Notes under the pieces: model-generated
Database searches by the model: none
Told to the model about the DNA's origin: nothing
What the model saw: the letters and a program-made list of their open reading frames with translations, nothing else
Source: Phycisphaerales bacterium
GTDB lineage: Bacteria > Planctomycetota > Phycisphaerae > WQYP01
Assembly: GCA_013044165.1 (NCBI GenBank)
Contig: JABEVB010000114.1
Location: 1 to 41,651, forward strand
DNA: 41,651 nt
Reading direction: 5' to 3'
Position numbers and translations under genes: made by a program
In this document: one piece after another, positions 1 through 41,651 of the stretch
How the letters are laid out: the number at the start of each line of letters is the position of its first letter
Position numbering within the stretch: position 1 is the stretch's first letter

Positions 1-144
1 AAATTGGTCTTTCCGGCGTGCCTGTCGGGCGGAACGCACTCAGGTGGCGCGCACCGCGAGAGCCGGCGTTCCAATTTTACTGTCGGTCGGCGCGAGGAGT
101 GGAGATATGTTACGCCGCGCGGCGGACGGTGATTGCGATCACCG
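1..144. repeat. 144-bp direct repeat, copy 1 (may extend past left edge)
   Basis: Starts AAATTGGTCTTTCCGGCGTGC and ends CGGTGATTGCGATCACCG. Matches 1128-1271 with about 2 mismatches by eye. Confidence 0.95.
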
Positions 145-340
145 GCAGATGTGGATGGCCGCGATGCCTTCGTCGGTTGGATCGCAGCGGGGATATTGGG
201 GCCATCTTGCGTGCAGATTGAAGCACGTTGTTATAGGAGCAGTGTGTTTCGCAAAGACGGGGTGAATTTGCTATTATCTTCTGAGGTTCTGGAGAGTAAT
301 ATTTTGGTCGTCTTCTGTTGGGAAGAAAGGAGTGTTGTTC

Positions 341-568
341 ATGGCACACGTGATTTCGGTTGAGCAGGCGGCCGCAAGGCTGTCTGAAATCATTCATTCG
401 CTTGGATCGGGTGAAGAAATTGTTCTTACCGAAAATGACGCTCCGGTGGCCCGCTTGCGTTCCAGCGGCGAAAATCGGGGGCGTCATCCCGGAAACTGCA
501 AAGGGCTATTGAAGGTTGTAAGTGAGGACGAGGGGCATCTCTCTGATTTTAAAGCGTACATGTCATGA
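341..568 (+). CDS. Phd/YefM-family antitoxin
   Basis: MAHVISVEQAAARLSEIIHSLGSGEEIVLTENDAPVARL is typical of the Phd/YefM fold. It overlaps the downstream PIN gene by ATGA. Confidence 0.85.
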   Translation: MAHVISVEQAAARLSEIIHSLGSGEEIVLTENDAPVARLRSSGENRGRHPGNCKGLLKVVSEDEGHLSDFKAYMS

Positions 569-954
569 AGATGCTATTGGATACACACGCGCTGCTCTGG
601 TATGTGCTTGATGATGGTCGCATGGGGCGTGCGGCATGTGAAGCGATCGAAGCGGTTGGATCGCAGGTGCTGGTCAGCCCAGCGAGCTACTGGGAAATTG
701 CGATAAAAATAAGTCTGGGAAAATATGCGCTCAAGGGTGCGTATGGTGAGTTTTGGAAGCGAGCGATAGGTGGTAACGGTTTCGAGATTTTACCGATTGA
801 CATTCGCCATACCGAGAAGTTGATTGAGATGCCCTACCGCAATCATCGTGATCCGTTTGACCGGCTGCTTGTGGCGCAGGTATTGGTGGAAAAGATAGCG
901 CTCGTAAGCGCTGATGAAAACCTCGATCAGTATGAGGTTCAGCGTATTTGGTGA
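565..954 (+). CDS. PIN-domain toxin (VapC-like)
   Basis: MKMLLDTHALLWYVLDD, SPASYWEIAIKISLGK, HRDPFDRLLVAQ and LVSADENLDQY are PIN-domain type II toxin motifs. Confidence 0.9.
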   Translation: MKMLLDTHALLWYVLDDGRMGRAACEAIEAVGSQVLVSPASYWEIAIKISLGKYALKGAYGEFWKRAIGGNGFEILPIDIRHTEKLIEMPYRNHRDPFDRLLVAQVLVEKIALVSADENLDQYEVQRIW

Positions 955-1127
955 TGATGTTGGGGCGGAAGCGATTGTAACGTCGCCAGCATACGCGGTA
1001 ATGGACGTTCATCCGGATGGGGCTGAAGTGGCCCAGCAAATTGTGATTCGGCTATTTTTCATGGTACGGTTGAATTATTTGGTTGGCAAACTTGCGGATG
1101 AAATGAAATAATGTTGATTGGTGGCAT

Positions 1128-1271
1128 AAATTGGTCTTTCCGGCGTGCTTGTCGGGCGGAACGCACTCAGGTGGCGCGCACCGCGCGAGCCGGCGTTCCA
1201 ATTTTACTGTCGGTCGGCGCGAGGAGTGGAGATATGTTACGCCGCGCGGCGGACGGTGATTGCGATCACCG
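1128..1271. repeat. 144-bp direct repeat, copy 2
   Basis: Near-identical to 1-144; sequences diverge after ...GATCACCG. Confidence 0.95.
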
Positions 1272-1379
1272 CGTGCAATCTGACTTTTTGCGGGTCGGGC
1301 GTTGAAAGCCCAGTTTGCGGGAATGACCTCGAATGCGGGCAATATCATTGCCGCTGACGCGGTTGTTCCGTCATGAACC

Positions 1380-1405
1380 GCAGGCTGGAAGCCTGCACCA
1401 CAAAG
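1380..1405 (+). repeat. Dispersed palindromic repeat GCAGGCTGGAAGCCTGCACCACAAAG
   Basis: 25-nt exact reverse-complement match at 27073-27097; contains palindrome GCAGGCTggaAGCCTGC. Confidence 0.75.
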
Positions 1406-1696
1406 AAGGCACAAAGGCCCCGCGAATTGTCGAGAGGCTGGTTGTTCCGTTGCTATTACGCCCCAAGCCATTCGTGTGGCCCGGTTCCTGAATATTTTCC
1501 CATCCTTGGCATTTGGTAGCGCCCGTCACAGGCCCCGCCTCGATCGTTTAGAATTATTGGTGCAGCGGCAACTCTCACCGTCGTGGCGAGTGCTGCCCGG
1601 TGGGTCGCGCGGTTTTGGTAGACCCGCGCGGGGCGGCGGCTTGCGGGTACAGAATTCCATGGGCAGTGCTGCCTCTGAAATGTTGGGTATAATAAA

Positions 1697-2803
1697 ATGC
1701 GTCCAGCCGCAAATGGTTACACCTGCGGTGAGATTGCAGATTGCATTGGAGATTTGCGTTTGCTGCTGACTTTAGAAATAGAACCCGATGCGCGGGTGGC
1801 GCTCTTTGGCTCGGCTGACCGTCATCTTAAGGCTTTGCGAGCGGCGTTTGATGTGCATTTTTCCGCACGCGGCGGAGAATTGCGATTAAGCGGCGAGCCA
1901 GCCGCGGTGGAACAGGCCGCCGCCGCCCTTGCCGACATGCGTCGCATGTTGCGTACGCACCCCGGTTTGAGCGCACAGATGGTGGAAGGGGCTATCCGTA
2001 CAGCGCGGCACCATCACAAGGCTGGCACAAGCGGCAGCGGAGAAATGATGGACGTCGCCACCGGCACCGGGCCGGTGCAGCCACGTACAGAAGGCCAAAA
2101 ACGCTACATTGACGCCATGTTGCGGCATGACCTTGTGTTCTGCTCCGGGCCGGCGGGCACCGGCAAAACTTTTTTGGCGGTGGCCTTTGCCGTGAGCCTG
2201 TTGCGGCGCGGCGCGGTGCGCCGACTGGTATTGGTGCGGCCGGCTGTCGAAGCCGGCGAAAAGCTCGGCTTTTTACCCGGCGACGTACAAGCCAAGGTTA
2301 ACCCCTACTTGCGTCCTTTGCTTGACGCCCTGCATGATCTAATGCCCTTTGAGCAAATTCGTCGCTTCATGGCCAATGATGTCATTGAACTCGCCCCGCT
2401 GGCATATATGCGCGGTCGTACGCTCAATGAGGCCATCGTTATTCTTGACGAAGCGCAAAACACCACGCCTTCCCAAATGCTGATGTTTTTAACGCGGCTT
2501 GGCAGCAGTGGAAAAATGATTGTTACGGGTGACCCATCACAGGTTGACCTTGAAGCCGGCCAGGTAAGCGGGCTGCGCGATGCCGGCGCTAAACTCGGAC
2601 GTATGCGTGGTGTGGCATTTGTAGAATTGCAAAAAAGCGATATCGTGCGGCATCATCTCGTGCAGCAAATTGTTCAAGCCTATGAGCGGCCCAATGATCG
2701 CTCCGGAAGTCCGCGCCGAAAGACCGCACCCCAAGCGGATGCAGCATCCGCAGCCAATGCAACAAGCCAGCCACCGACCAGCCACGATGGCCAACCCACT
2801 TAG
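1697..2803 (+). CDS. phoH: PhoH family ATPase
   Basis: Walker A GPAGTGKT, LVRPAVEAGEKLGFLPGD, ILDEAQNTTPSQM and VTGDPSQVDL. The start is uncertain because family similarity begins near LTLEIEPDARVALFG and TATAAT lies only 3 nt before the annotated ATG. Confidence 0.93.
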   Translation: MRPAANGYTCGEIADCIGDLRLLLTLEIEPDARVALFGSADRHLKALRAAFDVHFSARGGELRLSGEPAAVEQAAAALADMRRMLRTHPGLSAQMVEGAIRTARHHHKAGTSGSGEMMDVATGTGPVQPRTEGQKRYIDAMLRHDLVFCSGPAGTGKTFLAVAFAVSLLRRGAVRRLVLVRPAVEAGEKLGFLPGDVQAKVNPYLRPLLDALHDLMPFEQIRRFMANDVIELAPLAYMRGRTLNEAIVILDEAQNTTPSQMLMFLTRLGSSGKMIVTGDPSQVDLEAGQVSGLRDAGAKLGRMRGVAFVELQKSDIVRHHLVQQIVQAYERPNDRSGSPRRKTAPQADAASAANATSQPPTSHDGQPT

Positions 2804-2965
2804 AGCCTGTTTGAAAACTCCGGCGGGATCGTCTTGCGGCCCCAAGGCGGTCGTCTGCTGCGTTCTCGCTCTTCGCCATATTTTCGAATATGCCTCGGAG
2901 CTGCGGCCTTGCATTCGGCCACCCTGGGCCGCAATCCGACCGCACCAGCCTTTTCAAACAGGCTC
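2803..2965. mobile_element. MITE-like hairpin element with terminal inverted repeats
   Basis: GAGCCTGTTTGAAAA at the left end, TTTTCAAACAGGCTC at the right end, flanked by TTA direct repeats (2800-2802 and 2966-2968). The whole element is an imperfect palindrome centred on ATATTTTCGAATAT. Confidence 0.75.
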
Positions 2966-3127
2966 TTAGACGCTGGTTGTACCATCACCGTCAACAGCGC
3001 AACATCTGCCTGATCGCTTGGCATAGAGCGCAAAGCTCATAAATGGGCGGGCCAAAAGGCACAGGTCAAATCCAGCAAAGCTGGTACGCCCTGAGTCTGC
3101 GTCGCCTGAAACTGCCTTGAGGCGAAC

Positions 3128-3397
3128 TTATAAGCCGGCGCGCAGCAGGCGTTCCGCCTGGGTCCAATCTGATTCCGCACTGCCGGGGCCAAAGCCGCGG
3201 GCAAGGTAAATCTGGTAGGCTCGCGCGGCAATTTGCTCGTGCGTCGGGTTCACGGCCGCCTTTGGAGCGGTGGTGGTTTTGGCCGGTGCTACCAAAGTAC
3301 CGCTGCCTTTTGCTTCGGAGCGGCCAATGGGGGTGGCGGCCGCTGGTGGGGTGATTTTGGTTACGGGTGCGGGCGTGTTTTTTTTACGAAGTGCCAT
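3128..3397 (-). CDS. DUF2934 domain-containing protein
   Basis: C-terminal HEQIAARAYQIYLARGFGPGSAESDWTQAERLL is typical of DUF2934. Confidence 0.75.
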   Translation of the reverse strand: MALRKKNTPAPVTKITPPAAATPIGRSEAKGSGTLVAPAKTTTAPKAAVNPTHEQIAARAYQIYLARGFGPGSAESDWTQAERLLRAGL

Positions 3398-3791
3398 ATC
3401 AAATACTCCTGAAAAATTCCGTGGCGAACAATGTGTTTGAAAAACCTCAATCCGTAAGGTTTTCATTTCGGCCAAGCCTGGCGGACCTTGTGTTGCCAGT
3501 CATGGGCCGATAGCCGAATGTCGTACTGCTTTCGGCCGATTGCGAGGGCGTAAGCCCTGGCTCCATGCTCGGCGATGATTTACCGAAACGATTACCGGAA
3601 AATCACACTTCTGTTGTAGTAACTTATGGGACTCGAGTCAAGCGAATGCGGGCAGCAATCCGATAGGCATTGTGAAGGGAGATTTAACGCATTTGCGAGA
3701 AATGGATGTTTTGATGTAGAGAGCAGTCGGGAGTTGCTGATAATACATGGTTCCTGCGTGTATAATAGCGCGCACTGCGGAAAAAAGGTCG

Positions 3792-3822
3792 CTTTTTTAG
3801 GGCTTTATAAGCCTTAAAAAAG
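3792..3822. promoter_or_regulatory. Perfect-register hairpin in the probable leader of the VWA/ExbBD cluster
   Basis: CTTTTTTAGGGCTT-TAT-AAGCCTTAAAAAAG, 14-bp stem with one G:U. A TATAAT lies upstream at 3761-3766. Confidence 0.5.
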
Positions 3823-3873
3823 TGGATAAAAGGTTGCGGAAATTGGTTGTTCAGTATTGTTAGAGGCCGGGGC

Positions 3874-4998
3874 ATGGCTGTGCTCGCCGATGATACCCAA
3901 ACAGGTGTACAGTTTGTAGAGCCGCAATCGCCTGATGTGCTGGCCTTGCAGCACGCGGTGGATGCCGCCTCGGGGCACGCACCGGAGCTTTCGGGGGTGT
4001 CTTCGTTCATCCCAGTGGTGGCTTTGCGCCCGCAACGCCGTCCGCGCCTCGGTTGGCTTAACGTATCATTTGTGTGGATTGCTTCGCTGTTGATCCATGC
4101 GAGCGTATTTTTGGGCTTGTTAATCGCTATCCGAGCTATTTCAAAGCAAATGCACCCGCAGCAGCCTCCGATGGTGGTGCCTGATTCGTTTTTTCATGGC
4201 GGTAAAAAGGCGGATCGTACCGTTAATGCTGATGTCGGTAAAATGCACGCAACAGCGCGGCAACGCGAGCAACTGGCCTCTGCGGCTTGGCAACATTCAA
4301 CATCGCCTCAGTCGCTATCAAATCTGCTCCAGGGCGGTAGGGCCAGTCAAAAGCCGGCCATTATTGGGCTTGGCTCTGGCGCTGCGGCGTCGGGTGGGCT
4401 GTTTGGGTTGCACAGCGGTCCAGGCGGAACTCTGGGCGTGGTGTCGCAGGGCTTGGGGCAGGGGCCGGAGACGACATTTTTTGGCGTGCAAACCCGTGCT
4501 AAAACCGTCGTTTATATTATTGATCACTCCGGGTCCATGATTAATCGGCTGCACCTGGTAAAAGCGGCTGTACGAATTTCAGTGCATCAACTCATGCCAT
4601 TTCAGCATTTTTCCGTCATAGCCTTTTCTGATAAATATCAGGTGCTTACGGGGCCTAAGCCCTTGGCCGCAAAGCCCGTTGAATTGGCCGCTTTTGACAG
4701 AAGTCTTGATGGCCTCGTCGCCCAAGGGCATAACGATGACGAACTTCAGCCATTCCTGCGGCCCTTTAGAGTGGCGTTTGCCATGCGCCCGCAAGCTATT
4801 TACTTTCTCACGGACGGCCACTTTGATGCCCGGTTGCTTGCCCGCGTGCAGCAGTTGGAACAGACTACCTCCGTACGCGTTTATACGCTCGACTTTTTGG
4901 ATCGAACCCCGCGATTCATCGCACTCATGCGAAGATTGGCCCACGAAACGGGTGGTACGTTTCATTTAATTACGCGAGCCGAGTTGGGTGGACCGTGA
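3874..4998 (+). CDS. Membrane-anchored VWA-domain protein (intact DxSGS)
   Basis: One N-terminal TM segment (FVWIASLLIHASVFLGLLIAI), Gly-rich linker, then VVYIIDHSGSM ... IYFLTDGHFD. Confidence 0.85.
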   Translation: MAVLADDTQTGVQFVEPQSPDVLALQHAVDAASGHAPELSGVSSFIPVVALRPQRRPRLGWLNVSFVWIASLLIHASVFLGLLIAIRAISKQMHPQQPPMVVPDSFFHGGKKADRTVNADVGKMHATARQREQLASAAWQHSTSPQSLSNLLQGGRASQKPAIIGLGSGAAASGGLFGLHSGPGGTLGVVSQGLGQGPETTFFGVQTRAKTVVYIIDHSGSMINRLHLVKAAVRISVHQLMPFQHFSVIAFSDKYQVLTGPKPLAAKPVELAAFDRSLDGLVAQGHNDDELQPFLRPFRVAFAMRPQAIYFLTDGHFDARLLARVQQLEQTTSVRVYTLDFLDRTPRFIALMRRLAHETGGTFHLITRAELGGP

Positions 4999-5232
4999 CG
5001 CGGCTGTCACAGCTTGAGGGCTATGTGTCAAAGTTGTCACGGTGCGGCGATTGCGCTTGGGAAGCTAATGTGTGCGGATGGTCTGCTTCATCACCAATAA
5101 AAACAATGCTTCAGCACCAGACCTTTTGCAGAGATGTCTTTTGGTACGCCGGTTGCATATAAATCCCGCAGTGGCTTGCGGGTCCTACCCGAAATGGCCT
5201 GCTAAGGTTCAACAAACGGCGGAGCGAATAAT

Positions 5233-6357
5233 ATGAGTCGAGCAGCTTCCGATCCTGGTGCCGGGCAGCCAAGGAAGTCTAAACCTTCCACAACTGGCGG
5301 CGAACAAAAGCGAGCGCCATCTTCAACTTCAAAAATGGAGAAGCTTAAGGGCGGCGCTTTGGCGGCAGGGCAGGACGCTGCCGAGCCAGATCCCGACGAA
5401 ATAGAATCCGCCGGGGGAGAATTGCCCGAGTGGGTGGATCGCGCTTTTCCGTGGATTGCATCCTTTCTGCTTCATGCAGGGGTGCTTTTGCTTTTCATAT
5501 TTGCCTACAACGCCATAACAACGCTCACCAAAAAGCAGCACCCGGAGCCAATTATTGTGCCCCAGGGATTGCAGCACAGATTCAGCAGTCATCCGGGCGG
5601 CATTCCGCATCCAGGACATAACCACAACCCCACACGCAGCGCCCGGCAAGACCTCCAGAAACTCACGAGCCATGCTTGGAACACCAATAAGTCTCCCAAG
5701 GTCACCTCGCTGCTCAACAGCTCTAATAAATCGCTGAATATAATTGCGGTCGGCCCTAATGGCGGCACGTCATCGGGCGGCGGGTTGGCTCCGTTTGGCG
5801 TGCCCGGTGGCGGCATGGGCGAGGGGCCGCAATCAGCTTTTCTGGGCCGTGGTGGCAATGCGCGGCGCATTGTCTACATCATTGACCACGAAGGCGACAT
5901 GCTCGAAAACTTCACCTTTTTAAAACATCAGTTGCAAAAATCTATTGCCAAATTGGTACCCCTGCAATCGTTTGCCGTTATCATCTTCCGTAAAAACTAC
6001 AGCATTCTTGGGCCTCCGCGTTTGATGCACGCAACGCTGCATAATAAAGATCTTTTCTACAAACGCCTGGCTGATGTATCGCCTCATGGACGTGCGGAGT
6101 ATCGCTTTGAGCGGTTTTACCGTCCATTTCAGGCGGCGTTTGAGATGCACCCGCAGATTATTTACTTTTTAACCAGCGGAGCCTTTGACCCGAAGCTTAT
6201 TGCCGCGGTGGCCAAGCTTAACAGTAAACACTCGGCGCACATTTTCACTTACGCTTTTACCAACAACGATCCGACCTTTACCAAGAATCTCAAATCGTTG
6301 GCAAGTCAGAATGGCGGCGAATACCGCTATATTTCACGTGCGGATGCGGGTGGTTAA
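5233..6357 (+). CDS. Membrane-anchored VWA-like protein with degenerate MIDAS
   Basis: Paralogous to 3874-4998: same TM position (FPWIASFLLHAGVLLLFIFAY) and linker. DHSGS is replaced by DHEGD and LTDG by LTSG. Confidence 0.8.
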   Translation: MSRAASDPGAGQPRKSKPSTTGGEQKRAPSSTSKMEKLKGGALAAGQDAAEPDPDEIESAGGELPEWVDRAFPWIASFLLHAGVLLLFIFAYNAITTLTKKQHPEPIIVPQGLQHRFSSHPGGIPHPGHNHNPTRSARQDLQKLTSHAWNTNKSPKVTSLLNSSNKSLNIIAVGPNGGTSSGGGLAPFGVPGGGMGEGPQSAFLGRGGNARRIVYIIDHEGDMLENFTFLKHQLQKSIAKLVPLQSFAVIIFRKNYSILGPPRLMHATLHNKDLFYKRLADVSPHGRAEYRFERFYRPFQAAFEMHPQIIYFLTSGAFDPKLIAAVAKLNSKHSAHIFTYAFTNNDPTFTKNLKSLASQNGGEYRYISRADAGG

Positions 6358-6428
6358 TGGCTTGACGCGGGCTTGTGGCACGCGTGGTTTATGTTTTAAA
6401 AATATTTTTACCTTTTGGAGGTTTTTTC

Positions 6429-7286
6429 ATGGTTGGCAGTTTCAGATTCGCCGGCGCTTTTCGCAAATCTTCTGTCCGGATGGGCGCTTCGGCCGCAGCC
6501 GCAATGCTCGTCTTGGGTGGACTGGCAAGCTCCGCCTCAGCTCAGAGCGTTGGCAGCGGCACCACGGTGTATCATCCCAATCCCATTCTGATGGGACTGG
6601 ATTACACCGTGATTGTTGTGTTGGTTTGCGCATCGCTGGCAAGCATCGCGCTGATTATTGACGCGATCATTCACATCAAGGAGTCGCGCATCGCTCCGGT
6701 TGAAACGATCGAGCACATTCGCACGCTCATTAACGCCCGGCAATTCAAAGACCTCATGGACTTTACCGCCACTGACGAATGTTTTGTCAGCAAGGCCCTG
6801 TTTGCCGGTGTGCGACGCGCACATCTGGGTTACTCCGCCATGCGCGAGGGGCTTGATACGGCCGCCGCCGAGCAGTCGTCAAATCTTTTCCGCCGCATTG
6901 AAATGCTCAACGTCATTGGCAACATCGGCCCGCTGATCGGTCTGCTGGGCACCGTGCTGGGCATGATCATGGCATTTATGGCCCTGCACTACACCGGTGG
7001 CAACGCCAAAGTCAATGACCTCTCGGCCGGTATCGCCACGGCATTGTGGCATACATTCGGCGGCCTTGCGGTGGCCATTCCGTCGCTGATCGCCTTTGGC
7101 TTTTTCCGCACCAAGATTGACAAGATGGCCATGCGGGCCACGCTGCTGTCGGAAGAATTGCTTGAATCGCTGCGTCCGCAGGATTCCAAGAGCGCTGCAA
7201 CTCCAATGGGCGCCGCAGCGGCATCCGGTGGAACCGCCGTAGCGCGGCCGGTGCCCCGTCGCGCGGAAGCCGCGAAGGAATCCTGA
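6429..7286 (+). CDS. exbB: MotA/TolQ/ExbB proton channel family protein
   Basis: NVIGNIGPLIGLLGTVLGMIMAFMAL and GIATALWHTFGGLAVAIPSLIAFGFF. GGAGG ribosome-binding site lies upstream of the ATG. Confidence 0.92.
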   Translation: MVGSFRFAGAFRKSSVRMGASAAAAMLVLGGLASSASAQSVGSGTTVYHPNPILMGLDYTVIVVLVCASLASIALIIDAIIHIKESRIAPVETIEHIRTLINARQFKDLMDFTATDECFVSKALFAGVRRAHLGYSAMREGLDTAAAEQSSNLFRRIEMLNVIGNIGPLIGLLGTVLGMIMAFMALHYTGGNAKVNDLSAGIATALWHTFGGLAVAIPSLIAFGFFRTKIDKMAMRATLLSEELLESLRPQDSKSAATPMGAAAASGGTAVARPVPRRAEAAKES

Positions 7287-7413
7287 TCGCGCAATGTCTG
7301 TAGGCCGCAGAGCTAGGGCATGATGTGCCAGAGCGAGGCTCATGCGTCCGCAGTTGTTCGCGAGTTGCGAGAGGCCGCTTGCCGAGTCAACATGAGTTTT
7401 GGAGTAATGCCTT

Positions 7414-7863
7414 ATGGGATTGCGTCGCGGCATAAAGCCGATGGAAAGTGAGCACGTCAATGTGACGCCGCTGATAGATGTGGTGATGTGTCTCATCATC
7501 TTCTTCCTGTTGGTGGGGCACATCGCAAAAAAAGCCGCTGTCAAGGGCGTGCTCCTGCCGCACGCTAAAAATGGCGCAGATCTTGCCGATAAAAGCGGCG
7601 AGGTGATAATCAATGTCGTACCGCGGCACAGCGATACCACTGGCGTGCAGCATGCTCCGAAGATCATTGTATGGGGCCAGGATGTTGGTTACGACCAACT
7701 TAAAGCTGAGCTGCGCAAGTACAAAGCGAGCAATCCCAACCTTAAGCTAGTCATTCGCGCTGATAAAAGCACACATTTTAAGTATATTGCTCCAGTGCTT
7801 GAGGATTGCGCCTCGGCAGGCATCTCAAGCATTCATTTTATGACCAAAAGGCCGAACTCTTAA
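7414..7863 (+). CDS. exbD: ExbD/TolR family protein, copy 1
   Basis: VNVTPLIDVVMCLIIFFLLVGH includes the conserved TM Asp. Confidence 0.88.
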   Translation: MGLRRGIKPMESEHVNVTPLIDVVMCLIIFFLLVGHIAKKAAVKGVLLPHAKNGADLADKSGEVIINVVPRHSDTTGVQHAPKIIVWGQDVGYDQLKAELRKYKASNPNLKLVIRADKSTHFKYIAPVLEDCASAGISSIHFMTKRPNS

Positions 7864-7896
7864 GCTGGTTCGCCGCTGTTTTATTGAAGGTGTACA

Positions 7897-8343
7897 ATGG
7901 CTGGTCGCAGAAAAATCGGTATGCAGCACAATGTCCATGTAGGTCCCAACATGACACCCATGGTGGACGTGGTGATGGTGATCCTGATTTTCTTCATGTT
8001 GGGAAGTTCTTTTTCTTCACCGGACTGGTACCTTACCAACAACACCCCGGCCATTAAGGGTGGCCTGAGTCATGCTAAAACCAAGCCCATGCCTGCCACG
8101 CGGCTGATTATCAAGCTTGAAATGCGCGGTACGCATACCATGGCATCACTACCGGGCCTGCAGACCGAAGACCTCTCGGGCGAGCTATACCATCGGCTTG
8201 AGGCCAAGCGGCATGTGCTTGGCAAGGACGTGCAGGTGCTTATTAAGCCATCGGAAGATGTTCCCTATCAGGACCTGATCACGGTGTATAGCGATTGCGT
8301 GGGCGCGCGGTATCAGCATGTCGCTTTTTACGCGCCGGCCTGA
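7897..8343 (+). CDS. exbD: ExbD/TolR family protein, copy 2
   Basis: NMTPMVDVVMVILIFFMLGSSF includes the conserved TM Asp. Confidence 0.87.
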   Translation: MAGRRKIGMQHNVHVGPNMTPMVDVVMVILIFFMLGSSFSSPDWYLTNNTPAIKGGLSHAKTKPMPATRLIIKLEMRGTHTMASLPGLQTEDLSGELYHRLEAKRHVLGKDVQVLIKPSEDVPYQDLITVYSDCVGARYQHVAFYAPA

Positions 8344-8464
8344 TCGGGCTTGGCATAAATGGCTACATGTTGAGACCGCCGGGCGAGGTCTCGGGCTATG
8401 TCGGGCGGTGGGGAGGGTGGAGGCTCTCTTGCTGGCCAGGCACTAAGGATGGAAACTCTCAGCT

Positions 8465-11035
8465 ATGAAAAAATATGTTATTGGTTGTTTAACAGGGTTG
8501 GCTGCAGCAACGGCATTGACAGGGGTTGGGGTGGCCGCGACTACTCCCGCCGGAACGTCGCCACAGTCGTTGCTGCAGACGCGTTTTGTCAGTCACTTGG
8601 AAGATCTGAATTTACAACCCCTGGTGCAGCAGGCCGCGGCAGATCATGCCAAAGGCCCCGAAGCCGGGCTCTTTCGTTCGGCTGAAATTTTTACGCAGTG
8701 GGGCAGCTATGCCAGCCATCCTGAAGAACAATTTAAGCTGGGCCAGGAGTTTGTCGGCGATGTACAGGCCTATTTTAAAGTCAGCGGTACCGCGGTAGAT
8801 GCCAACTGGGCGCTGAATCAGGCGAAGTTTATTTTTGCAAATATCGTTCCGCCGCTGTCAGATAAAATTGAGTATTGGTCCGGCACGCCCAAAGATATGG
8901 CTGCTCTGCAGCCGGTAGCGCAACTGGCGCACGACCTGTTAAAACTGGCCGCCGCCAAGTTTGCGGGCACTGTCGCGCGGTTGAACAACGCCGTGCATTT
9001 TACCGATGCTGATGAGCAGCTATACATGGTTGCCATGAACGGCCAAACCCAGACGGGGTATTATCAGGCCTATGGAGATTACTTTCTGGGCATTTCGCTG
9101 CCGGCCGCCGCGCCGCAGCGCAGCAAACTTCTGGAACAATCCATAGCGCTGCTGCAACATTGGATTAAAGCCGGCCCGCAGTCGGGTGTTTTATATCAGT
9201 CGCTGTTGCTCAGCGGCAAAGCCCACCTGCAAAATGGGAAATATGGCCAGGCGATACGCGACCTGACCAAAGCCCAGGCAAGCGGCGCTCCGCTGTGGGT
9301 GCAATACCAGGCTAAATATCAGCAGATTGTCGCAACGCTGCGCAAGGGCGACCTCAAAGCTGCCGCTGCCAGCCAGGCGTCTTACAGCCAATGGATTCGC
9401 GCCAACAAGTCCATAGATGTGCCAAGTGCACGCATGGGAGCCGAACTTCTGCGCTACCGAATTTTGGCGCGCGATAAATCGCAGCAGCAGGCCGCTACCC
9501 AGCTTGTGCTTACCATTGTCAGCAAGGCTCCGCAGTACCAGGACCTGATCTATCAGCATTTGGCGGGCGGCATTACGGGCAAGCCGAACTTTGCGGCCCT
9601 TGAGCCAATTAAAACGCTCGCCTATGCGTGGCTGCAGGCACACCACCGTAACAATGCGCAAAGCCTCGACGCCGTCAATTACCTGCTCGCCGACAAAGCC
9701 GTCGCCCCTGATATTCGTCGGGAGGCTCTGCTGATAGGTGGCATATGCAACGGGCGGCTGGGACGGTTGGATCAATCCGTCACGATGGACTTGGAGTTTA
9801 TTGAGGCAAAGCCGACCGACCCACGGGCTAAAAATGTACTGGATGTCGCGCTGTATCACCTGCGGCAACTCAACGAAGGTGGTGGCTCAACGCCGGGCCT
9901 TTCCAATCTTACGCTTAAGGCCCTCGACCTTGCGTACAACACGTTTCACGAAAACAAGTGGGCGTTGCCATACGCAACGCAACTTGAAAAGGCCAAGCAA
10001 CTCGCTCAGGCCCAGACCGTGCTCAAAACTGTGCCCCGCACCGACAAGCTGTACCTACTGGCTCATTACCAGCTGGTGCGAATAGCAACCATCGAGCTTG
10101 GCAACCTCGTGGATGAAAAAAAATCACCGACGCAACAGCGTCAAGCGGCGCTTAACCTGATGCAGCAATGCCGGAGCTTTCTGGCCAGTCTCAATCAGCC
10201 CCCGCCCGGCACGCCGCCCGATGTGATTAAGGAAGTGCAGGGTTATCGCCAAGACATCTGGTTAATTCAAGCCAGCACCGCGCTCGACCCGCTGCAGGAC
10301 CCATCCGCCGCGGGCCGGGCTCTGGATAAATTAGACGCCATCCGCAAAACGCTTTCGCCTCACCTGCAGGGCGTCGTGCTGCGGTACCGCATCCGTCAAT
10401 ATCAGCTCAGCAACGAACCGCAGAAGATATTGCCGCTGGTAAAGCAATATGCCGATCAATCCTCGCAAAGCGCCGATGACGTTATCCGCGGTCTGATCGG
10501 GCAATACGATTCTGAAAGCCGCCGCATTCAGAAAACCGATCCGGTCAAGGCGCAATCCATGGCCAACGATGCGGCGGCGCTGCTCAACCAGCTTATTGCT
10601 TATCTCCAGGGCAAGCCGGGAACCAAGCCGGATGAAATCTACACCTATCAGCAGATTTACGCCGACGAACTGGTTCGTGCAGGCCACCCGCATCAGGCCA
10701 TGGCCTTGTATAAACAGCTTGAAGGCCAAAAACCCCAGGATTTGCGTAACTTTTTAGGTGTGGCGCGCTGCGCCTACGAAACCGCGGACTACAGCTACTC
10801 GCACAGTTTGTACGTCCGAACCATTCCCAAGTTAACACCCGGCTCAGAGCTTTTCTGGGGGGCGTATATTTATCTGATCAGAGGCAACCTGCGGGCCAAT
10901 GCTCATCGCGACGCCACGACCCAAGCGCTGGCGCAACTTTATGCCATTTACGGCAATCAGATCGGCGGAAAATATTACCACGCGCAGTTCATGCAATTGA
11001 TCAACACCTATGGCGTTTCGACAAGCTCGCATTAA
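8465..11035 (+). CDS. Large exported TPR-type repeat protein
   Basis: Signal peptide MKKYVIGCLTGLAAATALTGVGVAA followed by repeated helical TPR-like segments (GKAHLQNGKYGQAIRDLTKAQ, ELVRAGHPHQAMALYKQLEGQKP). Confidence 0.75.
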   Translation: MKKYVIGCLTGLAAATALTGVGVAATTPAGTSPQSLLQTRFVSHLEDLNLQPLVQQAAADHAKGPEAGLFRSAEIFTQWGSYASHPEEQFKLGQEFVGDVQAYFKVSGTAVDANWALNQAKFIFANIVPPLSDKIEYWSGTPKDMAALQPVAQLAHDLLKLAAAKFAGTVARLNNAVHFTDADEQLYMVAMNGQTQTGYYQAYGDYFLGISLPAAAPQRSKLLEQSIALLQHWIKAGPQSGVLYQSLLLSGKAHLQNGKYGQAIRDLTKAQASGAPLWVQYQAKYQQIVATLRKGDLKAAAASQASYSQWIRANKSIDVPSARMGAELLRYRILARDKSQQQAATQLVLTIVSKAPQYQDLIYQHLAGGITGKPNFAALEPIKTLAYAWLQAHHRNNAQSLDAVNYLLADKAVAPDIRREALLIGGICNGRLGRLDQSVTMDLEFIEAKPTDPRAKNVLDVALYHLRQLNEGGGSTPGLSNLTLKALDLAYNTFHENKWALPYATQLEKAKQLAQAQTVLKTVPRTDKLYLLAHYQLVRIATIELGNLVDEKKSPTQQRQAALNLMQQCRSFLASLNQPPPGTPPDVIKEVQGYRQDIWLIQASTALDPLQDPSAAGRALDKLDAIRKTLSPHLQGVVLRYRIRQYQLSNEPQKILPLVKQYADQSSQSADDVIRGLIGQYDSESRRIQKTDPVKAQSMANDAAALLNQLIAYLQGKPGTKPDEIYTYQQIYADELVRAGHPHQAMALYKQLEGQKPQDLRNFLGVARCAYETADYSYSHSLYVRTIPKLTPGSELFWGAYIYLIRGNLRANAHRDATTQALAQLYAIYGNQIGGKYYHAQFMQLINTYGVSTSSH

Positions 11036-11165
11036 TGTGCCAGCGATAAGGCGTTGAGATGGGGTTTGGCCAAATGCGAAGGTAAATGGTGCGCGGCGGC
11101 ATCCGGTTGATAACAGTGTTTGAAGCAGAGTTTTCTCTTGGTCTTCCTGCTGTGCCAACAGGGCC

Positions 11166-12614
11166 TTAATGACCGCGCCGACGGCGTTCGCGCAGCTTGC
11201 GCTTCTGCTGGGGCGATAGTCGGCTTGCCTCGCGCAACGGCCCGGCAGACATGCGGCTCATGGCCGAGTACTGTTCCGGCGTCATGCTGGCCATCGCCTT
11301 GGCCAGGCCGGCTTTATCGCCCATGGTGAATCGGCTCATTTTCTTTACCATGTCCCGAGCTGATACAAAGCCCTTAATAAGACGAGAAACATCGTCCACC
11401 TGCACGCCGGAGCCGCGAGCAATTCGCCGGCGATGCGAGGCTTCAATCATGTCGGGATTTTGCCGCTCTTTGCGGGCCATGCTTTGGATGATCGCTTCCG
11501 CCTTATTCAACTCCTCTTCAGGAAGATGCATATCTTTCAGGGCGGCTCCCATTCCCGGCATCATGCCGAGCAATTGCTTAAGAGGTCCCATCTTTCGCAC
11601 GGAGCGCATCTGATCAAGAAAGTCATCAAGTGTAAAAGTGGCATTGGCCAGTTTGGCCTGCATCTTTTGGGCTTGCTTTTCATCAAAGTGTTCCTGGGCC
11701 TTTTCAACGAGGCTCAGCACGTCGCCCATGCCTAAAATGCGCTGCGCGATGCGGTCGGGATGAAACTCCTCGAGCATCTGCAACTTTTCGCCGACACCCA
11801 TAAATTTAATGGGTTTACCGGTGACGCTGCGCACCGACAGCGCCGCGCCGCCGCGCGTATCGGAATCAAACTTCGTGACAATAATGCCGTCAATTTCAAG
11901 TTGCTCATTAAACGCCCGGGCGGATTGAACCGCATCCTGGCCCACCATGGCGTCTATCACCAGAAAAATCTGGTGCGGTCGCACGGTGGCATTAATCTGT
12001 CGAAGCTGCTCCATCAGCGGCGCGTCTATATGGAGCCGGCCGGCAGTGTCGAGAATAACCACATCGCGCCCCGTTTGCCGGGCATGTTCAATGGCGTTGC
12101 GGCAAATTGGCACCGGGTTTGCCACGCCATCCTCGCGATAAACAGGCACATCCACCTGCGTCGCCAGCGTGGCAAGCTGTTCGATGGCGGCGGGCCGCTG
12201 CGTATCGGCCGCAACCAGCAGTGGGTTTTTTCCTTTGCCTTTCAGGTACAACGCGAGCTTGCCGCATGTGGTGGTTTTGCCCGACCCCTGCAGGCCGCAC
12301 ATCATGATGATCGTCGGCGGTGAGGCGACAAACTGCACCCCCGTTGCCGATGGCCCCATCAGTTCCACAAGTTCGTCGTATACAATTTTGATGATCTGCT
12401 GGCCCGGCTCAAGTGAATTGAGCACTTCAGCGCCGATGGCTTTGTCCAGCACCCGGCGCGAAAACTGATCTACCACATCGTAATTGACGTCCGCTTCAAG
12501 CAGGGCAGTACGAACGTTGGCCATCGCATCGCGGACATTCGACTCACTTATGCGGCCGCGACCCGATAGCGTCTTAACCAAGCCTGAAAATCGTTCAGAA
12601 AGCGAATCAAACAT
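11166..12614 (-). CDS. ffh: Signal recognition particle protein Ffh
   Basis: MFDSLSERFSGLVKTLSGRGRISESNV, GLQGSGKTTTCGKLA, DTAGRLHIDAPLM, and an M domain with LLGMMPGMG. Confidence 0.97.
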   Translation of the reverse strand: MFDSLSERFSGLVKTLSGRGRISESNVRDAMANVRTALLEADVNYDVVDQFSRRVLDKAIGAEVLNSLEPGQQIIKIVYDELVELMGPSATGVQFVASPPTIIMMCGLQGSGKTTTCGKLALYLKGKGKNPLLVAADTQRPAAIEQLATLATQVDVPVYREDGVANPVPICRNAIEHARQTGRDVVILDTAGRLHIDAPLMEQLRQINATVRPHQIFLVIDAMVGQDAVQSARAFNEQLEIDGIIVTKFDSDTRGGAALSVRSVTGKPIKFMGVGEKLQMLEEFHPDRIAQRILGMGDVLSLVEKAQEHFDEKQAQKMQAKLANATFTLDDFLDQMRSVRKMGPLKQLLGMMPGMGAALKDMHLPEEELNKAEAIIQSMARKERQNPDMIEASHRRRIARGSGVQVDDVSRLIKGFVSARDMVKKMSRFTMGDKAGLAKAMASMTPEQYSAMSRMSAGPLREASRLSPQQKRKLRERRRRGH

Positions 12615-12692
12615 GCCCGGAAAATCCCATCACAAAATCTCGATGATAGCGCAGCTGTCTTCCATCGCGCCGCTTGCCCCCGCTGCAAGGCG

Positions 12693-13958
12693 TCAGGCCT
12701 GAACCACCGGCAATGTTACCGTGTTGCCGCCGCCCATTTCTTTGGCGGCCTCAATCTTGGCATAACCCGAACCAAGCTCTCCGATCGGATCGGGCGGAAT
12801 GATGTCCACGAGCTTTTCACCAAGCTTCGCCTGACCGGCAAGCACCTTGGCCTGGAACTTCTTACATTCAGCCAGCAGGGCCTCGAGAATCTGTTCTTCC
12901 GGCACGTTGGCGACTTTTTCGCCCTGCACGTAAATGATGCCTCGCTTGTCGCCGGCAAAAATCGCCACATCGGCACCCTCACATTCGCCGGGGCCATTGA
13001 CCACGCAACCCATGACGGCCACCTTGATCGGCAGCGTGATTTCTTCCTTAAGTTTGCGGTTTACCTGCTGCACCAGCGTAAAAAGGTCTACCTGAATGCG
13101 CCCGCACGTGGGGCAGGCGATCAGTTCCGCGCCCTTGCGCGTTCGCAGGCCCAGTACATAAAGCAGTTCCAGACCGTCCTGTACTTCGTAAATCGGGTCG
13201 TTGGCGTAACTGATGCGCAGCGTATCGCCGATGCCGTTGGCCAGCAGCGTGCCCAGCGGCACCACGCTGCGAATGGTTCCCGTTTCTTTGGGGCCGGCGT
13301 GAGTAACCCCCAAATGCAGCGGATGATCAAACCGCTTGGAAATTTCGGTATACGCGTCTATGACCAGCAGCGGATCAATGGACTTTGCCGAGATGACAAT
13401 GTCATAAAAGTCCCGCTCATAAAATATCTCAAGATATTCTTCAAGTTTCGTGATCATAATGGCCAGGAGGTGGCCGTGGCGATTGTCGCTGAACACCGCG
13501 CCAAGCTCCTTCATGCGGCGCTGTTTGTCTTTGCGTTCCACAATTGAGCCTTCATTGACACCCACGCGAATGGGCAGTTTGCGTTCTTTGCAGGCGTCAA
13601 TAACGCTTTCAACCTGTTTGCGGTCGTTGATGTTGCCGGGATTAAGCCGAATTTTATGCACGCCCGCTTCCACCGCTTCCAGCGCCCGCTGAAAATGAAA
13701 GTGCACGTCGGCCACAATCGGTACGCTGACCTGCTTGAGAATTTCCTTCAGGGCCAGGGTGTCTTTCTTTTCAGGTACGGCCACGCGCACAATGTCGGCC
13801 CCGGCGGCGGCGAGTTTGTTGATTTCGCGTACGCACCCGTCAATATCATGGGTGTAGCCGCTGGTCATGGACTGCACCACAATGGGGGCATCGCCGCCAA
13901 TGAGCACGTTGCCAACCTTAACCTGCCGGGTTTTCCGTCGCTGAATCATTCTGTACAT
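12693..13958 (-). CDS. ispG: 4-hydroxy-3-methylbut-2-enyl-diphosphate synthase
   Basis: IVVQSMTSGYTHDIDG, VADVHFHFQRALEA, ACPTCGRIQVDL and MGCVVNGPGE. Confidence 0.97.
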   Translation of the reverse strand: MYRMIQRRKTRQVKVGNVLIGGDAPIVVQSMTSGYTHDIDGCVREINKLAAAGADIVRVAVPEKKDTLALKEILKQVSVPIVADVHFHFQRALEAVEAGVHKIRLNPGNINDRKQVESVIDACKERKLPIRVGVNEGSIVERKDKQRRMKELGAVFSDNRHGHLLAIMITKLEEYLEIFYERDFYDIVISAKSIDPLLVIDAYTEISKRFDHPLHLGVTHAGPKETGTIRSVVPLGTLLANGIGDTLRISYANDPIYEVQDGLELLYVLGLRTRKGAELIACPTCGRIQVDLFTLVQQVNRKLKEEITLPIKVAVMGCVVNGPGECEGADVAIFAGDKRGIIYVQGEKVANVPEEQILEALLAECKKFQAKVLAGQAKLGEKLVDIIPPDPIGELGSGYAKIEAAKEMGGGNTVTLPVVQA

Positions 13959-14439
13959 TGCTCCTGTGCCAGTCGCCCGGTCGCCACCTTGGCACCGTGC
14001 AAACCTCTCATTTTAGAGCAATGAGCCTCAAATAGGAAATAACCTGCACAATTTTGCACCCTGCATTTTGGGCCCGTCGGGCGGCCCTGCAGGCCAAAAA
14101 GCGGCTGATGGCCTACCCCGATTCGTGGCGGCAACGCCGTGCTGCGCGGAATATTTTTTGATCCCCCCGGCGGTTGATACCGGTTATTCTGGATCGCTTG
14201 GCTCCATGGCGTTCTTAAAGACTGCTCCATGCAAATGCCCGGGCATACGCTCAGGTGTGATGTTAACTCGGCAATCCCACGCTCCTTCAGCTTAGCTGGG
14301 AAAACCTTAAAAATATCCGCTCAAGGCTCACTCCTGCGGCCACCGCGCCTGGGGTCGCCTGCGACCAAACCGGCAAAGGGTGTTTGTCTGCGGCAGGCAG
14401 CGTTGGCAGTCAAAATAGCGACGGCTCATCGCAATTTAC

Positions 14440-14484
14440 TTGAGACTGTGTCTCAATTGACTTTTTGTTCGTACTCTCTAATAT
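14440..14484 (+). promoter_or_regulatory. Palindromic operator abutting a sigma70-type promoter upstream of sufB
   Basis: TTGAGAC-TGT-GTCTCAA (14440-14456), immediately followed by TTGACT (14457-14462), a 16-nt spacer, and TAATAT (14479-14484). Confidence 0.7.
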
Positions 14485-14568
14485 GGACGTGTTGGCAGTA
14501 GGGTGCTGCGGTACAGGCGATTGAACCGCCTCCGCCGGCCCGTTGCCGCTTTGTTCAGGACGCTTGTC

Positions 14569-16014
14569 ATGCCTACCGATACCGAAACAATCGAATCCTT
14601 GGCCAACCGCGAGTATAAGTGGGGCTTTGTTACCGATATTGAGCAAGATACGCTCCCCAAGGGCCTTAGCGAAGACATCGTTCGGCGTATTTCCAAGCTT
14701 AAAAATGAGCCGGAGTTTATGTTGGAGTGGCGGCTCAAGGCCTATCGGCACTGGCTGACCATGACCGAGCCAAAATGGCCCAACGTCAAATATCCGCAAA
14801 TAGACTTTCAAGACATGATCTATTACGCCGCCCCCAAGCCCAAAAAGCAGCTTGCCAGCATGGACGAGGTAGACCCCGAGCTTCTTCGCACCTACGAAAA
14901 GCTCGGCGTACCCATTGAAGAGCAGAAAATCTTTGCCGGCGTCGCGGTAGATGCCGTCTTTGACAGCGTCTCCGTTGCGACCACCTTTAAGGCCAAGCTC
15001 GCCGAAAAAGGCATTATATTCTGCTCGTTCTCCGAGGCGGTGCAGAACCATCCGGAACTGATCAAGAAGTACCTCGGCTCGGTGGTGCCATATTCCGACA
15101 ACTTCTATGCAACGCTCAATTCCGCCGTGTTCAGCGATGGATCCTTCTGCTATGTGCCCAAAGGCGTGCGCTGCCCGATGGAGCTTTCAACTTACTTTCG
15201 CATTAATGCCCGCGATACCGGGCAGTTTGAGCGTACGCTTATTATCGCCGACGAAGGTGCTTACGTGAGTTACCTTGAGGGATGCACCGCGCCCATGCGC
15301 GACGAAAATCAGTTGCATGCCGCCGTGGTTGAACTCGTAGCCCTTGGCGATGCGCAAATTAAGTACTCCACCGTGCAGAACTGGTACCCCGGCGACAAAA
15401 ATGGCAAGGGTGGCATTTATAATTTTGTAACCAAGCGCGGCAAATGCCTCGGCGCAAACTCGCGAATCAGTTGGACGCAGGTTGAAACAGGATCCTCCAT
15501 TACATGGAAGTACCCCAGCGTAATCCTGCAGGGCGACAATTCCATCGGCGAGTTTTACTCCGTGGCGCTGGCCAATAATTATCAGCAGGCCGACACCGGC
15601 ACCAAAATGATTCACATCGGCCGCAATACCCGCAGCACCATTGTGTCAAAGGGCATTTCGGCCGGGCACGGGCAAAATACCTATCGCGGGCTGGTAAAGG
15701 TTCTTAAGGCGGCCACCAATGCCCGCAACTACACCCAGTGCGATTCGCTGCTGCTCGGCGATAAGTGCGGCGCTCATACCTTTCCATATATTGAGGTGCG
15801 CAACACCAGCTCGCAGGCCGAACACGAGGCTTCCACAAGTAAAATTGGCGAAGACCAGCTCTTTTACTGCAAGCAACGCGGCATTGCGCTTGAAGATGCG
15901 GTTAATATGATTATCAATGGTTTTTGCAAAGAGGTTTTCAAGGAACTGCCCATGGAGTTTGCCGTTGAAGCGCAAAAACTCCTCGGCGTAAGCCTTGAAG
16001 GCAGCGTGGGCTGA
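14569..16014 (+). CDS. sufB: Fe-S cluster assembly protein SufB
   Basis: [40 protein letters not shown] and [17 protein letters not shown]. Confidence 0.97.
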
Positions 16015-16152
16015 TGCGGCATACGTAGCCTGCGGCTTGCCGGGGGCAGCGGCGCCAAATGGTGATGAAAGCGCATCCCCGCGGCTGTTTGAAGCTTGGG
16101 CGTTATGAATGCGTGTTTGTTAAAAAAAACGTTTTTGTTTTGAGGAATATTC

Positions 16153-16920
16153 ATGGCCTTATTGGAAATTAAAGATCTTCACGCCGGCGTGGTAGGTGGT
16201 AAAGAGATTTTGCGCGGGCTTAACCTTACCATCAATGCGGGCGAAGTACATGCCATCATGGGGCCTAATGGCTCGGGCAAAAGTACGCTCGCGCAGGTGC
16301 TCGCCGGCCGCGAAACGTATGAAGTAACCTCCGGCAGCGTCATGTTTGACGGCAAAGACCTTCTGGAACTTGCCCCCGAAGAGCGGGCCTGCGAGGGGCT
16401 GTTTCTGGCGTTTCAGTATCCGGTGGAAATACCCGGCGTAAGCACGAGCTACTTTTTAAAGTCGGCTCTCAATGCCATTCGCAAGCATCGCGGCGAATCT
16501 GAGCTTGATGCCATGGACTTTCTAAAGCTGCTCAAGTCCAAAATGAAACTGCTCGAAATGGATCAGAGTTTTTTGGGCCGATCAGTCAACGAGGGGTTTT
16601 CGGGCGGCGAAAAGAAACGCAACGAAATTATGCAGATGGCCGTGCTTAACCCCCGGCTGGCCGTGCTCGACGAAACCGACTCCGGCCTGGATATTGACGC
16701 GCTTAAAATTGTATCCAATGGTGTCAATGCCCTGCGGGCGCCGGACCGCGGCATTCTGGTGGTTACGCATTATCAACGCCTCCTCGATTACATTGTGCCC
16801 GATTTTGTGCATGTGCTTCGCAATGGCCGAATCATAAAATCCGGCGATAAAAACCTGGCGCTCGAGTTGGAAGCGCGCGGTTACGGCTGGCTTGAACAGG
16901 AACAACCTGCCGCCGTCTGA
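16153..16920 (+). CDS. sufC: Fe-S cluster assembly ATPase SufC
   Basis: GPNGSGKSTLAQVLAG, FSGGEKKRNEIMQMAVL and DETDSGLDIDAL. Confidence 0.97.
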   Translation: MALLEIKDLHAGVVGGKEILRGLNLTINAGEVHAIMGPNGSGKSTLAQVLAGRETYEVTSGSVMFDGKDLLELAPEERACEGLFLAFQYPVEIPGVSTSYFLKSALNAIRKHRGESELDAMDFLKLLKSKMKLLEMDQSFLGRSVNEGFSGGEKKRNEIMQMAVLNPRLAVLDETDSGLDIDALKIVSNGVNALRAPDRGILVVTHYQRLLDYIVPDFVHVLRNGRIIKSGDKNLALELEARGYGWLEQEQPAAV

Positions 16921-16979
16921 TGCCTCAAACCTCTGTTGGCGGCCAACCTTGGCCAAAACTCACTGGAGAAACAATCAAC

Positions 16980-18338
16980 ATGACCGTACTGGCAGTTGAA
17001 AAACCTGAACGTACCCGTTCGCTTGACCGCTTCATGCCGCAGCCGCACCAGGCCGCCATGCAAGTGCCCGCCTGGCTCGCGGCACTGCGGCAGGCCGCCG
17101 CTGAACGCTTTTTGCAAGCCGGGTTCCCGACCATCCATGACGAAGAATGGCGGCTCACAAATGTAGCGCCGTTGGTGGAGCGATCCTATGGCAGTTGCAA
17201 ACGGCAAGAAGCTTTGGCCACAGCACGCGAGCCTGCGGTGGTTGCGGCCCTCAAGGCCGTTGACCTGTCCGATGCAAATGCCGTGCGGTTGGTGCTGATC
17301 AATGGGAACTTTATCCCGGAGTTAAGCTCGGCAGCTCCCGCCGGCGTTACCGTGCGTGGCTTCGGCGAGGCTATAAAGGCCGGAGAGCCGGCGCTTCGCA
17401 ATCTGCTCGGTAAGCTGGCCCTGCCGGAGCATCATGGTTTTGTCGCGCTCAACGCCGCTGCGTTTGACGATGGCCTGTTCATTGACGTTGCGCCGGGTAG
17501 CACACCTTCACAGCCGCTGCACATTGTAGCGTTGACACACCATGTGGCCCCTCATGACGGCGTTTTGGCGCACCCTCGCCTGCTGCTTAACTTGGGTCAT
17601 CACGCCAAACTCACCGTACTTACGAGTTGGGTCGGTGGGGGCGCTTCCCCCAGCCTTACCAATCCAGTAATGGAGGCATTCATCGGCCAGGCAGCCGCTT
17701 TAGAACTCGTCAAAGTTGTAAGCATTAACGATGGCGATAGCCATATCGCCTCCGATTATGTTCAGCTTGCCGATGCTGCAAACCTGCGATCCTTTGTGCT
17801 CAATACGGGGGGGGCGGTCGTCCGAAATAACTTATCCACCGTACTCGATGGCCCGGCAGCCGAGGCCACGCTCAACGGGCTGAGCCTCAGTCGCGGTTGT
17901 CAGCATGTTGATAACCATACCCTGCTGGATCATGCCCGTGAGCACTGCCCCAGCCACGAGCTTTACAAAAGCATTCTCGCCGACCAGGCAAGCGGCGTAT
18001 TCAAGGGACGTATTTTGGTGCGGCCCGGTGCGCAAAAGACCGATTCCAAGCAAACCAGCAAAGCCATTTTGCTCTCAGATGAAGCGACCATGAACTCGCA
18101 GCCCCAGCTTGAAATATATGCCGACGACGTGAAATGCACCCACGGCTCAACCACCGGGCCGCTGAATGATGAACAATTGTTTTATTTGCGTTCGCGTGGC
18201 CTCGATGCCACCAGAGCCCATGCGTTTTTGACCTACGCCTTTGCGGCTGATGCCATCAATCGTATCAGCCATGAGGCCATTCGCGCCGCCATTAACCAAC
18301 GGGTGGTGGAGCGTTTGCATGAAGTTGCCCCCGGCTAA
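16980..18338 (+). CDS. sufD: Fe-S cluster assembly protein SufD
   Basis: C-terminal SufBD core: VFKGRILVRPGAQKTDSKQTSKAILLSDEATMNSQPQLEIYADDVKCTHGSTTG. Confidence 0.95.
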   Translation: MTVLAVEKPERTRSLDRFMPQPHQAAMQVPAWLAALRQAAAERFLQAGFPTIHDEEWRLTNVAPLVERSYGSCKRQEALATAREPAVVAALKAVDLSDANAVRLVLINGNFIPELSSAAPAGVTVRGFGEAIKAGEPALRNLLGKLALPEHHGFVALNAAAFDDGLFIDVAPGSTPSQPLHIVALTHHVAPHDGVLAHPRLLLNLGHHAKLTVLTSWVGGGASPSLTNPVMEAFIGQAAALELVKVVSINDGDSHIASDYVQLADAANLRSFVLNTGGAVVRNNLSTVLDGPAAEATLNGLSLSRGCQHVDNHTLLDHAREHCPSHELYKSILADQASGVFKGRILVRPGAQKTDSKQTSKAILLSDEATMNSQPQLEIYADDVKCTHGSTTGPLNDEQLFYLRSRGLDATRAHAFLTYAFAADAINRISHEAIRAAINQRVVERLHEVAPG

Positions 18339-18376
18339 GGCCGGCTGGCTCTTTGCCGCTCAATGGAACCACTGCC

Positions 18377-19645
18377 ATGACCACAACCACACCAAGCCGG
18401 CCAAGCCGTCAAACCCCAAAGCCATTTCGCTTTGACGCCGCGGCCATTCGCCGCGACTTTCCGCTGCTGCAGCAGCAGATGCGCGGTAAGCCGCTGGCAT
18501 ACCTCGATAATGCCGCCACCAGCCAGAAGCCGCAGGCCGTCATTGCGGCCATTGCCCGGTATTACAATTCGCTCAACGCCAACATCCATCGGGGCGTGTA
18601 CGAACTTAGCGCCGATGCCACCGAAGCGTACGAAAAAGCCCGCAGCAAGGCCGCACAATTCATAGGCGCTTACGATCCGAGGGAAATTATTTTTGTGCGC
18701 GGCGCCACCGAGGCCATTAATCTTGTTGCCTCAAGCTGGGGCTTTATCAGCATCAAGCCCGGGGATGAAATTATTGTCTCAGCGTTGGAACATCACTCCA
18801 ATATTGTGCCTTGGCAGATGGTGTGCCAGCGGCAGGGCGCGGTGCTTAAAGTCATTCCTATGAACGATGCCGGCGAGTTAGATTTGGATGCCTATGCCAA
18901 ACTGCTTAACTACCGCACCCGCATGGTGGCGGTAACGCACATTTCCAATGCGCTGGGCACCATCAACGATGTTGAACGCATCACCACCATGGCTCACGAC
19001 GCGGGCGCTAAAGTGCTTATTGACGGTGCCCAATCCGTGCCGCACCTTGCGGTGGACGTAAAGGCCCTGGGGTGTGACTTTTTCGTATTTTCCGGCCACA
19101 AGGTTTTCGGGCCAACCGGCATCGGCGTATTGTGGGCCAGAGCGCAATTGCTCGAGGCTATGCCGCCCTATCAGGGGGGCGGCGATATGATTGCCTCCGT
19201 CACGTTTGAAAAAACCACCTACAACGTCATTCCGGCAAAGTTTGAAGCCGGAACGCCACACATCGCCGGCGCCATCGCCTTGGCCAGCGCCTTCGATTAT
19301 GTCAACAACATCGGCTTTGACGCCATCGCCGCACAGGAACGCGACCTGCTCGACTATGCCACCCAGGAGCTAAGCCGTGTAAGCGGGTTAAAGATTCTCG
19401 GCACCGCAGCGCATAAGGCCGCGGTTATTTCATTCAACCTCGATGGCGTGCACCCGCACGATGTGGGCACCATTCTTGATGGCGAAGGCGTGGCGGTGCG
19501 CACGGGGCATCATTGCTGTCAACCCGTCATGGACCGCCTTAACGTGCCAGCCACCGTGCGGGCTTCATTCGCTTTTTACAACACACGTGACGATGTTGAC
19601 CGGCTTGTCGCGGCGCTGGGCCGGGTTAAAGAGGTATTTGGCTGA
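18377..19645 (+). CDS. sufS: SufS-type cysteine desulfurase
   Basis: LDNAATSQKP, DGAQSVPHLAVDV, FSGHKVFGPTGIGVLW and VRTGHHCCQPVM. Confidence 0.96.
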   Translation: MTTTTPSRPSRQTPKPFRFDAAAIRRDFPLLQQQMRGKPLAYLDNAATSQKPQAVIAAIARYYNSLNANIHRGVYELSADATEAYEKARSKAAQFIGAYDPREIIFVRGATEAINLVASSWGFISIKPGDEIIVSALEHHSNIVPWQMVCQRQGAVLKVIPMNDAGELDLDAYAKLLNYRTRMVAVTHISNALGTINDVERITTMAHDAGAKVLIDGAQSVPHLAVDVKALGCDFFVFSGHKVFGPTGIGVLWARAQLLEAMPPYQGGGDMIASVTFEKTTYNVIPAKFEAGTPHIAGAIALASAFDYVNNIGFDAIAAQERDLLDYATQELSRVSGLKILGTAAHKAAVISFNLDGVHPHDVGTILDGEGVAVRTGHHCCQPVMDRLNVPATVRASFAFYNTRDDVDRLVAALGRVKEVFG

Positions 19646-20106
19646 TGTCGGACCTGCGCGAACTTTACCAGGAAGTGATTCTTGATCATAGCAAGCATCC
19701 ACGCAACAGCCGCGCGTTGCCTGCGGCCAATCATCATGCCGACGGGCACAATCCGCTTTGTGGTGATCGCTTAAAACTCTATGTGCAGGTAGACAACGGC
19801 GTGATCAGCGATATTGGCTTTACGGGCGCGGGCTGTGCCATTTCAACCGCGTCGGCCTCGATGATGACCGAAGCACTCAAAGGAAAAACCATCGCTGAAG
19901 CCGAGGCAACCTTTCAGCGATTTCATCACATGCTCACCGGCGCGCCGGACGAGCAGCCTCCCGAAGAAGAGGTCGAGGCGCTGGGCAAACTCGGCGCTTT
20001 CGCGGGCGTACGCGAGTTTCCGGTGCGGGTCAAATGCGCTACACTGGCGTGGCATACGCTTCAGGCGGCGCTTAAAGATCAGCCCGCACCGGCCTCAACT
20101 GAATGA
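19645..20106 (+). CDS. sufU: SufU/NifU-like scaffold protein
   Basis: LYQEVILDHSKHPRN, NPLCGDRL, GAGCAISTASASMM and VKCATLAWHTLQ. Confidence 0.95.
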   Translation: MSDLRELYQEVILDHSKHPRNSRALPAANHHADGHNPLCGDRLKLYVQVDNGVISDIGFTGAGCAISTASASMMTEALKGKTIAEAEATFQRFHHMLTGAPDEQPPEEEVEALGKLGAFAGVREFPVRVKCATLAWHTLQAALKDQPAPASTE

Positions 20107-20150
20107 TGTAGTTTATTTTGGAGCATTCGCTTTTATTGCGGATGAACAAC

Positions 20151-20873
20151 ATGGCAATAACCATTACCGATGCGGCCGCTACAGAAATAAAAAAAATCAT
20201 CAAAGACCAGGGTTTGAGCGCCGGCACCGTGCTGCGCATCGGCATCAAGGGGCGCAATCCGCAGGGTTTTAACTACATTCTCGATCTGACCGAAGCCTCG
20301 CGCGAAAATGACATTCGCCTCGATTCGCAGGGCATCAACATCGTCTGCGATCCCGAGAGTCATCCCAATCTTGATGGCACCGAGTTGGACTTTCGCGATG
20401 AAGGTGAGCGGCGCGGCTTTGTGTTTAAAAACCCGCATGCGACGAAATTGCCCGTCAATGCCTCCGGCGGAAACTTTCAAGGCCCCAAACCGGCTTCGGC
20501 CGCCGCCGCGGGTGCCGCCGGCGAACCACCGCCCGCGGGTGGAGCCACTGTAACCTCCGCGCTCATGGACAAAGCCATCGAGGCCGACATCATAGAAAAG
20601 CTGCGCACCATCTACGATCCCGAAATACCCGTCAACATCTACGACCTCGGCCTCATCTACAAAATAGACATTTCCGCCGAGCGTGAAGTCAATATCGAAA
20701 TGACGCTCACGGCCCCCGGCTGCCCCGTGGCCGGCTCAATGCCGCCAGCGGTGCAGCAGGCGGTTGAAAGCGTGGACTCCGTCAAGGCCGCCAAAGTTAA
20801 CCTGGTATGGGAGCCGCCCTGGACCAAAGATCGCATGTCCGAAGAAGCCATGCTGCAGTTGGGCATGCTGTAA
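20151..20873 (+). CDS. Fusion of degenerate A-type (IscA/HesB-like) domain and DUF59/SufT domain
   Basis: N-terminus aligns with A-type carriers but lacks the Cys ligands (GRNPQG and VNASGGNF in place of the usual GGCSG and CGCGxSF). C-terminus is DUF59: DIIEKLRTIYDPEIPVNIYDLGLIY ... MTLTAPGCPVAGSMP. Confidence 0.87.
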   Translation: MAITITDAAATEIKKIIKDQGLSAGTVLRIGIKGRNPQGFNYILDLTEASRENDIRLDSQGINIVCDPESHPNLDGTELDFRDEGERRGFVFKNPHATKLPVNASGGNFQGPKPASAAAAGAAGEPPPAGGATVTSALMDKAIEADIIEKLRTIYDPEIPVNIYDLGLIYKIDISAEREVNIEMTLTAPGCPVAGSMPPAVQQAVESVDSVKAAKVNLVWEPPWTKDRMSEEAMLQLGML

Positions 20874-21068
20874 TACCCGCCAACCGCAGGGGGCATTGTG
20901 CCCCCCAACCACGCAAGCAACCCAAATGGCACCGCTTGCCCCCAGGCCTTGAAGCCCAAATCACGTTGAGTTTAACGTTATAAGTGGATAGACTTTTTTC
21001 AGTGCCGCGGCAAGCCAGAGCCATTTGCTGGTTGTGGACTGCCGCGTCCTCGGCGATTTTGTTTGGGA

Positions 21069-21395
21069 ATGTGCATGCTGGATCAAGCGACCATCAACAC
21101 CTTTGCCCGCCGCCTGATTGGAGCCGCGCCCGCCGGCTCGGAGGTCATACTTTTTGGTTCTTACGCGCGTGGCGAAGCTACCTCCAACAGCGATTTGGAC
21201 TTTCTGGTAATCGAGCCGGTGGTGGCAGATCGCATCTCAGAGGCGGTGCGTCTAAGAAGCTCGCTTCGCGGGAGTCGCGTTGGCATAGACATAGTCGTCA
21301 CAAGCCGCAGCGTTTTCGACGAATGGAAAACAACGCCGAATAACATTCTTCACCACGCCTGGAAGGAAGGCCGGGTATGCCATGAAATGGACTGA
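21069..21395 (+). CDS. MNT-type nucleotidyltransferase (putative antitoxin)
   Basis: GSYARGEATSNSDLDFLVIEP active-site signature; overlaps the downstream HEPN gene. Confidence 0.88.
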   Translation: MCMLDQATINTFARRLIGAAPAGSEVILFGSYARGEATSNSDLDFLVIEPVVADRISEAVRLRSSLRGSRVGIDIVVTSRSVFDEWKTTPNNILHHAWKEGRVCHEMD

Positions 21396-21767
21396 GCAAT
21401 CGCAAACAATGCTCGCCAAGGCGGAGGTGGACGCATATGCGGCCAAGGTACTGGCTGCGGATGCATCAATGGATACCGCCGTCATTGGCTTTCACGCACA
21501 GCAGGCAGCCGAGAAATATCTCAAGGCGGTGCTATGCCGTTTCGAAGAGCCTTTTCCCAAGACACACGACTTGCAGACACTGTTGGACATCATGATGCAA
21601 CGTACGGCTGTACCGGCGGAAGTCAACGAGGTTTGCTTCCTGCAGCCCTATGCTGTTGAATTGCGCTACGATGACCTGCCCCCCCCTTTGTGGGGACACA
21701 TATCAGCTCCGACCGTATGCTCAAACTCGTCGCGGTCGTCGGGGATTGGGCCAAGAGTTTACTCTGA
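21382..21767 (+). pseudogene. HEPN-domain protein frameshifted (or phase-variable) at a C8 tract
   Basis: FHAQQAAEKYLKAVLCRFEEPFPKTHDLQTLL is HEPN. After C8 (21679-21686) the expected C-terminus FVGTHISSDRMLKLVAVVGDWAKSLL* continues in the +1 frame. The annotated frame instead runs to 21843. Confidence 0.75.
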
Positions 21768-21908
21768 AACGATTTGGGGATTGAACATCCCTTCTCGCTC
21801 GTCCAAAAAAATATGCTCAAAAAGCCGCGTCCAAGTCACTTAACCTCATAAATCCACGCTGAACTTATCCGCTCTTGGCCGCAAGGCCTCCCAAGCTCGT
21901 TGCTGCGC

Positions 21909-23402
21909 CTATACCCGCCGCTTATGCCACGCCACGCGATAAAACGCTCCATAATTCAATAGGCCGCGCAGGCACAGGTCTACGAGTATGCCAATCCAAA
22001 CCGCCGTCAGGCTCGCCGCCGGCAGGCCTTCATGCCACATCGGCCAAAGGACACCCAGCGTGCCAAAGCGGGCGATAAAAATGCCTCCGAGCGTAACAAC
22101 CATCGGCCAGAAGGTTTCGCCGGCGCCCTTGAGCGCTCCAGAAAAACAAATCGCCAGTGCAAAGCCTGGCTGCGCCAACCCTGCCAACACCATCGGCCAC
22201 ACACCGGTATTTATGACCGGCTGGGATGTGACAATTAACCCCAGCATAAATCGTGGGGCAAATACCATCGGTAGCGCCAGAGCCGTCATGGTGCCCAACC
22301 CCAAAAGTGAGGCTAATTTTCCGGCACGGCGGGCCTGGTCAAGCCGCCCGGCCCCCAGGTATTGCCCCACCATGGTGGACGCCGCAATGCCAAAGCCAAA
22401 CCCGGGTAAAAACGCGATGGACTCAATTCGCAGCACCGACACGTGCGCCGCCAGCGTGTAGCCGTTGGGATCGGTCGCGGCATTCATCACAAACAGCACA
22501 ATCATAAATTGGCCGGCCCACAGCAATATGCCCTCAATAAAGCTCGGAAAGCCGACCTTCACAACGCGCGTGAGCAAATGAGGTACAAGGCGCAGATGCC
22601 GCAGCCGTATGGTGAGTTTTCCCGTGTTGGCAAACAGGATAATGGTGGTGCATATTCCGCCGGTGAGGTAGGCCAGCAGCGTGCCGAAAGCGTCGCCGCG
22701 CAGGCCCCAGGCCGGTGCTCCCAGCCAGCCATAAGTAAAGGCGGTGGAGAATATGCCGTTAATAACCATCACCATCAGCATGATGAGCATGGGCTGAAAT
22801 GTATTACCCGCGCCGCGCAAGGCTGCCATGCCAATTTGCGCTGCGGTCTGCAGGCTGATGGTCACCACCATAATACGCAGATATTGAATGGCAAAGATCG
22901 CGGCTTGCCCGTGCAGGCGGCAGGCGTACACAACCGGCTTGGCAAAGACAAAAAGCATAATGGCCGTCGCCAGCCCAATCGCAAAGGCCGCCGTCACCGA
23001 TGTGCCCGTGACGCGGCGCGCCAGATTGCGCCGGCCCGCCCCAATGCTCCGCGCTACAATAGCCGTCGCCCCTACCCCCAGGGCCGCGGTCATAAGGCCG
23101 GCAAACCACTGAATATAAGTCATAAGGCCCACAGCCGCGGTTGCCGCGGCCACCGTTTGCGGGCTGCCCGGAATGTGCCCCGCAATCACCGTATCGGTCA
23201 GGCCGATAATGGCATTAAGCACCTGCTCGCCAATGGCGGGCCACGCTAAAGCCATTACCGCCGCCACCGACACATCGCGTGCGGCTAAACCGCTCCCCCA
23301 AATGCCAAGGCCCCGCGCAGGCAGCGCCAGCGGGGGGCTGGGCGCAAGGCTTGCCGCCTCGGCTTCGTCGCGTTCAGGCATGTCGGTAGGAAACTGGGGC
23401 AC
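21909..23402 (-). CDS. MATE family efflux transporter
   Basis: Multi-TM protein; AWPAIGEQVLNAIIGLTDTVIAGHI and GVGATAIVARSIGAG. Confidence 0.92.
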   Translation of the reverse strand: MPQFPTDMPERDEAEAASLAPSPPLALPARGLGIWGSGLAARDVSVAAVMALAWPAIGEQVLNAIIGLTDTVIAGHIPGSPQTVAAATAAVGLMTYIQWFAGLMTAALGVGATAIVARSIGAGRRNLARRVTGTSVTAAFAIGLATAIMLFVFAKPVVYACRLHGQAAIFAIQYLRIMVVTISLQTAAQIGMAALRGAGNTFQPMLIMLMVMVINGIFSTAFTYGWLGAPAWGLRGDAFGTLLAYLTGGICTTIILFANTGKLTIRLRHLRLVPHLLTRVVKVGFPSFIEGILLWAGQFMIVLFVMNAATDPNGYTLAAHVSVLRIESIAFLPGFGFGIAASTMVGQYLGAGRLDQARRAGKLASLLGLGTMTALALPMVFAPRFMLGLIVTSQPVINTGVWPMVLAGLAQPGFALAICFSGALKGAGETFWPMVVTLGGIFIARFGTLGVLWPMWHEGLPAASLTAVWIGILVDLCLRGLLNYGAFYRVAWHKRRV

Positions 23403-23636
23403 AACATCTCCGCTGGCGGGCCGGATGCCACACCAACGTCAAATTGTATCGCGCTAGGCGGCCCACGCATACCGTCAGGCGAATGGCGCTATTTTTTAAG
23501 GCAGCTTGCATTGCAGGTGGCAAAAGTTGTACAAATGAGTGTGTACGACTGGCCGGCGATTTCGTTTCTGGCCGCTTCCCGCCGCCCAGCCATGTCAACA
23601 GAGCAAGCGACCGAGAGAAGAATAAGGAGTTTGGTC

Positions 23637-23960
23637 ATGTCTGACAATGTTATGGTTTCGCCCGACAGTACCGCCACGGACGGTCATGCTGCGGAGCTGC
23701 GACGCAAGTATGTTGTCGCCAAAGGTGCCGTTGCCGACCTTGCCGGTGAAGTGGGCAAAGTTGCGTCCGATCGTTTGGGCGGCATCAAGAGCCACGCCTC
23801 TGACTGGGCGCACGACAAAACCGAAGCTATTAAAGAGCAGGCGGCTCGCTCGCATGTGGCGGTTGTAACCTATGTGCGGCATAATCCGTACAAGTCGCTG
23901 GCGATGGCGCTGGCGGCAGGCCTCTTGGTGGGTTATGCCATCAAGCGGCGCAATAGCTGA
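23637..23960 (+). CDS. DUF883/YqjD-ElaB-like protein
   Basis: Helical N-terminus and C-terminal YVRHNPYKSLAMALAAGLLVGYAIKRR, typical of the family. Confidence 0.75.
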   Translation: MSDNVMVSPDSTATDGHAAELRRKYVVAKGAVADLAGEVGKVASDRLGGIKSHASDWAHDKTEAIKEQAARSHVAVVTYVRHNPYKSLAMALAAGLLVGYAIKRRNS

Positions 23961-24150
23961 TTGCCCGTACCGCTGTGCTGGTTGCTGTTGGTATTGTGAG
24001 CTTATGCTCGCGGGCTAACACGCGCAGCCGTTGTTAACAGCGGGCTGCCTCGTTGGGGCGGTCACTTTGGTTGTCGGCGGTTGGCCCTATTAAGTTTATT
24101 GAACCGGTGTTTGCTCGCCGCAATCATCGGCTGATGGAAGGTGTTTCGCC

Positions 24151-24604
24151 TATGCGTCCCGAGAACTCCGAAACGCAAAGCTCAGCCGATGCCGACCATG
24201 ACGGCAATGGCCGTGCCCGCGCAGGCTTTTGGACCACAGTGGCGCATTCCACCGCCCGCCTCTGTGAGCTTGAGGCTCGAATTATACTGCTGCAACTGCT
24301 GCAAATAATGCGGCGGGCCATGATGCGGGCCGTGTGGGCTGTGGTGGGGGCGCTGCTGCTGCTGGCCGGGGCAGTGTTTTTGTATATTGCGATTTTTCGG
24401 GCGATGCTTTTGGTTATGCCGAATTTGGCGGTGTGGTTTGTCTTTGCCGGCGCTCACTTGCTCGCCGGTGCTATGCTCCTCGCGTGGGCCGGTGGCAAGA
24501 CTGCTGCGCCACGCACGGCTATAACGGCGGATAACGTCGGTGGCCAAACGAGCGATAGCGCCCATGCGCCTGCCAATGTCCCGCCGGTGGAGACGCTGCC
24601 ATGA
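24151..24604 (+). CDS. YqjE-like / phage-holin-superfamily membrane protein
   Basis: LCELEARIILLQLLQIMRRAMMRAVWAVVGALLLLAGAVFLYIAIFRA; two TM segments. Confidence 0.6.
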
Positions 24605-25107
24605 GTTTGGAACATGAAATTGCGGAACTCGAACGCCAACGCGATCTGCTGCTGCGGCAGCTTGATCATCAGGGGCGCGAGTTTGTGCACCAGATCGAAG
24701 AACGATACTCGCCGTCACGCATGGTGCAGCGTCATCTCGGCGGAGCCTTGGCTTCCATGGTTGCCGCTGGTGTTGCTCTGGGCAGTGGGCTGCTCTCGGC
24801 AGGTACGGCGGGCGGCGGCCTGATTGATCGGCTCAAGGGCATGTTTGGCGGTGAGCATACCGACGGCCATTCGCGCCAAAGCCCTTCAACGCCCTCGCCC
24901 AACGCGCCGCTGGCATCAGAGGCCGGCCACCCCCAGGCCGATGCCCCACATCAAAACATTGCCCGTGAGCACCCGGTTGTAAATGCGGTAGAGCCTATCG
25001 TACGCGAGGTTGCCGCCGGGTTGGCTGCAAACATCCCCTGGCGAAAACTGCTGCTGAAGTTCACCGGTTCCGATGCAGATAAACCGCCTCCCACCCGCCC
25101 CCAATAG
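24601..25107 (+). CDS. Hypothetical protein of the YqjD/YqjE-like locus
   Basis: Overlaps the upstream gene by ATGA; N-terminal coiled-coil (MSLEHEIAELERQRDLLLRQL) and a hydrophobic segment. Confidence 0.6.
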   Translation: MSLEHEIAELERQRDLLLRQLDHQGREFVHQIEERYSPSRMVQRHLGGALASMVAAGVALGSGLLSAGTAGGGLIDRLKGMFGGEHTDGHSRQSPSTPSPNAPLASEAGHPQADAPHQNIAREHPVVNAVEPIVREVAAGLAANIPWRKLLLKFTGSDADKPPPTRPQ

Positions 25108-25307
25108 CGCCAGCCATGTGGTGTCCACCTCCCGGTGTTCAAACCACGCCGCCACCCCAATACATAATAGAATCCTTATAGGGTCGTGGCTCGCGACGGT
25201 TCTTGGTGCCGCTGCCTTATGCGATCGCTCCCAACTGTTTTACTGGTAGAACCATTGGTATACTTTGGCCTCGCACTTGCTGATAAGTGCTTTATAGGAC
25301 TATTTTT

Positions 25308-25616
25308 GTGCCAGAGTATACTACCGTGGCCCAAAAGGCCGATATTCCTGTGGGTGAGGGCCGCGCCATTGAAGTGGCTGGGCTTAAACTGGCGATTTTT
25401 AACGCCGACGGCGAGTTCTTTGCGTTCGAAGATCGCTGCTCCCATGCGGACCTGCCCATTTGCGCTGGGCGTGTGACCGGCAGCTTGCTCATCTGCCCGT
25501 GGCATCATGCCGCGTTTGATTTGCGCACCGGTTGCGCGGTGGATGGTCCAGCCAATGGCCCCATTAAACGTTTTAATGTGCGGCTCCACGGCGATGCAAT
25601 TTTGGTCGAGCGATAA
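25308..25616 (+). CDS. Rieske [2Fe-2S] domain protein
   Basis: CSHADLP and CPWHHAAFDLRTG cluster-binding motifs; probable GTG start. Confidence 0.85.
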   Translation: MPEYTTVAQKADIPVGEGRAIEVAGLKLAIFNADGEFFAFEDRCSHADLPICAGRVTGSLLICPWHHAAFDLRTGCAVDGPANGPIKRFNVRLHGDAILVER

Positions 25617-25661
25617 CTCGGTGTGTTTGGTTTTCATCATTAACAGCAAAGGAAATAGCGA

Positions 25662-27011
25662 ATGAAGTTGGCGGTACTTGGCTGCGGATATGTTGGTTTG
25701 GTGTCGGGTACGTGCTTGGCGGCATTGGGGCATCATGTTGTTGCCGTTGATGTTGACGCAAGCCGCGTTAAAAGTCTCTCGGAGGGCCATGTGCCCATTT
25801 ACGAACCCGGCCTGTCAGAACTCATTCAGGCCGAGGTAAAAAATGGCCGCCTGCGCTTTACCACCGATGCCGAATCAGCCATTAAAGACTCGCAAACTAT
25901 ATTTATTGCCGTGGGCACTCCGCCCAGCCCGGCTGGTGGTGCCGATCTAAGCATGCTCTTTGCCGCCGCTGAAACCGTCGCCAAAGCCGCCAACGGCCCC
26001 AAAACACTCGTGATTAAAAGCACGGTTCCGCCTGGCACCGGCTCAAAGGTTGTGGACCGCGTCAAAAACGCTCCGCACCGCATTGAAGTGGTCAACAATC
26101 CCGAGTTTTTACGCGAAGGCACCGCCATCCAGGACTTTATGCAGCCTGACCGCATTGTATTTGGCGCCAACACCAACGCCGGGTTAGATGTGCTGCGCGA
26201 AATCTATCAGCCCCTTATAGACCGCGGCTTCGCCATTTTTTCGATGAATCGCCAAAGTGCCGAACTTACCAAGTTTGCCGCTAACGCCATGCTGGCCATG
26301 CGCATCAGCTTTGTGAATGAACTCTCGCTTTTGGCGCAGTCCATGGGGGCCGATATCGAAAGCGTGCGCATCGGCATTGGCACCGATAAACGCATCGGCC
26401 CGGGCTTTTTGAAAGCCGGTGTAGGTTACGGCGGATCGTGCTTTCCCAAGGATGTCGCCGCGCTCGTGCATGAGCTTAAGCAAATTGGCGTTGAGCCATT
26501 TTTGTTCGCCGGCGTTGAAAAGGTAAACACCCGGCAAAAAGAATGGTTTGCCAAACGCGTTATCAATGCCGTCAAAGATGTGCCCAACGCTCAGGTGGCG
26601 GTATGGGGCCTCGCGTTTAAGTCTGACACCGACGACATGCGTGAAGCCCCCAGCATAGATATTATCAAGCAGTTAGCCGCGGCCGGCCTGAAAATTAAGG
26701 CCTACGACCCGCAGGGCACCGCCAACGCCAAAAAGTTGCTGCCGCCGCAGGTGCAGTATTGCGCCAGTGTCGCCGAATGTACAACCGGCGCTGATGCCGT
26801 CGCGATCATTACCGATTGGCCCGAGTTTATTACCCAGGACTGGGCCGCTATTGCCAAACTCATGCGCGGCAAGCATGTGTTTGATGGCCGCAACTGCCTC
26901 GCCAGCGGCAAGGTGGCCGCCGTCGGGCTGCATTATTACGCGGTCGGGCGGCCCGAAGTAACCGCCGGCGCTGGTCGCCAGGGCAGCATTGGCGTTGTGT
27001 CGGCCGGCTAA
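25662..27011 (+). CDS. ugd: UDP-glucose 6-dehydrogenase
   Basis: MKLAVLGCGYVGLVSGTCLAALGH, VGTPPSPAGGADLS, GVGYGGSCFPKDV and WGLAFKSDTDDMREAPS. Confidence 0.95.
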   Translation: MKLAVLGCGYVGLVSGTCLAALGHHVVAVDVDASRVKSLSEGHVPIYEPGLSELIQAEVKNGRLRFTTDAESAIKDSQTIFIAVGTPPSPAGGADLSMLFAAAETVAKAANGPKTLVIKSTVPPGTGSKVVDRVKNAPHRIEVVNNPEFLREGTAIQDFMQPDRIVFGANTNAGLDVLREIYQPLIDRGFAIFSMNRQSAELTKFAANAMLAMRISFVNELSLLAQSMGADIESVRIGIGTDKRIGPGFLKAGVGYGGSCFPKDVAALVHELKQIGVEPFLFAGVEKVNTRQKEWFAKRVINAVKDVPNAQVAVWGLAFKSDTDDMREAPSIDIIKQLAAAGLKIKAYDPQGTANAKKLLPPQVQYCASVAECTTGADAVAIITDWPEFITQDWAAIAKLMRGKHVFDGRNCLASGKVAAVGLHYYAVGRPEVTAGAGRQGSIGVVSAG

Positions 27012-27072
27012 ACGCAGTGTTTTGGCAACAGGCCCTGTTCGACTTGCACCGCGCGCAGCGGTGAAGGGCATC

Positions 27073-27097
27073 CTTTGTGGTGCAGGCTTCCAGCCTG
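27073..27097 (-). repeat. Dispersed palindromic repeat, inverted copy of 1381-1405
   Basis: CTTTGTGGTGCAGGCTTCCAGCCTG, exact reverse complement of 1381-1405. Confidence 0.75.
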
Positions 27098-27237
27098 CCG
27101 GTTGGCCCTCTTCCCGAACGGTATTGCACGCAGCCAAGATTGCCGCAGAATCAAACATCGTCAAACTACGAGCCACGCGGTTAAGCCGCGTAATTCCACC
27201 CCGGCCAGCGCTGGCGTTGCCGGGGCACACCCCTACA

Positions 27238-28380
27238 TCACGCAATGTACGTTTTGGCTTTGCGGCCCGTCAGGTAGCTTTCCATAATGCAGCTTGAGAG
27301 GTCTTCGCTGGCGCAGTAGAAAGCCGCACCCCGGCATAAACGCGTGAGTTGGTCCACAAACTCCACCCAGTCCATGCCCCAGTAATCTTCAATAAGGGCA
27401 AAGGTGGCCACCCGTATGCCCGCCCGCGAGCACATCAGCGCTTCGCGCAGGGTCGCCAATGCCGTGCGCTGACTTGGCGGGTACATCAGCCGAAGCGTGT
27501 CGCCTTCTACATGTGCGGTGGGCTGCCCGTCGGTAATAATGAACATCAGCTTCTGCTGCGCGGAGCGCCGCTGCAGCGCGGCGCGTGCCATTTGCATGCC
27601 CAATTGCAGGTTGGTGAAGTGTTGGTGCGTTTTGGCCGCCTGCGACAAAGGCACTTTGATGTCTATGCTGTACTCATGAGTAGTAACCGGCTTCGGCACA
27701 AGCAGCGGTACGTGCTCTTCGCGTACTGCCGTCGCCGTTGAGTAAAACCCCACAAAATCAACCGAGTCCTGCGGAAAGCGCTGCTTAACCAATGCGCTTA
27801 GCGCCATGGCAACTTTTTTGGCGGCCAAAAAACGTCCATGGCGCATCATGCTGCCCGACATATCTATAAGAATGCACAAGGCGCAGTTGGTGGTTTGTTC
27901 CACCAGGTGCAGTTCAAGATCATCCTGATTAAATTCAATCGGTGTGCCGCCCGGTTTGCCTCCAGCCGCCCGCCGCTGCAGTGCGTTGCGCAGCGACTGG
28001 TGCAAGTCTATTTCTGATACCGGATCGCCAAAGCTGTAGGGGCGGGTGCCTTCAAGCCGGTCGGCCCCGGCTCCCGCCTGACGCGTGGCATGGCCTTCGC
28101 GCGTGCCCCGCGGCAACTGCGCAAAAATCTCCATCAAGGCTTTGTTTTGCATTGCCGAAATAGCCCGCGGCGTAAGGCGCGTTCGTCCGCCCACCTTTTC
28201 CAGCATGCCCTGTTTGAACAATTCTTCCAGCAGCTTGGGGTCTACGGGTTGATACTTATCGAGGGCTTCAAGGCCCTTTTCGCCAAAGCTGAGAATGAAC
28301 TCCAAAAAGTCGTCGCTGGCAAAAAGCGAATCCGGCGTGGGGAACTCCTGCCCATCAAACTCGCCATAGTAATGTCGCAT
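27238..28380 (-). CDS. VWA-domain protein with intact MIDAS, predicted cytosolic
   Basis: CILIDMSGSMMRHGRFLAAKKVAMAL and LMFIITDGQPTAH. Confidence 0.85.
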   Translation of the reverse strand: MRHYYGEFDGQEFPTPDSLFASDDFLEFILSFGEKGLEALDKYQPVDPKLLEELFKQGMLEKVGGRTRLTPRAISAMQNKALMEIFAQLPRGTREGHATRQAGAGADRLEGTRPYSFGDPVSEIDLHQSLRNALQRRAAGGKPGGTPIEFNQDDLELHLVEQTTNCALCILIDMSGSMMRHGRFLAAKKVAMALSALVKQRFPQDSVDFVGFYSTATAVREEHVPLLVPKPVTTHEYSIDIKVPLSQAAKTHQHFTNLQLGMQMARAALQRRSAQQKLMFIITDGQPTAHVEGDTLRLMYPPSQRTALATLREALMCSRAGIRVATFALIEDYWGMDWVEFVDQLTRLCRGAAFYCASEDLSSCIMESYLTGRKAKTYIA

Positions 28381-28616
28381 AATCCAATGCCCTGTTTAGC
28401 GCCCTGTTTAATGCCAGCAAGCCTCTCGCGTTCACTTCCCGCATGATACGTAATGATCGCAGCAGAAAGCAAACCGCGCGACAAAAGCCGGCCGCGCGCC
28501 GCCCACCGCCCGCCTTCGTCAACGCGGCCTAGCCCACCACCGCTCAATTGCCCGCCCATGGAGCACGGGCTATCATCCTGCTTGGCGTAGGTGCCTTTTG
28601 TCTTCAAGGAGTTTGC

Positions 28617-30185
28617 ATGGCCAAAGCGCGTAAAGCAGCGGATGCCGGCGGGGCCGGGCTTCTCGGTTTTGAAGCCACACTTTGGGCTGCCGCGGATAAA
28701 CTCCGCGGCCATATGGACTCTGGCGAATACAAGCACGTGGTGCTGGGGCTGCTTTTTCTTAAGTACATCTCCGACTCCTTTCAGGAACATCACAACGTTT
28801 TGCAGGCCGAGCCAAATGCCGACCCGGAAGATCGCGACGAGTACACCGCCAAAAATGTGTTTTGGGTGCCAAAATCCGCCCGTTGGGCGGTCTTGCAGGC
28901 CGCCGCCAAACAGGCCGATATCGGCCGGCTCATTGATGATGCCATGATCGCCATTGAAAAAGAAAACACCAGCCTCAAAGGCGTGTTACCCAAAGACTAT
29001 GCCCGCCCGGCACTCGATAAGGCCCGCCTGGGTGAGTTGATTGATCTGCTCTCCGGCATCGGCCTCGGCGATGCCGCCAGCCGCTCCAAGGACCTCCTCG
29101 GCCGGGTGTATGAATATTTTCTCGGGCGCTTTGCCTCGGCTGAAGGCAAGGGCGGTGGCGAATTTTATACCCCCGCCTCGGTCGTCAAACTCCTTACCGA
29201 AATGATTGAGCCTTACCATGGGCGCATCTTCGACCCGTGCTGCGGCTCCGGCGGCATGTTTGTGCAGTCAGAAAAGTTTGTACTCGCCCATGGCGGACGT
29301 ATTGGCGATATTGCCGTCTACGGGCAGGAATCAAACCCCACCACCTGGCGCATGGCCAAAATGAACCTCGCGATCCGCGGCATTGATGCCGACCTTGGAG
29401 CGCATCATGCCGACTCATTCCATCAGGACCTTCACAAGGACCTCAAGGCCGATTTTATTCTGGCCAACCCACCATTCAACATGAGTGACTGGGGAGCCGA
29501 GCGCGTTAAATCCGACCCTCGCTGGAAATTTGGCTCGCCACCCAATGGCAACGCCAATTATGCGTGGATCCAGCATTTTATTTATCATCTCGCGCCCCAA
29601 GGCATTGCCGGCTTTGTCATGGCCAACGGCTCAATGAGTTCCAACTCGTCCGGCGAAGGTGACATCCGCAAGGCAATTATCGAGGCCGATCTCGTTGATT
29701 GTATGATCGCATTGCCGGGGCAGCTTTTTTACACCACGCAGATTCCGGTCTGTTTGTGGTTTTTGACGCGAACAAAAAGCAACGGCAAGTTTCGCGCCCG
29801 GAAAGATGAAACTCTTTTTATTGATGCCCGCAAGCTCGGCACCATGATTGACCGCACACATCTTGAACTTACCGATGCTGATGTCGCTAAAATCGCCAAC
29901 ACCTATCATGCCTGGCGCGGCGAGAAGTCCGCCGGTAAATATGCGGACATCGCCGGCTTCTGCAAATCAGCCGATAAAAAAGAAATGGCCTCCCATGGCT
30001 ATGTCCTGACACCGGGCCGCTATGTTGGCGCTGCGGATGTAGAGGATGATGGCGAGCCATTCGACCAGAAAATGCGCCGGCTGACTGCCACGCTGGCGGA
30101 ACAATTCGCCGAATCATCCAAGTTGGAGAAAGAAATTTGCAAGAACCTCAAAGATCTGGGCTTCCCGCTGGAGGCCAAGCCATGA
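28617..30185 (+). CDS. hsdM: Type I restriction-modification methyltransferase subunit HsdM
   Basis: [46 protein letters not shown] and [13 protein letters not shown]. Confidence 0.96.
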
Positions 30186-31162
30186 CCCTGGGAGCGCGGG
30201 TGTCCCCACCCGCAAATACGGGAGTGAACGTGTCCTCACCCGCAAATACGAAAGCGAATGTGTCCCCACCCGCAACCCCGGGAGCGCGGACGTCCTCGTC
30301 CGCACCCAAAATAACCCATCATCAATTTGCGGCCAAGGACAGCCGCGCTCCCATAAAAGAAGACACTGCCAAAGCTAGTGCGAAGGACGTCCCCAAAGGA
30401 TGGCACTCCCGTGGCTATTTACCCCATTTTGACGATCAATCCAAAACACAGATGATCACCTACCGCCTCGCCGACTCCTTACCGCAGACAGTTCTCCAGC
30501 GCCTGGCAAGCGAACTCAACAATGCCGAAGGCGATGCCGCCTATCGCCAACGCATCGAAGAACATCTTGATCGCGGCTATGGTTCGTGCTGCCTCAAGCA
30601 GACCGATATCGCCAGGATCGTAGTTCGCTCGTGGCTCGAATTTGACACCGTGCGCTACAATCTTTTGGAATGGGTTGTTATGCCCAACCATGTCCATATT
30701 CTTTTGACGCAGCGCGAGGGCTTTGCATTGGCCGAGATCGTAAAGGGCTTCAAAAGTTTTACCGCCCGTGAAATCAATCGCAAGCTCGGCCGTAAGGGCC
30801 AGCTCTGGCAGGAAGATTATTGGGATCGCTACATCCGCAGCGAGCGGCACCTCGACGCAGCCGTCGCGTACATCCACCAAAATCCCGTCAAGGCCGGGCT
30901 AGTTGCAAATGCCACCGACTGGCCCTGGAGTTCCCTAGGAGCGCAAACGTCATTGGGAGCGCGGGTGTCCCCACCCGCAAACCTGGGAATGGGAGCGAGG
31001 GTGTCCTCACCCGCCAATACGGAAATGGAAGCGCCACCCCAGCCCGCCATTACAATGGCGCAAATATCCTCACCTGCAAAAAATAATGAAGCAGCCAAAT
31101 TAAATGCGGGTGGGGACACCCGCGCTCCCATTACCAACATCCAGCCGGAGCACCGCCAATGA
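30182..31162 (+). CDS. REP-associated tyrosine transposase (RAYT) with REP-encoded N- and C-terminal extensions
   Basis: [12 protein letters not shown] ... [18 protein letters not shown] (HUH) and [23 protein letters not shown] are RAYT motifs. The ends are translated REP repeats (GARVSPPAN...). Confidence 0.85.
30190..30352. repeat. REP/BIME cluster 1: four forward REPs (30-bp period) and one inverted
   Basis: Forward at 30190, 30220, 30250 and 30280; inverted at 30329-30352. Consensus GGGAGCGCGGGTGTCCYCACCCGC. Confidence 0.9.
30955..31129. repeat. REP/BIME cluster 2
   Basis: Forward at 30955-30978 and 30991-31014; inverted at 31106-31129. Confidence 0.9.
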
Positions 31163-31476
31163 AACGCGACCTCGACCTTATCCGAAAACTACTCCAAAAA
31201 TGCGAAGAAGCGGAGCATGGCTTTGCGCCACGTGCAATCACAGTCGAAGGCTACACCGACGACCAAATTGGATTCCAATTGGGATCGCAAACGTCGCCGT
31301 TCGCCACATTGGGAGCGCGGGTGTCCCCACCCGCAAAGACCCCCTCGCCAATCCCCCCACGCGCAAAGAGCACGCAGTCGCCACCGCTCGCAGAAAATAA
31401 TGAAGCTGCCAAACTAAATGCGGGTGAGGACACCCGCGCTCCCATAACCAATACGCAATCGGAGCACCTCCAATGA
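31159..31476 (+). pseudogene. Truncated DUF2513 copy joined to a REP/BIME reading frame
   Basis: [39 protein letters not shown] matches the N-terminus of 31473-31847, then becomes [10 protein letters not shown]...NAGEDTRAP encoded by REPs. Confidence 0.75.
31311..31443. repeat. REP/BIME cluster 3 (forward/inverted pair)
   Basis: 31311-31334 forward and 31420-31443 inverted. Confidence 0.92.
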
Positions 31477-31847
31477 AACGCGATCTCGACCTCATCCGAA
31501 AAATACTCCAAATATGCGAAGAAGCCGAGTATGGCTTTGCGCCACATGCAATCACGGTCGAAGGATACACCGACGACCAAATCGGATTTCATATTTACCT
31601 TGCCGGACAAGCCGGGTTGATGCTGACAGAGGACGTTACCGCGATTGGAGAACGTTCACCGGCAGCGAGCCCAGTATCGCTCACCTGGCAGGGGTACGAG
31701 TTTCTTGAAGCAAGCCGCGACGATGGAATCTGGTCGAAGGCCAAACGAGCCGCAAATGCTTCAGGCGGACTGGCGTTTGACGTAGTAAAATCAGTCTTAA
31801 TCACGCTGACTACCGTAGCCGCAAAAAAAGCATTGGGGCTTGGATGA
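31473..31847 (+). CDS. DUF2513-like protein
   Basis: [21 protein letters not shown]...ITVEGYTDDQIGFHIYLAGQAGLML...SLTWQGYEFLEASRDDGIWSKAK resembles DUF2513. Confidence 0.75.
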   Translation: MKRDLDLIRKILQICEEAEYGFAPHAITVEGYTDDQIGFHIYLAGQAGLMLTEDVTAIGERSPAASPVSLTWQGYEFLEASRDDGIWSKAKRAANASGGLAFDVVKSVLITLTTVAAKKALGLG

Positions 31848-32053
31848 GACAAAAACCGCGTACAACAAACTTGCGACATTCCCCGTCCGCCACCCTGGGA
31901 GCGCGGGTGTCCCCACCCGCAAAGACCCCCTCGTCAATCCCCCCACGCGCAAAGAGCACGCAATCGCCACCGCTCGCAACGAATATTGAAGCGGCCAAAC
32001 TAAATGCGGATGAGGACACCCGCGCTCCCGGTGATAAGGATTGCAAGCAATGA
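31844..32053 (+). other. 69-aa ORF consisting mainly of translated REP/BIME sequence, bridging DUF2513 to hsdS
   Basis: [27 protein letters not shown]...EDTRAPGDKDCKQ; overlaps by ATGA at both ends (31844-31847 and 32050-32053). Confidence 0.5.
31897..32029. repeat. REP/BIME cluster 4 (forward/inverted pair)
   Basis: 31897-31920 forward and 32006-32029 inverted; near-identical to cluster 3. Confidence 0.92.
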
Positions 32054-33255
32054 CGAACAAATGGCGACAGTGCTGTTGGGGTGATATCGCCGTCTTGGAA
32101 TACGGCAAAGCTTTGCGCGGTTACGAAAATAGTGCTGGGAGAATTCCTGTCTTTGGCACGAACGGCAGGATCGGGAGTCACGATCAAGCACTAACCCGTT
32201 CATCGGGGGTCATAATCGGCCGTAAAGGGGCGTACCGCGGGGTCCATTACTGTGGCGAGCCATTTTTTGTCATCGATACCGCTTTCTATTTGCGCCCTAA
32301 GTGCGATCTCGATATGCGCTGGGCGTATTACCAATTGAAAACGCAAGATATCAATGCCATGGACAGCGGTTCTGCAATACCTTCAACCAGCCGTGGAAGC
32401 TTCTACGCCCTAAATTTACGCCTCCCACCCCTCCCAATCCAAAAGCGCATCGCCCATATCCTCGGCACCCTCGACGACAAAATCGAACTCAACCGTCGCA
32501 TGAATGAAACTCTCGAAGCCATGGCCCGGGCCATATTTAAGTCGTGGTTTGTTGACTTCGACCCGGTGCACGCCAAAGCCGCCGGTCGTGACACAGGGCT
32601 GCCAAAACATATTGCCGATCTATTTCCATCCGAATTCCAAAGGTCTGAGCTAGGGCTGATCCCGAAGGGATGGAGGGTGGGGAAATTTCCGGACCAAATA
32701 GATTTTCTTGAGGGGCCAGGATTGCGCAATTGGCAATACCGGGAAACGGGAGTTAAATTCCTTAACATTAGGTGTATAGCGGATGGCGACCTCGACATGC
32801 CAAGGGCTAATTCGATCAGTGAGACCGAATTTGTGAGCAGGTACTCCCATTTCGCCTTATCTGAGGACGATATCGTTATTTCAACGTCCGGAACGCTCGG
32901 TCGGCTAGCCATCGTCCGGCAGGATCACCTTCCGGCAATGTTAAATACGTCAATCATCCGTATGCGAGGGCGTGGGTCCCTTGCATTGGGGTACCTATGG
33001 AACTTCCTGCAGTCAGCGTATTTTCTGGAAGAGATGTTCGCCGCCGCATGCGGGAGCGTACAATTAAATTTCGGGCCGACGCACCTGAACAGCATAAAAC
33101 TCGTAATGCCCCCGGGCCATCTGGTCGAGAGCTTCGAACAAACAGCCCAGCCGATTATTAGACAATCGCTTCGCAACCGCCGCGTCATCCATGCTGTTGG
33201 GGCATACCGCGACGCCATTCTCCCCAAGCTCTTATCTGGCGAACTCGCTGTTTAG
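32050..33255 (+). CDS. hsdS: Type I restriction-modification specificity subunit HsdS
   Basis: LRLPPLPIQKRIAHILGTLDDKIELNRRMNETLEAMARAIFKSWFVDFDPV central conserved region; C-terminal RDAILPKLLSGEL. Confidence 0.94.
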   Translation: MTNKWRQCCWGDIAVLEYGKALRGYENSAGRIPVFGTNGRIGSHDQALTRSSGVIIGRKGAYRGVHYCGEPFFVIDTAFYLRPKCDLDMRWAYYQLKTQDINAMDSGSAIPSTSRGSFYALNLRLPPLPIQKRIAHILGTLDDKIELNRRMNETLEAMARAIFKSWFVDFDPVHAKAAGRDTGLPKHIADLFPSEFQRSELGLIPKGWRVGKFPDQIDFLEGPGLRNWQYRETGVKFLNIRCIADGDLDMPRANSISETEFVSRYSHFALSEDDIVISTSGTLGRLAIVRQDHLPAMLNTSIIRMRGRGSLALGYLWNFLQSAYFLEEMFAAACGSVQLNFGPTHLNSIKLVMPPGHLVESFEQTAQPIIRQSLRNRRVIHAVGAYRDAILPKLLSGELAV

Positions 33256-33286
33256 AAATGGAACAAGCAATTTCGGAGGCGATGTA

Positions 33287-33808
33287 ATGTTGACCAATCT
33301 TATCCCGGTAATTATCGGCGGGATATTGGCAATAGCCGGTGGCGTCTTTGCGCAAATTTACCAGCATCGTAAAAGCACTCAGACTATTAAACATGCTTTG
33401 CTTGCCGAAATTGCAGCAACGTTGAAAATTATAGAAGCCCGAGAGTATATTCTACGCATCGAACGCCGAATCGGCGCGGGCAAGCCATTCGATGAATCCT
33501 TCTTCTTCACGATAGGCATGCGGGAGAAATATTTTTTAGTCTACGAAAACAATGCCGATAAGCTCGGCTACTTAAAGCCTGAATTAGCCCATGACATCGC
33601 CACTTTTTATGCACTGATCTTCTCAGTTATTGAGGATGTGAAAGAACCGCCGCCCGGCCAAAGCCCCCGCAATCGTTCCGTACCGGAATGGGAGCAGACG
33701 CTAAAACTCGCCAAAGAAGCCATCGCCATAGGCGAAATAATCGCGGGAGCGCGGGTGTCCTCACCCGCCCTTATGGGAGCGCGGACGTCCTCGTCCGCAA
33801 CAAAATAG
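33287..33808 (+). CDS. Hypothetical single-TM protein between hsdS and hsdR, with REP-encoded C-terminus
   Basis: N-terminal TM (LIPVIIGGILAIAGGVFAQIY); ends [21 protein letters not shown], encoded by two REPs. Confidence 0.65.
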   Translation: MLTNLIPVIIGGILAIAGGVFAQIYQHRKSTQTIKHALLAEIAATLKIIEAREYILRIERRIGAGKPFDESFFFTIGMREKYFLVYENNADKLGYLKPELAHDIATFYALIFSVIEDVKEPPPGQSPRNRSVPEWEQTLKLAKEAIAIGEIIAGARVSSPALMGARTSSSATK

Positions 33809-33846
33809 CCCGCCATCCACTTGCGGCTGAGGACAGCCGCGCTCCC
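33745..33846. repeat. REP/BIME cluster 5
   Basis: 33745-33768 and 33775-33798 forward; 33823-33846 inverted. Confidence 0.9.
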
Positions 33847-33908
33847 ATGGCTCCCACGGCTCCCAGCACTCACTGGCCAACAATGCCAAAGCACGGTAAC
33901 TTGTCCGC

Positions 33909-36900
33909 ATGACAGCGAATCGTCACAACACCGCAAAAATCACATTTCTCGACGAAGCTCAAATCGAGGCCGAACTGATTCGAATTTTTAAAGACCTTGG
34001 CTATAACTATGCCAACGGACCCGATATCGCCCATGACGGCATCAGCCCCGAACGGGCGGATTACAGCGAGGTATTGCTGATTCGGCGGCTGCGCAAGGCC
34101 TTGGGGCGCTTGAATCCCAACCTGCCGCCGGCGGCACTCGAAGAAGCACTCCGCAAAGTCATGCTCACCGAAAGCCCCAGCCTGCTCGAAAACAATCGCC
34201 GTAATCATCAATGGCTGCTCGATGGCGTCCCTGTGGAATATCGCAAGAAAGACGGCCCCATTCAGCATGACAATGCCCGCCTGATGGATTGGGACAATAT
34301 AGCAAACAATGAATTTCTCGCCGTTAATCAATTCACAGTCATCGAAGGCAATCAAAACCGTCGGGCGGATGTGGTGCTATTTATTAACGGCCTGCCGCTG
34401 GTTGTGGTGGAACTTAAAAACCCGGCCGATGCCAATGCCACTATCAAACGAGCCTTTCGGCAACTGCAAACGTATCAAAGGCAAATTTCAAGCCTGTTTG
34501 CATTTAGCGAACTGCTGGTTATCAGCGACGGCCTCAGCGCCCGCGCCGGCACCCTCACCGCAGATTGGGAACGCTTTATGCCCTGGCGCACCATTGATGG
34601 CACCGGTCTGGCCCCAGATTCATTGCCGCAGATGGATGTGCTTGCCCGCGGCATGTTCGAGCCGGGCCGCCTGTTGGATTTAATTCGCTTCTTTACCGTC
34701 TTTGAAAAAAACGGGGTAAACGTCTCGAAAAAAATCGCCGGCTACCACCAATATTACGCCGTCAATAAGGCGGTTGACTGCACGCTGCGCGCAACCGCAC
34801 CCGCGGGTGATCGGCGAATCGGCGTGGTATGGCACACGCAGGGCAGCGGCAAAAGTCTTTCGATGGCTTTTTACACCGGTAAAATCATTCAACAGTCCGC
34901 TATGGCCAACCCCACCGTCATTATCCTCACCGACCGCAATGATCTCGACGATCAGCTTTTCGGTACGTTTTCGCGCTGCTGTGACCTGCTCCGGCAGAAT
35001 CCGGCGCAGGCGCAAGACCGGACGCACCTACGGCAGCTCCTGACGGTTGCATCCGGTGGTGTGGTGTTTACCACCATCCAGAAGTTTTTGCCGGAGAATA
35101 GAGGCGATACATTTCCGCTGCTTTCTGATCGGCGAAACATTGTGGTAATTGCCGATGAGGCGCACCGCAGCCAATACGACTTTATTGATGGCTTCGCCCG
35201 CCACATGCGCGATGCCCTGCCCAATGCCAGTTTCATCGGCTTTACCGGTACGCCCATTGAAGGCACCGACAAAAGCACTCCGGCGGTCTTTGGCGATTAC
35301 ATTGATATCTATGATATTCAACGGGCGGTGGACGACGGTGCCACGGTCCCCATTTATTATGAGGCTCGGCTGGCCAAGATCAGCCTTTCTGAAACTGAAA
35401 AGCCCAAGATTGACGCCGCCTTTGAAGAAGTCACCGAGGGCGAAGAAGAATCCGCCCGCCGTGCGGCCAAAAGTCGTTGGGCAAAGGTAGAGGCGCTGGT
35501 CGGCACGCCCAAACGCATTGGACTGGTCGCGGAAGATATTGTTCGACATTTTCAAGAGCGTCTCTCCGCCATAGATGGCAAGGCCATGGTTGTGTGCATG
35601 AGCCGGCGAATATGCGTGGAACTTTATGATGCCTTGATTCGCCTGCGGCCCGATTGGCATAGCGACGATGATGGCAAAGGTGCTATCAAGATTGTGATGA
35701 CCGGCTCAGCATCGGACCCGCTTGGGTGGCAGCAGCATATTCGTAATAAGCCGCGCCGCGAATCATTGGCCGAACGTTTCAAGAACCCGAAAGATCCCCT
35801 TAAAGTTATTATTGTGCGCGATATGTGGCTTACCGGCTTTGATGCCCCCTGTCTGCATACAATGTACCTCGATAAGCCAATGCGCGGCCATGGCCTGATG
35901 CAGGCCATCGCCCGCGTGAACCGCGTATTCGGCGACAAGCCCGGCGGGCTGGTGGTGGACTATCTTGGTCTCGCCGATCAATTGAAAAAGGCGCTCGCGG
36001 CATACACCGAAGGCGGTGGCAGAGGGGATGCGGCTGTAGATCAGACCGAAGCGGTCGCCGTCATGCGGCAAAAGTTTGCTGCTGTGTCCAAAATGTTCGA
36101 CGGCTTCGACTATGAAGCGGTATTGAACGGTCCTGCTTCCAGGCGCATGGCTGGGATCGCCCAGGCAATGGAACACATTCTGCAATTAGAAGATGGTAAA
36201 AAGCGCTATCTGCAAGCCGTGACTGAGTTATCCCAGGCATTCGCATTATCTGTGCCTGACGATGAGGCTCTGCGTATCCGGGATAAAGTGGGGTTTTTCC
36301 AGGCGGTACGGGCCGGATTGACCAAAGCCTTGGAGGCTGCCGGTGGAAAGACCGGTGAAGACATTGACCTGGCGATTCGGCAGATTGTTTCACAGGCGGT
36401 CATTTCCGATCAGGTGATTGATATCTTTGCGGCGGCCGGGCTTAAGTCGCCCGATATCTCGATTCTATCGGATGATTTTCTACGGGAAGTGCGCGATCTG
36501 CCGCAACGACATCTCGCCGTGGAATTGCTGCAGAAATTAATCAACGACGAAATTAAAGCCCGGTTGCGTCGCAACGTAGTTCAAGGCCGATCATTTGCCG
36601 AGATGCTCGAAGAATCCATTCGCCGCTACCAGAACCGTTCAATCGAGGCCGCGCAGGTCATTTCCGAACTCATCGAACTCGCCAGACAAATGCGCGCGGC
36701 CCAAAACCGTGGCCAGCAGCTTGGCCTTACCGAGGATGAAGTGGCCTTCTACGATGCATTGGAGGTTAACGACAGCGCCGTAAAAGTCCTCGGCGAGCCG
36801 ACGCTCAAGAGCATCGCGCGCGAACTCGTCGAATCGGTCAGAAAAAACGCCACCATTGATTGGACCGTCCGCGAATCCGCCCGTGCCGGCATCCGCGTCA

Positions 36901-37010
36901 TTATCAAACGCATCCTGAAAAAATACGGCTACCCGCCCGACAAACAGGAATCCGCAACAGCCTTGGTCATGCAGCAGGCCGAGGTAATCTGCGGCGCACC
37001 ATTGCCCTAA
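33909..37010 (+). CDS. hsdR: Type I restriction endonuclease subunit HsdR
   Basis: [22 protein letters not shown] nuclease motif, [31 protein letters not shown] and [35 protein letters not shown]. Confidence 0.97.
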
Positions 37011-37025
37011 GCCACTCCCAACCCC

Positions 37026-37049
37026 GGGAGCGCGGGTGTCCTCACCCGC
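37026..37049 (+). repeat. Solitary REP
   Basis: GGGAGCGCGGGTGTCCTCACCCGC, downstream of hsdR. Confidence 0.9.
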
Positions 37050-37360
37050 AACCAACCACCGCGCTCGCCCCAACCGCCTCCACCCTAACTCGCCCACCGC
37101 CATGTCCACAACCACGCTGAAACCCCAAAGCCACCAAGCCCGTTACGCAATCGTCCTCTCGCTTTTGCGGTAAATCAGCGTCGTCGTCTCTGTGCCTCCA
37201 ACTCTCTGCGCGAGACCGTCATCTCTCAGCGCCCAACTATCCCCACTATGCCACGCATAAATACTTACATGCTCCATCGCGCCCATTATTGCCATCCCCA
37301 AAGCCCCCTTTTGCGAATCTTGTGGTGTAAACCCACTCCAACACGCTGCGTGCGCGCATC

Positions 37361-37753
37361 TTGGCATCCTTCAACAAAAAACCAATGTTTTGCAATATTT
37401 GCAAAAACCGATCTTGGCATCCTTCAGGAAAACACCAACGTTTTGCTACTTTTAATTTGGCATCCTTCAAAGCCAACCAATATCCATGCGGGTTTGCTTA
37501 CATCAGCCGCACGCAAAAACGCCCCTTTTCACCCCTCATCCATCCCCAAGCGGGAAATTCTTCATCAAAACACCAATGTTTTGCCATTTCTATCTTGGCA
37601 TCCTTCAAAAACGTGCAATAGTCATGCATGTTTGCTCGCACCCAAAATTTCAAAAAACACCGCTTTTTCCTCCCCCAACACCACAACTTGGCATCCTTCA
37701 AAAAAATCTCAATGTTTTGCCACTTTCTGCAAAAACGATCTTGGCATCCTTCA
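37361..37753. repeat. Irregular repeat array, core TTGGCATCCTTCA
   Basis: Exact 13-mers at 37361, 37414, 37457, 37595, 37688 and 37741, plus one degenerate unit near 37556. Several are followed by CAATGTTTTGC and GCAAAAAC. Confidence 0.88.
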
Positions 37754-37997
37754 GCATTTCCTTAAGATTTCGCAACTTGTTAAACACAACACACTCCCCA
37801 AACCCAATATTCAAAGGCCTTCTCTCACCACCAACCCCATAAACCAGCCAGCCTGCGCTGGCCGCTCCCAAGCGCAGCAACCCGGCTCTCCTGCTCGACT
37901 GCTCTACTCTCGCCTGTTCTCGCGGCACCGCCGCGAGCTGCTGTTACACCGCCGCATTTCGTGTAAAATCTCTCCCCAAGGAAACGAAGGTGTTTTA

Positions 37998-38726
37998 ATG
38001 GCTATTTTGGGCGTTAATATAGATCATGTCGCAACCCTGCGGCAGGCGAGGCGGGCAAGCGAGCCTGACCCGGTTTGGGCCGCTGTAGAGGCCGAGCTTG
38101 GCGGTGCCGATGTTATTACCGTACATCTGCGCGAAGACCGTCGCCATATACAAGACCGCGACCTTGAACTCCTCGCCCGCACCGTGCACCGTCCTCTCAA
38201 TATGGAAATGGCCGCCGTAAGCGAAATGGTCCGCCTTGCCCGTAAAATCAAGCCGGCCATGGTGACGCTTGTGCCTGAAAACCGCCGTGAAATCACCACC
38301 GAGGGCGGTCTCGATGTTGCTGCACGCCTGCCGGCAATAAAAGCCGCAGTCTCGCAATTGCATCGTGCAGGCATCGTGGTCAGCGCCTTTGTGGATGCCA
38401 ATGCCCGGCAAGTTGCCGCCGCACGCGACGCCGGGTTCGATATTTGCGAAATTCATACCGGTCCCTATGCCAACGCCTTGGGCCAGCAGGCGTGTCTGGC
38501 CGAGTTAGACAAAGTGCGCTCGGCCGGCGAGCAGGTGCTTAATGCGGGCATGCGTTTTAACGCAGGCCACGGGCTTGACTACCGCAACGTGGCCGCCATT
38601 GCCGCGCTGCCGGGCCTCTTGGAATTGCACATTGGCCATGCCATTATCAGCCGGGCTATTTTTACCGGCCTGCGCACTGCCGTGGCCGATATGAAGCAGG
38701 CCATTGCCCATACGATGGCCCGTTAG
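37998..38726 (+). CDS. pdxJ: Pyridoxine 5'-phosphate synthase
   Basis: LGVNIDHVATLRQARRASEPDPVWAA, ITVHLREDRRHIQDRD, NAGHGLDYRNV and ELHIGHAIISRAIFTGL. Confidence 0.96.
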   Translation: MAILGVNIDHVATLRQARRASEPDPVWAAVEAELGGADVITVHLREDRRHIQDRDLELLARTVHRPLNMEMAAVSEMVRLARKIKPAMVTLVPENRREITTEGGLDVAARLPAIKAAVSQLHRAGIVVSAFVDANARQVAAARDAGFDICEIHTGPYANALGQQACLAELDKVRSAGEQVLNAGMRFNAGHGLDYRNVAAIAALPGLLELHIGHAIISRAIFTGLRTAVADMKQAIAHTMAR

Positions 38727-38813
38727 TGTACACTGGATAGTTCGCGGCAAATGCGGCGCAGGAGCGTCCCTGGTTAAAGGCCATGCCGCCATGCTGTGTT
38801 TGGAGAAATCACC

Positions 38814-39689
38814 ATGTTTATGGGCGTTTATACCGCCTTGATTACGCCGTTTAACAAAGGCCGCTTCGACCGCGTGGCCTACGAGCGGCAAATCGCGTTT
38901 CAGGTAAAGAGCGGCGTAAGCGGCATTGTGCCCGTCGGCACCACCGGCGAATCGCCAACGCTCTCGCATGATGAACACCACAAGGTTATTGAAACCGCCA
39001 TTGCCGTCGCCCGCGGTACCGGCCTGCAGGTTATTGCCGGTACCGGCAGCAACAGCACCGACGAAGCCATTGACCTGACGCGCCATGCCAAAAAAGCGGG
39101 CGCTGATGCGGTCCTGCTGGTCAACCCGTATTACAACAAGCCCACGCAAGAAGGACTGTTTCTGCACTTTAAGTCCATTGCCGACGCGGTCCATATCCCC
39201 ATTGTTCTTTACAACATTCCCGGCCGAACCAGTGTGACCATGGCCACATCCACCATGCTTCGTCTGGCCAAAGCCTGTAAAAATATCGTGGCCGTAAAAG
39301 ATGCCGCCGGCAACCTCGACCTTACCACCGAGGCCGCCGCCACAGGCCTTACCGTGCTTTCCGGCGATGACTCGCTGACGCTGCCCATGATGGCGGTGGG
39401 GGCCAGGGGCGTGGTGTCGGTGGTTTCTAATATTGTCCCTGCGATAGTTAAACAGCTTGTGGATGCCGCTGCCGCCGGCGATTATAACATTGCCCGGCAT
39501 GTGCACCATATGCTTTATCCGTTGATCAAGGTCATGTTTGTTGAAACCAACCCCATCCCTGTAAAAACGGCCATGGGATTTTTGGGCCGCGACACCGCCG
39601 AAATGCGGCTGCCTTTGTGCCCGCCCAGCGCTGAAAATGCCAAGCTTATCCGTCGAGCGCTGGTTGCTGCGGGTTTGCTGAAAAAATGA
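38814..39689 (+). CDS. dapA: 4-hydroxy-tetrahydrodipicolinate synthase
   Basis: VPVGTTGESPTLSHDEH, NPYYNKPTQEGLFLHF, LYNIPGRTSVTM and VAVKDAAGNL. Confidence 0.96.
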   Translation: MFMGVYTALITPFNKGRFDRVAYERQIAFQVKSGVSGIVPVGTTGESPTLSHDEHHKVIETAIAVARGTGLQVIAGTGSNSTDEAIDLTRHAKKAGADAVLLVNPYYNKPTQEGLFLHFKSIADAVHIPIVLYNIPGRTSVTMATSTMLRLAKACKNIVAVKDAAGNLDLTTEAAATGLTVLSGDDSLTLPMMAVGARGVVSVVSNIVPAIVKQLVDAAAAGDYNIARHVHHMLYPLIKVMFVETNPIPVKTAMGFLGRDTAEMRLPLCPPSAENAKLIRRALVAAGLLKK

Positions 39690-39754
39690 TGCCGGCCCAT
39701 TCGTTGTATTTTGCCGGGCCATGGTGATCAGGTGTTTTTGCAGGAGTCAACCAC

Positions 39755-40177
39755 ATGAAAATGAACGAAGACCTTGCCGTACTGCTGCTGCGGGCTGTTG
39801 TGGGCGGCGTTCTTATTTACCACGGGCAGGAAAAGCTTTTTGGCGGCATTGCCGGCTTTGCGGGCTACCTTAAACATTTGGGCGTGCCGGCCCCCGAGCT
39901 TAGCGCGTGGCTTAGCGGCTTAACCGAATTTTGCGGTGGTATTGTGCTGGTGCTGGGCACCGGGCTTCGCATTGCCGCCATACCCATTCTGATCAACATG
40001 CTGGTGGCCGTGTGGTCCAGCCGCGGCAACGGCTTTAGCGTGTTAAAGGGCGGCATGGAGTACCCAACCGTTATTGGCGTGGTGGTATTGGCGTTACTGC
40101 TGGCCGGCCCCGGTGGTTTTACCATTGCCAAGCTCATTAAAAGCATGAAAAGCACAGGCGAGTCAACCAAATCGTAA
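39755..40177 (+). CDS. DoxX family membrane protein
   Basis: LLLRAVVGGVLIYHGQEKLFGGIAGFAGYL and LTEFCGGIVLVLGTGLRIAAI. Confidence 0.88.
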   Translation: MKMNEDLAVLLLRAVVGGVLIYHGQEKLFGGIAGFAGYLKHLGVPAPELSAWLSGLTEFCGGIVLVLGTGLRIAAIPILINMLVAVWSSRGNGFSVLKGGMEYPTVIGVVVLALLLAGPGGFTIAKLIKSMKSTGESTKS

Positions 40178-40322
40178 ACAAAGCCGGCGGCCACGACCTT
40201 AGCCTGCACCTTCATCGTATAATGGAGCGGGAAGATATAAAATCTCCGTAGCGACCGGGCATAGCGCGCAGCCCGGCCTCAAAAGCGACCTCTGCGCTCA
40301 ACTGTTTTGGCTCAGGTGTGTT

Positions 40323-41318
40323 ATGCCCGACCATCAAACATGCCCCAAGTGTGGTTCGCTGGTTATTCCCGGCCACAGGCTGTGCCTGAAGTGCGGCACG
40401 GCCGTTGGCGCGGGCACCGCCGTTTCGAAGGTGCCGCATCAAGACGAGCCGGCTGGCAGCGGCATTGTTGGCAAGGCTATTGTGGCCGTGCTGGTGCTCG
40501 GCATTGTAATTGGTATTGGTTGGTGGGCTTATGGTGCTTTCACCAAAGCGCCGCCCGACCCGGCCTTGGCCTATCCCACGAGCCGTACGATACTGGTGCG
40601 GCAATTTTTTACCGATGTTGCGGGTAATTCCGACGCCGATCTCCACCACGCTTTTCTTCTGCTGGCAATGCAGGTGCGACACCAGCACGCCAAACACGAA
40701 GGCGAAGTGTGGCAGCGGCTCAGCAATCTTAACAATTACCTCACCGGTCTGTTTGGCCCGCAATGGATCGCTGACCTGGTGGTGCAGCCCAGCGCTTCCA
40801 AAACGGCTGGCGCTGATGTTTACGTGGCGCAAATTCAAACCGAAAAGTTTCATCTCGATCTTCAGCCCCAGCCGCTGCGCCCCGATGACGCCCAAAACGA
40901 TGGCCGCACGCACTATGGCATATCACATATTGCCGAGTTTACGCTCGAGGGTGGAGCTCGCGCGCAGCAGGCGGCTGGCGTCAGCGGCATTTTGGGCGGC
41001 CTTGTCGGAGCCACCGGCGCGGCCAACAGCGTGTCATCCATCAGCGCCGCCTACGGCCCACACGGTAAAGAAACACCCTCCGAGCTGAAGCAGCGTCTTT
41101 TGCCCATTGTCGAAAACCCGCAAGCCGGCGCGGGCCTGCGCGATTGCATCTACCAGCTTTGGCCCGTGCGAAGCGACCCGACCGTTCGCATGGTGCTCAA
41201 ACGCATTTTGCATAACCGCGCCTATCCGGGCCAGGCGAGGCAGGCCGCCTCCGGCGTGTTCCATGGCAACGCCATGCCGGAACTGCTCATTAACGCCGGC
41301 GTTACACATATTCACTAA
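40323..41318 (+). CDS. Zinc-ribbon, single-TM protein
   Basis: N-terminal CPKCGSLVIPGHRLCLKCGTAV and TM segment IVGKAIVAVLVLGIVIGIGWWAYGAF. Confidence 0.65.
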   Translation: MPDHQTCPKCGSLVIPGHRLCLKCGTAVGAGTAVSKVPHQDEPAGSGIVGKAIVAVLVLGIVIGIGWWAYGAFTKAPPDPALAYPTSRTILVRQFFTDVAGNSDADLHHAFLLLAMQVRHQHAKHEGEVWQRLSNLNNYLTGLFGPQWIADLVVQPSASKTAGADVYVAQIQTEKFHLDLQPQPLRPDDAQNDGRTHYGISHIAEFTLEGGARAQQAAGVSGILGGLVGATGAANSVSSISAAYGPHGKETPSELKQRLLPIVENPQAGAGLRDCIYQLWPVRSDPTVRMVLKRILHNRAYPGQARQAASGVFHGNAMPELLINAGVTHIH

Positions 41319-41423
41319 ATGGCCAGCGCCAACCCGTCGCACGCCCCCCCGTGTTGCCGCATTGTGCTGGCCCCGCAGCGCTGGCTCAAAGCCGCGATTT
41401 TTGCTATTCTAATGCCTCCTCAT

Positions 41424-41497
41424 GGCCGGATGCCCGAGTGGACTAAGGGAGCGGATTGCAAATCCGCGATTCGTGGGTTCGAATCCCACTCCGGCCT
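41424..41497 (+). tRNA. tRNA-Cys (anticodon GCA)
   Basis: Acceptor GGCCGGA/TCCGGCC, anticodon stem-loop GCGGA-TTGCAAA-TCCGC, T arm GTGGG-TTCGAAT-CCCAC, U discriminator. Confidence 0.95.
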
Positions 41498-41651
41498 TTG
41501 CACTAGACCGGTGCCTGGTGTGACGAACTACCTTCTCATTCGCCCCGGTGCCTGCCCTGCGAACCATGCCCAAGGCTCAATCGCCAAATCTACAACTCAC
41601 ACCAACCTGCAAACCCGCCAACTTATCCGCCGCCGCGCAAAGCGTATTAAA

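Follow-up and report, generated by a model that had tools for sequence, protein, structure and literature searches.

A probable RAYT-REP unit within translated DNA of a type I restriction-modification operon, from a RAYT clade that appears to live inside coding DNA

The closest described systems are REPtrons, in which a RAYT (TnpA-REP) is flanked by inverted REPs and the REPs are mostly intergenic (Nunvar 2010, PMC2817692; PMC8266576). The units described here resemble REPtrons in their HUH/Tyr RAYT core and in their REP and inverted REP hairpins, with GTRG-like tags at most of the nested hairpins examined, but differ in that both the REPs and the RAYT lie within translated frames, either in host genes or at ATGA junctions. 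Translated REPs within genes are also known. According to the accessible parts of a 2013 report, they occur in O. terrae uvrA, in tRNA synthetases and in other genes, in clusters encoding up to 82 aa (PMC3733652); these parts concern REPs only and mention no RAYT gene inside a host gene. Rickettsia palindromic elements are palindromic repeats of ~150 bp lying in frame within protein genes, where the encoded peptide is tolerated (PMC10969869). They have no transposase inside, whereas the present units carry one with intact catalytic motifs. IS200/IS605 elements share the Y1 HUH transposase and the subterminal hairpins, but the RAYT of our locus fell below the IS200 cut-off and above the RAYT cut-off, and no TnpB was seen in its operon. 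Inteins with homing endonucleases are in-frame, gene-faithful parasites of essential genes that spread by homing transfer. The nested RAYTs are likewise in frame in essential genes and gene-faithful, with homing-like transfer in one case, but no splicing domain was found in them and an HUH transposase takes the place of the endonuclease. In a survey of the superfamily, RAYT-like proteins of unexpected length were set aside as fusions or annotation errors (PMC6006769). Our literature search, with most subscription papers and bioRxiv preprints outside its range, turned up no description of a complete RAYT gene lying in frame within another gene; intragenic REPs are known, and RAYT genes nested in host genes are apparently new.

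The window, that is, the whole analysed stretch of 41,651 nucleotides from a Phycisphaerales bacterium, contains hsdM, hsdS and hsdR, which together constitute a type I restriction-modification (RM) operon by Pfam and NCBIfam. Its features are as follows, with the basis of each assignment in parentheses.

28617..30185, +, hsdM, N6 DNA methylase subunit (Pfam HsdM_N, N6_Mtase; ORF)
30170..30174, +, Shine-Dalgarno-like GGAGG tract, 7 nt 5' of the RAYT start (sequence)
30182-30185, +, ATGA shared by the hsdM TGA and the RAYT ATG (sequence)
30182..31162, +, predicted RAYT ORF with REPs in the translated frame at each end (NF047646, Y1_Tnp)
30190..30303, +, four forward REPs, in frame, period 30 (phase check; ssDNA hairpin z = -2.6)
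30329..30352, -, inverted REP read AAKDSRAP (phase check)
30955..31014, +, two forward REPs 36 nt apart in the RAYT C-terminal tail (phase check)
31106..31129, -, inverted REP in the RAYT tail, read AGGDTRAP (phase check; ssDNA hairpin z = -3.0)
31159..31476, +, predicted ORF with truncated DUF2513 copy and REP block (partial DUF2513 match)
31311..31334, +, forward REP in the truncated DUF2513 ORF (phase check)
31420..31443, -, inverted REP in the truncated DUF2513 ORF (phase check)
31473..31847, +, full DUF2513 gene (PF10711, 80.8 bits)
31844..32053, +, predicted 69-aa REP ORF, its ATGA end overlapping hsdS (ORF)
31897..31920, +, forward REP in the REP ORF (phase check)
32006..32029, -, inverted REP in the REP ORF (phase check)
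32050..33255, +, hsdS, specificity subunit (Methylase_S)
33287..33808, +, ORF of unassigned function with a C-terminus formed by two in-frame REPs, 20 residues (ORF)
33823..33846, -, inverted REP, untranslated (phase check)
33909..37010, +, hsdR (Pfam/NCBIfam hsdR)
37026-37049, untranslated REP 3' of hsdR (sequence match)

The first-pass annotation had described five successive ATGA overlaps from hsdM to hsdS, and the sequence and the ORF list bore out the exact position of each. All five are present, but one junction is a duplicate of another and the independent events are only four. A Shine-Dalgarno-like tract precedes four of the five starts in the chain. The RAYT itself scored 105.8 bits with NF047646 (cut-off 80) and 33.1 bits with the IS200 transposase model NF033573, below its cut-off of 55; its structure match was the RAYT of PDB 4er8. 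The HUH motif and the catalytic Tyr were intact in the window RAYT and in all 23 nested copies aligned. By sequence comparison, the RAYT is under purifying selection; dN/dS was ~0.1-0.3, a ratio that is near saturation for many pairs at this distance, and we relied mainly on pS/pN contrasts. The protein may still mobilise REPs.

The REPs flank the RAYT gene in inverted orientation, in the window as in the nested units described below. As had been claimed, they are read in one frame per orientation: all ten forward REPs within ORFs lie in phase 2 (GARVSPPAN) and all four inverted ones in phase 0 (AGxDTRAP), and the forward spacings of 30, 30, 30 and 36 are correct. The frame of the hsdM-hsdS stretch is reused at the 3' end of the next gene (33287-33808), which gives 14 in-frame copies overall. 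The accompanying statement that the REP has no stop in any plus-strand frame holds for perfect copies, but a TGA occurs in the third phase of three others, the one at 30220 and the inverted ones at 31420 and 32006. In G016, a REP-rich relative used as a control, the same two phases were the most open around dispersed REPs (12/20). Frame uniformity alone is weak evidence because stop content favours two phases, as seen in both the window stop check and G016, and we dropped it as the main evidence. Across the 3.58-Mb assembly, 14 of 18 REP matches lay inside this RM locus; the REP is largely confined there, and the many dispersed intergenic copies typical of GTAG-type REPs were not found. The window REP has no GTAG/GTRG tag 5' of the hairpin, and GGGAGC precedes the stem instead.

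Stronger evidence came from the same locus in relatives. In G013 (Phycisphaerales bacterium clean5707), hsdM is followed by ATGA and a RAYT with REPs in its ORF, which runs into hsdS through an 11-nt overlap without DUF2513; its RAYT start is likewise preceded by a Shine-Dalgarno-like GGAGG. G027 holds a decayed copy, consisting of the HsdM C-terminus, ATGA, a RAYT with two stops, ATGA, DUF2513, TGATG, a REP ORF and ATGA, without hsdS. Its DUF2513 is 70% identical to the full DUF2513 in the same place in the window, and its REP ORF, of ~80 codons, is a homologue of the 69-aa one. Only the end of HsdM, ATGA and in-frame REPs remain in G022. In G018 the HsdM stop is now TAA, a few bases upstream, and the REP frame is the same as in the window. 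DUF2513 and the REP ORF are thus variably present, and the hsdM-ATGA-RAYT junction and the REP frame recur in G013, G027 and G022, a recurrence across relatives that is beyond chance. As read from the sequence, the architecture, the frames and the conserved junctions are firm. The tight stop/start arrangement before hsdS is also kept despite a change of frame, at -4 nt in the window, -11 nt in G013 and +2 nt in L193, where the RAYT stops 2 nt ahead of hsdS. The window RAYT core (30392-30940) is 73% identical to that of G013, with a pS of 0.65 against 0.61 for HsdM; given this similar synonymous divergence, RAYT and hsdM have been inherited or transferred together. No RAYT stands beside hsdM-hsdS in the class-level loci of G056, G028 and G029; the RAYT is therefore no constant component of type I systems within the class.

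RAYTs were also found between the genes of other operons. A family search with the RAYT core retrieved RAYTs carrying quite different REPs, which are also read at both ORF ends. In G024 a RAYT lies between type III-like mod (N6_N4_Mtase) and res (ResIII) with ATGA on each side, and in G017 it follows mod. Another (G012:C113) follows a methylase-like ORF whose C-terminus equals that of the L132 host. At L196 the RAYT is between hsdS and hsdR, and at L205 it adjoins an hsdM-like gene. With canonical RAYTs (n=16) as the control for background, the RAYT ATG overlapped the upstream gene by 4 or 1 nt in 8 of 24 clade RAYTs vs 0 of 16 canonical ones (p = 0.013, a generous value given the few independent lineages). 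Two further arrangements were observed near the window's own lineage. In the window's genome, a second RAYT (L125, G000:C12:1000-7875) is fused in frame to an apparent minimal nucleotidyltransferase, and a type III res-like gene lies downstream of the fusion. In the window's genus (L140, G001:C115), a RAYT follows a DUF5131 gene with an 8-nt overlap and precedes a partial DNA methylase match with a 1-nt overlap.

When 248 class genomes were searched with a ValRS-nested RAYT as the query, 62 of 85 close matches (E 2e-12 or better) lay in frames of at least 540 aa, vs none of ~63 distant ones (Fisher 1e-22, a test that ignores relatedness). Translation of these long frames gave one layout: a host enzyme part, a REP-encoded linker, the RAYT, a second REP-encoded linker and the remainder of the host. 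The hairpins in the two linkers are reverse complements of each other, and in most nested units examined GTGG, GTAG or a close variant precedes the hairpin, as in canonical REPs. Hosts confirmed by Pfam or NCBIfam were ValRS, LeuRS, IleRS, PurH, GcvP, XseA and a B12-binding radical-SAM protein, together with Eco57I-type methylases, a DUF1156 protein and a helicase carrying a PLD domain. For the synthetases, as for GcvP, XseA and PurH (PRK00881), the host models passed NCBI equivalog cut-offs despite the insert. For L132, Pfam detected the RAYT domain only, and the host assignment rests on homology to L130 and visual inspection. The nested examples are mostly from metagenome assemblies; the radical-SAM chimera (L225:4621-6957) comes from Pontiella sulfatireligans F21, a named type strain. 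Two Bacteroidetes-labelled metagenome assemblies (L214 and L215) hold a nearly identical nested methylase, identical around the insert.

Several of these interrupted genes were the sole copy found in their genomes. By PF00133 searches, in which other matches were sorted to the Ile/Leu/Val/Met enzymes partly by score, this was the case for ValRS in G083, G053, G119 and G124, for IleRS in G128 and G109, and for LeuRS in G129; by PF01808, it was the case for PurH in 9 of 9 genomes. The nested positions, the sole-copy hosts (ValRS, IleRS, LeuRS and PurH) and the intact motifs are observed directly in the genes, and the chimeric proteins are presumably made and working. A tree of 57 RAYT cores grouped them by host gene, with 19 changes vs 44 in shuffles, and placed the window RAYT within a strongly supported clade with RAYTs of type III operons and those nested in DUF1156-type proteins or methylases. 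This position makes the ATGA-overlap form of the window a member of the in-frame clade.

We consider it probable that the hsdM-hsdS stretch is a RAYT-REP unit (REPtron) occupying translated DNA of a type I RM operon, from a clade living inside coding DNA. Within a gene, such a unit would survive by having the RAYT and its flanking REPs in frame, so that the host protein would gain an extra domain on flexible REP-encoded linkers. Between genes, the ORF of the unit would meet its neighbours at ATGA-type stop/start overlaps that let ribosomes pass, and translation in the operon may be coupled. Tolerance of the REPs would follow from their short length, their few stops and the solubility of the Pro/Ala/Gly-rich linkers they encode. 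The element likely benefits from hosts that are hard to lose (tRNA ligases, PurH) or addictive and often transferred (RM methylases), and the indispensability of the host may be why units persist. This persistence argument is an after-the-fact selection story, as out-of-frame hits in essential genes would never be seen. For the clade as a whole we lean, by a little, towards RAYTs that are protein-resident selfish elements in single-copy essential genes and RM methylases, sometimes homing, plus ATGA-coupled cistrons of RM operons. If true, an element that is normally intergenic would be found residing inside proteins, and a transposase domain would be part of functional valyl-, leucyl- and isoleucyl-tRNA synthetases and of functional PurH. 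Palindromic repeats would be maintained in readable form, as linkers, and surveys may discard such proteins as fusions or errors. Residence in genes that cannot be lost would then explain, for one clade and in a testable way, the long persistence of RAYTs in few copies.

The first-pass annotation had instead proposed that the REPs were recruited as adaptive linkers maintaining translational coupling in the RM operon for hsdS. Its view of the REPs as linkers stands insofar as they are read through as peptide linkers; recruitment for the benefit of hsdS is not supported, translated REPs being a trait of the RAYT clade whichever gene lies beside them. The RAYT here comes with REPs of its own, and like units sit inside unrelated genes where there is no operon to couple. 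In G027 the chain outlives the loss of most of hsdM, of the RAYT frame and of hsdS itself. Chain persistence is therefore not limited to loci serving hsdS. The proposal is favoured by the closeness of stop and start before hsdS in G013 and L193 though their frames differ, by the Shine-Dalgarno-like tracts and by preservation of the chain through duplications, but the hsdM loci of class relatives without a neighbouring RAYT count against it. It fits the junctions but neither the wider pattern nor the decayed loci, and we regard it as unlikely. On the clade reading, a story about hsdS in one operon would give way to a broader rule, with this operon as a single instance.

The REP blocks may alternatively be mainly recombination sites that shuffle cassettes and hsdS alleles, translation being incidental. 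Two REP-bounded duplications in the window are in keeping with this. Positions 31076-31280 are an 89% tandem duplicate of 31390-31595, an event that gave rise to the truncated DUF2513 and copied one ATGA junction. Positions 31294-31443 and 31880-32029 are duplicates at 92%; the truncated DUF2513 ORF and the REP ORF share this REP block. DUF2513 lies between REP blocks in the window and in G027 and is absent in G013; moreover, the hsdS variable domain differs among loci while the central region is alike. Such hsdS variability is, however, general for type I systems, and recombination leaves in-frame nesting within tRNA synthetases unexplained. The offset of the tandem duplication, 314, is 2 mod 3, as the ATGA chain requires, and that of the REP-block duplication, 586, is 1 mod 3, equal to the frame difference between its two ORFs; the chance that both preserve the chain mod 3 is 1 in 9. 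Recombination as the main role of the REP blocks is an improbable account. Under the RAYT-REP unit reading, duplications between REP blocks in the window would later have added the second DUF2513 start.

A third explanation is removal of the nested RAYTs at the protein or DNA level before use, in the manner of inteins or excised elements, with the REPs as excision signals. Insertion into sole-copy essential genes would agree with removal, as would the apparent relocation between two IleRS sites and the young RAYT of the Eco57I-type methylase. In G014 (L135), G018 (L136) and G008 (L190), pS was 0.14-0.28 for that RAYT vs 0.55-0.84 for both host flanks, which suggests a separate, homing-like transfer into one site. 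Homing as a general rule was rejected, since the RAYTs in XseA, ValRS, LeuRS, IleRS and DUF1156-type hosts have diverged at least as much as their hosts. In IleRS, the RAYT sits at one site in G109 and at another in G128, each genome providing the empty site of the other, and the RAYT tree mixes the RAYTs from the two sites. Against removal, no Hint or intein splicing domain was found in the nested proteins by Pfam and NCBIfam scans, and the insertion points in ValRS could tolerate extra domains. Alignments with uninterrupted homologues put one ValRS insert at residues 478/479 of the G129 enzyme and the second at residues 239/246 of the G108 enzyme; on T. thermophilus ValRS (1gax) they map to 363/377 and 204/210, respectively, both gaps between conserved blocks. 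Furthermore, the linkers were predicted by AlphaFold to be flexible. The model of the XseA chimera (mean pLDDT 83, pTM 0.44) was confident for host and RAYT, with pLDDT < 50 in the REP-encoded linkers 204-231 and 411-424, and its best PDB matches were E. coli ExoVII and the RAYT 4er8. The chimera is thus predicted to consist of two folded domains on disordered REP linkers, and prior removal seems very unlikely. Coincidence, that is, an open REP array in a GC-rich locus with ATGA as the commonest bacterial gene junction, could draw on stop-poor REPs with two phases usually open and on two of the five overlaps being copies of one, but it is already disfavoured and highly improbable, because junction and frame are conserved across relatives and both in-frame nesting and overlaps are over-represented in the RAYT clade.

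Two minor observations concern the synthetase genes. The related RAYTs of L178 and L181 occupy different sites in one IleRS gene, which amounts to relocation within the host gene. In addition, a ValRS without a RAYT in G109 (L276, G109:C2:117000-122500) has an extra stretch of ~135 residues made of in-frame repeat peptides (SRDREGAVS, LPHGRGS), indicating a translated repeat array in another essential gene.
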